Source: Clostridiaceae bacterium BRH_c20a
Lineage (GTDB): Bacteria > Bacillota > Peptococcia > Peptococcales > BICA1-8
Direction of reading: 5' to 3'
Assembly: GCA_000961765.1 (NCBI GenBank)
Contig: LADT01000026.1
Location: 1 to 64,000 of the forward strand
DNA length: 64,000 nucleotides
Shown here: positions 1 to 64,000 of the stretch, piece by piece
Layout: each line of letters opens with the position of its first letter
Position numbering within the stretch: the first letter of the stretch is position 1
Notes under the pieces: model-generated
What the model was told of the DNA's origin: nothing
What the model saw: the letters and a program-made list of their open reading frames with translations, nothing else
Databases searched by the model: none
Made by a program: the position numbers and the translations under genes

Positions 1-2
1 TT

Positions 3-407
3 AATCCAAAAAGAATTAAAAGATTCAAAGACAAAATTCGCAGAAAGACTGTAAGAGGTACAGGCAGGAAAATGGAAGATATTATCAAAGACCTTAATCC
101 AGTACTGCGAGGATGGATTAACTACTACCGAGTAGCTAATATTAAATCCTTTATAAGAGACTTAATGGGATGGATAAGAAGACGGCTGCGAATGATTAAA
201 ATAAGACAATGGAAATCCTATAAGGCTATGCATAAAGAAATGAGAAAGCAGGGCATCAAAGGCAATGGGGAGAAAATGGCGATTACAAAGTGGAAGAACT
301 CCAATGTCCATATTGTACATATGCTACTCCCAAATAAACTATTTGAAAGCCTAGGTCTTATAGACATGCAAAAATATCAAGTTGGATTGTTGTCAAATTA
401 TTATTAA
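3..407 (+). CDS. group II intron reverse transcriptase/maturase, C-terminal part
   Basis: Intron-encoded proteins combine a reverse transcriptase with a maturase domain that helps splicing and mobility. The reading frame is open to the left edge of the window, so this is the end of a longer protein; the first in-frame ATG at 72 is probably internal. About 134 residues are visible. They contain the group II maturase signature: an LNPVLRGWINYY segment near residue 35, then basic helices (DLMGWIRRRLRMIKIRQWK) leading to a short tail. Reverse transcriptase motifs such as YADD are outside the window, so activity cannot be judged. The intron RNA 3' domains follow directly. Confidence 0.88.
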   Translation, partial: NPKRIKRFKDKIRRKTVRGTGRKMEDIIKDLNPVLRGWINYYRVANIKSFIRDLMGWIRRRLRMIKIRQWKSYKAMHKEMRKQGIKGNGEKMAITKWKNSNVHIVHMLLPNKLFESLGLIDMQKYQVGLLSNYY

Positions 408-425
408 TTTGATGAGAAATTTCAG

Positions 426-496
426 GAGCCGGATACGGCAAACGTAAGTCCGGTTCTGTGAGAGCAAAGAAAACAGGACTAATTATCCTGTTTTCT
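426..496 (+). ncRNA. group II intron domains V and VI
   Basis: Domain V is the catalytic hairpin of group II introns. GAGCCGGA (426-433) pairs with TCCGGTTC (449-456), allowing one G-U, and the interior TACG/CGTA stem closes a GCAAA loop. Downstream, 468-478 and 486-496 form a perfect 11-bp stem with a 7-nt loop, in the position of domain VI. The bulged branch-point adenosine of domain VI is not obvious, so the exact domain VI fold is uncertain. Position right after the maturase stop codon supports the call. Confidence 0.7.
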
Positions 497-772
497 AGCT
501 ACTCGATTAACTATTCTATATGAGTCTTTTAAATGGAGCCTGAGGTAAAGCTTGCCGTTAGCACCCATATTAAAATGCATGGTCTGTGCCTTATATTTGC
601 CTGAATCATCGGGGTTTGTTTTTATAAAAAGAGAGTAATTCTCTCCTACAATAGGTCTTGCACTAAATGATGAACTATCTGCCAGTAAAATCTTACGAAG
701 CTTTAGATCACCAAGATACAACATTAATGCTTCTAAATCTTCTCCAACCAAATTCATATTTTTAAGATTCAT
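479..772 (-). pseudogene. hypothetical protein, 3' end replaced by group II intron
   Basis: A minus-strand frame of about 97 codons from ATG 772 (an upstream TTG at 781 is possible); family not recognised. It is mixed polar/hydrophobic with no signal peptide or clear motif. No good ribosome binding site is visible, and a stop codon lies just upstream of 781. The last eight or nine codons fall inside the predicted intron (up to about 507), so the native C-terminus appears to have been cut off by intron insertion in the antisense orientation. It may not be expressed. Confidence 0.35.
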
Positions 773-884
773 CGGATACAATTATTTCTGCACTGTGTGA
801 TCTTTCCTCAAATCTAAATTTTCTACTTATGTTGCGTATATTCCTTTTTGATTAAGACACATCATTTACATACTGTAAAACATA

Positions 885-915
885 AAAGGCTAGAGGGAAT
901 CCCTCTAGCCTTAAA
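885..915 (-). terminator. rho-independent terminator after kamA
   Basis: A 12-bp perfect stem (AAGGCTAGAGGG with its complement, 887-913) with a 3-nt loop. On the minus strand it is followed by TTTTATGTTTT. It lies about 70 bases downstream of the minus-strand KamA gene. Confidence 0.75.
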
Positions 916-956
916 ATTTTCTTAATGAATAGTTTGTGAATGCACAGCAAAGCTGC

Positions 957-985
957 GCAAGGCTAAGGCTAAGATTGAGGTTAAT
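957..985. repeat. short (AAGGCTAAGGCT) repeat tract
   Basis: Tract of AAGGCTAAGGCTAAGATTGAGG type that overlaps the last codons of the KamA gene. The same hexamer-like sequence recurs at 12950-13140, 19271-19341 and 51127-51232, always at gene ends. Confidence 0.6.
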
Positions 986-2162
986 GTAATATTGCACCTT
1001 CTGCACCATCTTCTGAAACATTAGGAAGTGTCGTAGTTTCACCTCGGTGATTTCGTAAAGTGTATTTTTCTGTGTCCTTATCTACAATATAATAATCAGG
1101 CATTAATGGTATTTTGCCTATATTTGTTGCAATAACATACATGGGCTGAGCTAAACCGGAAGTATGACCTCTAAGGGTATCTCTTATTAATTCAGCACCT
1201 TTTTCTACCGGAGTTCTAAAATGGTCTATACCTGGCGCCGGTTCTAAATAAAAAACATAGTAAGGTCTAATTCTTATATTTATCAATTTTTGATGTAATT
1301 CTTGAAAAGACTTTTTGTCATCATTTATTCCTTTCATTAACACAGCCTGATTACCTACATTAATACCACAGGTTAATAAATCCCACACTGCCTGAGCAGT
1401 TCTTTCTGTTATCTCACTGGCGTGATTGCATTGAGTATTGAGCCAAATAGGAACCTTATGATATCTTCCTAAAACCTTTTGTAAGCCACTGGTAATGCGG
1501 TGAGGCAGTACTATAGGTAGTCTGCTTCCAAATCTTATCATTTCTATATGGGGTATTTCTCTAAGTCTACGGATTATATATTCAATCTGTTCATCGGGAA
1601 GAAGTAAAGGATCTCCACCTGTTACTAATACTTCTCTGAGCTCAGGGTGGTTTTTTATCCATTCTAACCCTTCATCCACATCAAATCTTAGCTGCAAGGA
1701 TTCATCCACTACCAATTCTTTACGAAAGCAGTGACGGCAGTAAATTCCGCATTTATTAACAACAGTAAAGGCAATTCGGTCCTCATACTGCCTAGCTATA
1801 GTATCAGGTCTGTCTTCATCTTCTGCCCTATTTTCTTTAAAAACAAGATAGTTTTCCATGCCATAACGGTTTTCTTGTTCATGCTTTGAGGGAACAATCT
1901 GTTTTCTAATAGGGCATTGGGGATTATCGGGGTCCATTAAGGATGCAAAATATGGTGTAGTTCCCCATTTAGCCGTAGTATTATTAATTCCCTCTTCTTC
2001 TTCAGTTGTTACATTAATATATTTTTTCAAATCTTCTAAAGTATCTACCTGATTTCTCATTTGATACTGCCAATCTTCGAAGTCATTCGAATTGATGTAG
2101 TTATATCCTTTAATTTGCTCTATCGAAGGTTTGATTTTAGTTTGGTGTTGTATCTTTTCCAT
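981..2162 (-). CDS. kamA: KamA-family radical SAM aminomutase (lysine/glutamate 2,3-aminomutase type)
   Basis: These enzymes move an alpha-amino group to the beta carbon using S-adenosylmethionine, a [4Fe-4S] cluster and PLP. The 393-residue protein shows the cluster motif C138-x3-C142-x2-C145 (CGIYCRHC), the GGDPLLL segment, the GHTSG stretch and the PLP lysine in GKIPLMP (about K350). Length matches the family. Substrate is uncertain: the segment that carries an acidic lysine-binding residue in lysine 2,3-aminomutase reads FYLEPAPG here, a form I associate with glutamate-type or unassigned relatives. The start ATG has an AAGGAGAGAAGG ribosome binding site. No beta-lysine acetyltransferase (AblB) gene is adjacent. 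Confidence 0.88.
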   Translation of the reverse strand: MEKIQHQTKIKPSIEQIKGYNYINSNDFEDWQYQMRNQVDTLEDLKKYINVTTEEEEGINNTTAKWGTTPYFASLMDPDNPQCPIRKQIVPSKHEQENRYGMENYLVFKENRAEDEDRPDTIARQYEDRIAFTVVNKCGIYCRHCFRKELVVDESLQLRFDVDEGLEWIKNHPELREVLVTGGDPLLLPDEQIEYIIRRLREIPHIEMIRFGSRLPIVLPHRITSGLQKVLGRYHKVPIWLNTQCNHASEITERTAQAVWDLLTCGINVGNQAVLMKGINDDKKSFQELHQKLINIRIRPYYVFYLEPAPGIDHFRTPVEKGAELIRDTLRGHTSGLAQPMYVIATNIGKIPLMPDYYIVDKDTEKYTLRNHRGETTTLPNVSEDGAEGAILH

Positions 2163-2417
2163 ATTCCTTCTCTCCTTTCAAAGTTTCTTTTAAAGACTAA
2201 AGAATGCAAATTATATATTAATCTCAAATTTTATAAATTTTATAATCAACCTTTTAGCTTTTATATCTTGATTTTTATATAATTAGTTTTTATTATTTTC
2301 TTCGAATTAAGACATGTAATTACTGGACATTTTTTTAGATTGAAAACTACCAGGGTATATATTTCTCAATAATGCACATTTTAACCATGGGTAAGATTAT
2401 AGTAAGGGGGCATCCTA

Positions 2418-3221
2418 TTGTTTCAGATTGCCGGTGTTCAAATAACTCCTATTATGAATGATAAAGAGGCTAATTTAAAAAGAGGAAAGCACTTTATCAG
2501 ACAGGCTGCTCAAGAAGGTGTGGATCTAATTGTTCTTCCAGAGCTGTGGACAACAGGATATTATCTCTCTAGAGACGCTTATTATTCTTTGTCTGAAACC
2601 AATAATGGTCCAACTATTTCTCTTATGCAAGAAGAAGCGTATCAAGCCAAAGCAGCTATTGTATGTCCCTTTGTAGAAAATATTAATGACGAAATTTATA
2701 TAGCAGCAGCTATTATGGATTCTAGTGGAGATTTGAGAGGAATAGTTAGAAAAAGCTTGCTCTGGGGGAGAGAACAAAGCATTTTTAAAAGAGGCGAAAT
2801 CAAATACCCCATATTTGATTTAAAGGCAGGGAAAATCGGTGTTTTGATTTGTTACGAAATGGAGTTTCCAGAAACTAGCCGTCTATTGGCTTTGGAGGGT
2901 GCCGAAATTATTGTTTGTCCCTCAGTTTGGAGTATAGCTGCTTCCCATAGGTGGGATATTCAACTCCCTGCCAGAGCTTTAGATAATACTGTATATGTTT
3001 TGGGTGTAAATACTGTTGGAAATAATAGCTGTGGAAAAAGCAAGTTGATTAGTCCTTTAGGTGATATTTTAGTGGAAGCATCGGATAAAAGGGAAGAATT
3101 ATTAATCCGGGCCATAGATAAAGAAGCATTATACTGGGCTAGAGAAGAAGTACCATACTTGGCGGACTATCTTAATAAACTTACTCCTGGTGGGGCTAAA
3201 ATACCTATACCTACTTATTAA
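2418..3221 (+). CDS. carbon-nitrogen hydrolase (nitrilase superfamily)
   Basis: Cytoplasmic amidase or nitrilase-like enzyme that hydrolyses a C-N bond of an amide; omega-amidase and N-carbamoyl amidase are typical members. The catalytic triad is visible: E42 in LPELW, K112 in VRKSLLW, and C145 in GVLICYEMEFPE. The length of 267 residues is usual. The start is TTG at 2418, seven bases after an AAGGGGG ribosome binding site (2404-2410); no better ATG fits. It is monocistronic and divergent from kamA. The substrate cannot be told from sequence. Confidence 0.88.
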   Translation: MFQIAGVQITPIMNDKEANLKRGKHFIRQAAQEGVDLIVLPELWTTGYYLSRDAYYSLSETNNGPTISLMQEEAYQAKAAIVCPFVENINDEIYIAAAIMDSSGDLRGIVRKSLLWGREQSIFKRGEIKYPIFDLKAGKIGVLICYEMEFPETSRLLALEGAEIIVCPSVWSIAASHRWDIQLPARALDNTVYVLGVNTVGNNSCGKSKLISPLGDILVEASDKREELLIRAIDKEALYWAREEVPYLADYLNKLTPGGAKIPIPTY

Positions 3222-3369
3222 TAACTTTAGTCACATCTAATCTTTAAGATTTCTTTAACATAAATATCGGTTAATAACAGGTTGCAGCGGGATACATGGA
3301 GTGGTTGTCAGTGATATAGGTTACTTGGCATTTGGTAGAAGGTACTGCCAAGCTTCCTTCTCTAAAGCA

Positions 3370-3954
3370 TTATTCCCCATAATTATGTTCCCCCTTTTGA
3401 CCAAAAACATATAACTTCTGTCCAAAAAAATTTAGCCCTGTAAAAAGCACCATGCCCACCATCATAGCTAATTGTTCAACTATATTTATACTAAAACTAT
3501 AGTCCATTGCCAATAGGAGGTAACGGACAAGAGGCTTGGCAATGAGATATGCTATAAAATAACATATTCCAATATTTACGGCAAATTTTATACCTGTATA
3601 AAGATAGCTGTCGTGATTTTTAAATGTAAAGCTTTTATTTAAAAAGAATGAAATAATACTACCGAGGGTATACGAAGAGGCACTAGATCCCCAATAACCC
3701 CAACGAAGAAAATTATAGAAACAAAACATTGTAAATATTCCCGAAATAGTATTAAAAATACCTACCAGTATAAATCTGACAGCTTGGTTTCTCATTATCT
3801 TTTTCACCATCCATATGGGTAGTACATTATTAGATACTGTGTTTTCAATAATATAGCGTGGTCTACCTTTTATTTCTTCATTAAAATGCTTTTTTCCTTG
3901 TTTTTCCACACTATTTTCAAGATTAGATATATCTATATAAAATCTTAAGGTCAA
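3370..3954 (-). CDS. GtrA-like membrane protein
   Basis: GtrA-family proteins have four membrane helices and often flip or pass polyprenyl-linked sugars, or work in cell-surface polysaccharide synthesis. The signature runs from RFILVGIFNTISG through SFFLNKSFTFK to the last helix and ends with LNFFGQKLYVF. The full frame has 194 residues, but the first 48 are not GtrA-like and the TTG at 3954 has no ribosome binding site; the ATG at 3810 gives a normal 146-residue protein. The upstream side ends directly at a GGGAC...GTCCC repeat, so the original 5' end may have been lost. No glycosyltransferase gene is beside it. Confidence 0.72.
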   Translation of the reverse strand: MTLRFYIDISNLENSVEKQGKKHFNEEIKGRPRYIIENTVSNNVLPIWMVKKIMRNQAVRFILVGIFNTISGIFTMFCFYNFLRWGYWGSSASSYTLGSIISFFLNKSFTFKNHDSYLYTGIKFAVNIGICYFIAYLIAKPLVRYLLLAMDYSFSINIVEQLAMMVGMVLFTGLNFFGQKLYVFGQKGEHNYGE

Positions 3955-3975
3955 AAAAAGGAGGGACTGTCCCCA
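3955..3975. repeat. short GGGAC-GTCCC inverted repeat
   Basis: GGAGGGACTGTCCCC lies between the 5' side of the GtrA-like gene and a response-regulator fragment. It resembles the ends of the GGGGACA...TGTCCCC elements at 4623-4669 and 51017-51124. Confidence 0.45.
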
Positions 3976-3998
3976 TACCTATAAATAATGACAACATT

Positions 3999-4294
3999 AT
4001 TGTAAAGGAATTAAATATAGATATAGAAAATCATACTGTTTTTAAAAATAATAAAGAAATAATATTATCTCCTATAGAATTTGATATTCTTCTCTTTATG
4101 GTTAGAAATTCTAATAAAGCCTTAAGCTATTCCGAGATATATGAGTCCGTTTGGAAAACTGAAAGTATAGGAGATACTAAAACTGTTATGGTTCATGTAA
4201 GTAATCTTCGAAAAAAAACCAAAACGGTGGAGAAATAGAATATATAATAACAATTAAAAAAGTAGGTTATAAGTTCATAGATAGCCTGCAGTAA
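3999..4294 (+). pseudogene. OmpR/PhoB-family response regulator, C-terminal fragment with frameshift
   Basis: The frame from 3999 encodes a winged-helix transmission domain: KEIILSPIEFDILLFMVRN, then YSEIYESVWK, then TVMVHVSNLRKK. It then runs into a stop. The rest of the domain (EYIITIKKVGYKFID, ending with TAA at 4292-4294) continues in another frame after an eight-adenine run at 4211-4218, which is the likely frameshift site. The receiver domain is missing altogether and there is no start codon with a ribosome binding site. This is a remnant of a PhoB-like regulator. Confidence 0.75.
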
Positions 4295-4420
4295 ATAATA
4301 ATCTTCCTGCCTCTTTTTTGCCCCACACAATTTATCAATTCTTAATTATCGATTAAAACTCCCATCAATCTGGAATTACTTAAGGTTAGTTACTGAATTA
4401 TAAAAGCCTCACCCCGAGCT

Positions 4421-4558
4421 TTTCTCTTGGGAGTTATGCCTGTGACCGGAATTCCGCTGCGATTTGTAAGTTATGGTGGCAGTTCCATGCTGACAAACAT
4501 GATTGGACTGGGGTTATTGCTTAACATCTATGTACGCCGCCAGAAAATTATATTTTAA
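4421..4558 (+). pseudogene. FtsW/RodA/SpoVE C-terminal fragment
   Basis: About 45 codons ending at TAA 4556-4558 carry the highly characteristic end of SEDS-family peptidoglycan polymerases: [18 protein letters not shown], then [13 protein letters not shown]. The rest of the gene (about 320 residues) is absent. In the family the residue after IPL is usually P; here it is R. Tandem repeats start right at the stop codon. Confidence 0.8.
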
Positions 4559-4669
4559 GGAAAGGGGACACATCTCTAAGGAAAGGGGACACATCTCTAA
4601 GGAAAGGGGACACATAAGGAAAGGGGACACATCTCATCTTGGGTTCTTGTTGGGCTGAGAAATGTCCCC
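4557..4669. repeat. 21-bp tandem repeats and a GGGGACA...TGTCCCC element
   Basis: Four copies of AAGGAAAGGGGACACAT(CTCT) start at 4557, 4578, 4599 (shortened) and 4616. The last runs into a 47-bp element (4623-4669) bounded by GGGGACA and TGTCCCC. A close relative of the 47-bp element occurs twice at 51017-51124. The right-hand sequence 4670-4879 holds no gene I can support; it has two more GGGGACA/GGGACA motifs near 4735 and 4870. Confidence 0.75.
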
Positions 4670-4879
4670 AACCAATGTGACTGTTGAAAATCAGCGTCTA
4701 GCTACGTTAATTTTAAGCCCCGACGTACTACAATGGGGACATTCCTGCTTTTAGCTGGTAACATCTAGGCAAGTAGCTTAACTTCAGCTATCAGTTTCTC
4801 TTAATCGTTCATATTCGAAACATCTATCGTCATTTCCCTGACTTATATATTTTATACAAGGTTAATTAAGTGGGACAAA

Positions 4880-5437
4880 TCACCTGTCCCCCTTATACAT
4901 TCTACCAAATTTAATGTTAGAAAAAAATAACTTATTTATGACCTGTAATTGCTCAGCAAGGAAATCTTTATCGGTAAATAATGAAACTCTTAAAACTTCT
5001 CCGTTAGGATTCATCATAAAATACTCATCTCCCCATATTATTTTTGTCCCATTGACCTCCGCTTCCCATTGTATATAAAAACCTTCGAATTTATCTATTT
5101 TAATGAATTGTTTTTTGTATTGAAAAAAATTATACTGACTGGTTTCTTTGCTTTTGCTAAGAAATTTATGCAAATCATTAATATTCCATACTTGGATATA
5201 TCCCCAATATTTATTTTTATCTAAAAATAAAAGACTAAATAAAACTTCGCTTTTATCATTTATTTCATCTTTTAATATGGATACTGTATTTGGTAATTTA
5301 ATCTCTATTGGAATTTCTTCGAATGAATATATCTTAGTATTTTCTGGTTCGAATATAGTATTAATATCTAAATCGTTATATATTGTCAAAGAGTTTGGCC
5401 ATATAAAAAGCATTAAAAATAATACTAAAATTTTCAT
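4880..5437 (-). CDS. hypothetical secreted protein
   Basis: Family not recognised. The 185-residue product starts with a hydrophobic signal-like segment (KILVLFLMLFIWPNS, residues 2-16) without a lipobox. The rest is a soluble, aromatic-rich domain (FFQYKKQFIKIDKFEGFYIQWEAE around 100-125). The pattern suggests an exported alpha/beta domain. An AGAGAGGTTAAG ribosome binding site precedes ATG 5437. It lies downstream of, and on the same strand as, a second small secreted protein, with a hairpin between them. Confidence 0.6.
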   Translation of the reverse strand: MKILVLFLMLFIWPNSLTIYNDLDINTIFEPENTKIYSFEEIPIEIKLPNTVSILKDEINDKSEVLFSLLFLDKNKYWGYIQVWNINDLHKFLSKSKETSQYNFFQYKKQFIKIDKFEGFYIQWEAEVNGTKIIWGDEYFMMNPNGEVLRVSLFTDKDFLAEQLQVINKLFFSNIKFGRMYKGDR

Positions 5438-5504
5438 TAAACTTAACCTCTCTTTTTAGTTTTTTATATTATTATTTGTTTGTTTTAATAAATTTATTAT
5501 AAAT

Positions 5505-5535
5505 AAATTGACCCCTCATTAGGGGTCAATTTGAA
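5505..5535. terminator. bidirectional hairpin terminator
   Basis: AAATTGACCCCT...AGGGGTCAATTT, a 12-bp perfect stem with a 4-nt loop and A/T-rich flanks on both sides. On the minus strand it closes the 5548-5949 gene. Confidence 0.65.
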
Positions 5536-5547
5536 AATAATTTTTTA

Positions 5548-5949
5548 TTAGTTAATTTTCTCGACTTCTACATGTACTGTATTTAGTAAATCACTGGCTT
5601 TAGAAAAACTATTATAACCATCCTGTAAATATACTTTGTAATGTACATCAATAACTCCTTCTTCAAAGTCTCCGAAATATCTTTGATTTTCCCAAAACCA
5701 AAAATCTCCGTCTACATTATAGAAAGTACTTACTGGTGCATAATCATGAAACTCTTCAATTAGATACCAGGAGCCGCTATCTCCCACAAAAGTTAGATCA
5801 TGGGTTACCCAATAATCATTCTGGGGAGTTGCAAGGGCATAAGGCGGAAAAACAGAAAGATCAGCACGTGGCGCAGCTAATACCGCATTACTTAAACAAC
5901 TTAACATTAATAACGTAGTAAATAAACAAACAACCAAAATTTTCTTCAT
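5548..5949 (-). CDS. hypothetical exported protein
   Basis: Not assigned to a family. Residues 1-26 form a classic Sec signal peptide (KK, a hydrophobic core, then NAVLAAP, with cleavage likely after VLA or AAP). The mature part is about 107 residues, acidic and rich in Trp, Tyr and Phe, with D-rich turns (FVGDSGSWYLIEEFHDY, DGDFWFWENQRYFGDFEEG), which suggests a small beta-sandwich. AAGGAGAG lies before ATG 5949. The preceding leader contains a very strong ribosome binding site followed by a nine-codon frame (6038-6067). Confidence 0.65.
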   Translation of the reverse strand: MKKILVVCLFTTLLMLSCLSNAVLAAPRADLSVFPPYALATPQNDYWVTHDLTFVGDSGSWYLIEEFHDYAPVSTFYNVDGDFWFWENQRYFGDFEEGVIDVHYKVYLQDGYNSFSKASDLLNTVHVEVEKIN

Positions 5950-6259
5950 AATTTTCTCTCCTTATATTCGAAAATTGTAATAATTCTAAATCCTAAAACA
6001 TAAACAAATATTAAGTGTATTAATTTAGTCCCTTAAGTTATTGCTTTGGGGGCTCATTTTTTTCCACTGGAATCACCTCCCCCTTTAAATTTTACAAATT
6101 ATAAAGGCCAATGAATCTTAAAAATATTTAATTATTTAAGCTTATTTTTTATTAATTTTTTTACGGAAATCTGTAATTAAGTCATATATTCTTTAAAGTC
6201 AAAAAAATGTTGCTTTCTATGATTTACATTAAAGCCACCTCGATTTTTGGGGTTTTAAA
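5950..6259. other. intergenic leader region
   Basis: AT-rich upstream region of the 5548-5949 gene. The only structure seen is GGAGGTGATTCC (minus strand, about 6069-6080), a near-perfect match to the 16S anti-Shine-Dalgarno end. It is followed by GTG at 6067 and a nine-codon frame that stops at 6038. No other gene was found. Confidence 0.4.
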
Positions 6260-6310
6260 AAAACGGAGGTTAAAATGCTACTAAATTCGTAACATTTTAG
6301 CCTCCGTTTT
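6260..6310. terminator. long hairpin, probable terminator
   Basis: AAAACGGAGGTTAAAATG (left arm) and CATTTTAGCCTCCGTTTT (right arm, 6293-6310) pair with one mismatch around a 15-nt loop. T-rich and A-rich runs flank it, so it could stop transcription in both directions. It lies downstream of the 52-residue minus-strand gene. Confidence 0.55.
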
Positions 6311-6352
6311 TCGGTCAGCCAATATCTTTCATTTTTATGAATTAACTACTTA

Positions 6353-6511
6353 TTAAGAGTGAAAATAAAATAAAAAGAAAAAATATGCTAAAAGTAAAAG
6401 AGAAATAAATATAACTAAATAAGTAGTTTTACTTTTCTTGTTAAATTTTTCGTTATCTAATATCCATGCTATAATTAATAAACAAGTTAGGAAAAAATGG
6501 AAAATAATCAT
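6353..6511 (-). CDS. small two-helix membrane protein
   Basis: Not recognised. The frame encodes 52 residues: a first hydrophobic helix (IIFHFFLTCLLIIAWIL), a short polar loop (DNEKFNKKSKTT), a second helix (YLVIFISLLLLAYFFFLFYF) and a very short tail. A TGAGGCG motif lies six bases before ATG 6511. It is on the same strand as, and about 100 bases downstream of, the riboswitch-controlled DUF2292-like gene, so it may share that transcript. Small size keeps confidence moderate. Confidence 0.5.
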   Translation of the reverse strand: MIIFHFFLTCLLIIAWILDNEKFNKKSKTTYLVIFISLLLLAYFFFLFYFHS

Positions 6512-6608
6512 ACTTTTCGCCTCAAGAAACATTTGTTTTTTATTGGTTAGAGTTTATTTAATGACGGCTTTAAGCAATTTAATTTTAAATTTAGCCTCCT
6601 TTTCTCGG

Positions 6609-6782
6609 TCAGCTAATACTTCTTCTTTTTTCAATGATATCGCAGCCGACTAATTTACCTTTTTGAAAAACTAAACTTACTGTCCCATACTTTTCTTCAT
6701 CAGAAAATTTCTTTATCAAATCTAAATATTCCTTAGGAATGACTTGCGTTAGCTTATCTATCCGATTTTCGGTAAAGTTCAT
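6609..6782 (-). CDS. DUF2292-like microprotein under c-di-GMP riboswitch control
   Basis: A 57-residue protein of unknown function. The C-terminal half (KYGTVSLVFQKGKLVGCDIIEKRR) fits the short DUF2292 family of Firmicutes, whose members end in a similar 'YGSVTLVVQDGKVVQIEKTEK-R' pattern. The ATG at 6782 has GGAG nine bases upstream and is preferred over ATG 6797, which has no ribosome binding site. The gene is preceded on its strand by a terminator hairpin (6802-6842), a c-di-GMP-I aptamer (6866-6944) and a promoter (6953-6981). Confidence 0.65.
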   Translation of the reverse strand: MNFTENRIDKLTQVIPKEYLDLIKKFSDEEKYGTVSLVFQKGKLVGCDIIEKRRSIS

Positions 6783-6801
6783 TTTAATCAACTCCATCAG
6801 A

Positions 6802-6842
6802 TAAAATAAAACCTACCTTTCGAGTAAACCGAAAGATAGGTT
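6802..6842 (-). terminator. riboswitch expression-platform terminator
   Basis: On the minus strand a 13-bp, nearly perfect stem (AACCTATCTTTCG / CGAAAGGTAGGTT, 6810-6842) is followed by TTTATTTTAT. It sits between the c-di-GMP aptamer and the DUF2292-like gene, as expected for transcriptional control. Confidence 0.82.
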
Positions 6843-6865
6843 ATGTCACTTTTAAATATGATATT

Positions 6866-6944
6866 CTTTCGGCAACCCGGCTACCATAGCTTGTGCTTTA
6901 GGCCCGTAGTTTTGCGTCCCTAGTTTTCACTAGGTTTGCCTTTT
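6866..6944 (-). ncRNA. c-di-GMP-I (GEMM-I) riboswitch aptamer
   Basis: Reading the minus strand from 6944, the sequence has the conserved parts of the class I cyclic-di-GMP aptamer in order: GGCAAACC, a GNRA-type GTGAAAAC hairpin, GGGACGCAAA, a variable P2 region with GGGCCTAAAG, CTATGGTAGCC and GGGTTGCC. The P1 helix pairs GGCAAACC-proximal bases with GGTTGCC. The class senses the second messenger c-di-GMP. A terminator follows within 25 bases, then the DUF2292-like gene. Confidence 0.93.
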
Positions 6945-6952
6945 CTAAGATT

Positions 6953-6981
6953 AAAATAACATACTAGATGAATTTTGTCTA
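6953..6981 (-). promoter_or_regulatory. sigma-A type promoter of the riboswitch transcript
   Basis: Minus strand: TAGACA (6981-6976), a 17-base spacer, TATTTT (6958-6953), and the aptamer begins about 10 bases further on. Spacing is ideal; both boxes differ slightly from TTGACA and TATAAT. Confidence 0.55.
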
Positions 6982-7267
6982 GTATATTTTTGAATAGTTT
7001 GAATAAAATAGTACTTTAGTCCTATTTTATCCAAATATGTATCCCTCTGTGTTAGGCTAGTATCATAGACGGGTATAATGTTTCTATAAATTAAACAATA
7101 AATATTTTAAAAGCTTAACATTTTATAGCAAATTTAATCATATTTGGACATAATATAACAAGTACTAGAATTCAATTTACTATCTACTTTTCATTTTAGA
7201 ACTTAATCTCCTGCTATTGCACTAAATTCACAGAGTGTGCAACGATTGTTGTACTGCTATAAGTGCA
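6982..7267. other. intergenic region, no gene seen
   Basis: AT-rich sequence between the riboswitch promoter and an HSERSEES repeat. A TATAAT at 7074-7079 has no good -35 partner. No coding frame, hairpin or RNA gene could be supported. Confidence 0.4.
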
Positions 7268-7383
7268 GCGTGTCATTCTGAGCGTAGCGAAGAATCTGAC
7301 TATTTAAGCGGCTTTAAAGATTCTTCGTTTCACTTCGTTTCATTCAGAATGACACGAATCTGGACTTTTTCAGTGGCCTCCAT
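7268..7383. repeat. 'HSERSEES' interspersed palindromic repeat, copy A
   Basis: An imperfect palindrome that starts GTGTCATTCTGAGCG and ends CATTCAGAATGACAC (7270-7355), followed by GACTTTTTCAGTGGCCTCCAT. Translation gives the familiar non-coding string CHSERSEES, so the frame spanning it is not a gene. An inverted copy lies at 8516-8663. Confidence 0.85.
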
Positions 7384-7519
7384 GGAAACCCGCCTCTACA
7401 AAATTCTTCAACCTCAACCTGAATTCCTCCCTTATGTTTCCAAAGTATTAGAAATCGGGTAAGAGGAACAATAAAGGATGGATGAAAATAAAATGGGATA
7501 AAAAGCTTGGAGGCGGCTT

Positions 7520-8200
7520 ATGATTCCTTTGCGTGATACAGTAAAATCCCGTAGTTTTCCTATTGTAAATACTACAATAATTATTTTAAATATCTTAATT
7601 TTTTTTGGTGAATCATCACTTACTGATATGGAATTATCTGAATTATTTTACCGCTTTGGCTTAATTCCTAGCTGGTTTTTATATACTGTTGAAATGGGAG
7701 GGTATGTAGAAGCCGTTATTCCCATGATTACCTCTATTTTTTTACATGGAGGCTGGCTGCATATAATCAGCAATATGCTCTTCCTCTGGGTTTTCGGTGA
7801 TAATGTAGAGGATAAAGTAGGTCATTTTAGATATATATTCTTCTACTTAACGGTTGGGGTGGTTGCTAATATAGCTCAAATAATGGCTAGCCCTGGCTCA
7901 GCAGTACCTATTATTGGAGCTAGCGGGGCGGTGGCCGGAGTATTAGGTGCTTATTATATTAGTTTTCCAAGGGCAAAGGTGTTAGCCCTGATTCCTATTT
8001 TCTTCTTCTTTACCCTTATGGAGGTAAGAGCATCACTATTTATTGTTTTTTGGTTTGTATTACAGGTATTCAATGGAGTGTTTAGCTTAACTGCTGTAGG
8101 TAATTCTGTAGCGTGGTGGGCCCATATTGGCGGGTTCTTGGGTGGCTTTATCCTAATAAGATTTTTTCAAAAACAGCAAAAGCTTATTTATTTGGAATAA
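7520..8200 (+). CDS. rhomboid family intramembrane serine protease
   Basis: Rhomboids cut substrate proteins inside the membrane. The 226-residue protein has about six or seven membrane helices and the expected landmarks: HGGWLHIISNM (H76, H81, N85) in the helix 2 region, GASGA with catalytic S135, and AHIGG with catalytic H202. Length fits the minimal bacterial rhomboid (GlpG/YqgP core without extra domains). A GGAGGCGG ribosome binding site lies five bases before ATG 7520. The gene stands alone between two inverted interspersed repeats. Substrates cannot be predicted. Confidence 0.92.
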   Translation: MIPLRDTVKSRSFPIVNTTIIILNILIFFGESSLTDMELSELFYRFGLIPSWFLYTVEMGGYVEAVIPMITSIFLHGGWLHIISNMLFLWVFGDNVEDKVGHFRYIFFYLTVGVVANIAQIMASPGSAVPIIGASGAVAGVLGAYYISFPRAKVLALIPIFFFFTLMEVRASLFIVFWFVLQVFNGVFSLTAVGNSVAWWAHIGGFLGGFILIRFFQKQQKLIYLE

Positions 8201-8316
8201 AAAATGATACTCCCAGTTATACTAAAAGGGATAAGGCGAGACGTGCATTATAGGTCCAGCTTTTGATTGGCTGATGCAGGTTCTAGCAATCTAGGATAAA
8301 AGGGGTGCTCATTTTA

Positions 8317-8454
8317 ATGGTGGATAAAAAATGCAAGAACTGTACTCAATTTTTAACAAATGACTGCGAAGGCTTAGTCCAATTTAATTCTGAAGCTTAT
8401 CAGGGTATGGAGCAGAATAAAGCACGAGAGATAGATGTTTCAGGCTGTTGTTGA
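8317..8454 (+). CDS. small cysteine-rich protein
   Basis: A 45-residue frame with five cysteines: K-C-K-N-C near the start (CxxC), one in the middle (DCEG), and a CC pair right at the C-terminus (SGCC-stop). This layout suggests metal or iron-sulfur binding. AGGGGTG lies about ten bases before ATG 8317. Family not recognised. It is downstream of the rhomboid gene and ahead of the second interspersed repeat. Confidence 0.5.
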   Translation: MVDKKCKNCTQFLTNDCEGLVQFNSEAYQGMEQNKAREIDVSGCC

Positions 8455-8515
8455 AAAGAGAAATCAAAGACATTGGAAAAATGCAAAATGAAAATTGGGC
8501 TTTATAGCCAGGGCA

Positions 8516-8663
8516 CTGAAAAAGTCCCATTTCGTGTCATTCTGAATGAAACGAAGTGGAATGAAGAATCTTGAAAATCGCTTAAATACTAGATCCTTCG
8601 CTATCGCTCAGAATGACAATTTTGAGTATTTGTCTTATTGTTAGAATTTTTCAGTGGCCTCCA
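8516..8663. repeat. 'HSERSEES' interspersed palindromic repeat, copy B (inverted)
   Basis: Copy A read on the other strand: CACTGAAAAAGTCC, then GTGTCATTCTGAATGAAACG to CTCAGAATGACA (about 8539-8620). The 17-base TTTTTCAGTGGCCTCCAT (8646-8663) repeats the right flank of copy A in direct orientation. No gene lies in 8455-8745. Confidence 0.85.
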
Positions 8664-8745
8664 TTATGGCCTGATTTTTTTGTTTAAAAATGTTGTTCTA
8701 TTTGATTACCTTCCTTCGTATTTGGTATTGAGGGGGGGTTCTTTT

Positions 8746-9861
8746 ATGAAGAGAGTTTTATTAATTATGTTAATTCTAATAGGCTTGTTTTTTGTAATAT
8801 GGACATCTATTTTTGGCAATAATAGGTTGATAGCAATGGAAATTACCGCTTTAAAATACCCGGGACGATTAGAGTTACAAGAAAAAGATGGGCAAATTAT
8901 TTTTGAGGAATTAAGGGACAGGGCAGAATTAAATTATAGAAGTGATAGTACATTTCCCACACCTTGGTACTTATTAAAAGCAATAAGTGAGAAAGAAAGT
9001 TTGTATTATTTTTTTGCCCAACCATCTAAATTAACAAATATCCAAAATAATAAAAGTGTTGAACTAACACCGGATTCCACTAGTGTTCTTAATAAGTATC
9101 TTGAGAAAATTCACAAGGATAGTCCCTTTGGGCAGATAAAAAATTGGGATGAGGTAAATAAACTATTTCCTCGGATGGCCAAGGCTAAAATCGTTGATCT
9201 GGAAACTGGACTATCCTTCAGAGTTCAAAGAAGGGCTGGAAGTCTTCACGCAGATGTGCAGCCTCTAACTAGAGAAGATACAGAGGTCTTTAAAGCAATC
9301 TATCAGGGGCGGTGGAGCTGGAAAAGAAGAGCAGTAGTTTTGGAAATTGATGGTCATAAAATAGCTGCTTCAATGAATGGAATGCCCCATGGACAGGGGG
9401 CTATCCAAGGCAATAATTTTCCTGGTCACTTTTGCCTGCATTTTTTAAACTCTCAAACCCATTCGAAAAACATAGATGTAGCCCATCAATTGATGGTTTG
9501 GAAGGCAGCGGGACTTATTGAGGATTATTTAGAAGGAAAGACAGATAAAGAAATGGTGGAGATAGCGTTAACTGCCCTTAATCAAAATGACCCGCAGTTG
9601 GTTATTTTAACCTATGTGTTAAACAAAAATATTACATATCTTTTAAACTATATGGAAAAAATATCTGGATTGAAAATTCATTCCTTGACTCGAGAAGGAG
9701 CGGACAATATTTATTCCGCTGAAATTGAGTGGTATGAGCTGGGAACTGGTAGCAATTACCGGGAAAAGGTTGACATTACTGTTACGAGAGGTGAGTTCGG
9801 ATTTTTAATAAGTCCTGATCAAATAGCTGAAGTAATTGTAAACAAAAGGAAATTACATTAA
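8746..9861 (+). CDS. membrane-anchored hypothetical protein with GHFCxHF motif
   Basis: Function unknown. The 371-residue product starts with an uncleaved-looking hydrophobic anchor (RVLLIMLILIGLFFVIWTSIF). A long extracytoplasmic part contains MNGMPHGQGAIQGNNFPGHFCLHFLNSQTHSKN-like sequence (about residues 205-240), a pattern I recall from secreted cell-wall-associated proteins of Clostridia. Its conserved His and Cys suggest an enzymatic or metal-binding site, but I cannot name the reaction. The start at ATG 8746 follows an AGGGGGGG ribosome binding site; upstream in-frame codons come from the interspersed repeat and are not part of the gene. Confidence 0.7.
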   Translation: MKRVLLIMLILIGLFFVIWTSIFGNNRLIAMEITALKYPGRLELQEKDGQIIFEELRDRAELNYRSDSTFPTPWYLLKAISEKESLYYFFAQPSKLTNIQNNKSVELTPDSTSVLNKYLEKIHKDSPFGQIKNWDEVNKLFPRMAKAKIVDLETGLSFRVQRRAGSLHADVQPLTREDTEVFKAIYQGRWSWKRRAVVLEIDGHKIAASMNGMPHGQGAIQGNNFPGHFCLHFLNSQTHSKNIDVAHQLMVWKAAGLIEDYLEGKTDKEMVEIALTALNQNDPQLVILTYVLNKNITYLLNYMEKISGLKIHSLTREGADNIYSAEIEWYELGTGSNYREKVDITVTRGEFGFLISPDQIAEVIVNKRKLH

Positions 9862-9893
9862 GCTAGATACTTCCAAATTGTTTAAAATACGAG

Positions 9894-9899
9894 TATAAT
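9894..9899 (+). promoter_or_regulatory. -10 element of the ATP-grasp gene
   Basis: TATAAT at 9894-9899 with a weak TTCCAA at 9871-9876, 17 bases upstream. It lies about 90 bases before ATG 9990. Confidence 0.4.
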
Positions 9900-9989
9900 G
9901 AAACTATAGGTAGCTAGGTAAATATAATAGGAGTAAACAATAAAATAACGCATCTAGACGTCATATTTAGAGAAATAGGGGGTAAAGTT

Positions 9990-11081
9990 ATGCCGAAAAA
10001 AATTTTGTTTATTTATAATCAGGTGGTAGCAGAGGAACGGAAGGCTTGTTTTGGTGAATGTGCCTTAGTGAAAGATGTTGATGCTATAAGAGAAGCTTTA
10101 AAGGAAAGCAATAATCATATTTTATCCCTAGATCTCCATTCACCCTTACAGTTGGAGGAATTTATTTTAGCTAATCATTCTATAGATTTAGCCTTTGTTA
10201 TTGCTGAAGGCTTTAAGGCTAATCCCCATACTCTCTATAACGGTCATGGTGCAGCACTAGTTCGCAGGTATCTGGCAAAGTATAATATTCCCTGTACCCA
10301 TTCTAGTTTTGAAAGCATGGAAGTATGCAGGAATAAAGACCTCACTTATGCTAGACTTAGAGAAAGGGGGATTCCCATTCCTCAATATTTAGTATTTGAA
10401 ACCCATTTTATTAATAACATTAAATGTATTGAGGCACAAGTTTCAGAGATTGGTTATCCTGTTATAATTAAACCTGCCGGAGGCGGTAATAGTATAGGTA
10501 TTTCCTCCAAATCAGTTGTGTATAATTTTAAAGATTTAATGGAACAGGTAAAAACTGTCCAAAAGCAATTAGGACATACTACCTTAATAATCGAAAAATA
10601 TTTGGCTGGTCAAGAATATACTATTGGTATACTTGGCAATAAAGAAAAATATGTTCTTCCTGTTATTGGTTTTCCAAAGAACTTAGGAGTAAGGGATGCG
10701 GGGACAAAAATAACTGAACATACACTAAGGGATAAATTTGAGTTTATTACAGAAAGTGATAAACGATTTAACAACCTTTTGGAATTAGGTGTTGATTCAT
10801 TCGAAGCCGTTCTAGCTAATGATGTTCTGCGCATTGACTTGAAGGAAGATGAATTGGGAAATATTTATGTCATAGATGTTAATGGTACACCTGCCTTGAG
10901 CTTTACCGGATCGCTAAATTTTATGGCTAATAAAGCGGGGCTAAAACATAATCAGTTGGTTCAACTGGTTCTCTATAAGAGTATGCTTAGATATGGACTT
11001 GCGCCAAATATTTTCTTTGACGAATTAGTTAAAGGGTTAATCTTAAAGCTAATTAAACATGAATCTATAGAAGTTGCTTAG
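9990..11081 (+). CDS. ATP-grasp ligase, D-alanine-D-alanine ligase-like
   Basis: ATP-grasp enzymes join a carboxylate to an amine through an acyl phosphate. The 363-residue protein has the N-terminal Rossmann-like part (KILFIYN..., then IDLAFVIAEGF), the substrate segment CTHSSFESMEVCRNKDLTYARLRERGIPIPQYLVF, the nucleotide loop PVIIKPAGGGNSIGISS and a C-terminal metal-binding VIDVNGTPALS. Some residues match D-Ala-D-Ala ligase, but the N-terminal motif is altered and the gene is not in a cell-wall cluster. A related amino-acid ligase is equally possible. GGGGGT precedes ATG 9990; transcription is monocistronic. Confidence 0.78.
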   Translation: MPKKILFIYNQVVAEERKACFGECALVKDVDAIREALKESNNHILSLDLHSPLQLEEFILANHSIDLAFVIAEGFKANPHTLYNGHGAALVRRYLAKYNIPCTHSSFESMEVCRNKDLTYARLRERGIPIPQYLVFETHFINNIKCIEAQVSEIGYPVIIKPAGGGNSIGISSKSVVYNFKDLMEQVKTVQKQLGHTTLIIEKYLAGQEYTIGILGNKEKYVLPVIGFPKNLGVRDAGTKITEHTLRDKFEFITESDKRFNNLLELGVDSFEAVLANDVLRIDLKEDELGNIYVIDVNGTPALSFTGSLNFMANKAGLKHNQLVQLVLYKSMLRYGLAPNIFFDELVKGLILKLIKHESIEVA

Positions 11082-11250
11082 CCTGTTTTCTTGTGCTATG
11101 TAACATTAAAAACTGTGTGAAGACTATTTTTTTTATATTGTAAATTTTTTTTATTTAATTACACATAATGAATATGTTATTATTAAGATTGTGCGATTAT
11201 ATTATTATTTTAAATAAATCCGAAGATAACAGGTAGTCTGGAGGTAAAAA

Positions 11251-12915
11251 ATGTCTTTTACTGAAATGCTCTTTACTTTTTTAGGCGGATTAGGTTTATT
11301 CCTATTTGGTATTAAATCTATGTCTGAAGGTCTACAGGCAGTAGCGGGGGACAAGCTAAGAGTAATCCTAGAAAAGGGTACGAAGACCCCTTTAAGAGGC
11401 GTATTAACAGGAACTATTGTAACTGCCTTAATTCAGAGCAGTAGTGGTACTACTGTATTGGCTGTAGGGCTTGTAAATGCCGGACTTTTGCCATTACGGC
11501 AAGCTATAGGTATCATTATGGGAGCTAATATTGGTACAACAGTAACTGCTTACCTTATTGGTTTTAAATTGAGCAACTATGCATTACCGATTATTGCGGT
11601 CGGGGTATTCCTCTTGTTTTTCTTTAAAAATAAAAGGATTAATTACCTAGGACAAGTTTTCTTAGGCTTTGGTTTATTGTTTTATGGTATGGATGTGATG
11701 GGGGACGGCATGAAGCCACTAAGAGATGCTCCTTTCTTTATAGGGCTAATGAGCAATGTTGAAAACAATTCACTTTTGGGTGTGTTAATTGGAGTTATTT
11801 TCACTGGAATTGTTCAAAGCAGTAGTGCTACCATTGGTGTTCTGCAGGAATTAGCCCATCAAGGCATTGTTACCTATAGACAGGCTATCCCTATTTTATT
11901 TGGTGATAATATTGGGACAACTATTACAGCCCTCTTGGCAGGCATCGGGGCTACTGTTACCGCGAGAAGAGCTGCCCTTGCCCATTTTCTCTTCAATATG
12001 ATAGGTACCATTATCTTTTTACCATTGTTTCTGTCGGGCATCTTTACCAAAATTGTAATTGCCTTTACTGATTATATTTATATTTTGCTTCCGGGCTTTG
12101 AGGGTTCCTGGAATACCTTAAATATTAAAATGCAGATTGCTCAGACCCATGGGGTGTTTAACATAACTAATACTGTCATCCAATTGCCGTTTGTTGCAAT
12201 TTTAGCAGTTTTAGTAAGTAAGATTATACCCAGCACCGAGCAGGAAATTGATAGAAAACCTCAGTATCTAGAACCTCGTTTATTAGGAAATGCACCGTTA
12301 GCCTTAGCAAATGCAAGCAGGGAGCTTTTGCGAATGGGGAGAGTTGCAAGTGAATCTTTTGAGTATGCTGTTAAATACTTTTTTGAGCACCACACAGATG
12401 ATAAAAAGAAGTCGCAGCAGTTAGAGGATTTAGTTGATCAGCTAGAAAAGGATATTACAGGATATGTAGTAAAAGCATCAGCCGGTAAAAAACTAACTAG
12501 TGAATTAGCAGAACGCAGTTATATTATTTTGCAGGCTGTTGGTGATATTGAGCGGGTAGGAGACCATGCTGATAATTTACTGGAATTAGCTGATTATGCT
12601 ACCGAAAATAATGTTCGCTTTTCAGATACTGCGCTAGAAGATTTAAAACAGATGATAAATCAGGTTAAGGAAATATTTATCATGTCTTTAGAGGCGTTAA
12701 AAACGTCAAACAGGGACTTGGCTATAAGAGTAGTAGCAAATGATGATATAGTTGACCAGATGGAAATAGACCTGCGTAAGGCCCATATAACAAGATTGAA
12801 TGAGGGTACCTGTAATGGTAGTGCAGGAGCAGTTTATTTGGATATATTAAGTAATTTAGAAAGAATAGGGGACCATTCTGTAAACATCGCCGGATATGTT
12901 CTGGGTGAACGATAA
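11251..12915 (+). CDS. Na/Pi cotransporter family protein with PhoU domain
   Basis: Sodium-coupled phosphate carrier of the NptA/YjbB type, located in the cytoplasmic membrane. The 554-residue protein has two inverted membrane repeats, each with a QSSS motif (TALIQSSSGTT near residue 55; GIVQSSSATI near 190). A cytoplasmic PhoU-like helical domain occupies about residues 345-550 with two ERxGDHxxN copies (IERVGDHADN and LERIGDHSVN). Length and domain order are normal for the fused form. CTGGAGG precedes ATG 11251 and a terminator follows the stop. The PhoU part probably senses or limits phosphate entry. Confidence 0.92.
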   Translation: MSFTEMLFTFLGGLGLFLFGIKSMSEGLQAVAGDKLRVILEKGTKTPLRGVLTGTIVTALIQSSSGTTVLAVGLVNAGLLPLRQAIGIIMGANIGTTVTAYLIGFKLSNYALPIIAVGVFLLFFFKNKRINYLGQVFLGFGLLFYGMDVMGDGMKPLRDAPFFIGLMSNVENNSLLGVLIGVIFTGIVQSSSATIGVLQELAHQGIVTYRQAIPILFGDNIGTTITALLAGIGATVTARRAALAHFLFNMIGTIIFLPLFLSGIFTKIVIAFTDYIYILLPGFEGSWNTLNIKMQIAQTHGVFNITNTVIQLPFVAILAVLVSKIIPSTEQEIDRKPQYLEPRLLGNAPLALANASRELLRMGRVASESFEYAVKYFFEHHTDDKKKSQQLEDLVDQLEKDITGYVVKASAGKKLTSELAERSYIILQAVGDIERVGDHADNLLELADYATENNVRFSDTALEDLKQMINQVKEIFIMSLEALKTSNRDLAIRVVANDDIVDQMEIDLRKAHITRLNEGTCNGSAGAVYLDILSNLERIGDHSVNIAGYVLGER

Positions 12916-12945
12916 AAAAGAGCCATAGCGGCTCTTTTTTTATCG
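12914..12945 (+). terminator. rho-independent terminator
   Basis: AAAAAAGAGCC ATAGC GGCTCTTTTTTT: an eight- to ten-base stem followed by seven T, directly after the Na/Pi cotransporter stop codon. Confidence 0.88.
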
Positions 12946-12949
12946 TTCA

Positions 12950-13140
12950 AGGTTAAGGCTGAGGTTAAGATCAAGGTTAAGGCTAAGGCTAAGGTTGAGG
13001 TTAAGCAGGTTTTTAAGGTCTTTCTCAACCTTAACCTAGCGAAACGTAGTGAGCGAAACCTAAACCTTAGTAATGCGTTAGCATTGCTACTTAACCTCAA
13101 CCTAGCGAAGCGAAACCTTAACCTTGTAATGCTAAAGCAT
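12950..13140. repeat. cluster of GGTTAAGGCT hexamer-type repeats
   Basis: Many copies of GGTTAAGGCTGAGG and its relatives run to about 13015, then mostly the complementary form (CCTTAACCTAGCGAAACG) runs to 13140, with TAATGC-type spacers. Frames on both strands through this region are repeat translation only. It separates the convergent Na/Pi and DegV genes. Confidence 0.75.
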
Positions 13141-13994
13141 TACAACGCCGGGCAGAAAGTTATACCAATTAATCCGGGCCCGGTATGTACGGCCATTGAG
13201 GCAGTTGTTTGTTCAATAAAGCTTTGCTCAATTTGCAAGTTTGATTCCTTTAATTTTTCCATTACATATTGGGCATCTTCCGGTGCATTCCCATGCAAAA
13301 CGCCCAGGAGAACTTTTTGACTGCCTATTGATTCTTTCACAATCTCGATAATTTTATTTAAAGAACGGGCCCGACCCCGCACTTTAGTTACTGAATAATA
13401 AATGCCATCATCATTAATAGAAATGATAGGTTTAATATCAAGAATATCACCAATGGTACCTTCAACTAAGCCTATTCGGCCGCCTTTTCTTAAATATTCT
13501 AGTGTTTTCAAAACAAAGAAAACCTTTGTTTCTTTGATCAATTCTTCAACCTTAGTTATAGTATCATGAAAAGGAGTATTGTTTTTTAATAATTTCCCCG
13601 CATGCATTGTCAAAAAACCAAGGCCTAAAGACAAGGCTTTTGAATCAATAATTTTCAAATTTATACCGAGGTCCTCAACCTTCTCCTTTAAACTTTCTAC
13701 CATGCCATGGGTACCACTTAAACCGCTGGATAAAAGAATGGCCAAAACATGGGTATAGCCTTCACTTTTAAGTTTTTCAAATAGTTCCCAAGTTTCACCA
13801 ACAGAGGGCATAGATGTAGAAGGTATTTCTGTTTTTAGCCGTTCATAGAACTCTTCCGATGTGATGTCAACACGGTCACGATAATCACCATTTTGAAAAA
13901 TTATCCTTAAAGGGATAACATGGATGTGATATTTATCAATTAGTTCTTTTGGCAAATCACAGGAACTGTCTGTAATTAAGGCAATTTTCTCCAA
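13140..13994 (-). CDS. DegV family fatty-acid-binding protein
   Basis: DegV/FakB proteins bind a fatty acid and present it to a kinase (FakA) for phosphorylation. The 284-residue protein has the family hallmarks: ITDSSCDLP at the N-terminus (residues 7-15), the STSMPSVG loop near 77, LSSGLSGTHG near 108, the RKGGRIG segment near 178 and a C-terminal HTGPGLIG. Length is typical. It is soluble and has no fakA beside it, which is common because Firmicutes carry several DegV copies. Its 3' end runs into the repeat cluster. Ligand identity is unknown. Confidence 0.93.
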   Translation of the reverse strand: MEKIALITDSSCDLPKELIDKYHIHVIPLRIIFQNGDYRDRVDITSEEFYERLKTEIPSTSMPSVGETWELFEKLKSEGYTHVLAILLSSGLSGTHGMVESLKEKVEDLGINLKIIDSKALSLGLGFLTMHAGKLLKNNTPFHDTITKVEELIKETKVFFVLKTLEYLRKGGRIGLVEGTIGDILDIKPIISINDDGIYYSVTKVRGRARSLNKIIEIVKESIGSQKVLLGVLHGNAPEDAQYVMEKLKESNLQIEQSFIEQTTASMAVHTGPGLIGITFCPAL

Positions 13995-14162
13995 ATCAAA
14001 AACCTCCGAACTATATTTATTTAATAAAATATTGTTTTAATACTCCAAAATATCCTTAAATTCCTGCATCTATTAGTAATATTTACGTAGTTTCTACAAA
14101 TTAATCCAATGAATTATTAATTATATGATATTTTATTATTTAATAATTTGGTGTAAAATTTG

Positions 14163-14171
14163 TGATATAAT
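14163..14171 (+). promoter_or_regulatory. extended -10 promoter of tatC
   Basis: TGATATAAT (TGn plus TATAAT at 14166-14171) about 35 bases before the tatC start. No convincing -35 box is seen, as is usual for extended -10 promoters. Confidence 0.55.
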
Positions 14172-14205
14172 GATATTCAGAATATATACAATTAAGGTGG
14201 ATAAG

Positions 14206-14949
14206 ATGAACGAAAAAGCAGCTCCTCTAACGACTCATCTAGAAGACCTCAGGAAAGTACTGATTAGATCATTTATTGCGATTATTGTCGGAACGGCTAT
14301 AAGCTATGGTCTGATGCTGGATTGGATTATGGAAATAGTTGTTGGTCCTGTGCACAGATTGGGTCATGAATTAGTTTTTTTAGCTGTAACAGAAGGTTTT
14401 TTTACTCAACTAAAGGTAGCTTTTTTTGCCGGAGTGATTTTTGCTAGTCCGATAATAATCTGGCAGATATTGAGATTTGTATTGCCTGCCATGTATAGCC
14501 ATGAGAAAAGGCTGTTCTTTCCGTTGCTATTTTTTGGGGTTATTCTTTTTAGTGCAGGAATTGTATTTGGCTATATATTTGTATTGGAATTGGGCTTAAG
14601 GATTTTACTTATAAACTTTAGCGGCGGATTAACTCCAATGATTTCAGTTAGTAAATATGTTTCTTTTGTTATTTCCTTTTTACTTCCTTTTGGGCTAGTC
14701 TTTGAAATTCCTTTAATAACCTTTTTTCTAACCAGAATGGGTATAGTCACTCCCAAATATTTAAGAAAGAATCGGCGCTATGTAATATTTTTAATGTTTG
14801 TATTGGCCGCAGTTCTTTCACCAGGACCTGATATAGTTGCTCAATTATTTTTAGCTCTGCCTATGGTGATACTCTATGAACTTAGCATAATTATCTCATC
14901 GGTATTATATAGAAGAATACAAAAACAAAAGGAAAAGGAAGAAATATAA
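14206..14949 (+). CDS. tatC: Sec-independent protein translocase TatC
   Basis: TatC is the membrane receptor for folded proteins with twin-arginine signals. The 247-residue product has six membrane helices and the conserved N-terminal segment LTTHLEDLRKVLIRS, the FAGVIFASPIIIWQ helix, the FGLVFEIPLI motif and the late helix pair that begins FVLAAVLSPGPDIVAQ. The ATG at 14206 with AAGGTGG is chosen over the upstream ATG 14125, whose extension contains the promoter. No tatA or tatB gene is adjacent, so it must be elsewhere. A terminator follows at 15065. Confidence 0.95.
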   Translation: MNEKAAPLTTHLEDLRKVLIRSFIAIIVGTAISYGLMLDWIMEIVVGPVHRLGHELVFLAVTEGFFTQLKVAFFAGVIFASPIIIWQILRFVLPAMYSHEKRLFFPLLFFGVILFSAGIVFGYIFVLELGLRILLINFSGGLTPMISVSKYVSFVISFLLPFGLVFEIPLITFFLTRMGIVTPKYLRKNRRYVIFLMFVLAAVLSPGPDIVAQLFLALPMVILYELSIIISSVLYRRIQKQKEKEEI

Positions 14950-15064
14950 TTTTTATAGACGATAGACCAAGGAACATAAGAATGTAGAATGTAGAATTTA
15001 AAATGTAAAATTCAATTTAAAGTTTAAAATAGACAATAGACTATTGTTCATTGACTAATAAACC

Positions 15065-15096
15065 TAAAAGACCCAGCTTGGCTGGGTCTTTTAATG
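15065..15096 (+). terminator. rho-independent terminator after tatC
   Basis: AAAAGACCCAGC TTG GCTGGGTCTTTT, a 12-bp perfect stem with a T run (15067-15093). Confidence 0.85.
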
Positions 15097-15157
15097 TTTA
15101 CTATGTATAGAAATGGGGTAATAAAAATATAGATACAATAAAGGAGGGGATAAGTTT

Positions 15158-16228
15158 ATGGGAAACAATTTAATAAATGCTCAGGGACTTTTAGGAAAAG
15201 AAGTAGTAGCATTAAAGGATGGTTCATATCTTGGCAAAGTACAATCAATAGGCATTGACCCAGGAGAAAAGAAGGTGATCGGGGTATTTATAAAGCTAAA
15301 AGGTATCTTGAGTGGGAAAATTTTTGTACCTTTCTCAGGGATTCAGGCCTTCGGAGATCATGGTATAACCCTAAAAGAAGACTTTGATACGGAAAATACT
15401 GCGAAGGGTATGGAAGAAAAGGAAATATTAGAAATGCCTGTAATAACAATTAATGGCACAATGCTCGGAAAAGTGGATAGTTTTGCTTTTGATAAAAGTA
15501 ATGGTGCAATTACAGAATACATCTTAACAGAAGGATTAGTTCGAGATACTTTAAAGGGAAAAGGGCTTTTACGGGGTGAGAGTGTTTCCCGCATAGGTAA
15601 GGATGTCATTATTGTGGCTAAAGAAGTTGATGCTTCAAACCTCGAACAGGTTGAAATGGATTATATAGATTCTGAGGATGATTTAGGACCAGAAGTAGTT
15701 CGGCTAAACGTAGAGACTGAAGATACTTTACGGGAATTCAAAGAAGAGATTAAAGATACCCAAGAAAGTATAGAACAAAATATTGAGGCTGGGAAGAGTG
15801 CTGCTGAAAGAGGTTGGCAGCAAACATTGCAGAAGGTTAAAAAAATTACTGAAGAGTGGACAGAAGTAATTAAGCAACAGGCTGATAGGGTAGGAGGTGA
15901 AGCTAAGGAGTTGTGGTCAGATGCCCAGGCTGCCACTCATAAGCAGCTAGAAAAAATTAATCAGGTTAAAGAAAAGTGGCAGGATAAGTTAGCTAGTATT
16001 CAACATAAAAAACAAGATGAATTTAGTGAGCAGTTAATGGATGAAATTAAGGACAAAACGGTAAATAGCCCTCTATATGATGATGGGGGAAATCCTATTA
16101 TTCTCCCAGGGCAGATAATAAATAATGTAATTGTTAAAAAGGCTATGGAGAAAGGTAAACTTCACCAATTGTTTGTTTTAGCTGCTACCAGGGATGTTGA
16201 AGACCAAATAGAAAAGATAGAAAAATAG
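15158..16228 (+). CDS. PRC-barrel domain protein with coiled-coil tail
   Basis: The 356-residue cytoplasmic protein has two PRC-barrel-type repeats (LLGKEVVALKDGSYLGKVQSIGID at about 10-35, and MPVITINGTMLGKVDSFAFD at about 92-112). A charged coiled coil follows (about 185-290, rich in E, K and Q), and then a conserved-looking end (SPLYDDGGNPIILPGQIINNVIVKKAMEKGKLHQLFVLA). PRC barrels occur in RNA-processing factors and photosynthetic proteins and often act as protein-binding modules. The exact role here is unknown. AGGAGGGG precedes ATG 15158; terminator at 16229. It appears to be a single-gene unit. Confidence 0.8.
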   Translation: MGNNLINAQGLLGKEVVALKDGSYLGKVQSIGIDPGEKKVIGVFIKLKGILSGKIFVPFSGIQAFGDHGITLKEDFDTENTAKGMEEKEILEMPVITINGTMLGKVDSFAFDKSNGAITEYILTEGLVRDTLKGKGLLRGESVSRIGKDVIIVAKEVDASNLEQVEMDYIDSEDDLGPEVVRLNVETEDTLREFKEEIKDTQESIEQNIEAGKSAAERGWQQTLQKVKKITEEWTEVIKQQADRVGGEAKELWSDAQAATHKQLEKINQVKEKWQDKLASIQHKKQDEFSEQLMDEIKDKTVNSPLYDDGGNPIILPGQIINNVIVKKAMEKGKLHQLFVLAATRDVEDQIEKIEK

Positions 16229-16255
16229 GGCCAGCATCAGCTGGCCTTCTTGTTC
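16229..16255 (+). terminator. rho-independent terminator
   Basis: GGCCAGC ATCA GCTGGCC followed by TTCTTGTT, starting two bases after the PRC-barrel gene stop codon. Confidence 0.72.
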
Positions 16256-16355
16256 ACTGCAGGTAAGATTTGCTAAGCAGGAAAAAATGGTTTTTTAGCG
16301 AATAGCAATAATATTCACATGTATATTACTATTAGTAAGGAGAAGGAGAAGAAAA

Positions 16356-16997
16356 ATGAAAAAGGTTAAAACAAAAAAAGACCAAAGAGCATATTTTTGG
16401 TTTTTCTCTTTTCTGGCACTTATTTTAATATTTCTTTTCGGAATTACTTCTCCATACCTCGGTTATTATTGGCTATTTGGTATTTTATTTGGCTTTGTTT
16501 TACAGAAAAGCCGGTTCTGCTTTGCTGCAGCTTTTAGGGACCCTATTATAGCGGGCAGTACATCCTTATTCAGAGCTGTACTGGTAGCTATGGCAATAAT
16601 GACTGTTTTTTTCACTCTAATTCAATATAATGCTGTCCAAGGAGGGGCTCTAACCATACCGGGACGTATTTCTCCCGTAGGTGTACATACAATAGCTGGG
16701 GGTTTTATTTTTGGAATAGGAATGGTCATAGCAGGAGGTTGTGCCACAGGTACTTTGATGCGAATTGGTGAAGGCTTTTTTATGCAAGTCATAGTATTGA
16801 TAGGCTTTTTGATTGGAACCTTATGGGGTGCTTGGGACTACCCCTGGTGGGAGCGAGTTTTTATTAGCAACTCTCCTACACTACATTTAGCTCAATATTT
16901 TGGTTGGACAGGTGCTGTTATATTTCAACTGGTTTTAATTGCAGTATTGTACTACATTGCTAAGAAATATGACGATCAAAATAATATTTTATTATAG
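16356..16997 (+). CDS. YeeE/YedE family transporter, first half
   Basis: YeeE/YedE (TsuA) proteins import thiosulfate; related YedE proteins are linked to selenium. This 213-residue part has about five or six membrane helices. It carries two conserved cysteines: KSRFCF near residue 52 and GGCATGTLMR near residue 130. A full TsuA is about 330-360 residues, so this is one half, with the other at 17250-17765. AAGGAGAAGGAGAAG precedes ATG 16356. The tusA gene follows after 13 bases, and the three genes form an operon. Confidence 0.85.
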   Translation: MKKVKTKKDQRAYFWFFSFLALILIFLFGITSPYLGYYWLFGILFGFVLQKSRFCFAAAFRDPIIAGSTSLFRAVLVAMAIMTVFFTLIQYNAVQGGALTIPGRISPVGVHTIAGGFIFGIGMVIAGGCATGTLMRIGEGFFMQVIVLIGFLIGTLWGAWDYPWWERVFISNSPTLHLAQYFGWTGAVIFQLVLIAVLYYIAKKYDDQNNILL

Positions 16998-17010
16998 TGG
17001 GGTTTGAATA

Positions 17011-17238
17011 ATGGCAGAGGTTCGATTGGATTGCTTATATGAGGCCTGTCCCATTCCTTTATTAAAAACGATGCAGAGCCTAAAGGTACTAAACCAAGGT
17101 GATGTACTAATTGTTGAAACAGATCATTCCTGTGCTATCAAAAACATTGCTGAATGGGTAGGAAAACAGAAACTGCCTTGCGAAATTATTGAGGTCAGTA
17201 ATGGAGAATGGGAAATATACATAAGAAAGGAACGTTAG
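17011..17238 (+). CDS. tusA: TusA/SirA-family sulfur carrier protein
   Basis: TusA-family proteins carry sulfur as a persulfide on one cysteine and deliver it in thiosulfate use, tRNA thiolation or selenium metabolism. The 75-residue protein shows the CPxP motif with reactive C13 (EACPIPLLKT) and the usual beta-alpha-beta order. Position between two YeeE halves suggests a TsuB-like partner that takes sulfur from imported thiosulfate, or a YedF-like role with selenium. GGGGTTTG lies upstream of ATG 17011. Confidence 0.9.
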   Translation: MAEVRLDCLYEACPIPLLKTMQSLKVLNQGDVLIVETDHSCAIKNIAEWVGKQKLPCEIIEVSNGEWEIYIRKER

Positions 17239-17249
17239 GAGGTGGGTAA

Positions 17250-17765
17250 TTGAAAAGTAAAATTATAATTGGTCCATGGTCTTACCTCACGGGAGCCATT
17301 CTTCTCGCCGTTCTTAATACTCTTTTATTTGCAGCCTTGCACACGCCTTGGCAGATTACTACGGGTATTACCTATTGGGCAGCCTGGATATTTAAGTTTT
17401 TGGGAGGTGCACCTGAGAACTGGCACTATTTTGCAAATAATGCTTCTAAAAGTGAAGGTTTGTCCCAGTCCTTTTTATCAAATAGTCTTTCTCTTATGAA
17501 TTTTGGCGTTATTTTTGGGGCATTATTAGCTGTTTTAATAGCTTCTCAATTTAAGGTGAAAAAGATAAAATCCCCTAAACAAATTTTTGCAGCTTTACTT
17601 GGCGGAATAATCATGGGTTATGGAACGAGAATTGCATTGGGATGCAATATTGGGGCTTTTTTTAGTGCTATACCTTCGTTGTCTGTGAGTGGTTGGGTTT
17701 GGGGAATATCAGCATTCATTGGGGCCTGGGTAGGAAGTAAGCTTCTAATAAAGTACTTATTATAA
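17250..17765 (+). CDS. YeeE/YedE family transporter, second half
   Basis: The 171-residue membrane protein has four or five helices and the family motif MGYGTRIALGCNIGAFFS with its conserved cysteine (about residue 134). It complements the first half at 16356-16997, whose two cysteines plus this one would make up the three thiosulfate-handling cysteines of TsuA. The start is TTG 17250 after a strong AGGAGGTGGG site (17239-17248). The gene starts 11 bases after the tusA stop. Whether the halves assemble into one transporter is inferred. Confidence 0.82.
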   Translation: MKSKIIIGPWSYLTGAILLAVLNTLLFAALHTPWQITTGITYWAAWIFKFLGGAPENWHYFANNASKSEGLSQSFLSNSLSLMNFGVIFGALLAVLIASQFKVKKIKSPKQIFAALLGGIIMGYGTRIALGCNIGAFFSAIPSLSVSGWVWGISAFIGAWVGSKLLIKYLL

Positions 17766-17792
17766 TCAAGTAGCTATAAAAGGCCTAAGTTT

Positions 17793-18686
17793 TTAACAAA
17801 AGCCCCTTTTTGATGATAGAATGAATTCAGTAAAGCTCTTTTCCACACTTTTAGGACAAATATTGCTGTCTTGGATGATATAGTAGTCTGCAGCAAAAGA
17901 AAGATCAGCTAGTTGAATTTCTTTTAAGACACCGGTAGCTAATTCCTTTTTTATTGCTAGTTGAGATAAAATAGAAATGCCCTTACCGCCAATTACTGCG
18001 GATTTAATTGCTTCCGATGAGCTTAATTCCATAACTATATTGGCTTGTTGGATATTAATATCATGTCTTTCTAATGTTGATACGATTACATCCCGGGTAC
18101 CAGAGCCCTCTTCCCGAAGAATCAAAGGGAGCTTCAAAAATTCGCCACCTGTGACTCGGTTAATATGAAATACATCGGGAGAAGCAACCAACTTTAAATT
18201 ATCGCTAGTTATTTTAGTTTGTAATAATTCTGGGCAGGATGTTTTTCCTTCAATGAGACCTATTTTAGAAATTCCGTTTAAAATATTACTGACAACATTG
18301 TTAGAATTAGTGATGTTGAGTAATACATTAACCTGAGGGAAATTTTCTTTGAATAAGTACAACGTACAAGGTAGGGCATAGCACCCGACAGTTGTACAAG
18401 AACTCACAATCAATTCCGTCTTTTGCCTTTTAAAAGCATCAAGCTGTCTTTCCACATTTTCCTGGATCGATAAGATAGAAACTGCATAATCATAAACAAT
18501 TTGTCCCGCGTCCGTTAATTCTACACCTTTATTACTTCTTAGGAGGAGCTTTACGTTTAATTCTTTCTCTAAAGCCTGTAGCTGAATACTTACCCCAGGT
18601 TGTGACATATGTAACAATCTGGCTGCCTTTGAGATACTATTTGACTTTACTGTGATATAAAATGTCTTCAAATATTCAAGATTCAT
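17793..18686 (-). CDS. LysR family transcriptional regulator (CysL/YwfK-like)
   Basis: LysR regulators bind DNA with an N-terminal winged helix and sense a small molecule with a C-terminal domain. Here the HTH spans about residues 1-60 (SISKAARLLHMSQPGVSIQLQALEKELNVKLLLRS) and the effector domain spans 90-290 (LILREEGSGTRD segment). Its closest resemblance is to regulators of sulfur assimilation. It converges on the YeeE/TusA operon, so sulfur-source control of that operon is plausible. The ATG at 18686 lies ten bases after AAAGGAG; a GTG at 18692 is an alternative. Confidence 0.88.
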   Translation of the reverse strand: MNLEYLKTFYITVKSNSISKAARLLHMSQPGVSIQLQALEKELNVKLLLRSNKGVELTDAGQIVYDYAVSILSIQENVERQLDAFKRQKTELIVSSCTTVGCYALPCTLYLFKENFPQVNVLLNITNSNNVVSNILNGISKIGLIEGKTSCPELLQTKITSDNLKLVASPDVFHINRVTGGEFLKLPLILREEGSGTRDVIVSTLERHDINIQQANIVMELSSSEAIKSAVIGGKGISILSQLAIKKELATGVLKEIQLADLSFAADYYIIQDSNICPKSVEKSFTEFILSSKRGFC

Positions 18687-18692
18687 AAACAC

Positions 18693-19015
18693 AACGCTCC
18701 TTTAAGATTAAAAGGTTATACTTGGCTAGACCTATTGTCAAGTCTGCATATAACTTTGATTAAGGCTTATATTATATTAGTTATACGACATTGGGAAAGA
18801 AAAAACCTTCACAACTCACTAAGTTTTTGTAACTAGATAACTATAATACTAAAATTTACTAAAGGCGGTATAAAATTAATTTTACTTTGCACACTTTTTG
18901 CATTATTGAATATATTTACTTACATAAAATTATGCTATAATTTAAGTGAAGTGTTTTGGATTTGTGAATAAAGGGTATAATTTTAATAACTCTGCTAGAA
19001 GAAGAGGGGATAGCA
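18693..19015. other. divergent intergenic region
   Basis: Contains the upstream side of the LysR gene and the promoter of the FeoA-like gene: an extended -10 TGCTATAAT (18933-18941) with TTTACT about 16 bases further up. No other gene or RNA was recognised. Confidence 0.45.
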
Positions 19016-19249
19016 ATGTCACACGTGTTTAGTTTAGCGAAGCTTAAGATAGGGCAAATAGGGGAAATAGTAGAATTAAAAGAAAATGGCAAGACTACTA
19101 TTATGAGTGAAAAGCTAGGTATTGCTAAAGGAATGTCTGTTATTGTTCTGCAGCAGGCAGTGGATTGGCTGGTTCAGATTGGTTCTAGTCAGATAACCCT
19201 AAGTAAGGAAATGTTAAATAATATCCAAGTGAAGGAGGCAAATATTTAA
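19016..19249 (+). CDS. FeoA-like domain protein
   Basis: FeoA domains are small SH3-like folds that assist FeoB ferrous iron uptake or occur in metal-dependent regulators. The 77-residue product fits: LAKLKIGQIGEIVELKENGKT, a SEKLGIAKGMSVIVLQQ core, then QITLSKEMLNNIQV. Sequence is somewhat diverged, for example no arginine in the usual RLxxLG position. No feoB is adjacent, so a stand-alone role is possible. AGAGGGGAT precedes ATG 19016. A perfect 42-bp palindrome covers the end of the gene and its stop codon. Confidence 0.72.
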   Translation: MSHVFSLAKLKIGQIGEIVELKENGKTTIMSEKLGIAKGMSVIVLQQAVDWLVQIGSSQITLSKEMLNNIQVKEANI

Positions 19250-19274
19250 TACTAGTATTAAATATTTGCCTCCT
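19233..19274. terminator. 42-bp perfect palindrome over the feoA-like stop codon
   Basis: The 21 bases starting AGGAGGCAAATATTTAATAC are followed without spacer by their exact complement (to 19274). The stop codon TAA (19247-19249) lies inside. It could act as a terminator for both strands, though a long T run is missing. Confidence 0.6.
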
Positions 19275-19341
19275 AGGTTGAGGTTAAGGTTAAGATTAAG
19301 ATTTCTCTCACTTCGTTCGCTAGATTCCGCTTCGCTAGAAT
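19271..19341. repeat. GGTTGAGGTTAAGG repeat with HSERSEES-like remnant
   Basis: GGTTGAGGTTAAGGTTAAGATTAAG tract followed by TCTCTCACTTCGTTCGCTAG and CCGCTTCGCTAG motifs. Related tracts lie at 957, 12950 and 51127. Confidence 0.6.
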
Positions 19342-19467
19342 AAAATCAAAATTGACAGAATGTCTATCCCAAATGTTTTTACTGGGCCCTGGTCACTGAG
19401 AACCGGGCACGAAACCTCAAAAAACCGCCTTAAATATCACTAGCCAGAATTTAATATGTAAATATAA

Positions 19468-19498
19468 AACCCAAGGTAAATCACCTTGGGTTTTTAGC
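19468..19498. terminator. hairpin terminator downstream of the radical-SAM-like gene
   Basis: AAAACCCAAGGT AAATC ACCTTGGGTTTT: a 12-bp perfect stem with A and T runs on the two sides, able to stop the minus-strand gene (ending 19533) and plus-strand read-through. Confidence 0.75.
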
Positions 19499-19532
19499 GT
19501 GCCACGTATAAACGGAACCGCCCGGTGGCGGT

Positions 19533-20630
19533 TTAGATGCCGTAAACTTTATAGCAATTAGCACATACCACAGGTACTTTTTCTTCAGCCAGTTGTTGAT
19601 CAAGTTTTTGATAATTAATATGGATGAGCTGGGAAGTAGGCTCATTATCAAAGGTTTCATCCATATAAGTATTGAATAATTTTATCCGTCTATCATATAC
19701 ACCACGAAAATCTAAATATCTTTTATCACTCCACAAATCAAGAAAATTAGTTTCATTAATATTTCCGATAATGAAAGAAGGCTGCTCAAATTCTTTCTCG
19801 TTAAAAAATGCCCGGACATTTTTTAGGGCTAAGTATGGGCAGGGTGTTATTAGTCCATCCCATGTAACAAAAACGTTTTTTAGGGGGTTATAATCACAGG
19901 TTATTGCTTCATTACCGATTAGAGGTTTAGGGTTGAAATATACATTTTTACGGTCGGCAATTTTTTTTGCCTGATTGATAAAAGCTTCATATTCCTCCTT
20001 ACCTTTGGCTTTTCCTTGTTTAATTAAGTCACCCCGGTTTTCATCCGAAATTATCCCCTCAAAAGCCTTTTTACTGTTGGTTTCCGGGGAAATAATGAAA
20101 TTTATATTACTAGCATTAATCTCATCAATTCCCAGATCGCCGGCTTGTTCAACAAAAGACGGTAAATCACTGATGCTATCTTGAGTCATAACAAAATCAA
20201 GAATTATTTTCGTATCGTTTTTACGCTGTTTTACTAAACCCATAATATTTTCGCTGACATTATTAAGAGTAACAATAGGATAGTTAAAGTTGATAGTAAT
20301 CTTATCCGGAGATAAATTGGTAAGCTCTTTTATATTTGAGGGGTTAAGCTTAGTGCCTAGTGTTGTTATTTCAAGCTGAGAAGAGTTTTCTCTAGCAATT
20401 TTAAACATTTCGAAAAACTGGGGATGCTCGAGTGGATCTTCCCAACCCAAGAAATGTACTCTTTTTGCCTGATTGAAGTACTTTGATGCTTCAAAAAAGG
20501 TGGATAGTTCCATAAATTGATTTGTTTTATTTTCCAAAGGTGATCGATGGGCAATTTCAATTTGTAGGTCATCAATAATACGAGCTTTTTTTGGTTCCTT
20601 TTTTCCAAAAAGTGATGAAAAAAACCCCAT
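19533..20630 (-). CDS. radical SAM/SPASM-like protein lacking the SAM-cluster cysteines
   Basis: The 365-residue protein follows the layout of a radical SAM/SPASM enzyme. LQIEIA (22-27) stands where the first strand precedes CNLxCxxC, HFLGWEDPLEHPQF (59-73) matches the usual GxGEPLLHP strand, and a SPASM-like end carries C245, C264, C356 and C359 (ITCDYNP, ITPCPYLAL, CANC). The cysteine triad is missing: residues 30-37 read SPLENKTN. It therefore cannot bind the SAM-cleaving cluster in the usual way. It is divergent from the DVU0298/DUF3786 pair. A regulator, carrier or chaperone role is possible but unproven. No frameshift is seen. Confidence 0.75.
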   Translation of the reverse strand: MGFFSSLFGKKEPKKARIIDDLQIEIAHRSPLENKTNQFMELSTFFEASKYFNQAKRVHFLGWEDPLEHPQFFEMFKIARENSSQLEITTLGTKLNPSNIKELTNLSPDKITINFNYPIVTLNNVSENIMGLVKQRKNDTKIILDFVMTQDSISDLPSFVEQAGDLGIDEINASNINFIISPETNSKKAFEGIISDENRGDLIKQGKAKGKEEYEAFINQAKKIADRKNVYFNPKPLIGNEAITCDYNPLKNVFVTWDGLITPCPYLALKNVRAFFNEKEFEQPSFIIGNINETNFLDLWSDKRYLDFRGVYDRRIKLFNTYMDETFDNEPTSQLIHINYQKLDQQLAEEKVPVVCANCYKVYGI

Positions 20631-20779
20631 TCTATAATCCTCCCAATAAATATTATTGAATTAAATAGATATTTAACAGATAATAATTTGCTAAATAACT
20701 ACCAAAATCCTTCTGGTTTTAAAAATATTTATTGAGGGTAAGATAATTCCAGATGAGACTACTCTGGAGGTATATTTTA

Positions 20780-21439
20780 ATGGATAATAAGCAGTTGGTG
20801 CGAGAATTAGTCGCCGAACAAAAATATGAACAATTGCTTAAGTTAGGACGAAAAAAACATAATCAAACTTTAAAATATATTCAAATGCATCTATTTGAGG
20901 ATATAAATATGCCTTTAAGGTGGTATGGTATCGAGGCAATTGGCAGACTTACGAGAGAATTGGCTCCAAGGGAGCCAGAAATATATAGAAATTTGATCCG
21001 CCGTTTTTTATGGGCTATGAATGATGAGAGTGGAAATGTACCTTGGAGTTCACCGGAGGGGATAGGCAGTATTATAGCCAACCAGCCCTTTTTATTTGGA
21101 CATTATACTCCAATGCTGATTACTAATGCCTTAGATAATCCAATGTGCCATCGAGGGACTCTTTGGGCAGTTGGCCGTATAGGGAAGATAAAACATTCAT
21201 TGGTATTACCGTTTATTGAGGAAATTACCCCTTTTCTTTCTGCGGTGGACTCTGATTTAAGAGGATATGCTGCCTGGGCTTTAGGTGAAATAGGTTTTTA
21301 TCGGGTATTACCGGAGTTAATAACCTTACAGGAGGATACAAGTCCTGTGTATATTTTTAGAGAAGGCCGGCTTAGCTTGGCAAGTGTAGGTACATTAGCC
21401 AAAGAAGCTGTCGGAAAGCTGGTTGAGGGAGGGATTTAG
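20780..21439 (+). CDS. DVU0298-type HEAT-repeat protein
   Basis: A conserved protein of anaerobes without a defined biochemical role. The 219 residues form HEAT-like helical repeats (LRWYGIEAIGRL, HRGTLWAVGRIGKI, LRGYAAWALGEIG) with the signature NVPWSSPEGIGSIIANQP, which I recall from the DVU0298 family of sulfate reducers and relatives. ATG 20780 follows CTGGAGG. The next gene starts immediately after the stop codon (TAG then ATG), so the two are translationally coupled. HEAT repeats usually mediate protein-protein binding. Confidence 0.8.
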   Translation: MDNKQLVRELVAEQKYEQLLKLGRKKHNQTLKYIQMHLFEDINMPLRWYGIEAIGRLTRELAPREPEIYRNLIRRFLWAMNDESGNVPWSSPEGIGSIIANQPFLFGHYTPMLITNALDNPMCHRGTLWAVGRIGKIKHSLVLPFIEEITPFLSAVDSDLRGYAAWALGEIGFYRVLPELITLQEDTSPVYIFREGRLSLASVGTLAKEAVGKLVEGGI

Positions 21440-22087
21440 ATGTCAAAAAAAATAAATGAAGGGTCTTATTCCGTGGCTTTTGTGCAAAGCCGGAAGAAGT
21501 TACAACAATTGTCACCAGATAAGATTTCAAAATTAACATTACTAAAATATGATTGGGCTAATAACTGTTTTATGGTTGATAGTTTTGGTCATGAAATTGA
21601 GATTTCATATCCTGAAGGAAAAGTTAGTTTAAAGGATTCAGATGAAAATATTTTGTCCCTTCCTTGGCAATTAATTTTACTAAATTATTTATCTAGTTCC
21701 AAAGATGAGCCAATGAAAAATGAATTAGTTTCCTATAGAGATCTGCCCCATGGTAATGTATTTTACCCTAATATTAAGACTCACATCTTAGAAGGGCTAG
21801 GTAAGTTTTTTTCCAACTGTGATAGGAATACAGTTGGAAATGTTTTAAATAAATTAGGGTTTGCTTTTATACAATCTAAAGCTGATCTAGCAGCTAGAGC
21901 CGAATTTGTTCCAAGAGTTCCTGTACAAATTCAGTTTTGGGAGGGAGAAGAGGGAATGCCCTCTTCATGCCAGATTCTATTTGACCGTAGTATAGCAGAC
22001 CAAATACATATTGAAGATGCGGCTGCCTTATGCTACATAATTAAGGAATTAATTATTAAACTCTATTCATTAGAAGAAATAATTTAA
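21440..22087 (+). CDS. DUF3786 domain protein
   Basis: A 215-residue soluble protein of unknown function. The DUF3786 pattern is visible: LPWQLILLNYLSS, DLPHGNVFYPNIKTHIL, and near the C-terminus RVPVQIQFWEGEEGMPSSCQILFDRSI. In anaerobes such genes sit near corrinoid or acetyl-CoA pathway functions, but no such gene is near here. The gene abuts the HEAT-repeat gene without spacer and overlaps the convergent VWA gene by four bases. Confidence 0.75.
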   Translation: MSKKINEGSYSVAFVQSRKKLQQLSPDKISKLTLLKYDWANNCFMVDSFGHEIEISYPEGKVSLKDSDENILSLPWQLILLNYLSSSKDEPMKNELVSYRDLPHGNVFYPNIKTHILEGLGKFFSNCDRNTVGNVLNKLGFAFIQSKADLAARAEFVPRVPVQIQFWEGEEGMPSSCQILFDRSIADQIHIEDAAALCYIIKELIIKLYSLEEII

Positions 22088-23430
22088 TCTTCTAATAACT
22101 GCCTGCCAATAATGCGTTCTAAATCCATAATCGTGTTGCATTCGAACATTCTGCAAAAAGGTTGAAAAGCTGCCACAGAAGGATGCTTATCCCAGGTTCT
22201 TTGAGGTAAGGTATTCAACCAGAGAATCTGTTTTACCCTTTTTTGGACAGATTGCAGTTTTTCCGCTGCTTTAGCAGTAGCTAAACTTTTAGTATCACTG
22301 ACAATAATCACTATTGTATTTTTCTTTAAAAGAAAGCGATGCTCGTCTTCTAGTTTTTGCAAACTTTGATTAAGGTCTGTTCCTTGCCCCCATACCTGTC
22401 TTCCCTCGCCTAACATAGTCATAATTTCTTCAAAAGAAACACCTTTTTGAAACCATGGAGTGGTTTTCTCTAGGCGCTCGGCAAAAAGAAATGTTTCCAT
22501 GCTGCTAATCGCCATAGACAACCCTAAGGAAAATTGTAGAATAAATTTTGTGTACTTACTCATCGACCCTGAGACATCACAGAGAAGAACGAGTTGAGGT
22601 TTTGTTACCTTCTTGGATTTATAGTGAAGCTTAACCATAGCTCCACCCAAACCAATGTTTTTACGGATGCTTCTACGCAAATCAATCACAGAGCGTTTAC
22701 TGCTCTGCTGATAACGTCGCGAAATGCGGGTGGCTAATTTCCTGGATAGATGATGGAGCAGCCGCTCAGCCTCAGGTGAATCCGCTTCACTTATATTTTG
22801 GATGTCCTTTCTTAGAAGCCGGGATTGCTCCTCCTTGAGCCCCTTTTGTACTTGGTTTAATAGATAATCTACTTCCTGGTCTCCTGTCGCCGGTACTTCA
22901 AAAGGTTGGGGGATTTCGCCTTTATTTTGCCAATAAGCAAGCTGGCCTCGAACTAAGTTTTCAATCATGGGTTTAAAGTCCTTCTCCATATGGGTACCTT
23001 CGGAGCTTTTCTTTAAAAAATCCTGTAATCTTTCCTGGGCAAGATTATCCAAGTTAACATAGGATAGTTTCTCTTTTTGTGTTAAATTTAGGCTTTCGCC
23101 TTGAAAGGTTAAATCTGACTCTGCTTGGGTTAATTGCTGCTGTACTTCACTGTCTTCCTGTCTCTTTTGGACCTGCCATTCTTTTTTTTGCTCGGGAGAC
23201 GCAAAAAATGTTTGAAAAGTTTGTTCAAAAAGGGCTAAATCTTCTTGCCTTTTAATCAAGGAACATTTTAAGGCTGCTTTAACGCTGTTTCTATCACTGA
23301 AATTAACATATTCAAAGGCTTGAAAAACATCTAACATTTCTGCTAAACTAACCCGTGCTCCTAACAGACGTAAAAGGTTAATATAATCAATCAGGTTTTT
23401 GCCAATTGCAAAATCCGTCTCTTTGGACAT
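22084..23430 (-). CDS. VWA domain protein (CoxE-like), partner of MoxR ATPase
   Basis: Von Willebrand A proteins paired with a MoxR ATPase act together as a metal-insertion or assembly chaperone system. The 448 residues hold a helical N-terminal part, a Gln/Glu-rich middle (90-145) and a C-terminal VWA domain with the MIDAS motif D285-x-S287-x-S289 (LLCDVSGSM). A later threonine (GQGTDLNQSL) and aspartate (IIIVSDTKS) complete the metal site. It is three bases downstream of the MoxR gene on the same strand. The molecular target in this organism is unknown. Confidence 0.87.
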   Translation of the reverse strand: MSKETDFAIGKNLIDYINLLRLLGARVSLAEMLDVFQAFEYVNFSDRNSVKAALKCSLIKRQEDLALFEQTFQTFFASPEQKKEWQVQKRQEDSEVQQQLTQAESDLTFQGESLNLTQKEKLSYVNLDNLAQERLQDFLKKSSEGTHMEKDFKPMIENLVRGQLAYWQNKGEIPQPFEVPATGDQEVDYLLNQVQKGLKEEQSRLLRKDIQNISEADSPEAERLLHHLSRKLATRISRRYQQSSKRSVIDLRRSIRKNIGLGGAMVKLHYKSKKVTKPQLVLLCDVSGSMSKYTKFILQFSLGLSMAISSMETFLFAERLEKTTPWFQKGVSFEEIMTMLGEGRQVWGQGTDLNQSLQKLEDEHRFLLKKNTIVIIVSDTKSLATAKAAEKLQSVQKRVKQILWLNTLPQRTWDKHPSVAAFQPFCRMFECNTIMDLERIIGRQLLED

Positions 23431-23433
23431 TTT

Positions 23434-24324
23434 TTAGCCCCCCAGTTTGGCAATTTCCCGTTGAAGTCCATGGGACCCCAGTAGCTCTCGAAAAGTATCC
23501 AAATCCTGTTTGTCTTTCAAAACTACGTTAAGGGTTTTATCAATTAAGTCTTGGTCAAGGTTTACGGCCATTAAAGCTTCTAATGCTCTTGCCCAGTCGA
23601 GGGTTTCTGAGATAGCTGGCTTTTTCCGCAGATTTAGCTTTTGTCTGATTATATAGACAGCACTAGCGATATCTCCTGCTAGGCGTTCAGCAATTCCCGG
23701 GACCTTGGCGCGGATGATTTGTAGTTCTTTTTCTAAGGTAGGGTAACCAATGTATAGAAAGAGACATCTCCGCTTCAGACCATCAGAAAGATCTCTTTCT
23801 CCGTTACTAGTCAAAATCACTATGGGTATTTGTTTTGCTGCAATTGTGCCTAGTTCAGGTATGGAAACCTGAAAATCAGAAAGCACTTCAAATAAAAAGG
23901 CCTCGAATTCTTCATCTGTTTTATCAATTTCATCTATTAAGAGCACAGATCTTTTTTCGGTCAGAATAGCCTTTAAGAGCGGTCGCTCTAATAAGTAGTC
24001 TTTAGAAAAGATACCGGTTTCCAACTCGCTAAGCTGCTCTCTTTCTTTATTAATCTGGATATGCAGCAGCTGTTTTTGATAATTCCATTCATAAAGTGCT
24101 TTATTCTCATCCAAACCCTCATAACACTGCAATCTGATTAAATCAGTTTGGAAAATTCTACTTAAGACTTTGGCAATTTCAGTTTTCCCCACTCCCGGAG
24201 CGCCTGTTACCAAAAGGGGTTTTTGTAACTTGATGGCTAGGTACACATTCATGATAACTTCATCATCACAAATATAGTCTTCTGACTCAAAAGCTCGCCG
24301 CAAGTCTACTAAAGATAATTCCAT
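23434..24324 (-). CDS. MoxR-family AAA+ ATPase (CoxD-like)
   Basis: MoxR ATPases work with VWA proteins to mature metalloenzymes such as CO dehydrogenase. The 296-residue protein has Walker A GAPGVGKT (41-48), Walker B VLLIDEID (127-134), sensor ILTSNGERD (sensor 1 Asn) and an arginine-rich LKRRCLFLYI segment. The LSRIFQTDLIRLQCYEGLDENKALYEW insert is typical of the CoxD-like branch. AAGGAGGC precedes ATG 24324. It forms a two-gene operon with the VWA gene. No molybdenum hydroxylase genes are nearby, so the client is not apparent. Confidence 0.9.
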   Translation of the reverse strand: MELSLVDLRRAFESEDYICDDEVIMNVYLAIKLQKPLLVTGAPGVGKTEIAKVLSRIFQTDLIRLQCYEGLDENKALYEWNYQKQLLHIQINKEREQLSELETGIFSKDYLLERPLLKAILTEKRSVLLIDEIDKTDEEFEAFLFEVLSDFQVSIPELGTIAAKQIPIVILTSNGERDLSDGLKRRCLFLYIGYPTLEKELQIIRAKVPGIAERLAGDIASAVYIIRQKLNLRKKPAISETLDWARALEALMAVNLDQDLIDKTLNVVLKDKQDLDTFRELLGSHGLQREIAKLGG

Positions 24325-24433
24325 AAAGAGCCTCCTTTAACTGTTGTTATATTATGATAGCAAATATTCGCTGAACTACCTATGACAATTATCACAAAAG
24401 TATGAAAAAGATAAAACAATATACTTTAAAGTA

Positions 24434-24826
24434 TTATATTTTTGACTCTGTATCATACTTCCAATCATTTATACCACCTAGGTTAAAAACATTGGTATAT
24501 CCTAGTTCTGCTAAAATCTTTGCTGCAGCTGCGCTTCTATTACCACTTCGGCAATAGACAAAAATTTTAGCTTCTTTATCCTTTATTTTTTCTTCGACTT
24601 CTTCCTTAAGAACCTCAACGGGAATCAGTAAGCTCCTAGGAATATGTTTTTCATTATATTCTTCAATAGTTCTTACATCTAAAAGAATAATATCCTTTTC
24701 TTTTTGTAACTGCTCATAGGCAATGTCTGGTTTTATATTTTGGTAATTTTGCCTTTGGTCTTTGGTTTGACAACCTACGCTAAAAAGTAGTGAAACAAGA
24801 AATATAAATAAAATCAGCTTCCTCAT
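24434..24826 (-). CDS. rhodanese-like lipoprotein
   Basis: Rhodaneses transfer sulfane sulfur through a cysteine persulfide. The 130-residue protein carries a lipoprotein signal (LLFSVGC with lipidated C19) and one rhodanese domain. The active loop is CRSGNR with C92, preceded by DVRTIEEYNEKHIPRSLLIPV. The domain is complete and of normal length, so a surface-located sulfurtransferase is likely. AAGGAAGG precedes ATG 24826. It stands alone, separated by about 107 bases from the MoxR gene. Confidence 0.9.
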   Translation of the reverse strand: MRKLILFIFLVSLLFSVGCQTKDQRQNYQNIKPDIAYEQLQKEKDIILLDVRTIEEYNEKHIPRSLLIPVEVLKEEVEEKIKDKEAKIFVYCRSGNRSAAAAKILAELGYTNVFNLGGINDWKYDTESKI

Positions 24827-25068
24827 TATATACCTTCCTTTCTAAGCCCTGTTTTTTGTAATGCTACTTCTATTTTAATCAAATTAGCTATTTAATGCAT
24901 AGCTCAATTTATGGTAGGGGTAATAAAAGGGGGAAGAGCCAATTTTTTGTAGTGTTATATTGCCTTTAAAGCTGTTGAAGTACTGCAAATGGCACTAAAT
25001 TTTCGGTTAGTTTTGATCCTATATAAGGTATAATAAAGGATAATGTCATAATTAAGTGGAGGCTTTTA

Positions 25069-25677
25069 ATGGAAAAATTAATTCAAAAACTTAAAGAAAA
25101 AAACTTTCAAGCCTATTTAGCTCAAGATAGCAAGGAGGCCAAGAAAATTGCGTTAGCTTTAATCCCGGAAAGAGCTACTATTGGTATGGGTAATTCTTTG
25201 ACCCTTCGGGAAACTGGAATTTTCGATGAATTGGTTTCCGGGAAGTATAAAGTTATTAACCAATTTGAAAAGGGAATATCTCGGGAAGAAAACTTACAAC
25301 GCCGAAAAAACGGTTTGTTGGCTGATGTATATTTTAGTAGTGTAAATGCTCTTACCCAAGAAGGTGCGCTAGTTAACATTGATGGCAAGGGTAATCGGAT
25401 TGCGGCTATTAATTTTGGTCCTGATAAAGTCATTTTAGTAGTAGGAAAAAACAAAGTTGTTGATAATGAAGAGGGGGCGTGGCAAAGACTGAAAAAAGCT
25501 GCACCAGTTCTTGCAAAAAAGCTAGGCAGAAAAACACCATGTGTTGAGACGGAAATCTGTTCTGATTGTAAATCTCCCCAGCGAATTTGCCGTTTTTATT
25601 CAGTAATTCGCAGTCAAATGCCTGATGATAGAGATAGAATCCATGTGATCTTAGTAAATGAAGATTTAGGTATCTAA
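25069..25677 (+). CDS. LUD domain protein (YkgG/LutC-like)
   Basis: LUD-domain proteins take part in lactate utilisation and related iron-sulfur oxidoreductases. The 202-residue protein shows the family segments TIGMGNSLTLRETGIFDEL, ADVYFSSVNALTQEGALVNIDGKGNRIAAINFGP and KVVDNEEGAWQRLKK. The last 50 residues hold four cysteines (TPCVETEICSDCKSPQRICRF), a layout seen in stand-alone DUF162 members that may bind a cluster. No lutA or lutB gene is next to it. A -10 box TATAAT lies at 25029-25034 and GTGGAGG before ATG 25069. Confidence 0.87.
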   Translation: MEKLIQKLKEKNFQAYLAQDSKEAKKIALALIPERATIGMGNSLTLRETGIFDELVSGKYKVINQFEKGISREENLQRRKNGLLADVYFSSVNALTQEGALVNIDGKGNRIAAINFGPDKVILVVGKNKVVDNEEGAWQRLKKAAPVLAKKLGRKTPCVETEICSDCKSPQRICRFYSVIRSQMPDDRDRIHVILVNEDLGI

Positions 25678-25777
25678 CCTTAAGTGGAAGTTTCTTCGCT
25701 AGCGCTTTTGAATGACCAGCTAAACTATTTGCTGTATTGTTGTTAGTGTCCGCAATAAAAGAGAGTATTAAGCATTA

Positions 25778-25818
25778 AAAAACCTTAGTCTATTTAATCT
25801 AGGCTAAGGTTTTTTTGT
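25778..25818. terminator. bidirectional hairpin terminator
   Basis: AAAAAACCTTAG and CTAAGGTTTTTT pair around an interior loop that includes CTA/TAG. Runs of A and T make it work for both the LUD gene (+) and the ABC operon (-). Confidence 0.85.
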
Positions 25819-25843
25819 GTTAACTCCAGTAGGTTCAACCACT

Positions 25844-26755
25844 CTATTCTTTTAATCTGGGGTCTAAGGCATCCCTTAATCCATCACCTAATAAATTGAA
25901 TCCTAACACCGTAAGCATGATCGCTAAGCCGGGATACATAACTGACCAGGGCGCTTGACGCAAATAGCCCCTGCTGTCTGCTAACATTGCACCCCATTCG
26001 GGCATAGGAGGCTGAGCACCTAGACCTAAAAAACTTAAGCCGGCAGCTTCCAAGATTGCTGTCCCAATTGTCAGCGTTGCTTGAACAATTATGGGAGCGA
26101 GGCAGTTAGGTAGTACATGGCGAAAAATAATTTGCACATCTGTACACCCGATGGCTTTACTAGCTTCTACGTATTCAGTCTCTTTTACTGATAAAACTGA
26201 GGCACGAACGATTCGGGCAAATCTAGGTATATTGACTATACCCACAGCTATCATGGCATTTTTAAGGCTGGGACCTAAAATAGTAACTATGGCAAGTGCT
26301 AATAGAATTGTGGGAAAAGCCAGCATTATATCTACTAGGCGCATAATCCCAACATCGATCCATCTGCCGTAGTATCCTGATAGCACACCTAGTGTTGTTC
26401 CAAATAGTAGGGCAATACCCACGGAAATAACACCTATTTGTACGGAAATACCTGCCCCATGGATGATTCTGCTTAAGACATCTCGACCTTGGGAATCTGT
26501 ACCCAAGAGATACTTTTCCGATGGAGGCTGCTGTCGGTCCTTTAATATTCCATTTTCGGGGTCATGGGGTGCTAAAAAAGGAGCAAAGATGGCACAAAAA
26601 AATAAAATACCGATAATAATTGCACCAAACACAGCAATGTTATTTTTCTTAAGTCTCTTAAAAGTATCCTGCCAGAGTCCGCCAGATTTTGTAAATTTGT
26701 CATCTACAAGTGGTTGAGGAGTTATAGTAGTGTTTATATCTTTAATTGTTTTCAT
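25844..26755 (-). CDS. oligopeptide/dipeptide ABC transporter permease (DppC/OppC type)
   Basis: One of two membrane subunits of a peptide-type importer. The 303 residues include a cytoplasmic N-terminus, about six helices and the EAA loop (EYVEASKAIGCTDVQIIFRHVLPN, about 195-218) that docks on the ATPases. Start ATG 26755 has GGGAGG seven bases upstream; a TTG at 26770 would place the ribosome binding site inside the gene. It is last in the operon 31511-25844. Substrate could be a peptide or nickel; no nickel-specific signs were seen. Confidence 0.9.
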   Translation of the reverse strand: MKTIKDINTTITPQPLVDDKFTKSGGLWQDTFKRLKKNNIAVFGAIIIGILFFCAIFAPFLAPHDPENGILKDRQQPPSEKYLLGTDSQGRDVLSRIIHGAGISVQIGVISVGIALLFGTTLGVLSGYYGRWIDVGIMRLVDIMLAFPTILLALAIVTILGPSLKNAMIAVGIVNIPRFARIVRASVLSVKETEYVEASKAIGCTDVQIIFRHVLPNCLAPIIVQATLTIGTAILEAAGLSFLGLGAQPPMPEWGAMLADSRGYLRQAPWSVMYPGLAIMLTVLGFNLLGDGLRDALDPRLKE

Positions 26756-26771
26756 CGCTTTGCCTCCCAAC

Positions 26772-27776
26772 CTATTCTAGTTTGATTCTGGGATCAATAT
26801 AATTATAAGTTAAATCAACAAGCAGGTTTACTAAGACAAAACAGAATGAAATTAATAAGATGCCACCCTGGACAACAGGATAATCTCTAGCCATTATGGC
26901 TAGATACAACCTTCGGCCTAATCCCGGGTAAGAAAAAACAGTTTCGGTCATTACAGCTCCCCCGAGTAATATACCAAATTGTAAGCCTATTACTGTAATT
27001 ACCGGTAAAAAGGCATTTTTTATGGCATGTTTAAAGACTACAATGTTTTCTGGTAAGCCTTTTGCCCGGGCTGTTCTAATATAATCCTGACGCATAACTT
27101 CTAACATACTAGAGCGAGTCATTCGGGCAATTATTGCCATAGGAATGGTGGCTAATGCAAAACTAGGCATAAATAAGTGCCATAGAATATTTTTGAAGGC
27201 ATTTAAGTTACCCGCTAAAAGTGAATCAAATAATAATAAATGGGTTATCCGAGGGACGTTAATTGCTACATCTAATCTGCCCGATGGAGGGAACCAGCCA
27301 AGTTTGTAGGCAAAGGCCCAAATCATTAATAAACCTAACCAGAAAATTGGCATAGAAACACCAACCAATGCTCCAACCATACTAAGATTATCGAAGATAG
27401 AATACTGCTTAACAGCGGCAATTGTCCCTGCTGCAATACCTACTACTACTGCGATAATCATTGCTACTATTGTTAGCTCTAATGTGGCAGCAAAGGATAT
27501 TAACAGTTCATAGGTTACTTTTTCATTGGTGATAATTGATGTTCCTAAGTCTCCACTGAGAATATTCTTAAGAAAGTTAAGAAACTGGATATATAAAGGT
27601 TCATTTAAACCTAATTTTTCCTGTAAAGCTAAGATAGAAGCTTCATTTGCTCTTTCGCCTAAAATTATGCGAGCAGGGTCCCCTGGAATCATGTGAATTA
27701 TTGAAAAGGCAAGCAGGCTTACACCGATAAGTACTGGAATCAGCATCAGGAGTCTTTTTAAGATATAATTTACCAT
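26772..27776 (-). CDS. oligopeptide/dipeptide ABC transporter permease (DppB/OppB type)
   Basis: The 334-residue permease has the N-terminal signature of the DppB family (ILKRLLMLIPVLIGVSLLAFSIIHMIPGDPA), six membrane helices and the EAA loop YIRTARAKGLPENIVVFKHAIKNA near residue 225. It would form the membrane channel with the DppC-type subunit. The start of the next gene lies 17 bases downstream. A short GC-rich hairpin (27806-27826) separates this gene from the binding-protein gene upstream in the operon. Confidence 0.92.
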   Translation of the reverse strand: MVNYILKRLLMLIPVLIGVSLLAFSIIHMIPGDPARIILGERANEASILALQEKLGLNEPLYIQFLNFLKNILSGDLGTSIITNEKVTYELLISFAATLELTIVAMIIAVVVGIAAGTIAAVKQYSIFDNLSMVGALVGVSMPIFWLGLLMIWAFAYKLGWFPPSGRLDVAINVPRITHLLLFDSLLAGNLNAFKNILWHLFMPSFALATIPMAIIARMTRSSMLEVMRQDYIRTARAKGLPENIVVFKHAIKNAFLPVITVIGLQFGILLGGAVMTETVFSYPGLGRRLYLAIMARDYPVVQGGILLISFCFVLVNLLVDLTYNYIDPRIKLE

Positions 27777-27805
27777 TTAGTTACTGCCTCCCTTAAACCT
27801 TAGAT

Positions 27806-27826
27806 GGGGAGCCGTCAAGGCCCCCC
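27806..27826 (-). promoter_or_regulatory. intercistronic hairpin between binding-protein and permease genes
   Basis: GGGGAGCC GTCAA GGCCCCCC can fold with one internal mismatch. Such hairpins downstream of binding-protein genes often protect the upstream mRNA or attenuate the permease genes; that role is inferred. No T run follows. Confidence 0.5.
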
Positions 27827-27845
27827 AAGTTAGTCTATTGTGATT

Positions 27846-29480
27846 TTATTCAATATCAACTTTCCAGAAGGTAGACTCTCCACCTGTTGGGTGTGGTATG
27901 AAATTTTTGACTGATTTTTTAGCTGCTATAGGAGGTGTTGAATGTACTAAAGGTATCCAAGGTGCGTCTTCATGGATGATAACCTGAGCTTCCTCATATA
28001 ATTTAGCTCTTTTAGCCTGGTCAGTTTCCTTTTGAGCTGCGATTAACAAGTCATGGACTTTGTCGCTTTTGTAAAAGGCAAAGTTTCCAGCTGAACCAAC
28101 TTTAGCATTATCCTTATCTAAAAGAACATACATGAAGTTATCCGGGTCACCGTTATCACCGTTCCAGCCGATTAGATACATTGAGTGCTCGCCAAATTCA
28201 CCTTTTTCCAGATAAGTTCCCCAATCCATTGTTACTATCTCAGCCTCTACACCAACGGCGGCAAACTGTTGCTGCATTGCAGTAGCAATTTCCTTGGGCT
28301 GTGGCATATAGGGACGGGCTACGGGCATAGCCCACAGCTCTGTTTTAAAGCCGTTGGGGTAACCAGCTTCCGCTAGCAATGCCTTGGCTTTGGCTGGGTC
28401 ATACTCATAGTCTACAATGGCATCATTATAGCCCCATAAAGATGGAGGCAATGGGTTTTTAGCAGTTTTAGCAAAGCCTGCATAAAAGGCATCTATCAAT
28501 GCTTGCTTATCTATAGCATGGTTTAAAGCTCTTCTAACTAGGACATTATCAAAGGGCTCTTTCTCATTGTGTAGTGCCAGGTAGCCAACATTCATACTTG
28601 GTCTAAGTAGTAACTGCAAATTAGGGTCTTGCTCAACAATGGTGGCATCCTCAGGACTTAAACCTATCATAATATCAATGGTACCTGCCTGCAGTTCCAT
28701 TAAACGGGCAGAATTATCAGGGATTGCTCTAAATATCAACTTATCCAGTTTGGGACCTTCACCCCAGTAGTCCTCGTTCTTTTCCAGAACAATTTTATCA
28801 TCCTTAAGCCACTCGACAAATTTGAAGGGACCTGTACCAACAGGATTTTTAAAAAAGTCTTTTCCGTATTTTTTGATAGCTTCCGGACTAGAAATACCAA
28901 AGCAAGGCATTCCCAGGTTATTGATAAATGGAGCAAATGGTTGGGTGAGTTCAACTTCTACAGTTAGTTCATCTACTGCTCTAACTTCTTTGACAACCCC
29001 GGGATATCCGCCAAACATATACCCCCAATATTCGTAAGCTTCACCTTCATAGCGGTAAGCATTATCTTCAAACATCCACCTATCAAAGTTGAATTTTACA
29101 GCTTCAGCATTAAGGGGTGTGCCGTCGTGGAATTTGACCCCTTCCCGTAAGTTAAAGACCCATATTAAGCCGTCTTTATCTTTGGGTTCCCAGGTTTTTG
29201 CCAATCCAGGAATAATATTTGTGTTATCATCTTCATAATCTACTAAAGTATCAGTAATATTTCTAGATACATAAAAGGATTCACCATCTGTTTCATTGGC
29301 CGGGTCTAGGCCCACACTATCGCCGCCCCGGGCAAAAACTAGTACTTTTTCCTTTACTTCTGGTTCTTTAGGTGCTTCAGCCTCTTGTTTGGGCTCGGGA
29401 GTGGTACCACCACAGCCGGCAATAAACAGTGACAAACTTAAAAGAGCTATTAATACTAAAATCCACTTCTTTCCTTGCAT
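27846..29480 (-). CDS. peptide-type ABC transporter substrate-binding lipoprotein
   Basis: SBP family 5 lipoprotein that captures peptides outside the cell. The 544-residue protein starts with a signal ending in LSLFIAGC (lipid-modified C23), a Gly/Thr/Pro/Glu linker, then the family-5 fold. Landmarks are the DPANETDGESFYVSRNITDTLV segment (58-80), LREGVKFHDGTPLNAEAVKFNFDRW, VGTGPFKFVEW and KAKALLAEAGYPNGF. Length is standard. It lies third in the operon, which differs from the more common binding-protein-first order. Ligand is probably oligopeptides but is not proven. Confidence 0.93.
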   Translation of the reverse strand: MQGKKWILVLIALLSLSLFIAGCGGTTPEPKQEAEAPKEPEVKEKVLVFARGGDSVGLDPANETDGESFYVSRNITDTLVDYEDDNTNIIPGLAKTWEPKDKDGLIWVFNLREGVKFHDGTPLNAEAVKFNFDRWMFEDNAYRYEGEAYEYWGYMFGGYPGVVKEVRAVDELTVEVELTQPFAPFINNLGMPCFGISSPEAIKKYGKDFFKNPVGTGPFKFVEWLKDDKIVLEKNEDYWGEGPKLDKLIFRAIPDNSARLMELQAGTIDIMIGLSPEDATIVEQDPNLQLLLRPSMNVGYLALHNEKEPFDNVLVRRALNHAIDKQALIDAFYAGFAKTAKNPLPPSLWGYNDAIVDYEYDPAKAKALLAEAGYPNGFKTELWAMPVARPYMPQPKEIATAMQQQFAAVGVEAEIVTMDWGTYLEKGEFGEHSMYLIGWNGDNGDPDNFMYVLLDKDNAKVGSAGNFAFYKSDKVHDLLIAAQKETDQAKRAKLYEEAQVIIHEDAPWIPLVHSTPPIAAKKSVKNFIPHPTGGESTFWKVDIE

Positions 29481-29525
29481 TTTTATACCCCCTCGTATCT
29501 ATTAGTAATAAATTGGCAGACTTAT

Positions 29526-30524
29526 TTAATCTGTTCCTGTACACCTCCTCTGCTGAAAATTTAGATTATGGCATGAAACCAGATGTTTGGTTTTATGTTC
29601 CTTTAAGACTGGTTTTTGATGTCGACAAATCTCTATAGCTTGAGGACATCGGGTATGGAAGTTACAGCCCGATGGCGGATTAATTGGGCTTGGTACATCA
29701 CCCTCTAAAAGAATTCTGTTCTTTTTTAATCTGGGATTAGGAATAGGAATTGCCGAAAACAGGGCTTGGGAATAAGGGTGCATGGGTTCTCTATAAAGAT
29801 TTTTATAATCAGCCAATTCTACAATCCTGCCTAAGTACATTACGGCAACCCTGTTGCTGATATGTTTTACTACACTTAGGTCATGGGCAATAAACAATAA
29901 GGTTAAACTAAATTCCTTTTGAAGGTCCTTTAATAAATTTATAACCTGAGCCTGAATAGAAACATCCAGAGCAGATACCGGTTCATCACAAACAATTAAC
30001 TTAGGATTAACACTAAGGGCTCTAGCAATCCCAATCCGCTGTCTCTGTCCACCGCTAAACTCATGGGGGTACCGGGAAGTGTGATAGGGGCTTAATCCTA
30101 CAATTTCCAATAGCTCCTGAACCCTTTTTTCTTGAGTTTTTCTGGTTCCTATTCCAAAATTACGCAGGGGTTCAGCAATCATATCACCTACAGTAAGCCG
30201 TGGATTCAGTGAGGCGTAGGGATCCTGAAATATTATCTGGATATCTTTACGCAACAGCCGCATCTTTAGGCTATCAAGCTTGGCAATATCTTGGCCATTA
30301 AAAAGGATTTGACCGGAAGTGGGTTCTAATAATCTTAAAATACAGCGGCCAGTCGTTGATTTTCCACAGCCGCTTTCACCTACTAGTCCTAAGGTTTCTC
30401 CTTTGTTTATAGAAAATGAAATATCGTCAACTGCCTTGACGGCACCAACTGGTTTAGAAATAATACCTTTAGTAATGGGAAAATATTTAATAAGATTTTT
30501 AACTTCTAAGATAAATCCGGACAT
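29526..30524 (-). CDS. peptide ABC transporter ATP-binding protein (DppF/OppF type)
   Basis: ATPase subunit that drives import. The 332-residue protein has Walker A GESGCGKST (about 47-55), the Q loop, the signature FSGGQRQRIGIARAL, Walker B LIVCDEPVSALD, and the C-terminal oligopeptide extension with PSGCNFHTRCPQA, whose cysteines are typical for this group and may hold an iron-sulfur cluster. ATG 30524 has GAGGGG four bases upstream; ATG 30536 is the alternative. It follows the DppD-type gene by 15 bases. Confidence 0.92.
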   Translation of the reverse strand: MSGFILEVKNLIKYFPITKGIISKPVGAVKAVDDISFSINKGETLGLVGESGCGKSTTGRCILRLLEPTSGQILFNGQDIAKLDSLKMRLLRKDIQIIFQDPYASLNPRLTVGDMIAEPLRNFGIGTRKTQEKRVQELLEIVGLSPYHTSRYPHEFSGGQRQRIGIARALSVNPKLIVCDEPVSALDVSIQAQVINLLKDLQKEFSLTLLFIAHDLSVVKHISNRVAVMYLGRIVELADYKNLYREPMHPYSQALFSAIPIPNPRLKKNRILLEGDVPSPINPPSGCNFHTRCPQAIEICRHQKPVLKEHKTKHLVSCHNLNFQQRRCTGTD

Positions 30525-30539
30525 AAAACCCCTCATTTC

Positions 30540-31511
30540 CTAATACAAGTGACAAGCTACCATATGACCTTGCTCAACTTCTACAAGTGAAGGTCCAGCA
30601 ATTAGGCATATTTCATGAGCTTCCTTACAGCGATCTGAAAAGCTGCATCCTAGGGGCAAATTACGTAAGTCGGGTGGGCTGCCTTCAATTGGTTCTAGTC
30701 TGGCTTGGTCTTCATCATCGAGCTTTGGAAGTGATGAAAGTAAACCCCAGGTATATGGGTGCTTTGGTTTAGAAAACAGAGTATCTACATCTGTAATTTC
30801 TACCGGCTTTCCGGCATACATAACCAGGACGTTATCACATAATTCGGCAACAACCCCTAAGTCATGGGTTATCATGATTATAGCTGTCTCATATTCTGCT
30901 TTTAATTGATTCATTAAGTCCAGTATTTGAGCTTGAATTGTGACATCAAGTGCTGTTGTTGGCTCATCAGCAATCAATAATTCTGGGTTACATGATAAGG
31001 CCATAGCAATCATTGCTCTCTGACGCATACCGCCGCTGAAGTGATGGGGATAATCATTGGCTCTTGATAATGCCTGGGGTATACCTACTTTTTCAAGCAT
31101 TTCAACTGCTTTTTTCCAAGCGGTCTTTTTGGTGAGTTTCTGATGAAAAACAATGGCTTCTGCAATTTGCTCACCTATTTTCAAAACAGGATTTAAGGAA
31201 GTCATGGGATCCTGAAAAATCATGGCTATCTCATTACCCCTAATTTTCCTCATTTCTTTATCTGAGGCTTGAACTAGATCAAGATTCTTGAATTTTATCT
31301 GTCCATCTATTATTTTACCTGGAGGAGTAGGTATTAGGCCCATTATTGATAATGCAGTAATTGATTTTCCTGAGCCTGATTCCCCAACTATACCTAATGT
31401 TTGGCCTTTATTTAAAGAAAAACCAATTCCATCAACTGCCTTAACAGTACCTGCTTCTGTATAGAAATAGGTTTTTAAATTACTAACTTCTAAAAGTGCT
31501 CGTTCAGACAA
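30540..31511 (-). CDS. peptide ABC transporter ATP-binding protein (DppD/OppD type)
   Basis: First gene of the five-gene operon. The start is most likely TTG 31511, which follows AGGGGG by seven bases and gives SERALLEVSNLKTYFYTEAG; a longer frame begins with a hydrophobic stretch that makes no sense for an ATPase. The 323-residue protein shows Walker A GESGSGKS, the signature FSGGMRQRAMIAMAL, Walker B LLIADEPTTALD, the H-loop (IMITHDLGV) and the C-terminal oligopeptide domain (LGCSFSDRCKEAH). It pairs with the DppF-type subunit. Confidence 0.92.
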   Translation of the reverse strand: MSERALLEVSNLKTYFYTEAGTVKAVDGIGFSLNKGQTLGIVGESGSGKSITALSIMGLIPTPPGKIIDGQIKFKNLDLVQASDKEMRKIRGNEIAMIFQDPMTSLNPVLKIGEQIAEAIVFHQKLTKKTAWKKAVEMLEKVGIPQALSRANDYPHHFSGGMRQRAMIAMALSCNPELLIADEPTTALDVTIQAQILDLMNQLKAEYETAIIMITHDLGVVAELCDNVLVMYAGKPVEITDVDTLFSKPKHPYTWGLLSSLPKLDDEDQARLEPIEGSPPDLRNLPLGCSFSDRCKEAHEICLIAGPSLVEVEQGHMVACHLY

Positions 31512-31616
31512 GTGACATCCCCCTAAACTGAAATATAACAGAAATATTAATACTACTGATACAATACAGAATAACACACAATTATCCAGTTTCTTACTTT
31601 TTCTCTTTTTTCTCTA

Positions 31617-31651
31617 AGTAAAAAAAAACTCTATCCACAAGGGAAGAGTTA
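31617..31651 (-). terminator. terminator of the two-component operon
   Basis: On the minus strand AACTCTTCC CTTGT GGATAGAGTT followed by ten T, about 25 bases after the response-regulator stop codon. Confidence 0.82.
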
Positions 31652-31675
31652 TTTTTCTTGGTGATAAATAGCTTA

Positions 31676-32290
31676 TTAATTAGTCTTAATCCAATATACA
31701 TTTTTAGGCCTTCCGAGTTTCCCGTAGTCGTACTCTGTTCCTACTAGTTTTTCTTGTACTAAGTGTGATAAATAGCGATGGACCGTTTGATAGGCCAGGT
31801 TTGTACCTTGGGCGATTTCTTCAATTAACATAGGCTTTTCAAGTTTTTCTAAAAAGCTGATAATTATTGCTCGGGTATTTTTATTAATACCTTTAATTAC
31901 ATAGGCGTTTTCTTGTCTTTGCGTTAGTTCGGCTACTTTTAGATTAATCATTATTCTGGCTATTAAATCCGGTGCTTTAATGGGCTTTAAAGCAAAATCT
32001 GTTGCCCCTTCTTTTAGAAGCTCATTGGCTAGTTCCTGTCTTTCATCTACTGTTAAAACCAGGATAGGTACTTTTTTATCCAGCTCTCGGATAGCTTTTA
32101 TGGTCATCAGTCCATCTAAAACCGGCATATGGTAGTCGGCTATAACTAAATCAAATCTATTTGTTTTAAAAAGCTGTAAGCCAATTTGGCCATTATCAGC
32201 TAATTGTGTTTGCCAGCCCCCGTGGCTGCATATTTCTTTTAGGGTATATTGAATATCAGCATTGTCTTCGATTATTAGTATTTTAGTCAT
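31676..32290 (-). CDS. response regulator with C-terminal HTH
   Basis: DNA-binding partner of the kinase encoded upstream. The 204-residue protein has a receiver domain (1-120) with acidic residues EDN at 8-10, phosphoacceptor D52 (VIADYHMP) and K102 (ALKPIKA). A short winged-helix domain follows (about 135-200, PMLIEEIAQGTNLAYQTVHRYLSHLVQEKL). The layout resembles CitB/DcuR-type regulators of carboxylate metabolism, but the target is unknown. The gene overlaps the kinase gene by eight bases. The peptide transporter operon just downstream is a possible target. Confidence 0.9.
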   Translation of the reverse strand: MTKILIIEDNADIQYTLKEICSHGGWQTQLADNGQIGLQLFKTNRFDLVIADYHMPVLDGLMTIKAIRELDKKVPILVLTVDERQELANELLKEGATDFALKPIKAPDLIARIMINLKVAELTQRQENAYVIKGINKNTRAIIISFLEKLEKPMLIEEIAQGTNLAYQTVHRYLSHLVQEKLVGTEYDYGKLGRPKNVYWIKTN

Positions 32291-33638
32291 TAGCTTTCAC
32301 TCCCGGCAAAACAATTTGAATTACAGTACCCTTGCCTAGAATACTAGAAGCTTTTATCAGGCCACCATGATCTTCAATGACCTTTTTCACAAAGCTCATT
32401 CCTAAACCCCTTGATTTATCTTTGGTAGAGAAACCGACATTCCATATTTTTGCTAAGTTTACCTGGGAAATACCACTACCATTATCAATAATTGTTAAAA
32501 AAACTTTATTGTCCTTATCGCTGTTTATTTTAATAAAAATTAGAGGCTTTGACTCTGAACTAACAGCCTGAATAGCGTTTTCAATTACGTTTATAAGTGC
32601 CCGGGCCATTCGGATTCTATTTATATTTATTTGAGGTAAATTAGGTGGAATCTTTATTGATACTTGGGGATTAGCATTTTTGACAATAACATTGGCTCGG
32701 ACAAAGTTAATTAATTCCCCGACATTAATAACTTTTCTTTTTTCATTATGCAAGAACTCCGAAATCATATCATTAACAGCTTCTACAGAATCCCCAATTT
32801 TTTGACAATATTCTTTTACTTGAGGGTCCTTGACTTTAAGTTCAATTAAGGAATTTAGACCTGCAGTTGTCATTAAAGGCGACTTTAGGTCATGAATGAG
32901 AAAATGCAGTTCCTGCCAAACCTGGGCCTCCTCAGCCAACATCTGCATTTTGAGCAGTTCTTTTTCTTTCTGCTTTTCTCTTTTCTCACTTTCAAGTCTC
33001 CTTGTATATAAAATGGACAAGAGAATAAAGAAGACTGCACCTATTGTAAAGGGAAGAAAAAAGGCAAAGCTGATAAAATTTAATATACTGCTTCTACTCA
33101 AATAGCTCGCGCTAATTTTAATATTAGTTACTAAATCGCTATAGCCTACTCCGTAATGGTTTAGCCAGGGCGCTAATAACAAACAGGAAAATGCTAATTT
33201 TAGCTGAATTAAGACAAATAGGCTAGAGAAAAAGCTGTCATAATTTTTATGAAAGATAGCTATTAAAATGATTTGGCCAATTAACATTAAACTTATAGTG
33301 ATTAGTTCAAAGACAGAACCATAGGTATTGAGAGTAATAAAATATAAGCAAAGTGTAATTACAAGCAGATAAAAAAATTTTGGTACAAGGTTTGTGCGGC
33401 GAAAATAAAAATAAACAAAACTATAGCTAAAGATAAACACAGGTAAATCATAAAGGGTCTCATAAATAATTGTTTTAATAGCGGCGATGATTAGCAAGCC
33501 GTTATTAGTGGAGATGATGCTTTTTTCTAAATCTTCTAAAATTTGAACAGAAAAAGGTAGAAGTAAATTCTTTAGCAAATAGGTAGATAAGTAAAAACCA
33601 AGAATTAAATAAACCCACCAAAAAAGTTTTTTATTCAT
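32283..33638 (-). CDS. sensor histidine kinase, multi-pass membrane type
   Basis: The 451-residue kinase has six or seven membrane helices in its first 215 residues, with short loops, so the input is probably within the membrane or comes from a partner. A linker follows (215-240) and then the catalytic core: H box IHDLKSPLMTTAGLNSL (about 248), N box NVIENAIQAV, G1 DNGSGIS and G2 GLGMSFVKKVIEDHGG. All key residues are present. The gene sits seven bases downstream of the secreted accessory protein gene and overlaps the regulator gene, making a three-gene signalling operon. Confidence 0.9.
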   Translation of the reverse strand: MNKKLFWWVYLILGFYLSTYLLKNLLLPFSVQILEDLEKSIISTNNGLLIIAAIKTIIYETLYDLPVFIFSYSFVYFYFRRTNLVPKFFYLLVITLCLYFITLNTYGSVFELITISLMLIGQIILIAIFHKNYDSFFSSLFVLIQLKLAFSCLLLAPWLNHYGVGYSDLVTNIKISASYLSRSSILNFISFAFFLPFTIGAVFFILLSILYTRRLESEKREKQKEKELLKMQMLAEEAQVWQELHFLIHDLKSPLMTTAGLNSLIELKVKDPQVKEYCQKIGDSVEAVNDMISEFLHNEKRKVINVGELINFVRANVIVKNANPQVSIKIPPNLPQININRIRMARALINVIENAIQAVSSESKPLIFIKINSDKDNKVFLTIIDNGSGISQVNLAKIWNVGFSTKDKSRGLGMSFVKKVIEDHGGLIKASSILGKGTVIQIVLPGVKAND

Positions 33639-33645
33639 TTGTCAC

Positions 33646-34236
33646 CTATCTAAAAGCAGAATTGAGGGGAACATAAAAACGTTCCATATCTTTAACTAAA
33701 GTAAAGGGAATAGTATTTTCCATAGCAATTCCGTGAAAAAAATCTTCACTTTTATGAGAACTAATAGCTATGATGTAATTGGCATAGTTGCCAACTGCCG
33801 AGAGCATTTCTTGGTTTAAAATATCCCAACGGTTTGAACCGCCTAAATAGACCATTATAATAGGAATACGTTGTTCATTCGCTTTTGCTACTAAGCGAAT
33901 AATTCTCTGTTTTTCCTGTTCAAAATCTGTATAGATGCTCTCCATGCCCACCTTACTTACACCTACAGCAACTAGTAAACTGTTTATATCCTTCAAATCC
34001 TCAATAGTTGCTTTATAGCTAAAGGTATTACTGATTTTCAAATCGTCACAAATTTTAGCAACCACTAATCCTTCAGGACCTTGACCGGCAACGGTAATTA
34101 GTACTCTTTCCTTGGCAATAGGATAAGGCAGGTGGGGCAGGGTATATTGTAAAACTTGGGGCTTTTTAATGCAGTTGGGGAATATTATTAAAGTCAGGGA
34201 GATTATTATAATTAAAAAAGGTTTTGACCGAGCCAT
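33646..34236 (-). CDS. exported protein of a two-component operon, DUF6305-like
   Basis: A 196-residue protein with an N-terminal signal or anchor (FLIIIISLTLIIFPNC, possibly lipidated at C22 though the box is not canonical). The exported domain is of alpha/beta type (ERVLITVAGQGPEGLVVAKI, SLLVAVGVSKVGMES, RIPIIMVYLGGSNRW) and resembles DUF6305 proteins as I remember them. It is first in an operon with a membrane-bound kinase and regulator, so it may bind a ligand outside the cell and feed the kinase. No enzymatic motif was seen. Confidence 0.6.
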   Translation of the reverse strand: MARSKPFLIIIISLTLIIFPNCIKKPQVLQYTLPHLPYPIAKERVLITVAGQGPEGLVVAKICDDLKISNTFSYKATIEDLKDINSLLVAVGVSKVGMESIYTDFEQEKQRIIRLVAKANEQRIPIIMVYLGGSNRWDILNQEMLSAVGNYANYIIAISSHKSEDFFHGIAMENTIPFTLVKDMERFYVPLNSAFR

Positions 34237-34388
34237 ACAAATCCACCTTACAAAAGAAATAATCTATCTGTTATCTTCAACAAAAAAAATAAAAATCCTA
34301 CTGAATTAGAGAAATAAAGGAATATGTTTCAGGAAATTAACCTTTAGGAGCTGAATATATGAATACATTATTAAATGATAGGAAAATT

Positions 34389-34450
34389 TAGAAGCCAAAT
34401 GTTGCAGAAATTTTGATTGAAGATAAATTTATCGGTGAGGGGTATGGAAT
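34389..34450 (+). pseudogene. possible fragment of a D-cysteine desulfhydrase/ACC deaminase-like gene
   Basis: One frame reads KPNVAEILIEDKFIGEGYGI, which resembles the C-terminal part of PLP-dependent D-cysteine desulfhydrase/ACC deaminase proteins (IED-YIGEGYGIPT). It is preceded by a stop codon and the match ends after about 20 residues. The region 34237-34521 otherwise shows no gene except a possible ten-codon frame at about 34359. Match is short and made from memory. Confidence 0.3.
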
Positions 34451-34521
34451 TTATTGTTTTGGCATACCGGTGGTGTGCCAGAGCTTACCAATAGTATGGA
34501 TCGTTGGCAGGAATTTTTGTA

Positions 34522-34560
34522 AAAAAATGGGACAGGGGGTTATCCCTGTTCCATTTTTAT
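34522..34560. terminator. hairpin terminator with GGGACA/TGTTCC arms
   Basis: AAAAATGGGACAGGG and CCCTGTTCCATTTTT pair with one G-U around GGTTAT. A and T runs flank it. It lies directly downstream of the cytochrome b gene (minus). Confidence 0.72.
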
Positions 34561-34570
34561 TTTTGTTATG

Positions 34571-35326
34571 TTATTTTTGCTCTATTTCTTCAAACCATTG
34601 GGGGTGGTGGTTTTTAGCCCATTCCCGGGAAACTTTACCATGAATAATTGTCCCAATTGTACCGGGGTTAGCTAAACTGCCTAAATAAGCATGAGCGATA
34701 ACACCGGCTATTAAACCAATTGCAGAAATACCGTGAAGTACTGATGCCCAGAGCAATGAATTAAGTCCGAATTTTCCTGGATAAGCTAGCATGAGGCCTG
34801 AGAAAATAATTAAAATACTAAAAAATGTACTAAACCAGTAGAAAGCCTTTTGTCCTGCATTAAATCTTCCAGAAGGAGGATGAATTTCTTTGCGGGTTAA
34901 ATATCCGCCCATTACCTTGAACCAGTCTCGGTCGTAAGTTTTGAAGATACTGTCTTTTAACCAGATGAAAATTGAATTTAAGGATGAAAGGGTAAATAAG
35001 GCTGCAAACACAAGGTGGATTTTATAGGCTGCTACATAACTTAAGCCTAGGGTGCCCACGTGGAAAAGGGCAAAGGCAATACCGGTAACGGCTAAAATAA
35101 TAAAGCTTAACATACGGACAAAATGGGCTGTCCTTTCGAAGGGAGTAAGGCGCACTATTTCAGGCTTGAGTTTCCCCAGGCGTTTGGCATTAGGACCAAT
35201 AATCACAAAATGACCGGCTATACCTAACAAAACTCCAACTGTACTCAATAAAACAATTAATCCGATATATTCAAGGTAGAGGTTATTTAAGTTAGCTAAC
35301 AAAGGATTGGTGCTTGTATAGGTCAA
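34571..35326 (-). CDS. cytochrome b, formate-dehydrogenase gamma/cyt b561 type
   Basis: Membrane diheme cytochrome that passes electrons between quinones and a periplasm-side partner. The 251-residue protein has about five helices. Candidate heme ligands are H69 (ERTAHFVRML), the histidine in KIHLVFA, and the helix pair VLHGISAIG and IAHAYLG near the C-terminus, which fits FdnI-like subunits; the tail HHPQWFEEIE is also typical of that family. It lies about 120 bases downstream of a hexaheme lipoprotein cytochrome on the same strand, a likely electron partner. No dehydrogenase alpha subunit is nearby. Confidence 0.85.
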   Translation of the reverse strand: MTYTSTNPLLANLNNLYLEYIGLIVLLSTVGVLLGIAGHFVIIGPNAKRLGKLKPEIVRLTPFERTAHFVRMLSFIILAVTGIAFALFHVGTLGLSYVAAYKIHLVFAALFTLSSLNSIFIWLKDSIFKTYDRDWFKVMGGYLTRKEIHPPSGRFNAGQKAFYWFSTFFSILIIFSGLMLAYPGKFGLNSLLWASVLHGISAIGLIAGVIAHAYLGSLANPGTIGTIIHGKVSREWAKNHHPQWFEEIEQK

Positions 35327-35410
35327 AATAAGATACCTCCTTGTGAATTATTTATCAATGATAATTAAGTATAACAAAAAACAAGTCCCTTAGGCAAATA
35401 CAATAATTGG

Positions 35411-35442
35411 GCTTAACCCCATGATGAGACATGGGGTTAAGG
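35411..35442 (-). terminator. hairpin between cytochrome c and cytochrome b genes
   Basis: CTTAACCCCATG ATGAGA CATGGGGTTAAG, a 12-bp perfect stem directly after the cytochrome c stop codon (minus). The T run is weak, so partial read-through to the cytochrome b gene is likely. Confidence 0.65.
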
Positions 35443-35445
35443 GGA

Positions 35446-36486
35446 TTATTTAATCAATGATTTCAGTTTTTTTATAATTTTGGGATCTGTTATTTCTACT
35501 TCTTTAGTTTCGGGATTATCACCTATTTTTTCATACGGGATAGCACCAAAACTGTGGTCTCTAGTTACATGATCATGAAGGTCAGTTGGGTTTTTCCACA
35601 TTATTTCCTCGATGTCAAAGTTTTCATCTTTATGACAGCTTGCACAATTCTCAGTAAAATTATCGCCTTTTAGCATAGAGCCTTCTTTATTTACTTCATG
35701 GGAAGTATGGCAGCTTAGACAATTGACATAACCACTGGTATAGTGGTCAGATGCAAACCAGTTACGGGTTCCATAATGATTTTCGGCAATCAAGGAACTA
35801 CCATCCTCGGTTTCGCTAGGTTGACCTAAAGTATGACATGTTATGCATGCATTTTGGTTAATACTTATGGCTTCTTTTCTTTTGGTCTGAGCATGAATGC
35901 TGCCAGGACCGTGGCAGGTTTCACAGCTTATTCCAGGTTCAAGGTTCTTAATTCCTAATCCTTGAGCTACTAAACCTGGGCTATGACACTCAGCACATGA
36001 ATATGCTTTGGCAGACCAATCCTGAATTCCATCACTGTTATAATCCTTTAAGGATGCTGCTACAAGTTCGTAACCTTGTTCGGATTTTTCTAAAGATGCT
36101 ACCCGATATAATTCCTGAGAAAAGCCGTCTATATTACCAACAACATAGCTGTCCATCATAACTCCATATGTATCTTCTAAATTAATTGCTTTTGTAGCCG
36201 GATTTTCCTTAGTGGCACCATCCCAGACATTAACCATCTGCTTAAAATCTGTATTGTATTGATCTAGTGATTTAAAAATTCCGGCATGGCTGGTCATTGC
36301 AAATCCTTGACCTGTTTCACTATGACAGGTTATGCAGGCATCAGTACCTATATATGCCGACATCTGTTGTACCTCTTTAGTATCTATCTTTTCTTTTTTG
36401 GTATTAGTTTCATTACCAGCACAACCAGATAGAATTAACCCCAAAACCAAAACTAGTAAACTGGAAATTAAAAAATGCTTTCGCAA
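35446..36486 (-). CDS. hexaheme c-type cytochrome lipoprotein
   Basis: An outer-surface multiheme cytochrome, likely an electron carrier or terminal reductase. Six CxxCH motifs are seen: CITCHSE, CAECHSP, CETCHGP, CITCHTL, CLSCHTS and CASCHKD. The N-terminus is a lipoprotein signal (VLGLILSGC, lipidated C near residue 22). Start is TTG 36486, seven bases after GGGAGG; ATG 36507 would put that site inside the gene. Spacing and CETCHGPG/CHTLG motifs recall cytochrome c554-type multihemes. The gene is divergent from heme synthesis genes ahbC-A-B. Heme attachment genes are not in the window. Confidence 0.9.
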   Translation of the reverse strand: MRKHFLISSLLVLVLGLILSGCAGNETNTKKEKIDTKEVQQMSAYIGTDACITCHSETGQGFAMTSHAGIFKSLDQYNTDFKQMVNVWDGATKENPATKAINLEDTYGVMMDSYVVGNIDGFSQELYRVASLEKSEQGYELVAASLKDYNSDGIQDWSAKAYSCAECHSPGLVAQGLGIKNLEPGISCETCHGPGSIHAQTKRKEAISINQNACITCHTLGQPSETEDGSSLIAENHYGTRNWFASDHYTSGYVNCLSCHTSHEVNKEGSMLKGDNFTENCASCHKDENFDIEEIMWKNPTDLHDHVTRDHSFGAIPYEKIGDNPETKEVEITDPKIIKKLKSLIK

Positions 36487-36741
36487 ATCAAGACCTCCCT
36501 TCATCAAAATTTGAAAAAATTATATTATAATATAAGTAAATATTATAATAATTACTTTCACAAATCAATATATTATAAAAAATTTTTATAATATACTATA
36601 TTTATACTCTTTAAACTTAATGTTTTTGGAGGTTGAATATATGAGTTTATTATAGCAAGCAATTTAGTAATAATTTTTTGACCAGTACGCTGGAAATCTG
36701 TTAAACTATATAAGAATATAAAAAAATGGGGGTAGCCCTTA

Positions 36742-37926
36742 ATGATTGGAATAAGCAAACTTTTAGTCGATACAAATAACTTTGGTGATACATTGCGCTA
36801 CAGTCACAAGTCCCAGGGTACCTGTCATGGGGCTACCCATGATCGAGGTCCTGTGGTAGTTTGGAACTGCACTAAAACCTGTAACCTAAAATGCATCCAC
36901 TGCTATGCAGGCTCTGACAGCAAAAAATATGATGGTGAACTGACTACTAAAGAAGCGGTTAAATTTATAGATGATTTAAAAAGTTTTAATGTGCCTGTTC
37001 TTTTAATTTCTGGTGGGGAGCCTTTTATGCGGGAAGATATCCTCTATTTGGCTGAATATGCAGCCAAATTGGGTATTCGCAGTACATTTTCCACCAATGG
37101 GACTTTAATAACCCGCCAAACTGCAAAAAAACTAAAGGAAATTGGCGTTGGTTATGTGGGTATCAGCCTAGATGGTCTGGGAGATAACAATGATAAATTT
37201 CGAGGACAAAAAGGTGCTTTTGAGCTGGCCTTAAGGGGTATTGAGAATTGTTTAGCTGAGGGCCAAAAGGTAGGCTTGAGGTTTACAATTAACCGGCATA
37301 ATTATCATGAACTTGATGGTATTTTTAATTTAATAGAAGATGTTAAAATTCCTCGGATTTGTTTTTATCATCTGGTTTACTCAGGGCGGGGCAGTGAAAT
37401 GATAAAAGAGGATATTTCTCATTCTGAAACTCGACAGGCGCTAGATCTGATTATAGATAAGGTCCGTTATTTTAAAAATAAGGGATTAGATAAAGAGGTC
37501 TTGACAGTTGATAACCATGCTGACGGTGTTTATCTTTATCTAAGGCTCCTTAAGGAAGACCCTCAAAGGGCCAAAAAGGTCTTGGAATTACTAAGGTTTA
37601 ATGGTGGTAATCGTACCGGCATAGCCATTGGTGAAGTGGATTGGTTTGGTCATGTGCATCCTGACCAGTTCACACAAAATCATACTTTTGGAAATGTTCG
37701 AGAGAATAAATTTGGTGATATCTGGACTGACCCTAAACATCCTATCTTAAATGGACTGAAAAATCGAAAGAACTTACTCAAAGGGCGTTGTGCCCAATGT
37801 CAGTGGTTAGATGTCTGTAACGGCAACTTTAGGGCTAGAGCCGAGGCCGTGACAGGTGATTTCTGGGAATCTGATCCTGCCTGTTATTTGACTGATGAAG
37901 AAATTGGTTTGTCCAAGGAGAGATGA
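36742..37926 (+). CDS. ahbC: AhbC/NirJ1-type radical SAM heme biosynthesis enzyme
   Basis: AhbC removes two acetate side chains of 12,18-didecarboxysiroheme to give Fe-coproporphyrin III in the siroheme-dependent heme pathway. The 394-residue protein has the N-terminus MIGISKLLVDTNNFGDTLRY, typical of NirJ1, and the SAM-cluster motif CNLKCIHC (about 53-60) preceded by VVVWNCTKT. A SISGGEPF strand and a C-terminal SPASM-like set follow (CAQCQWLDVCNGN, DPAC). It overlaps the next gene by a few bases. The final enzyme AhbD (NirJ2) is not in the window. Confidence 0.88.
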   Translation: MIGISKLLVDTNNFGDTLRYSHKSQGTCHGATHDRGPVVVWNCTKTCNLKCIHCYAGSDSKKYDGELTTKEAVKFIDDLKSFNVPVLLISGGEPFMREDILYLAEYAAKLGIRSTFSTNGTLITRQTAKKLKEIGVGYVGISLDGLGDNNDKFRGQKGAFELALRGIENCLAEGQKVGLRFTINRHNYHELDGIFNLIEDVKIPRICFYHLVYSGRGSEMIKEDISHSETRQALDLIIDKVRYFKNKGLDKEVLTVDNHADGVYLYLRLLKEDPQRAKKVLELLRFNGGNRTGIAIGEVDWFGHVHPDQFTQNHTFGNVRENKFGDIWTDPKHPILNGLKNRKNLLKGRCAQCQWLDVCNGNFRARAEAVTGDFWESDPACYLTDEEIGLSKER

Positions 37927-37928
37927 AT

Positions 37929-38396
37929 ATGGATAATATTGATAAGAACCTCTTAAGTATAATCCAAAAGGATTTTCCTGTCTGTTCCCGGCCTTTTCAG
38001 GAAATAGGTGAAAAGCTGGGAATAACTGAGGATGAAACCGTAGCACGACTCTCTGAGTTAAAGGAACAAGGGATAATCCGGCGTTTAGGTGCAATTATGG
38101 ATTCCCGTAAACTAGGCTATAAGAGTACCCTTTGTGCTATGGAAGTTCCTTCTGATAACTTATCCCAAGTTGTGAAAGTAGTTAACGACTATATAGGAGT
38201 AACTCATAATTACCTGCGCAATCATGATTATAATCTGTGGTTTACATTAATTACTCCCTCACAAGGCCATTTGGAGAAAACACTTAGGGACATTGAAAAA
38301 AGAACAGGACAAAAAGTCTATAACCTTCCTGCCCTAAGATTATTTAAGATCAAGGTGAATTTTCATGTACCGGGTGTAAAAGGAGGAGAGGGTTAG
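37929..38396 (+). CDS. ahbA: siroheme decarboxylase subunit AhbA-like
   Basis: One half of the AsnC-like heterodimer that decarboxylates siroheme to 12,18-didecarboxysiroheme. The 155-residue protein has an HTH-like domain (FQEIGEKLGITEDETVARLSELKEQGIIRRLGAIMD) and a substrate domain with HNYLRNHDYNLWFTL, the pattern of the alpha-type subunit. ATG 37929 (AAGGAG eight bases upstream) is preferred to ATG 37923, which overlaps the ahbC stop codon. It is coupled to ahbC and to the next gene. Calling A versus B relies on motif memory. Confidence 0.85.
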   Translation: MDNIDKNLLSIIQKDFPVCSRPFQEIGEKLGITEDETVARLSELKEQGIIRRLGAIMDSRKLGYKSTLCAMEVPSDNLSQVVKVVNDYIGVTHNYLRNHDYNLWFTLITPSQGHLEKTLRDIEKRTGQKVYNLPALRLFKIKVNFHVPGVKGGEG

Positions 38397-38869
38397 TGTT
38401 TAATGACTTGGACAAAGCAATTATCAAAGAAATTCAGGGAGACCTTCCTTTAGTTGCTCAACCTTACCGGGAAATTGCCTCACGGCTGGGTATTTCGGAA
38501 CAAGAACTATTAGAGAAAATTAAAGAGTTTCAGAAACAAGGATATATTCGGCGTTTTGGGGCAGCTCTGCGTCATAGGGAAATGGGATTAAAAGCTAATC
38601 CCATGATAATTTGGCAGGTGCCGGAAGAAAGGATTGAAGAGGTTGGTAATAAACTGGCTTCTTTTGCTCGAGTTACCCATTGCTATCATCGGGCAATGCT
38701 TCCTAAATTGCAGTACAATGTATTTTCTATGATTCATGCCGAGACGAAAGAAGAATGTTTTAAACTAGCAAAAGAAATGGCAGAGGTAATAAACATTGAA
38801 GACTATAACCTATTGTTTAGTGAAAAGGAACTTAAAAAAACCAGCATGAAATATTTCATGGAAGATTGA
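38396..38869 (+). CDS. ahbB: siroheme decarboxylase subunit AhbB-like
   Basis: Second subunit of the siroheme decarboxylase. The 157 residues mirror the previous gene: HTH-like segment YREIASRLGISEQELLEKIKEFQKQGYIRRFGAALRHREMG and the ligand region VTHCYHRAMLPKLQYNVFSMIHAE, which matches the beta-type subunit. The GTG start at 38396 shares its G with the stop codon of ahbA, and AGGAGGAGAGG lies upstream. A terminator follows. With ahbC and ahbA it gives the first two steps from siroheme toward heme. Confidence 0.85.
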   Translation: MFNDLDKAIIKEIQGDLPLVAQPYREIASRLGISEQELLEKIKEFQKQGYIRRFGAALRHREMGLKANPMIIWQVPEERIEEVGNKLASFARVTHCYHRAMLPKLQYNVFSMIHAETKEECFKLAKEMAEVINIEDYNLLFSEKELKKTSMKYFMED

Positions 38870-38872
38870 GTA

Positions 38873-38903
38873 AAACCCTTAGGTACTTGCCTAAGGGTTT
38901 AAA
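38873..38903. terminator. bidirectional hairpin terminator
   Basis: AAACCCTTAGG TACTTG CCTAAGGGTTT (38875-38902): an 11-bp perfect stem between the convergent ahbB and HExxH genes. Confidence 0.8.
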
Positions 38904-39853
38904 TATGTATAAAAATATCCTTTTTGATTTTCTTTAAATATGCCGATAGTTTTTTGACTGTCACAGGCATTGATTATACCTAAAATGTAACAGTGTGGAT
39001 AGATGTTTTCCCCATTTTCACCAGTCAAGGGTTCTATAACCTCTAAATCTTTATTGAATACTAAGTAGTAGATTTTATTTTGGGGAGTTAAATGGAGGGG
39101 GGCATCTATTTTAGTAAAATTGAATTGAAAAGGTTCAATAATAATTGAATTTTTAAAATTTAAAGACTCCTTATAATGTCTCTGATAATTGTCCTGAAAA
39201 TCTTTTGTAATTAGTTCAACAAAAGCTTCCTGGAAAAAAGGAATTTTATTTAAAGTTTCACAGGGGTCCTGGTTTACTTTTAAATCTTGAAAAATAGAAG
39301 AGATTACATTGGGGCAGCAGTCAACTAGTTTTTTAAAAAGCATCCATCGCTCATATCTTGTTTCATAAGGAGTATCAAAAAGGGGTTCAGTGCAGTCGAA
39401 AACTTCACGATAGTTTTCCAAGGTATAATTTTCAAACCAACGGGCGGAAGACTCTATTACCCAGTTAGAATGGCTATCTTTGAAGTCGAGTTTATAGGAA
39501 CTATCCTGGATAAAATGAAAATACTCATGATAAATATTATTAGCTGAAGGTTGGTAGAGGAAAGCTGTATTTAGTACGGGCAGATAATGACCGCCAAATT
39601 TCTGCAATAGAGGTGTTTTAGCCAGAAATTCCGGACACGTTATTATCAAAAAGGGGCTTTTGGGGATTTCTAGGCTTAGGCTTTGAGCCAGTGTTTTTGC
39701 ATCAGTAATATTATTTTGAATAACGCTGACTTGAGCTTCAAAAAAGGAAATAATAATTACACCATCTTTATAAAAAACCGAGGTTAAGGTGAAGAATAAA
39801 AGGGGTAATATTATTAAGACAAGTATTATTTTTATTCTGTTCAAACCTCTCAC
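38891..39853 (-). CDS. membrane-anchored putative zinc metallopeptidase (HExxH)
   Basis: No family name recognised, but the 320-residue protein has an N-terminal anchor (IKIILVLIILPLLFFTLTSVF) and the zinc motif H109-E110-Y-F-H113 (IYHEYFHFIQD). A second conserved-type acidic site follows 21 residues later (WVIESSARWFE, E134 and E141). This is the arrangement of gluzincin peptidases such as peptidase_MA-type proteins. The rest is extracytoplasmic with five or more cysteines. The start is probably GTG 39853 but the downstream TTG at 39844 is possible. Its convergent position to ahbB gives no functional clue. Confidence 0.62.
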   Translation of the reverse strand: MRGLNRIKIILVLIILPLLFFTLTSVFYKDGVIIISFFEAQVSVIQNNITDAKTLAQSLSLEIPKSPFLIITCPEFLAKTPLLQKFGGHYLPVLNTAFLYQPSANNIYHEYFHFIQDSSYKLDFKDSHSNWVIESSARWFENYTLENYREVFDCTEPLFDTPYETRYERWMLFKKLVDCCPNVISSIFQDLKVNQDPCETLNKIPFFQEAFVELITKDFQDNYQRHYKESLNFKNSIIIEPFQFNFTKIDAPLHLTPQNKIYYLVFNKDLEVIEPLTGENGENIYPHCYILGIINACDSQKTIGIFKENQKGYFYTYLNP

Positions 39854-39935
39854 CCCTTTCTATACATTTATTATATTGTGAATGAAAGAACAATACAATT
39901 GTGAATAAAAAGCAGTATGAAAGGTTGGGTACCAA

Positions 39936-40748
39936 TTGGTGGTGAGCAAGCTATACCAGGGCTGGTTAAATGCAGTAGACAAACATGATTATAAAAAAGC
40001 AAGAAAGTTATATATGGCGCTATTAAAAGAGGCACCGTTGACTGCGGGGATTAATTTCCCAATGGGCGTGTGGTATAAGGAAAAGGAGCTGTTTGAAGAA
40101 GCCGAGATGGCTTTTAAGAGGGCACTAATAACAGATCCTGGAATTGTTGCAGATAGTTACTATTACCTGGGAAATGTCTCGCGAGAGCAAGGAGACCATG
40201 GGCAGGCAATTGCTTATTACCGAGAATCCTTAAAGGTGGACCCTAATTTCTTTGAAGCCCAATATAATTTGGGGAAAATATATGCCATATTAGGTCAATC
40301 AAAAGAGGCATTACAAGAATTCACTAAAGCCTTGGAATTAAGCCCGGAGGATGTAGATACATATATTAATATTGGTGTGGAATTATCAAATCAGGGGAAA
40401 AGAAAAGAGGCTCTTGAAAGCTATGAAAAAGCACTGGAATTAAATCCGGAATCATATTTGGTTTACTCCAATATTGGTGTTGAGTTTACTGCTTTAGGAA
40501 ATTATGAGCAGGGTATTTTATATCATAAAAAAGCTCTTGCCTTAAACTCCTTTTATGCTGATGGGTGGTATAATCTGGCCTGTTCCTACGCTCGGGCTGA
40601 TGATTTTGAAAACTCATTAAAGGCACTAGAACGTTCTATTAGGCTAGATGCAAGCAATATAGAATATGCTAAAAAGGATCCTGAATTGGATAATATCAAA
40701 AGTACCTCCGGATATAAAAGTATTATAAAAAAATTTCCCAGACCATAA
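39936..40748 (+). CDS. tetratricopeptide repeat protein
   Basis: A cytoplasmic scaffold-type protein of 270 residues made of about six TPR units (A-x2-Y-x5-L-x2-P patterns, for example AIAYYRESLKVDPNFFEAQYNLGKIYAILGQSKEA, ALESYEKALELNPESYLVYSNIGVEF). No signal peptide or catalytic domain. TPR proteins bind partner proteins. Start is TTG 39936 or GTG 39942; the ribosome binding site (AAAGG) is weak. It lies 68 bases upstream of the Crp/Fnr gene on the same strand and could be co-transcribed with it. Confidence 0.85.
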   Translation: MVVSKLYQGWLNAVDKHDYKKARKLYMALLKEAPLTAGINFPMGVWYKEKELFEEAEMAFKRALITDPGIVADSYYYLGNVSREQGDHGQAIAYYRESLKVDPNFFEAQYNLGKIYAILGQSKEALQEFTKALELSPEDVDTYINIGVELSNQGKRKEALESYEKALELNPESYLVYSNIGVEFTALGNYEQGILYHKKALALNSFYADGWYNLACSYARADDFENSLKALERSIRLDASNIEYAKKDPELDNIKSTSGYKSIIKKFPRP

Positions 40749-40816
40749 AGGATATAAAGTATTTTTATGGAATATATATTCAATAAAAATACTTTACAAT
40801 GAAGAGGGTGTTTGAT

Positions 40817-41476
40817 ATGAAAAGTGAAAAATATTTTATTCACCTTTCTTCGGAAGAACAGGAAGTATTTAAAGAGTATTCCATACCGCTGGTATTTCCA
40901 AAAGAACATAATATTTTTTCGCCCGGGGATGTGCCTAATTATATCTATTTTATCGAGGCAGGTAGAATAAAAATTTACAGAATTACAATGGATGGAGAAT
41001 ATATAACCATTTCCATCAGACATGCAGGTGAGGTTTGCGGCCTGGCTGAGGCTTTATGCAGCATGCCCCGGCAATGTTTTGCTATGACTTTAGAAACAAC
41101 ACGTCTGCAGGCTGTAAAAAAAGAAGACTTTTTTCAAATACTATCTATGGAGCCCCAATTAAACCTAAAAATTTCTCAAGTTTTAAGCAGGAGGTTACGG
41201 CATGCCGAAACAATTATCCACGATCTTGTCTATTATAATGTGGAGGCTAGGCTGGCCAGGCTGCTCCTAAGTATGTCTAAACAATGCGGACGCCAATATG
41301 AGGATCATATTATCTTAGACATAGTCTTAACCCATAAAGATATTGCCAGCATGATTGGTACTTCTAGGCAGAGTGTGACTCTTTCTCTGCAACAGTTCAA
41401 GGACAGGGGTATTATTGATTATCATAAGCGGGAAATAATAATATTGAATTTCGCCAAACTTCGAAATCTAACCTAA
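40817..41476 (+). CDS. Crp/Fnr family transcriptional regulator
   Basis: The 219-residue regulator has an N-terminal cyclic-nucleotide-type sensor beta roll (about 20-120, FSPGDVPNYIYFIEAGRIKIYRITMDGEYITIS) and a C-terminal winged helix (about 170-215, LTHKDIASMIGTSRQSVTLSLQQFKDRGIIDY) with recognition helix TSRQSVT. No Fnr-type cysteine cluster (CxxCxxxxC) is seen at the N-terminus, so it is not a classical oxygen sensor. ATG 40817 follows AGAGGG. It precedes the SLC13-AprA-AprB-Hdr operon, and a perfect palindrome at 41542-41557 may be its site. Confidence 0.9.
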   Translation: MKSEKYFIHLSSEEQEVFKEYSIPLVFPKEHNIFSPGDVPNYIYFIEAGRIKIYRITMDGEYITISIRHAGEVCGLAEALCSMPRQCFAMTLETTRLQAVKKEDFFQILSMEPQLNLKISQVLSRRLRHAETIIHDLVYYNVEARLARLLLSMSKQCGRQYEDHIILDIVLTHKDIASMIGTSRQSVTLSLQQFKDRGIIDYHKREIIILNFAKLRNLT

Positions 41477-41503
41477 AACACCTCGTTATGAGGTGTTTTT
41501 TGT
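41473..41503 (+). terminator. rho-independent terminator
   Basis: AAAACACCTC GTTAT GAGGTGTTTTTTG: a ten-base stem with six T, overlapping the stop codon region of the Crp/Fnr gene. Confidence 0.85.
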
Positions 41504-41541
41504 ACTTAGGGACTTGTATAACTTTGCCAAAAAATGATTTT

Positions 41542-41557
41542 TGTCAGCTAGCTGACA
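41542..41557. promoter_or_regulatory. candidate Crp/Fnr-family operator
   Basis: TGTCAGCTAGCTGACA is a perfect 16-bp palindrome. TGTCA-N6-TGACA has the symmetry and half-site length of Crp/Fnr operators. It lies between the regulator gene and the SLC13 operon, 220 bases before the transporter start. Confidence 0.5.
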
Positions 41558-41776
41558 TTTAAAATGCAAGCTAAGTGGCATTGAATTTGTAAATTACCTG
41601 ACGGTAGCTCTCCCTTTCACAAGCTATAATTAGGTAAGGTATTTATGTTGTCTATAAGCAGCTGAGTTATTGGCAAAATAAATAATATTTATGAAAGGGG
41701 TGTTGATCCGGAAAGTATAGCTTTTATATGTATTTATTTTATTAAGTATTAGGCAAATAAAAGAGGAGGAGAATTT

Positions 41777-43261
41777 ATGAGTACTGCAACTGTCAGTATT
41801 TCAACTGCCCAAAAACCCAATCTGATTTTTGGTATAGAACCTAAACAATTTTGGGGCCTAATCGCTGGTTTTTCAATTATGTTCTTGTTCCATTTCGGGC
41901 CAGCTTTACCAGGGCTCAAACCAGAAGCCCAGTCAGTATTAGGTGTATTCTTTTGGTTTATGATTATAATGATCTGCAATTCCCTGCATAAGTTTGTTGT
42001 TGGACTGTTAGCGCCGGGATTTGTAGTTATGCTGGGGAAATTTAAGATACCCGATGCTTTTTCAGCCTTTTCAAGTGATGCATTCTTTTTAACCGCCGGC
42101 GCTTTTGCTTTTGCTGCAATTATGATGGGAACACCACTGGGGAAAAGAATTGCGATTACTATTACCGACTTATTCCGGTCAGTTAAGGTAACGAGAATAT
42201 TTTTCGGGTTATCTGCCGCTGATTTTACCATCAGTGGATTCCTTCCTACTGTGGCAGAAACAGGCTTATTACTACCTTTGGCTAAAGGTTTTTCAAGTCT
42301 AATGTCCGGCAAGGAACATTTGCCAGAGACTCAAAGAATAAATAAAGGCTTATTCTTATTGATTTGCGGTTTGATGCCTCTTTTTACCAGTATGATTATT
42401 CTTACTGCTCACTTCCCTAATATCCTGATGGCAGGGATGCTTGAAGAAGCAATTAAAATTAAAGTAACTTGGATGGACTGGTTAATATTAAATATTCCCT
42501 TATGGGGACTAATGCCCGTCGCCTTTTTCTATACTGTTTGGTATTTTAAGCTGTGGAACGTGGAAATTCCTGGAGCAGCTGATGAACTTCCCAAGATGAA
42601 AGCTGAATTAGGACCCACTACTTGGTCGGAAAAATGGGCCTTAGGTTCACTGATTATTTGTGTATTCCTGTGGATAACAGAAAAAACTCTCCATAATTTT
42701 AGCACCGGCATGGTTGCTCTTTTACTGGTTCTTTTAGTCTTCCTGCCCTTCAGCAGAATTAAATACAGTCAAATTGGCCCACATATTATGTGGGATACCT
42801 GGATTTTATTAGGTGGTGCAATTTCCATGGGAACCGCACTTCATAAATCAGGCGCTGTTCAATGGATGGTTGATTTGGCACTGGCTCCTATGGGAGATAC
42901 AATTATTGCCCTCCCGCCTATTATTATTTTAATTATTGTTGTTATAGCCACTCAAATTGCTAGAGCTGGTATTGTAAGTGCTGCAGCCATGGGTGCAATG
43001 TTCATACCGCTTTGTATAACACTGGCACCGGAATTAGGCTTCAACATTTTGCCTTTTACTATGATTGTTGTAAACTGTTTAAGCTACTCATTCTTTCTCC
43101 CCATGTCGATCACTGCTTTCTTTATTGCTTGGGGTGCAGTAGATATGTCAATGGGTGAGGTAATGAAATTTGGTGCTCCACTATCTTTAATCTGTAATAT
43201 TTATACAATTTTAACAATGTCCATGTGGTTACCTTTAATGGGTTATCCCTTGATGCAATAG
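41777..43261 (+). CDS. SLC13/DASS family anion transporter
   Basis: DASS carriers move dicarboxylates, citrate or sulfate-like anions, usually with sodium. The 494-residue protein has about 11-12 helices and the paired hairpin motifs of the family: LSAADFTISGFLPTVAETGLLLPLA in the first half and TQIARAGIVSAAAMGAMFIPLC in the second. The usual SNT triads are not clearly present, so the ligand cannot be inferred. AGAGGAGGAG precedes ATG 41777. It is the first gene of the flavoprotein operon and presumably imports its substrate. Confidence 0.87.
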   Translation: MSTATVSISTAQKPNLIFGIEPKQFWGLIAGFSIMFLFHFGPALPGLKPEAQSVLGVFFWFMIIMICNSLHKFVVGLLAPGFVVMLGKFKIPDAFSAFSSDAFFLTAGAFAFAAIMMGTPLGKRIAITITDLFRSVKVTRIFFGLSAADFTISGFLPTVAETGLLLPLAKGFSSLMSGKEHLPETQRINKGLFLLICGLMPLFTSMIILTAHFPNILMAGMLEEAIKIKVTWMDWLILNIPLWGLMPVAFFYTVWYFKLWNVEIPGAADELPKMKAELGPTTWSEKWALGSLIICVFLWITEKTLHNFSTGMVALLLVLLVFLPFSRIKYSQIGPHIMWDTWILLGGAISMGTALHKSGAVQWMVDLALAPMGDTIIALPPIIILIIVVIATQIARAGIVSAAAMGAMFIPLCITLAPELGFNILPFTMIVVNCLSYSFFLPMSITAFFIAWGAVDMSMGEVMKFGAPLSLICNIYTILTMSMWLPLMGYPLMQ

Positions 43262-43288
43262 AATTTTTCTTCAAATGGGGGAGATAAA

Positions 43289-45055
43289 ATGTGTGCTGAA
43301 AAGGTTTTACCGAAAACAATCGATGAAATAGTACTTGAGGTTTTAGAAACAGATTTTCTGATTATCGGTGCCGGTAATGCAGGCTGCTTTGCAGCAATTG
43401 AAGCTAAAAGGCAAAATCCTAATTTAAAGGTTACCCTCATGGAAAAGGCCTATATTGACCGTAGCGGCTGTCTGGCAGCAGGTATGGATGCTATCAATAC
43501 TTATCTGAAAAAAGGCAGGACTATAGAAGAGTTTATTAAGTGGAGCCGTTCTCAGGCTGGAGGATTAATTAGGGAGGACCTAGCTATTAAGGTAGCGGAA
43601 AACCTGAATAAGCCGGTGGAAGAGTGGGAACAGTGGGGACTGCCTATAAAAAAGGATGAGGATTCAGAAGAGTATAAAACCAGAGGGAAATGGGATATTA
43701 CCATTCAAGGCGAGTCCATGAAGCCAATTATTGCTGAGAAAGTTAGAGAGTACGGCTGTGAAATATTAAACAGAGTAACTGCAACTAACGTTTTGATCAG
43801 TAAGGGGAAAGTAGTAGGAGCTGCCGGCTTTGGAGTAAGAAACGGAAAGATGTATGTAGTTAAAGCCAAAGCAACCTGTATTGCTACCGGTGGGGCTGCC
43901 GGTTTGTATAAGACCTATCAGAACGATGGTATTGATAGCCATCATCAGTTGTGGTATTGCCCCTTTAATACAGGTACAGGTTATGCCATGGGAATCCGTG
44001 CAGGAGCGGAAATGACTACCTTTGAAATGCGCTGGTGTGCAACAAGAACTAAGGATTTCAACGGCCCAATCGACACCATTTCTGTTGGCTATAAAACCCC
44101 TATGATAAATGCTAAGGGAGAAAAAATACTAGAGAAAAGATATGCCCATCTAGGAGGGGAAGCAGCACCTAGGTATATCCGGGCTAATGCCCCTATGGAG
44201 GAATGGTTGGAAGGCCGGGGTCCTTGCTTTGTGGATACCCGGAATATGAGTGATGAGGATATCAAACAAATGAAGACCGATTATCTAAATGAAAGACCAA
44301 CTTATGTTTTATTTATGGCTGCCAGGGGGCAGGAGTTAAAAGAGGAGCCAATAGAAATTTATGGTAATGACCCTTATATTGTGGGCGGTCATACAGCAAG
44401 CGGCTATTGGGTAGACACAAATTGGTCCACAACATTACCGGGCTTATTTGCCTGTGGTGATGTTTCCGGCGGAGTGCCTAATAAATTTGTTGGCGGCTGT
44501 GCAGCAGAAGGCTTATTAGCTGCCCAGGGTGCTGTTAAATATATTGCAGGATTGGAAAACCTGCCAGAGGTTGATGAAAAGCAAATTGAAGCAGAAAAGC
44601 TCAGAGTTTATGCTCCTTTGTTCCGTATGGAGCAGGAAGGTGACGGAGTTCAGTGGCGGGAAATGGAAGAGAGGATGCAGCGGCTGATGGATGAGTACGC
44701 TGGGGGAGTTCATCAATTTTTCCGGATGAGTGAAGAACAGCTAAAATATGCCCTAAAGAATATTAAAATACTTCAGAGGCAGGTTGAATATTTAATAGCT
44801 AAAGATTTTCATGACCTGATGAGCTGTCATGAAGTAATTGATCGGCTGGATGTAGCAGAAGTATTAATCCATCATCTTTTATTCCGTAAAGAAACCCGCT
44901 GGCCAGGCTGGCAAACCAGGGTTGATTATCCGCAGGTAAATAATGAGGAGTATGACTGTTTTGTCAATTCTTGTAGAAATCAAGAAACAGGTGAAATAGA
45001 AATGTATAAGCGCCCTTATGAACAAATCCTACCTGGTGAGAGGTTACAACCTTAA
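43289..45055 (+). CDS. AprA-like flavoprotein (adenylylsulfate reductase alpha family)
   Basis: FAD-dependent reductase of the fumarate reductase superfamily. The 588-residue protein follows AprA more closely than fumarate reductase: DFLIIGAGNAG (22-32), SGCLAAGMDAINTYL (with N70), GLVREDL-like GGLIREDL, GRW-like GKWDITIQGES, LWYCPFNTGTGYAMG (W222), FEMRWCATRTKDFNGP, and GGHTASGYWV (H368). The C-terminal helical domain ends with ETRWPGWQTRVDYP. Several AprA active-site residues (Asn, Trp, Arg, His) seem kept, but ATP sulfurylase and dsr genes are absent here. Its true acceptor is unknown. It is coupled to an AprB-like gene. Confidence 0.8.
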   Translation: MCAEKVLPKTIDEIVLEVLETDFLIIGAGNAGCFAAIEAKRQNPNLKVTLMEKAYIDRSGCLAAGMDAINTYLKKGRTIEEFIKWSRSQAGGLIREDLAIKVAENLNKPVEEWEQWGLPIKKDEDSEEYKTRGKWDITIQGESMKPIIAEKVREYGCEILNRVTATNVLISKGKVVGAAGFGVRNGKMYVVKAKATCIATGGAAGLYKTYQNDGIDSHHQLWYCPFNTGTGYAMGIRAGAEMTTFEMRWCATRTKDFNGPIDTISVGYKTPMINAKGEKILEKRYAHLGGEAAPRYIRANAPMEEWLEGRGPCFVDTRNMSDEDIKQMKTDYLNERPTYVLFMAARGQELKEEPIEIYGNDPYIVGGHTASGYWVDTNWSTTLPGLFACGDVSGGVPNKFVGGCAAEGLLAAQGAVKYIAGLENLPEVDEKQIEAEKLRVYAPLFRMEQEGDGVQWREMEERMQRLMDEYAGGVHQFFRMSEEQLKYALKNIKILQRQVEYLIAKDFHDLMSCHEVIDRLDVAEVLIHHLLFRKETRWPGWQTRVDYPQVNNEEYDCFVNSCRNQETGEIEMYKRPYEQILPGERLQP

Positions 45056-45088
45056 ATTCATAAATGTTGGACAAAGGGGGAATTAGTA

Positions 45089-45406
45089 GTGCCGCCAAAA
45101 ATTAACTTTAATAAGTGTGATGGCTGTAGGGCAGAAGAAGAACCACTATGTGAACAAATATGCCCTGGTAACTTAATGACTTTGCAAGATGGAAAAGCCC
45201 ATTGTCGGGGTGACCGTGACTGCTGGGACTGCATGTCTTGCACCAAAATATGTCCTCAAGGTGCAATTGAAACTAGGCTTCCCTACCAGCTAGGGTATTA
45301 TCCGGCAAAACTGATACCCAGAGTAGGTACCAATAAAATTATGTGGACCTGTGTGGATATTAACGGTAAGGTTGAACGATTTGTGGTTAAGACGAGAAAT
45401 GACTAA
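45089..45406 (+). CDS. AprB-like double-cluster ferredoxin subunit
   Basis: AprB passes electrons through two [4Fe-4S] clusters to the AprA flavin. The 105-residue protein has both cluster motifs: C10, C13, C21, C25 and C45, C48, C51, C55, with CDGCRAEEEPLCEQICP and CWDCMSCTKICP. The C-terminus (NKIMWTCVDINGKVERFVVKTRND) corresponds to AprB's SIMWTxxxRNGxxKRFxxxxR extension but is shorter. Start is GTG 45089 after AAAGGGGG. It lies 33 bases after the AprA-like gene. A short tail could mean an altered partner interface. Confidence 0.85.
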   Translation: MPPKINFNKCDGCRAEEEPLCEQICPGNLMTLQDGKAHCRGDRDCWDCMSCTKICPQGAIETRLPYQLGYYPAKLIPRVGTNKIMWTCVDINGKVERFVVKTRND

Positions 45407-45421
45407 TTAGAGGTGGAAAAA

Positions 45422-46615
45422 ATGACTGTAGGAGTAATACTTTGCCGTTGCAACGGGATGATGGAAAATCTGGATTGGGTGGCTATAGCAGATTTTCTAA
45501 ATAAGAAAAAGGATGTAGTTGATACTCTTATTCTAGATATTGCCTGTAGTCCTCAGAGTCAGCAGGATATGGTGGAGTTTATAGAAAGCCAAAAAATTGA
45601 CCGCTTTGTTGCAGCGGCTTGTTCTCCTCTAGTTAAAGGCGGTCTGTTTCAGGCCTTAGCCCGCAAAATGGGTATGCCAAACCAACATCTAGAACAGGTA
45701 AACATAAGGGAACAGTGTTCATGGGCTATTCAAGAATCAGGTCCTGCCCTAGAAAATGCTAAAATAAAGTTAAACATGGCATTGAAACGTCTAAGTAAAG
45801 TCAAAGATCTAGGTCACTGGCAGTTTAATAAGGCATATATCAATACATTAAGATGTGATAAGTGCAAAAGGTGTATTGAGGAATGCCCTAATGAGGCTAT
45901 TTCACTTGGAGTCGATGGGTTTCCTTTTGTTGACGGAAATAAATGTGTTAAGTGCGGGGTTTGTCTGGGGGGATGTCCCTTAGGAATTATCTCCCTGCCT
46001 AACTTCCGCTTAGAAGAAATTAACGGGATGATTGAAGAGGCAGCTAAATCTAAGAGCAAGCCCAACCTTATTGGTTTATTTTGCCCCCATGCTTATGAAG
46101 AGGCAGATGTTGTTAGTGCTAAGGGGTGCCCTGGACTAGCTAACTTAAATGTAATTTCCGTTCCCTGTTCTGGCGCGGTAAATATGGCTCTAGTAAACGA
46201 TGCCCTCGCGACAGGCATTGACGGTGTAATTATTGCAGGCTGTGAGCATAGCCAGTGTCAGCTTCGTAGGGGAAATGATTATGCTAAGAAAAGAATTGCT
46301 AATCAGCAGGAGACTTTAGAAGAGATGTTTTTGGAGAAGGAACGGCTTATTTATATGGCTTTTGACGAAAATTATACATCCTCAGCAGAAATAGATGATA
46401 AGATTTGTTCAAAATGTGGAATTTGTGAGCATGTATGTCCTTTTAGGGCTATTTCTTACTCCCCGGAAGAGGATAGAATGTTTATAAATCCACAGGGCTG
46501 CCGCTCTTGCGGTACCTGCTCCGCTTCTTGCCCAGCGGGTGCTGTTAAGCTACCTGAGGCTTGCGATGAAGAAATAATGGGAGCTATTGATTTGCTTATA
46601 GGGGAGGGTTATTGA
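45422..46615 (+). CDS. HdrA-N/ferredoxin/MvhD iron-sulfur protein (QmoB/HdrA-like, no FAD domain)
   Basis: Electron-transfer protein of the heterodisulfide-reductase/Qmo type. Order in the 397 residues: HdrA-like N-terminal domain (1-135; CRCNG at 8-12 and AACSP, then VNIREQCSW); two [4Fe-4S] motifs (CDKCKRCIEECP, CVKCGVCLGGCP); an MvhD-like domain (about 205-305; LIGLFCPHAYEEAD, VPCSGAVN, IAGCEHSQCQLRRGN); and two more clusters (CSKCGICEHVCP, CRSCGTCSASCP). The FAD-binding middle domain of HdrA/QmoB is missing. ATG 45422 with AGAGGTGG is preferred to GTG 45413. It follows aprB-like by 15 bases, suggesting electron transfer to or from AprAB. Confidence 0.85.
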   Translation: MTVGVILCRCNGMMENLDWVAIADFLNKKKDVVDTLILDIACSPQSQQDMVEFIESQKIDRFVAAACSPLVKGGLFQALARKMGMPNQHLEQVNIREQCSWAIQESGPALENAKIKLNMALKRLSKVKDLGHWQFNKAYINTLRCDKCKRCIEECPNEAISLGVDGFPFVDGNKCVKCGVCLGGCPLGIISLPNFRLEEINGMIEEAAKSKSKPNLIGLFCPHAYEEADVVSAKGCPGLANLNVISVPCSGAVNMALVNDALATGIDGVIIAGCEHSQCQLRRGNDYAKKRIANQQETLEEMFLEKERLIYMAFDENYTSSAEIDDKICSKCGICEHVCPFRAISYSPEEDRMFINPQGCRSCGTCSASCPAGAVKLPEACDEEIMGAIDLLIGEGY

Positions 46616-47049
46616 TGGCTGTCAAAATTATTTTCTGCAAAAACCAGAGATGCAGAACAGATCAGTTGGACTTGACTAGATTTAGGTGTGACCTTAAAAA
46701 GGCAAATCAGGAGTTTATTGAACTTCCTGATTTATGTATAAATGTAGAAAAGGTAAACTTAATTTACGGTGATTTGGTCATCTGCGGGTGTGATGAAAAA
46801 GTATTCAAAAGCAGGTTAGAGAAGAGTGGGAAAAAAATAGTCTTTGCTCCCATTAGAGAAGAATCTTTATGGCTTTATCAGGATAGAGAAGCCGGTTATA
46901 GGCAGGCTCTTTTACAGATAAAGCTGGCCCTAAATCGGCTTAAATTTAAAAGAAAGAATGATAAGCTACCTTTAAATAGCTTTAATAAAAAAATTAATGA
47001 TTACTTAGAAATCGTGCATGAATTAGGACCAAATCCTTTTAAAGTTTAA
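46615..47049 (+). CDS. HdrA-N-like small protein
   Basis: A 144-residue protein of unknown family. Comparison with the preceding protein shows a parallel: LVICGCDEKVFKSRLEKSGKKIVFAPIREESLW, then YRQALLQIKLALNRLKF, mirror its VAAACSP...VNIREQCSW...KIKLNMALKRL. It therefore looks like a diverged HdrA N-terminal domain alone, without ferredoxin motifs. It has an N-terminal C-x-N-Q-R-C pair (FCKNQRC). ATG 46615 shares one base with the previous stop codon (TGATG), after GGGGAGGG. It is last in the operon before a strong terminator. Confidence 0.62.
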   Translation: MAVKIIFCKNQRCRTDQLDLTRFRCDLKKANQEFIELPDLCINVEKVNLIYGDLVICGCDEKVFKSRLEKSGKKIVFAPIREESLWLYQDREAGYRQALLQIKLALNRLKFKRKNDKLPLNSFNKKINDYLEIVHELGPNPFKV

Positions 47050-47063
47050 AATATAGTTAATGT

Positions 47064-47111
47064 GGGGTGGTTCTTGCTTAGATCAATTAAGCAAGAACCA
47101 CCCCGCTTTTT
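47064..47111 (+). terminator. strong rho-independent terminator
   Basis: A 17-bp perfect stem (GGGGTGGTTCTTGCTTA and its complement, 47064-47104) with a 7-nt loop followed by GCTTTTTG, closing the AprA-like operon. Confidence 0.88.
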
Positions 47112-47200
47112 GCTTTGGTAAGGCTGAATAACTATGGGTAAAACTAGATTCTTTTTCATACTGTAGGTTCTGCAACGTAGTTACATTAATATAGATACTA

Positions 47201-47221
47201 TAGGGGGGTATATGTTATAAT
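47201..47221 (+). promoter_or_regulatory. copA promoter with G-run operator-like motif
   Basis: TGTTATAAT (extended -10, TATAAT at 47216-47221). Immediately upstream ATAGGGGGGTATAT, which resembles CsoR-type copper operators (GGG flanked by TA). No csoR gene is in the window, and the -35 box is weak. Confidence 0.45.
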
Positions 47222-47264
47222 GGATCATGAGGGTATAACTTAAGCAGAAATAGGAGGTAAAATT

Positions 47265-49679
47265 ATGGCTAAAGAAAGAACTATTAATATACCTGTTTTA
47301 GGAATGACCTGTGCTGTTTGTGCTACTAGAATAGAAAAAAAGGTTCCAAAATTAGAAGGAATTATTGATGTCAACGTTAATTTTGGAGCTGAAAAGGCCC
47401 AAGTAAAATATGATGCCGATGTTGTGCAGTTAAAGGATGTTGTCGCAAAAATAATAGATACAGGCTATGATGTCCCCAAGGATAAGGTTGAGCTAAAAAT
47501 CCAGGGAATGACCTGTGCAGCTTGTTCTACCCGGATTGAGCGGGGCCTAAATAAAATGGACGGTATCTTAGAGGCTAACGTTAATCTGGCTTTAGAAAAG
47601 GCTAATATTGCCTATGTCCCTGGTTTGGTATCGGTACAGGAAATTAAAAAGAAAATTGAAGATATTGGTTATCAGATTCTGGATTTTGAGGCTGGAGCTA
47701 CAGGTGATAAAGAACAGGAAGCGCGGCAGAAGGAGATAAGAAGGCAACGTAATTTATTTATAATTTCAGCCCTACTATCCTTACCATTATTATCTATGAT
47801 GTTTATTGAGTGGTTTGGGCTTCATGAGGTTGCCCCCCATTTTCTTATGGACCCAGTTTTCCAGTTTGTTTTAACAACACCTATTCAGTTTGGTGTGGGA
47901 AGTTATTTTTATATTGATGCATATAAGGCCTTGAAAGGCGGCAGTGCAAATATGTCAGTGCTGGTAGCTTTAGGTACATCAGCTGCGTACTTTTATAGTG
48001 TAGCTGCTACCTTCTTTAGTGATTTAGTAGGTACAAGCCATGTTTATTACGAAACAGCCGCTATAATTATTACCCTAATTATTTTAGGAAAGCTTTTAGA
48101 AGCCCTAGCAAAAGGGAGAACATCAGAAGCAATTAAAAAGCTGATGGGTCTACAGCCCAAAACTGCCCGGGTAATCAGAAACGACCAAGAAGTAGATATA
48201 CCAATAGAAGAGGTTGTTGTTGGTGATATTATCGTAGTAAAGCCTGGGGAGAAACTTCCGGTAGATGGTATTGTTGTAAGCGGAACATCTAGTGTTGATG
48301 AATCAATGCTCACCGGTGAAAGCCTGCCCGTGGATAAAAAAGAAGGCAGTGAGGTAATCGGAGCTACCATAAATAAACACGGCAGCTTTAAGTTTAAAGC
48401 CACAAAGGTAGGAAAAGAGACTGCTCTGGCTCAAATAGTCAGGATAGTGGAGGAAGCCCAAGGCTCAAAAGCTCCAATTCAAAGAATGGCTGATATAATA
48501 TCTGCTTATTTTGTTCCTGTAGTTATTGCTATTTCAGTTGTTACCTTTTTGAGCTGGTATTTTATCGTGGAGCCCGGGGAATTTACCAAAGCACTATTAC
48601 CTGCTATCGCTGTTCTTGTTATAGCCTGTCCCTGTGCTTTAGGTTTGGCGACACCTACCTCAATTATGGTTGGAACAGGTAAAGGTGCGGAGAATGGTAT
48701 TCTTATCAAAGGTGGGGAACATTTAGAAAATGCCCATAAAATTAATACGGTAGTTCTAGATAAAACCGGAACCATTACTAAAGGTGAGCCAGAGGTTACT
48801 GATATAATTGCAACCTTTATAGCTAAAGAAGAACTTCTAAGATTAGCGGCCAGTGCTGAGAGAAATTCTGAGCATCCCCTAGCCGAGGCTATAGTAGGTT
48901 ATGCCCGGAATCAAGGAATAGAGCTGAGGGAGGCAATTGATTTTAAAGCTATACCCGGTCATGGAATAGAAGTAAAGGTTGATGGCAAGTTAATTTTTCT
49001 GGGCAATCGGAAATTAATGAAAGATAAAGAAATAAATATTGAAAAATTAGCTATGATTGCTGATAATTATGAAGGGCAAGGCAAAACCGCTATGCTTGTA
49101 GCTGTTGATGGCAAAGCAGCAGGGGTTATTGCTGTAGCCGATACTGTAAAGAAAAGTTCCCTAAGTGCTATAAAAGAGTTAAAAGAAATGGGAATAGAAG
49201 TTATAATGATTACAGGGGATAACAAAAAAACTGCTCTGGCTATCGCAAATCAGGTAGGAATTGATAAGGTATTAGCAGAAGTATTACCGGAGAATAAGGC
49301 AGAAGAAGTGGACAAGCTTAAAAAAGCAGGGAAAAAGGTAGCTATGGTAGGGGACGGAATAAATGATGCTCCAGCCTTAGTTACCGCAGATGTGGGCATT
49401 GCCATTGGTACAGGGACAGATATAGCCATGGAGGCCGGAGACATAACACTAATTAGCGGTGATTTGCATGGTATAGTTGCGGCTATAAAACTAAGTAAGG
49501 CTACCATGGTCAATATAAAGCAAAACCTATTCTGGGCATTGTTTTATAATAGCTTAGGTATCCCGGTTGCCGCTTTTGGCTTACTATCACCTGTAATTGC
49601 AGGTGCTGCTATGGCTTTTAGCTCTGTATCTGTTGTTTCTAATGCCTTGAGATTAAAAAGGTGGAAGTATCAACATTAA
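47265..49679 (+). CDS. copA: copper-exporting P1B-type ATPase CopA
   Basis: Exports Cu(I) across the membrane using ATP. The 804-residue protein has two N-terminal metal-binding domains (GMTCAVC with C16 and C19; GMTCAAC with C84 and C87) and eight expected helices. The ion motif is CPC in [12 protein letters not shown]. Catalytic motifs are the phosphorylation site DKTGT, the TGE motif in LTGES, the hinge [12 protein letters not shown], and SEHPLAEAI containing the HP motif of P1B ATPases. AGGAGGT precedes ATG 47265. A LarA-like gene starts 33 bases after the stop codon and may be co-transcribed. Confidence 0.96.
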
Positions 49680-49712
49680 TTTTAATTATTAAATTGATTG
49701 GAGGAATAAAAA

Positions 49713-51011
49713 ATGGTTTCAGGATTAGTCCAAGAATGGAATAAGGCAGAATTGCCTAAAATGGTTAGGGTCAGGCAGAAATTTGCTGGGTCGAAGATCA
49801 AAGATATACGAGAGGAAATGAGAGATCAGTTTAGTGCATTAAAGCTCTCAGAAAGGCTAAAGCCAGGAGCTAAAATTGCAGTTGCAGTAGGCAGCAGAGG
49901 TATCCATGATATAGATAAGATAACTAAAGAAGTTATTGAAATTTTAAAGGATCACAATTTTGAACCTTTTATTATCCCGGCTATGGGCAGTCATGGTGGT
50001 GCTGCAGAAGAAGGTCAAGTTAAGGTTTTAGCGGAATACGGTATTACTGAAGATACTATGGGTGTATCTATTAAGTCTTCCCTTGATGTAGTTGAGGTTG
50101 GAACTGTGCGTGTTCCCTCGGTTCCCGAGGAATTTCCCGTATATGTAGATAAAATTGGCTATAATTCCGATGGTATTGTAGTAATAAATAGAGTTAAACC
50201 CCATACCTTATTTAGACATGATGTGGAAAGCGGTTTAATGAAGATGCTGACTATCGGTCTGGGAAAACATCAAGGAGCAACTATTGCCCACCTCCAGGGC
50301 TTTGATATTTTTGGAGAAATAATCCCAGCGGTAGGGGAAGAAATTCTAAAAAAGGCACCTATCTATTTTGGAGTAGGGATTGTCGAAAATGCTTTTGAAG
50401 AAACAGCAGAAATCAGAATTGTTCCCCGAGAGGATTTCATGCAAGCTGATCAGGAACTTTTAGTAAAGGCAAGAAAGCTTATGGGCAGGATCATGCTTCC
50501 GGAGATTGATGTATTAATTATTAAAGAAATAGGCAAAGAGTTTAGTGGTGATGGGATGGATCCTAATGTAGTTGGCCGGTATTTAAATCCCCATATTAAG
50601 CCTGACATTAAGGCACAAAAAATTGTAGTTCTGGATTTATCGGAAAAAACTAAAGGCAATGCAACTGGTATAGGCTCCGCTGATGTTATAACTAAAAGGA
50701 TGTATGACAAAATTGATCTTAAGAAAACCTATATCAATATTTACACCTCTACTGCCTTACCGGGCGGTCGGATACCAATAACAATAGATACTGATGAGGA
50801 AGCTATTCAGGTAGCCTTGACTTCCTGTGTACGTGTTTATCCAGGTAAATATAAAGTGGTCTACATTCCTAATACTCTCTATTTAGAAGAGTTATGGGTT
50901 TCAGAGCCACTAGCCCAAACATTGAAAGATTCACCAGATTTCGAGATCATAGGTGAACCGGAAGCCATAGAATTTGATGCAGAAGGCAATATTGTTAATT
51001 TGCCCTTTTAA
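49713..51011 (+). CDS. LarA-like (lactate racemase domain, DUF2088) protein
   Basis: Related to nickel-pincer racemase LarA, which interconverts D- and L-lactate; many homologues act on other hydroxy acids. The 432-residue protein has the N-terminal DUF2088 domain with AVAVGSRGIHDIDKI, the PAMGSHGGAAEEGQ loop, and VINRVKPHTLFRHDVESGLMKMLTIGLGKHQGA, which supplies the His and Lys residues of the catalytic region. No larBCE pincer-synthesis genes are near. GGAGGAAT precedes ATG 49713. Position behind copA may be accidental. Confidence 0.82.
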   Translation: MVSGLVQEWNKAELPKMVRVRQKFAGSKIKDIREEMRDQFSALKLSERLKPGAKIAVAVGSRGIHDIDKITKEVIEILKDHNFEPFIIPAMGSHGGAAEEGQVKVLAEYGITEDTMGVSIKSSLDVVEVGTVRVPSVPEEFPVYVDKIGYNSDGIVVINRVKPHTLFRHDVESGLMKMLTIGLGKHQGATIAHLQGFDIFGEIIPAVGEEILKKAPIYFGVGIVENAFEETAEIRIVPREDFMQADQELLVKARKLMGRIMLPEIDVLIIKEIGKEFSGDGMDPNVVGRYLNPHIKPDIKAQKIVVLDLSEKTKGNATGIGSADVITKRMYDKIDLKKTYINIYTSTALPGGRIPITIDTDEEAIQVALTSCVRVYPGKYKVVYIPNTLYLEELWVSEPLAQTLKDSPDFEIIGEPEAIEFDAEGNIVNLPF

Positions 51012-51124
51012 GGAAAGGGGACACACCTCATTTTGGGAGTGATCTTTGGCCGAGGAATGTCCCCAACGTATGGAAAGGGGACACACCTCATTTTGGGAGT
51101 GATCTTTGGCCGAGGAATGTCCCC
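51012..51124. repeat. tandem 60-bp duplication of GGGGACA...TGTCCCC element
   Basis: Two near-identical 60-bp units at 51015-51074 and 51075-51124+, each holding a 48-bp element (51017-51064, 51077-51124) bounded by GGGGACAC and ATGTCCCC. It matches the element at 4623-4669 in length, ends and several internal blocks (CTCATTTTGGG). It starts right after the LarA-like stop codon. Confidence 0.85.
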
Positions 51125-51126
51125 AA

Positions 51127-51232
51127 CGAATAATAGGTTGAGATTTCGCTACGCTAGGTTGAGGTTGAGAAAATACAATAGAAATTTACTTAACCTTAGC
51201 CTCAACCTCAACCCTCAGCCTTATCATTAATA
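51127..51232. repeat. AGGTTGAGGTTGAG repeat tract
   Basis: GGTTGAGATTTCGCTACGCTAGGTTGAGGTTGAG is followed by the complementary CTTAACCTTAGCCTCAACCTCAACCC. It is the same family as the tracts at 957, 12950 and 19271. Confidence 0.65.
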
Positions 51233-51253
51233 TATTCTCGCCCACTATTAGAC

Positions 51254-51289
51254 TTAAAGAAAGTCGCCCTTTGGGCGACTTTCTTTAAA
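51254..51289. terminator. hairpin directly upstream of ydcF-like gene
   Basis: A 16-bp perfect stem (TTAAAGAAAGTCGCCC and complement, 51254-51288) with a 3-nt loop and a C-T3-A tail. Its right arm touches the AAAGGGGG ribosome binding site (51287-51294) of the next gene, so it could end upstream transcription or limit translation. Confidence 0.75.
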
Positions 51290-51299
51290 GGGGGTTATT

Positions 51300-52211
51300 A
51301 TGAAGTTTTGGGGTTATATAACCGCAATAGCCGGCTGGCTATCTGCCGCTGTTATTTTTCGCTATGGTCTCTATCCGCCTCAATTACTATTTTGGCTGGT
51401 TTTATTTGTTACGGCATTTGTTGCCTCGGGCTTGACGGGGGATAAGTGGGCAGGGTTTAAGCTAGCTGGCTTTGTATGGGTATTAGTTCCTTTAACGGGA
51501 CTAGTCTTTTCCGTAAACCTGTTAGAGCCGGGGCAATTTGCCCTGTCTATGATAGCAACAGTGATAACAGTTTTTTTTACCGGTTTCTTTGCAACGAAGT
51601 TTAAAATTTCAAGTATCCTGAAGGGATTTGCATTATTAATTTTAGTATTTTCCCTATTATTAGGTAGTTTATATTATCAGATAAAAGAAGCTGGTACTAC
51701 AGCTTCTCTAGCCAAAGCTGATGGGGCCATAATATTAGGAGCGGCAGTTTGGGAAGGGGGGAGACCCAGTCCCTCTATGTATGCTAGAGTAAAGGAAGGT
51801 GTCAAGCTTTATGAGGCTGGTCTAGTGAATAGAATTATTGTTACAGGAGGATTGGGGAGGATTCCCCCGACTGAGGCTGAAGTAATGGGGAGATTGGCTC
51901 AGGAGTTAGGCGCTCCCCAAGAGATTATAATAATGGAAACACAAGCCACAACTACTGAGGAAAATATCATGTTTAGTAAGGCTATTGGAGAAAGCTTGGG
52001 GCTTACTACATATATCGTGGTTACTGATGCCTTCCACCTTAAGAGGGCCTTATTAATTGCAGAAGTCTTTGGCCTGCAAGCACAAGGAGTTCCCGCTCTA
52101 GAGAGTCCATTATACACAAATAAGTGGCTTCGCTTTAAATATACTTTACGGGAAGCCTTTGCCTTAGTTCAACACTATGTAAAATATCTTGTAAATATTA
52201 ATTTGACATAA
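51300..52211 (+). CDS. YdcF/ElyC-family (DUF218) membrane protein
   Basis: DUF218 proteins are linked to envelope polymer synthesis (ElyC) or S-adenosylmethionine binding (YdcF). The 303-residue protein has about five membrane helices in the first 130 residues, then the DUF218 domain (about 140-300): DGAIILGAAVWEGGRPSPSMYARV, IIVTGGLGRIPPTEAEVM, TTEENIMFSK and VVTDAFHLKRALLIAE, all typical. AAAGGGGG is partly within the terminator hairpin upstream. Single-gene unit; terminator at 52292. Confidence 0.88.
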   Translation: MKFWGYITAIAGWLSAAVIFRYGLYPPQLLFWLVLFVTAFVASGLTGDKWAGFKLAGFVWVLVPLTGLVFSVNLLEPGQFALSMIATVITVFFTGFFATKFKISSILKGFALLILVFSLLLGSLYYQIKEAGTTASLAKADGAIILGAAVWEGGRPSPSMYARVKEGVKLYEAGLVNRIIVTGGLGRIPPTEAEVMGRLAQELGAPQEIIIMETQATTTEENIMFSKAIGESLGLTTYIVVTDAFHLKRALLIAEVFGLQAQGVPALESPLYTNKWLRFKYTLREAFALVQHYVKYLVNINLT

Positions 52212-52291
52212 CATCCTAGTGGAAAAAAGCTGTGTCAAAAATCACCTCCATCGCATATCTTGAGGTATAAGTAAATAAATATGAGGTCAAT

Positions 52292-52337
52292 GGCGCCCTC
52301 GAAACATTAATTAATTAATGTTTGGTGGCGTTTTTTA
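52292..52337 (+). terminator. rho-independent terminator with 22-bp palindrome
   Basis: AAACATTAATT and AATTAATGTTT form a perfect 22-bp palindrome (52302-52323), extended by CGCC/GGCG pairing and followed by six T, between ydcF-like and asnB. Confidence 0.8.
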
Positions 52338-52370
52338 TTTGCAAATATTTACAGGGAAGGTGGAAATATG

Positions 52371-54218
52371 ATGTGTGGAATTACAGGTTGGATAAACTGG
52401 GAGAGGGATTTAGAGGACGAAAGGGCAATGATAGAAAAAATGACTATGACCCTGGCCCATCGGGGTCCGGATGGGGCGGGAATATATCTAAATAGGCATA
52501 TAGCTTTAGGTCACCGACGCTTAAGCATAATCGATTTGGAACGGGGAAAACAGCCAATGACAAGAAAAGCTAAATGCAATACCTTTACTATAGTGTATAA
52601 TGGGGAGCTTTATAATACTGAAGAAATACGACATGAGCTTAAAAGTAAAGGGTATTATTTTGAGAGCCATTCAGATACGGAGGTTCTTATTTATGCATTT
52701 ATTGAATGGGGGTCAGGATGTCTAAAGAAACTAAATGGGATTTTTGCCTTTGCTGTTTGGGATGAAAGAGAGGAAAAGCTGTTTTTAGCCAGAGATCGTT
52801 TTGGGGTTAAGCCTCTTTTCTATACATTTATCCGTAATCAGCTTATTTTTGGTTCAGAAATAAAGGCCCTTTTAGCCCATCCTTTAGTTAAGGCAGAAGT
52901 AGATAGTGAAGGCTTGGCTGAGCTTCTATCTCTAAGTCCTTCTAGGACTCCCGGTCACGGTGTTTTTCGAAATATTAAGGAGCTAAGGCCAGGCACTTAT
53001 GCGACCTTTGATAGGAAGGGTTTAGCTATAGGTATTTATTGGTTATTGGAGAGCCTTGCCCATGAAGATAATCTGGCAACCACCACAGAAAGAGTTAGAG
53101 AATTGGTGGTGGATGCTATAGAACGACAGTTGGTTTCTGATGTGCCCGTTTGTACTTTTCTTTCTGGGGGATTAGACTCCAGTGCCATAACTGCCGTAGC
53201 CAGTAAATATTATCGGCAAAATGGTTTAGGTAAGCTGATGACTTTTTCCCTTGATTATATTGATAATGATCGGTATTTTCAAGCCAGTGATTTTCAGCCA
53301 AATGCAGATAGCGAATGGATTGGAAAAGCAGTAGCTGCATTTGCTACCAAGCATCATTATATATATTTTGATACACCACAGCTAGTAGAAAATTTAGCAG
53401 ATGCAGTTTATTATCGTGATTTACCTGGGATGGCTGATATTGACTCATCGTTATACCTTTTTTGTCGGGAAATAAAGAAACATGCCACTGTTGCCTTATC
53501 TGGTGAGTGTGCGGATGAGGTATTTGGCGGATACCCCTGGTTTTATCAAGCTGACCAACTAGAAGCAGAAGGCTTTCCCTGGATTAGGAATATAGAGGAA
53601 AGGTTGAGGATTTTATCACCGGAAGTGACTTCAGTTATTAATCCCATAGATTACGCCGAATTCAGATATGAACAAACCTTAAAAGAGGTGCCATTATTAA
53701 CAGGAGAAAGTCCTCTAGAAGCAAGAAGAAGGATTATGGCATATTTGAATTTCACTTGGTTTATGGCCACTTTATTAGACCGAAAGGATCGAATGAGTAT
53801 GGGAACAGGCTTGGAGGTTCGGGTTCCTTTTTGTGATCACAAAATAGTAGAATATGTCTGGAATATCCCCTGGGAAATGAAATTTTTCGACAAGCGGGAA
53901 AAAGGAATTCTACGGAAGGCTTTAAGCGGGATGCTGCCAGATGATATATTATGGCGAAAAAAAAGCCCTTATCCAAAAACCCATAATCCTAGCTATTTAC
54001 AAGCAGTACGTAAGGAGTTAGAAAATATCATAAATAATAGTCAATCACCTTTAAATCAAATTATAAATGTTAAATATATTAAAGAATTATTGAAGTCTGA
54101 TTTGAAAGTATACAACACACCCTGGTTTGGTCAATTGATGACCGGTCCTCAGCTTTTTGCCTTTTTAATTCAAGTGGACTTATGGCTGCGCAAGTATAAA
54201 GTAGTCATGGTTTTGTAA
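52371..54218 (+). CDS. asnB: asparagine synthase (glutamine-hydrolysing) AsnB
   Basis: Makes asparagine from aspartate, glutamine and ATP. The 615-residue protein starts at ATG 52371, which puts the nucleophile Cys at position 2 (MCGITGW); ATG 52368 would leave one extra Met. The glutaminase domain (1-200) has AHRGPDG and the NGELYN loop; the synthetase domain has the pyrophosphate loop FLSGGLDSSAITAVASK (about 265) and the DRKDRMSM segment with CDHKIVEYVW. Size matches AsnB of bacilli (YisO/AsnO type). GGGAAGGTGG precedes. It is not in an amino-acid cluster. Confidence 0.95.
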   Translation: MCGITGWINWERDLEDERAMIEKMTMTLAHRGPDGAGIYLNRHIALGHRRLSIIDLERGKQPMTRKAKCNTFTIVYNGELYNTEEIRHELKSKGYYFESHSDTEVLIYAFIEWGSGCLKKLNGIFAFAVWDEREEKLFLARDRFGVKPLFYTFIRNQLIFGSEIKALLAHPLVKAEVDSEGLAELLSLSPSRTPGHGVFRNIKELRPGTYATFDRKGLAIGIYWLLESLAHEDNLATTTERVRELVVDAIERQLVSDVPVCTFLSGGLDSSAITAVASKYYRQNGLGKLMTFSLDYIDNDRYFQASDFQPNADSEWIGKAVAAFATKHHYIYFDTPQLVENLADAVYYRDLPGMADIDSSLYLFCREIKKHATVALSGECADEVFGGYPWFYQADQLEAEGFPWIRNIEERLRILSPEVTSVINPIDYAEFRYEQTLKEVPLLTGESPLEARRRIMAYLNFTWFMATLLDRKDRMSMGTGLEVRVPFCDHKIVEYVWNIPWEMKFFDKREKGILRKALSGMLPDDILWRKKSPYPKTHNPSYLQAVRKELENIINNSQSPLNQIINVKYIKELLKSDLKVYNTPWFGQLMTGPQLFAFLIQVDLWLRKYKVVMVL

Positions 54219-54367
54219 TAACCGACCTTTTTAAAGCAATTTTTCCATTTTTCTACATAAATAGGGAAAAAAAAGAGGGATTTCTATAAATAAGTCGTAT
54301 ATATTTTTAAAAGTATAAAAAGTAATTTTTATTATCGTAATATCCTGTTTTTGAGGAGTTGGAGCAT

Positions 54368-56965
54368 ATGGAACAGTTGGCCTGTATCAAAATAGGAGAA
54401 TATAGGGAAAAGTATGAAAAACTTCTTAACTCAATCGATGATGCCATTTTTTTATGTGAGGTAAATAGTGACGGCTTTCCAGGCCGATTTCTGGAGGTGA
54501 ACGAAGCTGCTTGTCAAGTATTAGGTTACAGCAGGGAAGAACTATTGGAAATGGGACCAGAGGATATTAGTCCCCCGGAGGGGTTGGAAATGCATCATAA
54601 CCCAGAGGTTTTAAGGAAGTTCCAAGGGGGACAAGTGAAAATTATTTTTGATTGTTTCAATGTTGCTAAAGATGGTACGTTTTTGCCTGTTGAAAACAAC
54701 TGCCATGTTTTTGAGTTAAATGGAAAAAGACTTTGTCTGGTAGTTGCCAGGGATATCTCGGAGCGAAATAAGGCGGAAAAAATTATTAAGGAAGGTGAAG
54801 AAAAATACCGCCATCTGGTGGAGCTTCTACCGGATGGCATTTGTATTCATCAAAAAGGTAAAATCGTATTTATTAATGAAAATGGCGCTAAGGCCTTAGG
54901 TTATGATTCTTCAGAAGAACTTATTGGTCAAAACATTATAGAATATGTCTTTCCTGAAGTTCGTGCAAGTGCATTGACCCGAATAAAAGAGGTATTATTA
55001 GAGAAAAAAACTGTTCCCTTCGCCGAAGAAAAGTTAATAGCTAAAGATGGCAGGATTATTGAAGTAGAAACAAGTGCCGCACCTTTTACCTATAAGGGGG
55101 AGCCTGCAGTACTTGCAGTAACAAGGGATATTACTGGGCGTAAAGAATCCGAGCGGTTATTAAAAGAAAAAGAAGACATATATCGCAGATATATTGAAAA
55201 ATCCATAGATGGGGTTTTCTTGGCAGATAGTAATGGTAAATATATTGATGTAAATCAGGCAGGCTGCAAAATGCTGGGCTATACTAAAGGAGAATTATTA
55301 TCTAAGTCTATTTCGGAGGTAATTGCGCCTGATTCTTTGGAATTATGTTCTCGGGATTTTGATTTGCTAAAAGAAACAGGTGAAATAAGAATAGAGCGTA
55401 CCTTAATCAAAAAAGACGGTACTCTTATAGATGTAGAAATAAACGCCTTTAGGATTTCTGATAATGAATATGTGGCTTTTTGTCATGATGTCAGCGAGAG
55501 AAAGATGGCGGAAAAGGCCTTAATGGAAAATGAATATCTTTTTCGCTTAATTACCGAAAATATGCTGGATCTTATCACCCTGATAGATCAAAATGGTAGA
55601 TTTAAGTATGTAAGTCCCTCGTATAAGACAATACTAGGGTATAATTCCCAGGAGCTTTTAGGAAAACCATTTTTTAACTTTATCCACTGTGATGACAATG
55701 ATAAACTATTTGAAGAATATAATAAGGCTGTTGAAGATAAATTGTATGGAAAGGTGGAATGCCGATTTAGAAATGCTAACAATAGCTATGTGTGGTTAGA
55801 AATAGCAGGTAATATTCTAAAAACCCCCGATGGAGAATTTCAAGGTGCTGTTTTATGCAGCAGAGATATTGGTGAGCGCAAATTTTCGGAAAAATTGCTG
55901 ATCAATAGTGAGAAGAGGTACAAACGGCTAGTGGAACTTTCGCCCGATGGAATTTTAGTCCTTGTTAATGGGACTATAGTTTTTGCCAATGAAGCTGCGA
56001 AAAACATCTTGGGTATAGAAAAAGGTAATGTTCTCATTGGCAGAAAGTATGGGAGTATCATTCATCCTGATTATCTTTATGCTTCACGGCAGCAAATTAA
56101 TAATATTGAACAAGGGTTTGTTATTCCCTTAATGGTAGAAAAATATATTGGGTCAGATGGTAATGTAATATTTACGGAGGTGACGGGAACATCTTTTGAT
56201 TACCAAAATGAGCCCGCTGATTTGATCGTTTTTCGGGATATTACTGAACGAAAAAAAGCTGAAGAAAAATTGGAAGAGACTAGAAAAGTTTTGTTTGAAA
56301 AAGAAAAGCTAGCCTTAATCGGTCAAATGTCGGCCGGCATGGCCCATGAAATCAGGAATCCTCTAACTGCAATTAGGGGCTATGTTCAGCTTATTAAGCT
56401 CAAAGAATATGAAAAGGCTAAGGTTGATAGCTATATAGATATGGTAATTGAGGAAATCGATCGGGTTAACGGTCTTATATCCGATTTTCTGCAGCTAGCT
56501 AGACCTAAGGAACCTAACCTAAAAAAGCAGTCTATTCAAAAAATGATATCTGAATTTTTGGATATTTTTGTTCCCCAAGGTTTACTTCAGAATATTCAAG
56601 TTGAATATAAAGCGGAAAGCGGCTTACAAAAATGCTTATTTGATAAAGATCAGATTAAACAAGTCCTTTTGAACCTATGTAAAAATTCTATTGATGCTAT
56701 GCCAACGGGGGGTTTGCTAAAAATAGCCACCAGAGATACACTAGATCAAAAGTATTTTTGTATTGAAGTGGAGGATAATGGCTGTGGTATATCCCCAACA
56801 AGACTAAATCAGCTAGGGACACCATTCTATTCCGATAAAGAAAAAGGAACAGGGCTCGGCCTTAGCATTTCTTATTCCATTATCAGGGCCCATGGTGGTA
56901 AAATTGAGGTGGAGAGTACAGAAGGCCAGGGGACAAAGTTTATTATTTTTCTGCCAAGTGAATAA
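54368..56965 (+). CDS. multi-PAS sensor histidine kinase, soluble type
   Basis: A cytoplasmic kinase of 865 residues without membrane helices. Five PAS domains in a row are seen (about 14-135, 140-260, 265-380, 385-510, 515-630), each ending with a DITxRK/AE or DISERNKAE linker. HisKA carries MSAGMAHEIRNPLTAIRGYVQLI (H near 660), then a HATPase domain with NLCKNSIDAM, VEDNGCGI and GTGLGLSISYSIIRAHGG. The family resembles the sporulation kinases KinA/KinE, which would fit a spore former with a Spo0E-like protein nearby; that is inference. ATG 54368 follows GAGGAG. No regulator gene is beside it. Confidence 0.9.
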   Translation: MEQLACIKIGEYREKYEKLLNSIDDAIFLCEVNSDGFPGRFLEVNEAACQVLGYSREELLEMGPEDISPPEGLEMHHNPEVLRKFQGGQVKIIFDCFNVAKDGTFLPVENNCHVFELNGKRLCLVVARDISERNKAEKIIKEGEEKYRHLVELLPDGICIHQKGKIVFINENGAKALGYDSSEELIGQNIIEYVFPEVRASALTRIKEVLLEKKTVPFAEEKLIAKDGRIIEVETSAAPFTYKGEPAVLAVTRDITGRKESERLLKEKEDIYRRYIEKSIDGVFLADSNGKYIDVNQAGCKMLGYTKGELLSKSISEVIAPDSLELCSRDFDLLKETGEIRIERTLIKKDGTLIDVEINAFRISDNEYVAFCHDVSERKMAEKALMENEYLFRLITENMLDLITLIDQNGRFKYVSPSYKTILGYNSQELLGKPFFNFIHCDDNDKLFEEYNKAVEDKLYGKVECRFRNANNSYVWLEIAGNILKTPDGEFQGAVLCSRDIGERKFSEKLLINSEKRYKRLVELSPDGILVLVNGTIVFANEAAKNILGIEKGNVLIGRKYGSIIHPDYLYASRQQINNIEQGFVIPLMVEKYIGSDGNVIFTEVTGTSFDYQNEPADLIVFRDITERKKAEEKLEETRKVLFEKEKLALIGQMSAGMAHEIRNPLTAIRGYVQLIKLKEYEKAKVDSYIDMVIEEIDRVNGLISDFLQLARPKEPNLKKQSIQKMISEFLDIFVPQGLLQNIQVEYKAESGLQKCLFDKDQIKQVLLNLCKNSIDAMPTGGLLKIATRDTLDQKYFCIEVEDNGCGISPTRLNQLGTPFYSDKEKGTGLGLSISYSIIRAHGGKIEVESTEGQGTKFIIFLPSE

Positions 56966-56988
56966 AGTGAACTTGCGTCAGATGGTGT

Positions 56989-57024
56989 AATACCCCGCTT
57001 TAAGTTCCTATAAAGCGGGGTATT
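56989..57024 (+). terminator. hairpin terminator after the PAS kinase
   Basis: AATACCCCGCTTTA, an 8-nt loop, and TAAAGCGGGGTATT: a 14-bp perfect stem. The T run is weak (TATTAG). Confidence 0.7.
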
Positions 57025-57073
57025 AGTGGTACCTAGCTATCTGGCAAACTATTAGACGAAGGGTGATAAAATT

Positions 57074-57817
57074 ATGAATATCCAGGGTAAAGTAGCGCTA
57101 ATAACCGGAGGAGTATCGGGAATAGGACGGGCTACTGCATTAAAGCTTGCAGCACAAGGCGCGGGGATTGTTATAAACTATTCTAAATCAGAAGAGGAAG
57201 CAGTACAGGCAGCAGAGGAAATTGGCCAGCACGGCGTAGAGGTAATTGTTTGTAAGGCTGATGTTTCCCAAGAGGAAGAGGTCAAAGTGATGTATGAAAA
57301 AATAATGGAACACTTTGGCAGGATAGATATTATTGTAAATAGTGCGGGTACTACTGACTATGTACCGCTGACAGATTTGGACGGAATGCAGGATGTATTT
57401 TGGGATAGAGCCTTTAATACAAATGTAAAAGGAATTTTTCATACTGTTCGAATCTGTAAAGATGAGCTTAAGCGTAATAAAGGCTGTGTAATAAATGTGA
57501 CCTCTATTGCGGGTTTGACTGGACAAGGCAGCTCAATTGCTTATGCTGCCTCAAAAGCGGCGGCAAATAGTGTGACAAAAACACTGGCCATAGCTTTAGC
57601 ACCTGAGGTACGGGTAAATGCTGTTGCACCAGGGGTAGTCATGACCCGCTGGGTAGCCGGTAAAGAAGACCATGTTCAGCGCTTATCCCAGGGGACACCA
57701 CTGGGACGACCTGCAGAAGCCGAGGATGTAGCGCAAGCTATCATTAGCCTAATAACAGGAGGCGATTTTATAACCGGCCAGATACTAGTGGTTGATGGAG
57801 GTTTCACCATACGGTAA
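57074..57817 (+). CDS. short-chain dehydrogenase/reductase
   Basis: Rossmann-fold oxidoreductase that uses NAD(P)H. The 247-residue protein has the cofactor loop TGGVSGIG (11-18), NSAG (89-92, in place of NNAG), and the catalytic set S144, Y157, K161 (VTSIAG, YAASK). The ending ITGQILVVDGGF is typical of FabG-type members. Substrate unknown; it is not next to fatty acid genes. GAAGGGTG precedes ATG 57074. It converges on the next minus-strand gene, leaving 11 bases. Confidence 0.92.
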   Translation: MNIQGKVALITGGVSGIGRATALKLAAQGAGIVINYSKSEEEAVQAAEEIGQHGVEVIVCKADVSQEEEVKVMYEKIMEHFGRIDIIVNSAGTTDYVPLTDLDGMQDVFWDRAFNTNVKGIFHTVRICKDELKRNKGCVINVTSIAGLTGQGSSIAYAASKAAANSVTKTLAIALAPEVRVNAVAPGVVMTRWVAGKEDHVQRLSQGTPLGRPAEAEDVAQAIISLITGGDFITGQILVVDGGFTIR

Positions 57818-57828
57818 GTAAAATAAAT

Positions 57829-58152
57829 TTAGGCAAATCTTTCAAATAGGGCTTTCATGACCTCCTCAAAGGACATGGAGCCCATTTTATCTAAGACTTT
57901 ATCCATTTCCGTTTTTTTCTTAAGGGAGCCTTGAAGGATGATATTTACTGTTTGCTGGCGATCGACTAAAACCGATTCTACATTTAAAACTCCACCTATT
58001 AGCCCGATTAGGACTAAGGTCTGGGAAGGAGTGAGGGAAAAGTTACATGTTTTTTTACTATTGGAATCAGTATCCGGTATGCTGGTCCCTTTTTCGTAGG
58101 ACTTGGCTAGCATTGCTTCCAAAAGGGAGTTTATATTTTCCGGTGAAAACAC
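57829..58152 (-). CDS. hypothetical protein
   Basis: Not recognised. The 107-residue protein begins at GTG 58152, seven bases after GAGGAGG; a TTG at 58170 would put that site inside the gene. It has a polar N-terminus, one moderately hydrophobic segment (SQTLVLIGLIGGVLN around residue 53) and a C-terminus with KKKTEMDKVLDKMGSMSFEEVMKALFERF, which looks helical. It follows a 41-residue small gene on the same strand by 25 bases, probably as an operon. Confidence 0.55.
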   Translation of the reverse strand: MFSPENINSLLEAMLAKSYEKGTSIPDTDSNSKKTCNFSLTPSQTLVLIGLIGGVLNVESVLVDRQQTVNIILQGSLKKKTEMDKVLDKMGSMSFEEVMKALFERFA

Positions 58153-58177
58153 AAATGTTCCTCCTCGCAAATAGCTA

Positions 58178-58303
58178 TTAAGGAATAATGATGGGTTCTT
58201 GAAGATTGGGAATAGGCGTACTTAAACCTGTAGCAAAAAAAACAAATAGGAGTGAGGTTATAATAAGTAACAGGTCATGCTGAACATTTTTAGAATCTGT
58301 CAT
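58178..58303 (-). CDS. small single-helix membrane protein
   Basis: A 41-residue frame: MTDSKNVQHD, then one hydrophobic helix (LLLIITSLLFVFFATGL), then a Pro-rich tail (STPIPNLQEPIIIP). AAGGTG lies seven bases before ATG 58303. It is upstream of, and on the same strand as, the 107-residue hypothetical gene. Small size means it could be spurious, but the start signal and helix are good. Confidence 0.5.
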   Translation of the reverse strand: MTDSKNVQHDLLLIITSLLFVFFATGLSTPIPNLQEPIIIP

Positions 58304-58400
58304 TTTATCACACCTTAATTTGTAGTATATTATTATTATATTTTCTCCTTCCCCTATGGTGATTGCTATATTCTCTAAAAGTTAGAAAGGAGGGGTATCT

Positions 58401-58655
58401 TTGAGTGAGAATTATAAGTTTGTGCAAAACCCTAAATGCGAATATTTCCCCTGTCATAAAGTTCAGAAACCTGAAAGATTTAATTGTTTATTTTGTTACT
58501 GCCCACTCTATTTACTAAGAGAACAATGTGGCGGGAATTTTAAATATAACAAGGGTATCAAGGACTGCTCCCATTGCGCTATTCCCCATTCCCCAGGCGG
58601 ATATGAGTATATACGGGCGAAAATGGATATTGTCATCGATTTAGCTAAGCAGTAA
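58401..58655 (+). CDS. cysteine-rich small domain protein (PF04071 type)
   Basis: A metal- or cluster-binding microprotein common in anaerobes, often near corrinoid or glycyl-radical genes. The 84 residues match the family pattern closely: CEYFPCHKV, FNCLFCYCPLYLL, QCGGNFKY, IKDCSHCAIPHSP, with nine cysteines and several histidines. Start is TTG 58401 after AAGGAGGGG (six bases). It is 18 bases upstream of the activase gene, so it may be an accessory protein for the glycyl radical system. Confidence 0.88.
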   Translation: MSENYKFVQNPKCEYFPCHKVQKPERFNCLFCYCPLYLLREQCGGNFKYNKGIKDCSHCAIPHSPGGYEYIRAKMDIVIDLAKQ

Positions 58656-58673
58656 GCAGAAAGGGTGAGCTAA

Positions 58674-59573
58674 TTGACCTCGGGAATTATTTTTAATATT
58701 CAGCGGTATTCCATCCACGATGGTCCTGGTATTCGTACTACTGTTTTTTTAAAGGGCTGTCCTTTAAAATGCTGGTGGTGTCATAATCCGGAAAGTCAGA
58801 ATATCCATCAGGAAATAGCTTTTTGGCCTGACAGGTGCTTGGATTGCGGTGATTGCCTAAAAGCCTGTGCAGATAAAGCGTTAACAAGAAAAAACGAGGG
58901 CTTTTTAACTGACAAAAATAAGTGCCTGCTATGTGCTAGCTGTGCAAAAGCTTGTTTTACTGAGGCTAGGGAGCTAGTCGGTAAACAAATTACTATTGAA
59001 GAGGTAATGGAGGAAATTAAGCAGGATATTATTTTTTATGACCAATCAGGTGGTGGGGTTACTTTTTCAGGAGGAGAGCCTTTAATGCAGGGGCAGTTTT
59101 TACAGGAGCTTCTGCTGGCCTGCCAAAAGGAATATATCCATACGACGGTAGATACCTCAGGCTATGCCCCTTGGGAGGTATTAAAAGGGATAAGTAAGCT
59201 AACAAACCTATTTTTATATGACATTAAGCTTATAGATGAAGAAAAACACATAAAATTTACTGGAGTGTCCAATAGGCTGATTTTAGATAACTTAAAAAGA
59301 CTTCTTGCAGAAAAAACTAGAATAATAGTCCGTATTCCTATTATTCCTAACATAAATGATGATGTCGATAATATTCTCAAAACTGGTAGGTTGATGCGAA
59401 GTTTAGGCTTGAAGGAGGTAAATCTATTACCCTATCATGATAGTGCAACTGGCAAGTATGAAAGACGGGCAGAGACGTATCATTTAATGCAGGTAAAAAC
59501 TCCTACAAAGGAAAAAATGCAGGACATATCTTCCATATTAGCTGATTTGGGTCTAAATGCAGTGCAGCAATAA
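58674..59573 (+). CDS. glycyl-radical enzyme activase (HypE-like, PflA family)
   Basis: Installs the glycyl radical on the next gene's product. The 299-residue radical SAM protein has the SAM-cluster motif C29-x3-C33-x2-C36 (GCPLKCWWCHNP). Between this and the main barrel is a two-cluster ferredoxin insert (C55, C58, C61, C65 and C84, C87, C90, C94), which is usual for activases of dehydratase-type enzymes. TFSGGEPLMQ and NLLPYHDSATGKYE complete the family pattern. TTG 58674 starts the gene. It lies 116 bases upstream of hypD. Named HypE in hydroxyproline work, unrelated to hydrogenase HypE. Confidence 0.92.
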   Translation: MTSGIIFNIQRYSIHDGPGIRTTVFLKGCPLKCWWCHNPESQNIHQEIAFWPDRCLDCGDCLKACADKALTRKNEGFLTDKNKCLLCASCAKACFTEARELVGKQITIEEVMEEIKQDIIFYDQSGGGVTFSGGEPLMQGQFLQELLLACQKEYIHTTVDTSGYAPWEVLKGISKLTNLFLYDIKLIDEEKHIKFTGVSNRLILDNLKRLLAEKTRIIVRIPIIPNINDDVDNILKTGRLMRSLGLKEVNLLPYHDSATGKYERRAETYHLMQVKTPTKEKMQDISSILADLGLNAVQQ

Positions 59574-59689
59574 TTAATACAACTATGGCGAAAAAATAAT
59601 TCACAATTATTAGCTAACAATTGATTAATAAAGATCTTTTTTGTAATTTTTACTCTATATGAAAAGCTATTGAACTGGAGGTTAATAGA

Positions 59690-62050
59690 ATGAATGAACG
59701 AGTTGCAAAGCTAAGACAAGAAAGTTTAGAAACTGTGCCCTCTATTTCACTAGAACGGGCCCGACTGGTAACTGAGGCTTATAAAATGTACGAGGGCAAG
59801 GTTTCAGTACCTGTTTTAAGGGCATTAACCTTTAAATACTTAATGGAGAATAAAACCATCTGTATCAATGAAGGAGAATTGATTGTAGGTGAAAGGGGTC
59901 CTGCCCCTCAGGCCACACCTACCTATCCTGAATTGTGCTGCCATAGCTTAGAGGACATGGAGGTTATGCATAATCGGGAGACAATCTCCTTTTTTGTAAA
60001 TGAAGAGGCTAAAAAGATTCAAGAGGAAGTAATTATTCCCTATTGGAAGGGTAAATCAATGCGGGACCTATTGCTTAATTCCATGACTGTCCAGTGGAAA
60101 GATTGCTATTCTGCAGGGATTTTCACTGAATTTATGGAACAGAGGTCCCCGGGTCATACAGTAGCTGATGATAAGATATATAAAAAAGGTTTAATTGATT
60201 TAATGCAGGATATTGTTAAAAGTTTAAAAGAGTTAGACTTTTATAATGACACTAATGCATATGAAAAGCAGGAAGAATTAAATGCCATGTTGATTTGTGC
60301 TGATGCAGTTCTTACCTTTGCTCGGCGTCATGCTGAAAAGGTAGCGGAGATGGCTGAACTCGAAATAGATCCAATCAGGAAAAAGGAACTAGAAGAAATC
60401 GCAGTGGTTTGTGAACGGGTGCCAGCTCATAAACCAAGAACCTTTAGGGAGGCATTACAGGCGTACTGGTTCTTCCATTTAGGGGTAATAACCGAGTTAA
60501 ATACCTGGGATTCCTTCTGCCCTGGCAAGCTTGATCAGCATTTATACCCCTTTTACAAAGATGATATTGCTCAAGGTATTCTTTCACCCGAAGAGGCTAA
60601 AGAGTTGTTGCAATGCTTCTGGGTTAAGTTTAACAACCAGCCTGCACCTCCTAAGGTGGGGATTACTCTAGAGGAAAGCGGAACATATACCGACTTTTGC
60701 AATATTAACATTGGCGGATTAAAACCGGATGGAACCGATGGAGTCAATGAATTATCATATATGCTTCTGGAAATAATCAATGAAATGCGCATCCTTCAGC
60801 CTAGTACAAATATTCAGGTGAGCAGGAAAAATCCCGATAAATTTATTCAGAAAGCCGCCCAGGTAATTAGAGAAGGCTTGGGTCAGCCCTCGGTCTTTAA
60901 TACCGATGCTGTCATTGAAGAGCTTTTACGACAAGGTAAATCTATTGAGGATGCCCGCTGTGGAGGAACCAGCGGCTGTGTAGAAACAGGAGCTTTTGGT
61001 AAGGAAGCATATATTTTAACAGGTTATTTTAACCTTGTTAAGGTATTAGAAATTACCCTCTATAATGGCATGGATCCTCGCACAGGCAAATTGATAGGTA
61101 TACAGACCGGAAACCCCAGATATTTTACCTCCTTTGAACAGCTAATGGATGCATTTAAAAAGCAATTAAAGCACTTTATTGATATCAAAATTCAGGGAAA
61201 TAACATCATAGAAAAATTATATGCCATTCATATGCCGTCACCCTTCCTTTCTATTATTATCAGTGACTGTATTGAAAAGGGCAAAGACTATCATGATGGT
61301 GGTGCTAGATATAATACCAACTACATTCAAGGGGTGGGTATCGGCAGTATTACTGACAGCTTATCGGCTCTTAAGCACCATGTTTTTGAAGAAAAAACTT
61401 TGACTATGGATGAGCTCTTTAATACTTTGGAAGATAATTTTCAAGATAATGAAAAAATCCGGCAATTACTTTTAAACCTAACCCCTAAATATGGTAATGA
61501 TAATGATTATGCTGATAGTATAATGCAGGCTGTATTTGATGCTTTCTATACTGAAATAAACGGAAGGAAGAATATGAAGGGTGGTGTTTACAGAATCAAT
61601 ATGCTGCCTACCACCTGTCATGTCTATTTTGGTTCTGTTATCGGTGCCACACCAGATGGGAGAAAAAGCGGGGATGTATTATCAGAGGGAATTTCACCTG
61701 TTCAAGGGGCAGACCGCAAGGGACCCACTGCAGTTATTAAGTCGGCAGCTAAAATGGACCATCTACGGACCGGGGGTACCCTCTTAAATCAAAAGTTTAC
61801 ACCCCAGGTTTTAGAAGGAAATGAAGGACTTATAAAACTGACCCATCTTATCCGCTCCTATTTTAAACTTGACGGACACCATATTCAGTTTAATGTAATA
61901 AGCGCAGAAACCCTACGAAAAGCCCAGGCTGAACCTGAGAAATACCGGGATTTGATCGTTAGGGTAGCGGGCTACAGTGATTACTTTAGAAACCTCAATA
62001 AAAAGCTTCAGGACGAAATAATCGCCAGAACAGAGTATGACTCAATGTAG
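59690..62050 (+). CDS. hypD: trans-4-hydroxy-L-proline dehydratase HypD (glycyl radical enzyme)
   Basis: Removes water from trans-4-hydroxy-L-proline to give 1-pyrroline-5-carboxylate, which is reduced to proline by ProC. The 786-residue protein is the normal length. Active-site C430 lies in GGTSGCVETG with E432, and the radical glycine G761 lies in VRVAGYSDYF. Segments such as SISLERARLVTEAYKMYEG, EFMEQRSPGHT, WVKFNNQPAPPKVGITL and FGKEAYILTGY agree with HypD of Clostridioides difficile as I recall it, better than with PFL or CutC. Not the hydrogenase HypD. CTGGAGG precedes ATG 59690. No proC in the window. Confidence 0.9.
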   Translation: MNERVAKLRQESLETVPSISLERARLVTEAYKMYEGKVSVPVLRALTFKYLMENKTICINEGELIVGERGPAPQATPTYPELCCHSLEDMEVMHNRETISFFVNEEAKKIQEEVIIPYWKGKSMRDLLLNSMTVQWKDCYSAGIFTEFMEQRSPGHTVADDKIYKKGLIDLMQDIVKSLKELDFYNDTNAYEKQEELNAMLICADAVLTFARRHAEKVAEMAELEIDPIRKKELEEIAVVCERVPAHKPRTFREALQAYWFFHLGVITELNTWDSFCPGKLDQHLYPFYKDDIAQGILSPEEAKELLQCFWVKFNNQPAPPKVGITLEESGTYTDFCNINIGGLKPDGTDGVNELSYMLLEIINEMRILQPSTNIQVSRKNPDKFIQKAAQVIREGLGQPSVFNTDAVIEELLRQGKSIEDARCGGTSGCVETGAFGKEAYILTGYFNLVKVLEITLYNGMDPRTGKLIGIQTGNPRYFTSFEQLMDAFKKQLKHFIDIKIQGNNIIEKLYAIHMPSPFLSIIISDCIEKGKDYHDGGARYNTNYIQGVGIGSITDSLSALKHHVFEEKTLTMDELFNTLEDNFQDNEKIRQLLLNLTPKYGNDNDYADSIMQAVFDAFYTEINGRKNMKGGVYRINMLPTTCHVYFGSVIGATPDGRKSGDVLSEGISPVQGADRKGPTAVIKSAAKMDHLRTGGTLLNQKFTPQVLEGNEGLIKLTHLIRSYFKLDGHHIQFNVISAETLRKAQAEPEKYRDLIVRVAGYSDYFRNLNKKLQDEIIARTEYDSM

Positions 62051-62100
62051 ACTTGTTAGGGGGCAGCTCCAACGCCGCCCCGGAATAGTGTAAAAGTCTT

Positions 62101-62139
62101 AAAAAGAGAAACCGGCTTAGTTAGCCGGTTTCTCTTTTG
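62101..62139 (+). terminator. rho-independent terminator after hypD
   Basis: AAAAGAGAAACCGGCT TAGTT AGCCGGTTTCTCTTTT: a 16-bp perfect stem ending in a short T run. Confidence 0.88.
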
Positions 62140-62405
62140 AGTACACTGAAATATAAGGCGGGGTCAGAAGAATATAAAATTTAACCACGGGCCTTCGAGC
62201 ACACGGATAAACACGGTAAAAAATCGATTTGTTACAACTAATATCGATGCATCCCTTAAGCTAGACCTTTGAGCAGATGCATCCTATAATCTTCACTTGC
62301 ATCTGATGCATCCAAATATCTCAATCCAAAACTAATTCTCTTACTCGGTGACACAATGGCACGGTAGCACGAAACTAATAAGCTTAATGCTGGGTAGCTG
62401 CAATC
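62140..62405. repeat. intergenic region with three GATGCATC octamers
   Basis: The octamer GATGCATC, itself a palindrome, occurs at 62246-62253, 62276-62283 and 62305-62312, about 30 bases apart, each followed by C and A/T-rich DNA. No gene was found in 62140-62405; TTAACCACGGGC near 62181 looks like degraded filler. Confidence 0.5.
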
Positions 62406-62768
62406 TTATGAATGACAGCTATGCTCATGGTCGTGCTCACAGCTCGAACCGGAATCGGAAATTTCCCCATTGAGAAAATCCTCAGCGACTTTTTTTATAT
62501 CGCCGGAACAGCCGCGAATGACTTTGATACCGTTAGTTTGCAAAACGTTTACTGCCCCATCACCCATATTACCGGCTAGCATAACTTTTACTCCCTGACC
62601 GGCGAGAATAGTGGCGATATTTGATTTGCAGCCGCAGCTTACCGGAGAAGCTACTTTTTCCTCAGCAATGATCTGTTTATTCCCATCTGCTGTGAATACA
62701 GTAAAATATTCGCAGTGGCCGAAGTGGCTATCTACTTGGCTATTTCTAGAAGGTACTGCAATTTTCAT
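62406..62768 (-). CDS. NifX/NifB-type dinitrogenase iron-molybdenum cofactor family protein
   Basis: Small proteins of this family (MTH1175 type) bind Fe-S or Fe-Mo clusters or metals; most have no nitrogenase link. The 120-residue protein has the core KIAVPSRNSQVDSHFGHCEYFTVF, a GNMGDGAVNVLQTNGIKVIRGCSGD motif and a His/Cys-rich tail (CEHDHEHSCHS) likely to bind metal. ATG 62768 has GGGGG seven bases upstream. It precedes no recognised nitrogenase gene. It is upstream-divergent from nothing and lies next to the hemerythrin gene on the same strand. Confidence 0.87.
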   Translation of the reverse strand: MKIAVPSRNSQVDSHFGHCEYFTVFTADGNKQIIAEEKVASPVSCGCKSNIATILAGQGVKVMLAGNMGDGAVNVLQTNGIKVIRGCSGDIKKVAEDFLNGEISDSGSSCEHDHEHSCHS

Positions 62769-62876
62769 AAACATTCCCCCTTAGTAAATTAGCAAAACTA
62801 TTGTGGTCATATGTTCAGTATAGCTAATGCTGCTAAAATAGTAAAGCAATTAATATAAAGGAAACTCGACTTAACC

Positions 62877-63296
62877 TTAGTTTAATCTATCAATAATGTA
62901 GTATAACTCATTATTTTCCTTTTCAATTCTTTTCTTTAGAATGGTAAATATTTGGCTTGTATCAGTAATAAATTGCTCTGGGTTATTCTTAATTGTGATA
63001 GAGCTAGGCCATTTTTTTAAGTACTTTTCAAAACTCTCCTTTAAGCCGCTCATTTCTTCAATATACCTTTCAGCCATAGTACTTATATCTTTGTTTGTGT
63101 CTTTCAAAAGCCTGGGATAGAGTCCATTGTCTTCAGCAGCTAGATGCATGTTTAATAATCCGGCTAGCTTGGCGAGTAGAGAGCGGACTGACTTACAATC
63201 TTTACTTAATTGCTCTAAGCTTAATAAACGGGATATTTCACCTGTTAATAACATTATTTCCTCATGCTGTTTTCGGAATCGCAAGGTTCTTTCCAT
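62877..63296 (-). CDS. hemerythrin HHE domain protein
   Basis: Four-helix, diiron-type protein that binds oxygen or nitric oxide or repairs damaged clusters. The 139-residue protein has ligand candidates H11 (RKQHEEIM), H51 and E55 in NMHLAAEDNGLYP, and C-terminal acidic residues in EKENNELYYI. The expected fifth histidine (HHxxEE form) is not clear, so metal binding may be incomplete. AGGAGG precedes ATG 63296. A 13-bp inverted repeat (63402-63433) lies about 100 bases upstream. Confidence 0.8.
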   Translation of the reverse strand: MERTLRFRKQHEEIMLLTGEISRLLSLEQLSKDCKSVRSLLAKLAGLLNMHLAAEDNGLYPRLLKDTNKDISTMAERYIEEMSGLKESFEKYLKKWPSSITIKNNPEQFITDTSQIFTILKKRIEKENNELYYIIDRLN

Positions 63297-63401
63297 AAAT
63301 CTTACCTCCTAATGTAATGACTGGATATAATAATTGTAAATCAAAGGGTAAAGGTTTGTTGTGAGATTTGTCACATTTTTAGGAAAAAAAGCAAACAAAG
63401 G

Positions 63402-63433
63402 GACAAATGTCTATTAATGTATAGACATTTGTC
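63402..63433. promoter_or_regulatory. inverted repeat, candidate operator
   Basis: GACAAATGTCTAT (63402-63414), a 6-nt spacer, and its exact complement (63421-63433). A further TGTCTATAG follows. It sits in the divergent region between the hemerythrin gene and the Spo0E-like gene. A binding protein is not known. Confidence 0.5.
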
Positions 63434-63547
63434 TATAGAAAATAATGTAAATATTCCTTAGAATAGAGTAGAGATTATTATAAATTGTTTATTTATGTCG
63501 AAAAACCCATTCTTGATATAGAAAAAATATAACGAGAGGGATTAGTT

Positions 63548-63721
63548 ATGAATGTTGATTTGCTCATGTTGGAAATAGAAGATAAAAGAGAAGAGTTGAA
63601 AAACTTATATGAGAAAGAAAATCAGCTGATAAGCGAGGAGATACTTGCTAAAAGTAATGAGTTAGATGAATTAATAGTTAAATATCTAAAGCTAGCTTTT
63701 GCTTTACATACAAAATTCTAG
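63548..63721 (+). CDS. Spo0E-like aspartyl-phosphate phosphatase
   Basis: Spo0E-type phosphatases remove phosphate from Spo0A~P and delay sporulation. The 57-residue protein has the family shape: a first amphipathic helix (LLMLEIEDKREELKNLYEKE) and the motif SNELDELIVKYLK (S-x2-LD-x-LI-x2-Y). AGAGGG lies seven bases before ATG 63548. A terminator follows 60 bases after the stop codon. The motif is convincing for such a short protein, and it suggests a spore-forming host. The first helix could also mediate dimer formation. Confidence 0.72.
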   Translation: MNVDLLMLEIEDKREELKNLYEKENQLISEEILAKSNELDELIVKYLKLAFALHTKF

Positions 63722-63780
63722 AGGGTAGGATAGCTAAATAGGTGGTTATGCTCTTAATAAACTGAAAAAGGTATAGTAAT

Positions 63781-63821
63781 AAATAGTGGCTCTTAACCAT
63801 CAATGGTTAGAGCCACTATTT
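63781..63821 (+). terminator. hairpin terminator
   Basis: AAATAGTGGCTCT and AGAGCCACTATTT form a long stem with a one-base imperfection, including TAACCAT/ATGGTTA, and a loop of CA. Confidence 0.8.
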
Positions 63822-63889
63822 ATGGGAATTAAAGTATATTATCAGCGGGTATTCTGCAAACTAAGAAAAAATATTGGAGGAATAAAGCT

Positions 63890-64000
63890 ATGAAATTGAT
63901 TCGTATTAATATGGCTGAAAAAAGAGTAACTACTGAAAATGCCCCTGATAATTATGCTATTATGGGAGGAAGGGCTTTAACCACGGAGGTTATTGCTAGA
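63890..64000 (+). CDS. aldehyde:ferredoxin oxidoreductase (AOR), N-terminal fragment
   Basis: AOR uses a tungsten or molybdenum pterin and an [4Fe-4S] cluster to oxidise aldehydes with ferredoxin. Only the first 37 residues are in the window: MKLIRINMAEKRVTTENAPDNYAIMGGRALTTEVIAR-like sequence matches the N-terminus of the family (MKxIRVNM...YxxxGGRGLTS). GGAGG lies nine bases before ATG 63890. The rest of the gene is beyond the right edge. Confidence 0.85.
   Translation, partial: MKLIRINMAEKRVTTENAPDNYAIMGGRALTTEVIAR

Follow-up and report, generated by a model that had tools for sequence, protein, structure and literature searches.

The protein encoded at 19533–20630 (minus strand) of the window, by which is meant the whole 64,000-nucleotide stretch of DNA that was analysed, is best described as a pseudo-radical-SAM twitch protein of 365 amino acids, that is, a paralog of radical SAM enzymes that lacks the CxxxCxxC motif (hereafter termed Cys-less), would keep one [4Fe-4S] site and would serve as a non-catalytic partner. 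Judged from the sequence, the probability of this reading as a whole, in which both the cluster and the partner are putative, is about 50%. The assignment draws on an open frame, a Pfam SPASM match, orthologs, the dN/dS ratio and a fold match to PqqE. A preliminary description of the gene had considered that it might encode a scaffold that binds a cluster or the partner of another radical SAM protein, and explanations of this class remain the best. What auxiliary clusters do in twitch and SPASM enzymes is debated, and a natural protein with an auxiliary cluster site only, if that is what the gene encodes, could allow such a cluster to be studied alone.

Loss of the SAM-cluster motif

The reading frame had been described as intact, without mention of its strand, and this was borne out by the open 365-amino-acid frame on the minus strand. 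The protein contains exactly four cysteines, at positions 245, 264, 356 and 359. At residues 30–37 (20520–20543, minus strand), in the place of CxxxCxxC, the sequence reads SPLENKTN. This stretch had earlier been taken to stand for CNLxCxxC, and its position was correct, but a simple substitution is not what the alignment revealed. Fifteen intact relatives, comprising paralogs from the same genomes and homologs across Bacillota, were aligned with the three known Cys-less proteins, and CxxxCxxC was present in 15/15 of the former and in none of the latter. In all three Cys-less proteins the columns of the first and second cysteines form a deleted stretch and the third cysteine is a serine (Ser30 in the window protein). 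The two orthologs carry SPLANDSE and SPTEPEEN at the same place.

No CxxxCxxC was found in any of the six frames between 19001 and 21200, which rules out a hidden frameshift or an alternative start, and sequencing error or a hidden frameshift was rejected as the origin of the loss on the strength of these nearby frames together with the same loss in two independent orthologs.

Erosion was not confined to the cysteines. The GEP motif of the intact relatives reads GDP or EDP in the Cys-less proteins, TNG reads TLG, TFG or TEG, and the SIAGAxxxTHxxLR segment is mostly deleted. These motifs are SAM-binding ones in radical SAM enzymes. When the columns conserved among the intact relatives were counted, all three Cys-less proteins had kept 10/31 in the barrel and 11/16 in the twitch region (Fisher p 0.03). 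On these sequence features the window protein is almost certainly not a working radical SAM enzyme, and it would be unable to bind and cleave SAM in the manner of such enzymes. The view that it is no normal radical SAM enzyme stands, and CxxxCxxC is absent from both orthologs as well.

The window protein matched the Pfam SPASM profile (PF13186; 2e-10, 41.3 bits against a cut-off of 21.5), and its match to the Pfam Radical_SAM profile was below threshold (0.008) and began only at profile position 36, past the cysteine motif. The automatic label 'radical SAM/SPASM protein' can evidently name a protein incapable of radical SAM chemistry. Among the sequences of solved structures no sequence match to the window protein was found, and a PHROG search gave none either.

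The best NCBIfam match was TIGR04317, the tungsten cofactor oxidoreductase radical SAM maturase family (1.6e-24, residues 34–310). It could be, then, that the protein acts like a maturase on tungsten aldehyde oxidoreductases (AOR), particularly as the genome of the window has 29 AOR-type matches (PF01314). However, the score of 86.7 bits fell short of the cut-off (380), and the other carriers of the gene fit poorly: in carrier G001 (89% complete) no AOR was detected and in carrier G004 there was one, while genome G003 has seven AOR matches and no Cys-less gene. The low score and the carrier with no detectable AOR place the window protein outside the TIGR04317 family, and a role in tungsten AOR maturation, rejected on account of that carrier, is extremely improbable. 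For genes or gene pieces of the tungsten aldehyde-oxidoreductase type, 29 AFOR_C (PF01314) matches are in themselves an unusually high number, and one of them, just past the window (contig C46:64550–65638), has an in-frame TAG.

The retained twitch site and the predicted fold

The four cysteines fall into the pattern C-x13-G-x4-C ... C-x2-C, which is that of a one-cluster 'twitch' domain. The first half of this putative auxiliary cluster site is C245-x13-G259-x4-C264 (19839–19898, minus strand) and the second is C356-x2-C359 (19554–19565, minus strand), and all four cysteines are invariant in 18/18 family members (15 intact and three Cys-less). In a separate alignment of seven sequences, all four were among the 30 invariant columns, for which the hypergeometric chance is 3.8e-5. 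The preliminary description had listed the barrel as kept, and the same four residues as SPASM cysteines. The residues are indeed there, but the name SPASM does not hold: with four cysteines in the whole protein the seven-cysteine, two-cluster SPASM pattern is absent, and the pattern found is of the twitch type, with one auxiliary cluster.

By analogy with BtrN, the window protein probably binds an Fe-S cluster, which would be a [4Fe-4S] cluster in the twitch site. Zinc, too, can be bound by four cysteines in CxxC-type pairs, and the barrel has been kept with a mutated pocket, so that one could instead envisage a substrate-binding or regulatory scaffold without any cluster, in which the cysteines are structural and form a disulfide or a zinc site. 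However, the four cysteines stand where the intact twitch relatives have those of the auxiliary cluster, with no variation among these relatives, and the hosts look like anaerobes; such a cluster-free scaffold is rather unlikely.

A structure prediction, which had been suggested as a check, was made with AlphaFold2 from three sequences and gave a model with a mean pLDDT of 66. Most of the barrel (residues 20–175) scored 80–94 and most of the C-terminal twitch part 30–55, a low confidence for cluster geometry. Structural comparison placed the model among radical SAM/SPASM enzymes, with Z scores of 18.2 for PqqE, 17.9 for SkfB, 15.9 for MoaA and 13.2 for BtrN. The predicted fold is that of a radical SAM partial barrel with a SPASM region.

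Descent, selection and gene neighbourhood

A whole-genome search identified two orthologs, one in each of two further genera of the family, both full length, with 64% and about 47–48% identity and without the motif. Among the GTDB r220 species genomes, a scan recovered these two and no others, one from a Clostridia MAG and the other from Peptococcaceae bacterium UBA3933 (loci L018 and L019), and within the class the Cys-less gene was found in 3/46 genomes, a narrow distribution. It had been allowed that the cysteine loss might be isolated or a sequencing error. The loss is common to both orthologs and, given that these come from two other genera, was no isolated event. The close relatives (twitch group) that were inspected, taken from a sample of 398 genomes of the phylum, were all intact and included no other Cys-less member; no relative was found on viral contigs, and plasmids yielded only distant radical SAM proteins with 22% identity.

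Comparison of the window gene with its closest ortholog gave a dN of 0.245 and a dS of 2.6 (saturated), hence a dN/dS of about 0.09, and the nucleotide changes at codon positions 1, 2 and 3 numbered 95, 57 and 190. The Cys-less gene is held by purifying selection. A pseudogene was rejected in view of this ratio and of the full-length frames in three genera.

The Cys-less proteins have gained an insert, DENRGDLIKQGKAKGK in the window protein (residues 196–211; 19998–20045, minus strand), which the alignments contain in this clade only and which is nearly invariant there. This stretch of about 14–16 residues, DENRGDLxxQGKxKGK, is the densest conserved stretch of the clade, with modest support (187 of 5000 shuffles were equally dense). 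Together with the strong purifying selection, the insert could be taken to point to a new catalytic type, an explanation offered in the preliminary description, in which the emptied barrel would bind another cofactor or substrate and carry out its own chemistry beside the auxiliary cluster. No positive evidence for this emerged: apart from the insert and a reworked N-terminal stretch, no new conserved site stands out in the three sequences known, and this explanation is very unlikely.

In a phylogenetic tree the three Cys-less proteins formed a monophyletic clade (support 100/100) on a long stem of 1.27, apart from the intact paralogs of their own family. The intact paralogs from these three genomes branched in the same order as the members of the clade, and therefore both genes seem to have descended vertically, from the ancestor of the family or earlier. 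The intact paralog was present in 3/3 carriers, in every case on a different contig from the Cys-less gene and with no shared operon, and two other genomes of the family had neither gene. In the window's own genome the intact paralog lies at C36:22200–23324.

Some observations on the surroundings of intact members may be recorded here. Intact family members were found near a polysaccharide deacetylase gene (L092, 1061–10571; L095, 7987–11986; L014, 3447–8162), and in L092 and L095 a gene that by eye resembles asparagine synthase was also nearby, a possible pathway clue. More distant relatives with the motif type TTGCNFxCTTCIRxSW (L063, L064, L068 and L070) adjoin genes that by eye look like arsenite permeases (Acr3-like). 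In carrier G004 (L015, 2242–2967 and 1096–2223), a protein judged by eye to be HEAT-like is followed 18 bp downstream, in the same direction, by the intact paralog, an arrangement not found in the other genomes. The candidacy of this HEAT-like protein as a DVU0298 relative was rejected, BLAST having detected no similarity.

The Cys-less gene lies head-to-head with a gene of the DVU0298 family, which encodes a HEAT-repeat protein (20780–21439, plus strand; NCBIfam NF045662, 7.5e-52, 176 bits against a cut-off of 75). In the window the divergent intergenic region (20631–20779) measures 149 bp to the ATG at 20780 and 122 bp to the ATG listed originally; the former is likelier, its MDNKQLV start matching the ortholog starts MDTKKLV and MVNKQLV. 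ORF coordinates give the same arrangement in both other carriers (L012 and L013), with gaps of 347 and 152 bp against the 122–149 bp of the window. It had been proposed that a DVU0298/DUF3786 pair accompanies the gene. The DVU0298 half of this was confirmed, the gene being a conserved head-to-head neighbour in 3/3 carriers (which does not in itself imply a functional link), but DUF3786 adjoins the Cys-less gene in the window only, and the pair as such was rejected.

This arrangement bears on the question of whether the Cys-less protein, its auxiliary cluster kept, senses redox state, carries electrons or serves as a structural partner in some other system, for example with DVU0298, and does not involve the paralog at all. 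Besides the 3/3 head-to-head pairs, this alternative is consistent with the presence pattern, in which each of the family's five genomes has the Cys-less gene, the intact paralog and DVU0298 together or has none of the three, and with the clade-specific insert, which suggests a new contact or site. Note, however, that the co-occurrence comes from one clade and may be mere common descent, amounting to roughly one observation. DVU0298 occurs in 16/46 genomes of the class (15 of them over the cut-off), mostly without the Cys-less gene and there often beside a TPR gene. The neighbourhoods of the three carriers moreover have in common TatC, DegV, an ahbC(NirJ1)-ahbB-ahbA block, a TPR gene and a copper ATPase, and the adjacency of the Cys-less gene and DVU0298 is weak evidence because both lie in this larger block conserved in the family. 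A role in another system is accordingly considered somewhat unlikely.

Elsewhere in the order, in a related family, DVU0298 and a TPR gene mostly form a co-directional pair (L103, L104, L105, L106, L107, L108 and L111), and in the window a similar TPR gene (39936–40748) adjoins ahbA instead. The ahbC(NirJ1)-ahbB-ahbA block of the window (36742–38869) lacks NirJ2, which is next to NirJ1 in genomes G002, G037 and G044; in the window's own genome NirJ2 is carried by a different contig, C65, and C19 has a second NirJ1. The Cys-less protein as a stand-in for a missing heme synthase was rejected, NirJ2 being encoded elsewhere in all carriers. NirJ1 was found in 15/46 genomes of the class, and these counts, with that of DVU0298 and the NirJ2 of all carriers, indicate that the heme pathway is independent of the Cys-less gene.

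Other features of the window include a c-di-GMP-I riboswitch (6868–6950, minus strand; 86 bits), a group II intron end (424–507, plus strand; 45 bits) and, at 58401–62050, what by eye is an apparent glycyl radical enzyme of 786 amino acids, accompanied by its radical SAM activase and by a small cysteine-rich protein.

A proposed partnership and its counterparts in known systems

One interpretation of these data, and the preferred one, is that the gene for a twitch-type radical SAM enzyme was duplicated and that one copy would have lost the CxxxCxxC loop and the other SAM-pocket elements before three genera of one Clostridia family split. In that copy, maintained by selection since, the barrel fold would have persisted together with the auxiliary site, whose four cysteines would hold one [4Fe-4S] cluster as they do in BtrN. 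The Cys-less protein would then act by protein–protein contact, the most likely partner being the intact paralog encoded elsewhere, and would either pass electrons between its own cluster and that paralog or hold a shared substrate. A partnership with the intact paralog in some form is plausible, at rather less than even odds: the co-occurrence of the two genes in 3/3 carriers favours it, and their location on separate contigs with no shared operon speaks against it. The long stem of the Cys-less clade and its position apart from its family's intact paralogs also count against the preferred interpretation. Its most specific version, in which the protein is an obligate partner subunit stripped of its SAM cluster that carries the auxiliary cluster and relays electrons to or from the catalytic paralog, is put forward only tentatively.

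A search of the literature on pseudoenzyme radical SAM proteins found no direct precedent. The notion of SPASM proteins that lack radical SAM function is nevertheless already in use, as NCBIfam names one family, TIGR04347, 'pseudo-SAM/SPASM protein' (pseudo_SAM_Halo). Judged by its name, this is the same idea, but it belongs to another branch: the window protein had no match to TIGR04347 in an NCBIfam search at E up to 1, and the profile does match the NirJ1/AhbC protein (5.9e-127).

The nearest counterparts are the intact twitch paralogs, of which one (L002) is in the same genome and others are in Bacillota relatives. They share with the window protein the length, the barrel and the four-cysteine twitch site, at about 30% identity. 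They differ in having CNLxCxFCP together with GEP, TNG and SIAGAxxxTHxxLR, all of which are lost or changed in the window protein, and in lacking its insert. BtrN and other twitch-domain enzymes have the same type of four-cysteine site; in BtrN four cysteines hold one auxiliary [4Fe-4S] cluster, which assembles without the SAM cluster (PMC9012708). BtrN also has a SAM cluster, however, whereas the motif for one is missing from the window protein.

A parallel for the proposed partnership is thuricin CD synthesis, where two radical SAM proteins, TrnC and TrnD, form one complex in which only one needs its SAM cluster: the complex remains functional when TrnD is deprived of its CxxxCxxC (PMC12093266). 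TrnD itself still has the motif and cleaves SAM, whereas in the window protein the motif was lost in nature and the partnership is a proposal. For PapB, electrons are passed directly to another radical SAM enzyme (PMC10470005), and the Cys-less protein would test whether auxiliary clusters work between proteins, as has been proposed there.

Follow-up and report, generated by a model that had tools for sequence, protein, structure and literature searches.

The aprA gene serves as a marker for sulfate reducers and sulfur oxidizers, and PhsA is a periplasmic Mo enzyme coupled to quinones. The dissimilatory AprAB of Archaeoglobus fulgidus (PDB 2fja) carries FAD and two [4Fe-4S] clusters, has Hdr-type electron partners (Qmo) and acts upstream of DsrAB; roles towards the sulfo group have been assigned to its residues N74, W234, R265 and H398 (Archaeoglobus numbering; PMC2211403). 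The PAPS reductase of Methanothermococcus thermolithotrophicus (MtPAPSR, PDB 8a8o; PMC10322725) has the same alpha/beta architecture and catalytic Asn/Trp/Arg/His, and belongs to an assimilatory clade accompanied by Sat/APS kinase/CysDN. Here, we describe a locus in a stretch of 64,000 nucleotides from Clostridiaceae bacterium BRH_c20a (the window), whose AprAB-like enzyme shares with AprAB the fold, the FAD and 2x[4Fe-4S] cofactors and the sulfo-group residues, but has about 40% identity to the A. fulgidus protein, lacks the AprB C-terminal tail, is not accompanied by Sat and comes with its own carrier and regulator. The enzyme represents a third class of AprAB-like reductase, probably with thiosulfate as the substrate.

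The locus encodes, in this order, a Crp/Fnr regulator, an SLC13 carrier, the AprA-like and AprB-like subunits, a FAD-less HdrA-N/MvhD protein and a small HdrA-N-like protein, followed by a terminator, all on the forward strand. The regulator gene (40,799 to 41,476), for which the original prediction had chosen an in-frame ATG at 40,817 as start, is a separate transcription unit, set apart from the five-gene operon by a terminator-like hairpin of 11 pairs with a T run just 3′ of it (41,475 to 41,499). The operon had been described as five co-directed genes from 41,777 to 47,049, with gaps of 33 bases or less, one overlap and a strong terminator, and all of this was borne out. The genes for the SLC13/DASS-like anion carrier (41,777 to 43,261), the AprA-like FAD subunit (43,289 to 45,055), the AprB-like 2x[4Fe-4S] subunit (45,089 to 45,406), the hdrA-N/mvhD electron-transfer protein (45,413 to 46,615) and the small protein (46,612 to 47,049) are spaced by 27, 33 and 6 bases and then by a 4-base overlap, and the intrinsic terminator has a 20-pair stem and a T run (47,062 to 47,106). 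The Crp, SLC13, AprA-like and AprB-like grouping was found again in about 36 genomes, with hosts in Desulfotomaculia, Desulfosporosinus, Moorella stamsii, Anaerospora and a Chloroflexi MAG, and such a repeated gene order indicates that these genes did not come together by chance.

The AprA-like protein has FAD_binding_2 and Succ_DH_flav_C domains by Pfam/NCBIfam profiles. Its score against the AprA profile TIGR02061 (408-412 bits) is far under the cut-off of 641.75, compared with 878-950 for the true AprA of the hosts, while the cut-off of PRK06854.1-2, "adenylyl-sulfate reductase subunit alpha", is exceeded (657 vs 557) and those of fumarate reductase/succinate dehydrogenase flavoproteins are not reached (best PRK08275, 350 vs 587 bits). 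In an AprA-superfamily tree, obtained by a quick method and containing long branches, the AprA-like proteins formed a single clade on a long stem (SH-aLRT 100), outside both canonical AprA (SH-aLRT 98) and the assimilatory/PAPS-reductase group. The phylogeny proposed with the original prediction, which had considered that the protein might fall inside true AprA with sat in the genome, thus placed it in a clade of its own, and the genome has no Sat. An ordinary sulfate-reduction locus was ruled out by the separate clade together with the lack of Sat, CysD and canonical AprA in the genome; membership in the assimilatory PAPS reductases was ruled out by differing residues and the lack of activation genes, such a function being weighed below. 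The nearest solved structure is the PAPS reductase 8a8o (48% identity, TMq 0.87). The AlphaFold model of the subunit bore out the fold, but the pocket is not readable from it, since pLDDT falls under 50 over the active-site stretches 203-228 and 247-261.

The conserved Asn, Trp, Arg and His positions noticed earlier turned out to be the sulfo-group/flavin residues N74, W234, R265 and H398 (Archaeoglobus numbering), retained in 37/37 clade proteins. In the same numbering, the APS-contact positions are altered and invariant in the clade as Y95W, E141R, Q145D, F261W, V273I, G274D and H446N, and L278 is replaced by V in 35/37 proteins; among the APS contacts Y95, Q145, V273, G274, L278, R317 and H446, R317 alone is retained. 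In its own numbering, the class signature reads N70, W85, R132, W135, D136, W222, W249, R253, I261, D262, V266, R298, D331, H368 and N398, with R298 as the retained adenine-clamp Arg. Compared with MtPAPSR, the PAPS loop K120-R121-S122 is replaced by K134-W135-D136, so that the K-R-S/N loop type with pocket residues T, G and Q stands against K-W-D with I, D and V, the phosphate-site Gly being D262 here. These exchanges favour a smaller substrate that is not a nucleotide, since two Trp are predicted to narrow the channel and the phosphate glycine is replaced by Asp; the invariant acidic residues D136 and D262 could equally accommodate a positive charge, for instance on the amino group of taurine, cysteate or S-sulfocysteine.

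The AprB-like ferredoxin has the shortened C-terminus that had been predicted: it is 105 aa long without the tail, as is the 104-aa beta subunit of MtPAPSR (8a8o_C), and retains the electron-relay Trp (W46). It matches TIGR02060 with 83.5 bits, under the cut-off of 135.65, has PDB matches to 1jnr_B and 8a8o_C, and was present in 36/36 loci, tblastn matches counted in. Likewise, Pfam/NCBIfam profiles agreed with the predicted composition of the 400-aa hdrA-N/mvhD protein, namely the HdrA N-terminal domain, a Fer4 pair, the MvhD/FlpD domain and another Fer4 pair (four Fer4 motifs), with no Pfam match to a FAD/NAD domain. These domains are shared with HdrA-MvhD/Flx-Hdr modules, whereas the FAD (bifurcating) domain and HdrBC are missing from the window protein. 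The Moorella homologue carries a FAD/NAD domain; Moorella and Desulfovirgula have a FAD-containing HdrA-MvhD at the corresponding operon position, and in Acididesulfobacillus Flx-like subunits come after the module. The Hdr/MvhD protein was not found in 15/36 loci and is interchangeable with several other electron modules, so that it lies outside the module core. Of the earlier proposal that the operon imports and reduces an anion with electrons delivered through this protein, the importer and the reductase are well supported, and the protein itself is no core part. The small protein gave no Pfam match and no match in a PDB sequence search; an alignment showed conserved C9, C14, C42 and C60 and an IRE(E/Q) motif, and its HdrA-N-like nature was upheld by its predicted model (pLDDT 77), whose best PDB match is HdrA (8rvu_A, prob 1.00, E 0.014).

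The carrier matched PF00939 (E 6.5e-42, 144.5 bits vs cut-off 27) and stayed under the cut-off of the DASS profile TIGR00785 (169.6 vs 198.6 bits). Both SNT ligand/sodium motifs of VcINDY are changed, P-TVAET and SAAAM taking their place, and a xH(F/M/L)xN loop is specific to the clade; by its motifs, the protein is classed as an atypical SLC13 carrier. The regulator shows a cNMP-binding fold and a Crp-type HTH (PF00027 and PF13545, both above cut-off), with the recognition-helix region ...IGTSRQSVTLSL..., and its gene adjoins the module in 33/36 loci. By hand count, TGTC-N8-GACA occurs 5′ of the SLC13 gene in 22/33 clade loci; in the window, the perfect palindrome TGTCAGCTAGCTGACA (41,542 to 41,557, no strand assigned) is probably the Crp/Fnr-type operator of the operon. 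A regulon tie to dsr could not be demonstrated, since TGTC-N8-GACA was not enriched across the organism's whole genome (9 sites vs 14 for the control) and was absent from the dsr loci examined.

Sat, CysDN, APS kinase or sulfate ABC genes were found in 0/36 clade operons vs 34/44 loci of the assimilatory group. The genome of the window has no ATP sulfurylase, no real CysD and no canonical AprA; a PF01507 match in it is a lone gene in a prophage-like region, which by context is not CysD/CysH. Both Sat and CysD were missing from 10 clade genomes, including the isolates Moorella stamsii and Anaerospora hongkongensis, and nine of these pass the DsrA cut-off; gene absence in drafts is weak evidence, as the draft of Desulfosporosinus metallidurans, presumably a sulfate reducer judging by its genus, also seems to lack Sat. 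In hosts having Sat and canonical AprA, the two sit together and away from the module, which is thus an addition and not a replacement. The original prediction had reported no sat, qmo or dsr genes; for Dsr this applies to the window only, because dsrAB and dsrC are present elsewhere in the genome. DsrA was above cut-off in 32/34 clade genomes and, among 60 relatives, in 4/4 with the module vs 13/56 without it (Fisher p 0.005), an association due in part to shared ancestry, as related Desulfotomaculia and Desulfosporosinus make up many of the hosts. Hence, the expected separate clade, accompanied by the same transporter and without sat, was found, but the expected lack of dsr was not, and the dsrAB genes in nearly every host point to sulfite as the product. 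The operon and dsr share a contig in genome G047 and in the Chloroflexi MAG, and a YeiH-type carrier (PF03601) was found both with dsr clusters and with the module. The organism's own dsr locus adjoins a TRAP transporter, which could be a source of sulfite by another route, and an IlvD-like dehydratase. Altogether, the separate clade, the altered APS pocket, the lack of Sat, CysD and canonical AprA and the atypical SLC13 protein make it a well-supported reading that the operon combines a dedicated importer with an AprAB-like reductase acting on some anion that is not activated sulfate.

The original prediction had named no substrate; thiosulfate now appears as the leading candidate. Genome G047 has the dsr gene order and the seven cooS genes of Calderihabitans maritimus KKC1, from which we infer that it is this species; here, the operon is found 2.4 kb upstream of the dsr cluster. 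According to PMC7306483, KKC1 respires thiosulfate without phs genes by a pathway that "remains unknown"; the genes upstream of dsrT are not named in its main text among the changed genes. Moorella thermoacetica, reported as a thiosulfate user, was not among the hosts in the clade scan, and the literature searched held nothing decisive on thiosulfate use by Moorella stamsii or Anaerospora. We tentatively favour, at somewhat less than even confidence, a cytosolic, Mo-free AprAB-fold reductase that would free sulfite from a small imported anion bearing a sulfo group, with thiosulfate as the likeliest candidate. The anion would enter through the SLC13-like carrier, and low-potential electrons would pass from the Hdr/MvhD-like protein to the AprB-like ferredoxin and the FAD of the AprA-like subunit; in other hosts, this part would fall to HdrA-HdrC-HdrB, to HdrA with NAD(P)H dehydrogenase subunits of the Flx-like kind or to a donor encoded away from the module. 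By the mechanism put forward for APS reductase, the reduced flavin would use its N5 to attack the sulfonyl sulfur, with conserved Asn, His, Arg and Trp residues gripping it, and would expel HS- from thiosulfate where APS would give AMP; the flavin-sulfite adduct would then give up sulfite, to be taken to sulfide by DsrAB/DsrC, and the linked Crp/Fnr protein would turn the operon on or off via the TGTC-N8-GACA site. The proposed reaction, thiosulfate to sulfide and sulfite followed by a sulfite reductase, is that of PhsABC, but from an unrelated family, in the cytosol, with a flavin and fed by Hdr/ferredoxin. More tentative still is the full proposal of a Mo-free thiosulfate reductase class with its own importer and regulator, whose flavin N5-sulfonyl cleavage would feed DsrAB and explain the thiosulfate respiration of phs-less dsrAB anaerobes.

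The genomic case for a sulfite-producing module fits equally an enzyme supplying DsrAB from an organosulfonate, an S-sulfo compound or a polythionate, and not from thiosulfate, an explanation that we regard as unlikely but worth keeping in view. The invariant Asp at two channel positions would suit a zwitterion, the TRAP transporter and IlvD-like dehydratase lie beside the organism's dsr locus, and sulfite-only dsr organisms use organosulfonates (PMC10591310). On the other hand, the gap in the Calderihabitans-like genome concerns thiosulfate, which makes it a specific match. Moreover, the known anaerobic C-S cleavages are carried out by radical, lyase or thiamine enzymes, with no flavin N5 chemistry, which counts against an organosulfonate.

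That the enzyme is an assimilatory or dissimilatory APS or PAPS reductase, seemingly orphan because sulfate activation was overlooked, we consider improbable: the PRK06854.1-2 score, the closest structure 8a8o, the retained R298 and an SLC13 protein (cluster c57) beside the true assimilation operons of Orenia and Halonatronum speak for it, but the c57 carriers have motifs unlike those of the clade, the APS/PAPS-contact residues are exchanged in every member, activation genes occur in none of the 36 operons, and 10 clade genomes lack Sat and CysD. Equally improbable is an organic-acid (fumarate-like) reductase, suggested by the common superfamily, by the dicarboxylate carriers of SLC13 and by other AprA/fumarate-reductase-like flavoproteins of the genome that lie beside organic-acid transporters (C81, C19), because these paralogues are without the sulfo-residue set kept throughout the clade, the fumarate-reductase fold fits clearly worse (TMq about 0.75 vs 0.87) and the operon is tied to dsr. 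In sulfur oxidizers, AprAB works reversibly (PMC2211403), and the YeiH-type carrier accompanies dsr clusters and the module, so that the enzyme might instead consume sulfite, for detoxification or energy gain, with the carrier exporting the product; this direction seems very improbable, given that no product is obvious without a nucleotide acceptor, the Dsr of these anaerobic hosts is reductive, Flx/Hdr modules usually supply electrons and MtPAPSR showed no reverse activity (PMC10322725).

A curated NCBI model labels this clade "adenylyl-sulfate reductase", although both its pocket and its genomic surroundings speak against APS, and the clade offers a test case for the retuning of a sulfo-nucleotide reductase to a small substrate. 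Some thiosulfate-respiring bacteria have no known enzyme for that anion. If thiosulfate is what the enzyme reduces, the missing step of thiosulfate respiration, for example in Calderihabitans maritimus (PMC7306483), would be filled, a flavin route would join a reaction otherwise known from a Mo enzyme only, and caution would be due in reading sulfate reduction from aprAB together with dsrAB.

Among 87 sequences placed in a maximum-likelihood tree, the AprA-like proteins of the window's type (Group 1) formed a single clade on a long stem (SH-aLRT 100), apart from canonical AprA and from the assimilatory/PAPS-reductase set (Group 2) plus MtPAPSR, the PAPS reductase of Methanothermococcus thermolithotrophicus; the tree was built by a quick method, and its deep joins are uncertain owing to long branches. 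The original prediction of a distinct clade outside canonical AprA therefore held. The closest solved protein to the AprA-like subunit is MtPAPSR (PDB 8a8o), followed by A. fulgidus AprA, for which residue roles have been assigned (PMC2211403; PMC10322725). By that numbering, all 37 Group 1 proteins retain N74, W234, R265 and H398, which hold the sulfo group and the flavin, as well as the adenine-clamp arginine R317. The other contacts are uniformly substituted in the alignment of the 37 (Y95W, E141R, Q145D, F261W, V273I, G274D, H446N), and L278 is replaced by V in 35. The resulting signature, N-W-R-W-D-W-W-R-I-D-V-R-D-H-N, differs from those of canonical AprA (N-Y-E-W-Q-W-F-R-V-G-L-R-D-H-H) and MtPAPSR (N-Y-R-R-S-W-F-R-T-G-Q-R-A-H-K). 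Judged from these residues, Group 1 would have kept sulfo-transfer to the flavin, has probably lost nucleotide binding and may have a narrowed channel; the predicted model is weak in exactly the loops bearing the substituted contacts. The module resembles APS reductase in fold and probably also in flavin chemistry, but by the tests that define the APS and PAPS reductase families the AprA-like protein belongs to neither.

Another AprA subfamily, of about 600 aa, lies on the Sat contig of some Desulfotomaculia (G081:C23:62799-64520, L151; G078:C141:62336-64057, L152; G083:C4:50093-51808, L153) and has an intermediate signature, N-Y-R-W-N-W-(F/L)-R-T-G-I-R-Q-H-S. The window's genome (G000) also encodes AprA/fumarate-reductase-like flavoproteins lacking the sulfo-residue set beside organic-acid type transporters, one adjoining a TTT transporter and an aldehyde:ferredoxin oxidoreductase (C81:78843-80501, L045), the other a TRAP transporter and an MmgE/PrpD-like gene (C19:119103-120734, L046).

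ORF calls and hairpin inspection of the window bore out all six predicted genes, the distances between them and the closing terminator, and profile searches their domain content. The Crp/Fnr gene has its own terminal hairpin (41475-41499), so the operon proper begins at the SLC13 gene. The 400-aa protein combines an HdrA N-terminal region, two ferredoxin pairs and FlpD/MvhD without an FAD domain, and the 145-aa last protein resembles HdrA at the fold level only. Close by, siroheme-based heme synthesis is, judging by homology, encoded at 36742-38869 (an ahbC/nirJ1-like radical SAM protein and two ahbA/ahbB-like siroheme decarboxylase genes).

The GTDB genomes were scanned with the four nearest orthologues as queries, yielding 80 loci in two sets: Group 1, in which the AprA-like protein is 56-90% identical to the window's (at least 67% in almost every case) and the gene order is that of the window, and the assimilatory Group 2, at about 42-49%. 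Within 8 kb of the aprA-like gene, the 36 Group 1 loci carried SLC13 in 35 cases, Crp/Fnr in 33, AprB in 33 (the remaining three being recovered by tblastn) and Hdr/MvhD in 21, which defines regulator, carrier, AprA-like and AprB-like proteins as the module core. Sulfate-activation or sulfate-ABC genes occurred in that range at none of the 36 loci, and at 34 of the 44 Group 2 loci. The operon is real and conserved. Its electron module varies: FAD-less HdrA-N/MvhD in the window and its closest kin, FAD-containing HdrA-MvhD with HdrC and HdrB in Moorella stamsii and genome G047, HdrA-MvhD with HdrC in Desulfovirgula and Desulfofundulus, FAD-less Hdr/MvhD with Flx-like NAD(P)H subunits in Acididesulfobacillus, and none linked in most Desulfosporosinus. 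In Melainabacteria genomes (L085-L090, L096, L104) a Group 2 AprAB-like pair adjoins a conserved block; among its products are membrane proteins and a protein of 127-142 aa that contains cysteines and a CxxGxC-like motif.

The carrier is recognised by PF00939 but scores under the DASS cut-off. Both SNT motifs of VcINDY are changed, and in place of the GSPPN of VcINDY, or the GGARN of carriers from sulfate-assimilation operons, every Group 1 carrier has an xH(F/M/L)xN loop specific to the clade; together with the altered enzyme contacts, this indicates that both proteins diverged from their sulfate versions. The SLC13 start is preceded, at a distance of 235 bases, by a perfect palindrome, TGTCAGCTAGCTGACA (41542-41557). 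TGTC-N8-GACA precedes the SLC13 gene at 22 of 33 loci by hand count, and a stricter 10-base pattern at 6 of 33 (shuffled mean 0.13). Since TGTC-N8-GACA was not enriched elsewhere in the window's genome or in the dsr loci searched, the Crp/Fnr protein is suggested to be a dedicated local regulator.

The search of the window's genome (4.5 Mb, estimated 100% complete) for sat and dsrAB bore out the original prediction for sat but not for dsr: neither ATP sulfurylase, CysD nor canonical AprA was found, but dsrA, dsrB, dsrC and a dsrN-like gene are present. This is no ordinary locus for sulfate reduction. In the 34 Group 1 genomes, Sat (21) and canonical AprA (18) always occur together, off the module's contig wherever comparison was possible; ten, Moorella stamsii and Anaerospora hongkongensis (both isolates) among them, have neither Sat nor CysD. 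DsrA exceeds the cut-off in 32; the two exceptions are MAGs, one of 1.4 Mb carrying a dsrA fragment, the other showing weak matches only. Across 60 relatives, DsrA was found in 4/4 with the module versus 13/56 without (Fisher p 0.005), a difference to which shared ancestry contributes. Downstream of dsrA-dsrB-dsrC, the window's genome encodes a TRAP transporter (dctPQM) and also an IlvD-like dehydratase (C44:58000-73576, L017), possibly serving a second sulfite source, e.g. a sulfonate.

Extending these comparisons, we propose that the carrier would take up thiosulfate, and that electrons from reduced ferredoxin, NAD(P)H or formate/H2 would pass via Hdr/MvhD- or Flx-type proteins into the AprB-like clusters and then to FAD. 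Flavin N5 would attack the sulfonyl sulfur, setting sulfide free, and the flavin-sulfite adduct would decay to sulfite for reduction by DsrAB/DsrC. At about -0.4 V, the thiosulfate/(sulfide + sulfite) couple has a very negative potential, consistent with a low-potential Hdr/ferredoxin donor.

In G047, the operon from crp to hdrB (L039) is followed by a YeiH-type gene and a complete dsr cluster (L128; dsrT-K-J-O-P-M-A-B-...-N-M-K), and a Chloroflexi MAG has the operon and dsrA on one contig (L055). YeiH-type genes (PF03601, 'putative sulfate exporter') recur within or beside dsr clusters of module hosts (L155:15027-16397, L039:15800-17149, L055:9500-10630). The G047 dsr order is that published for Calderihabitans maritimus KKC1, and its seven cooS genes (one split across two contig ends, one frameshifted) equal the number given for that strain (PMC7306483), from which we infer that G047 is KKC1. 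This organism respires thiosulfate and sulfite and expresses its dsr cluster on pyruvate plus thiosulfate, and the authors of that study found no phs genes and termed the thiosulfate pathway unknown (PMC7306483). Together with the putatively narrowed channel, this would favour thiosulfate over other sulfo-anions as the candidate substrate, and the dsr-adjoining module would close the gap in the thiosulfate pathway of KKC1.
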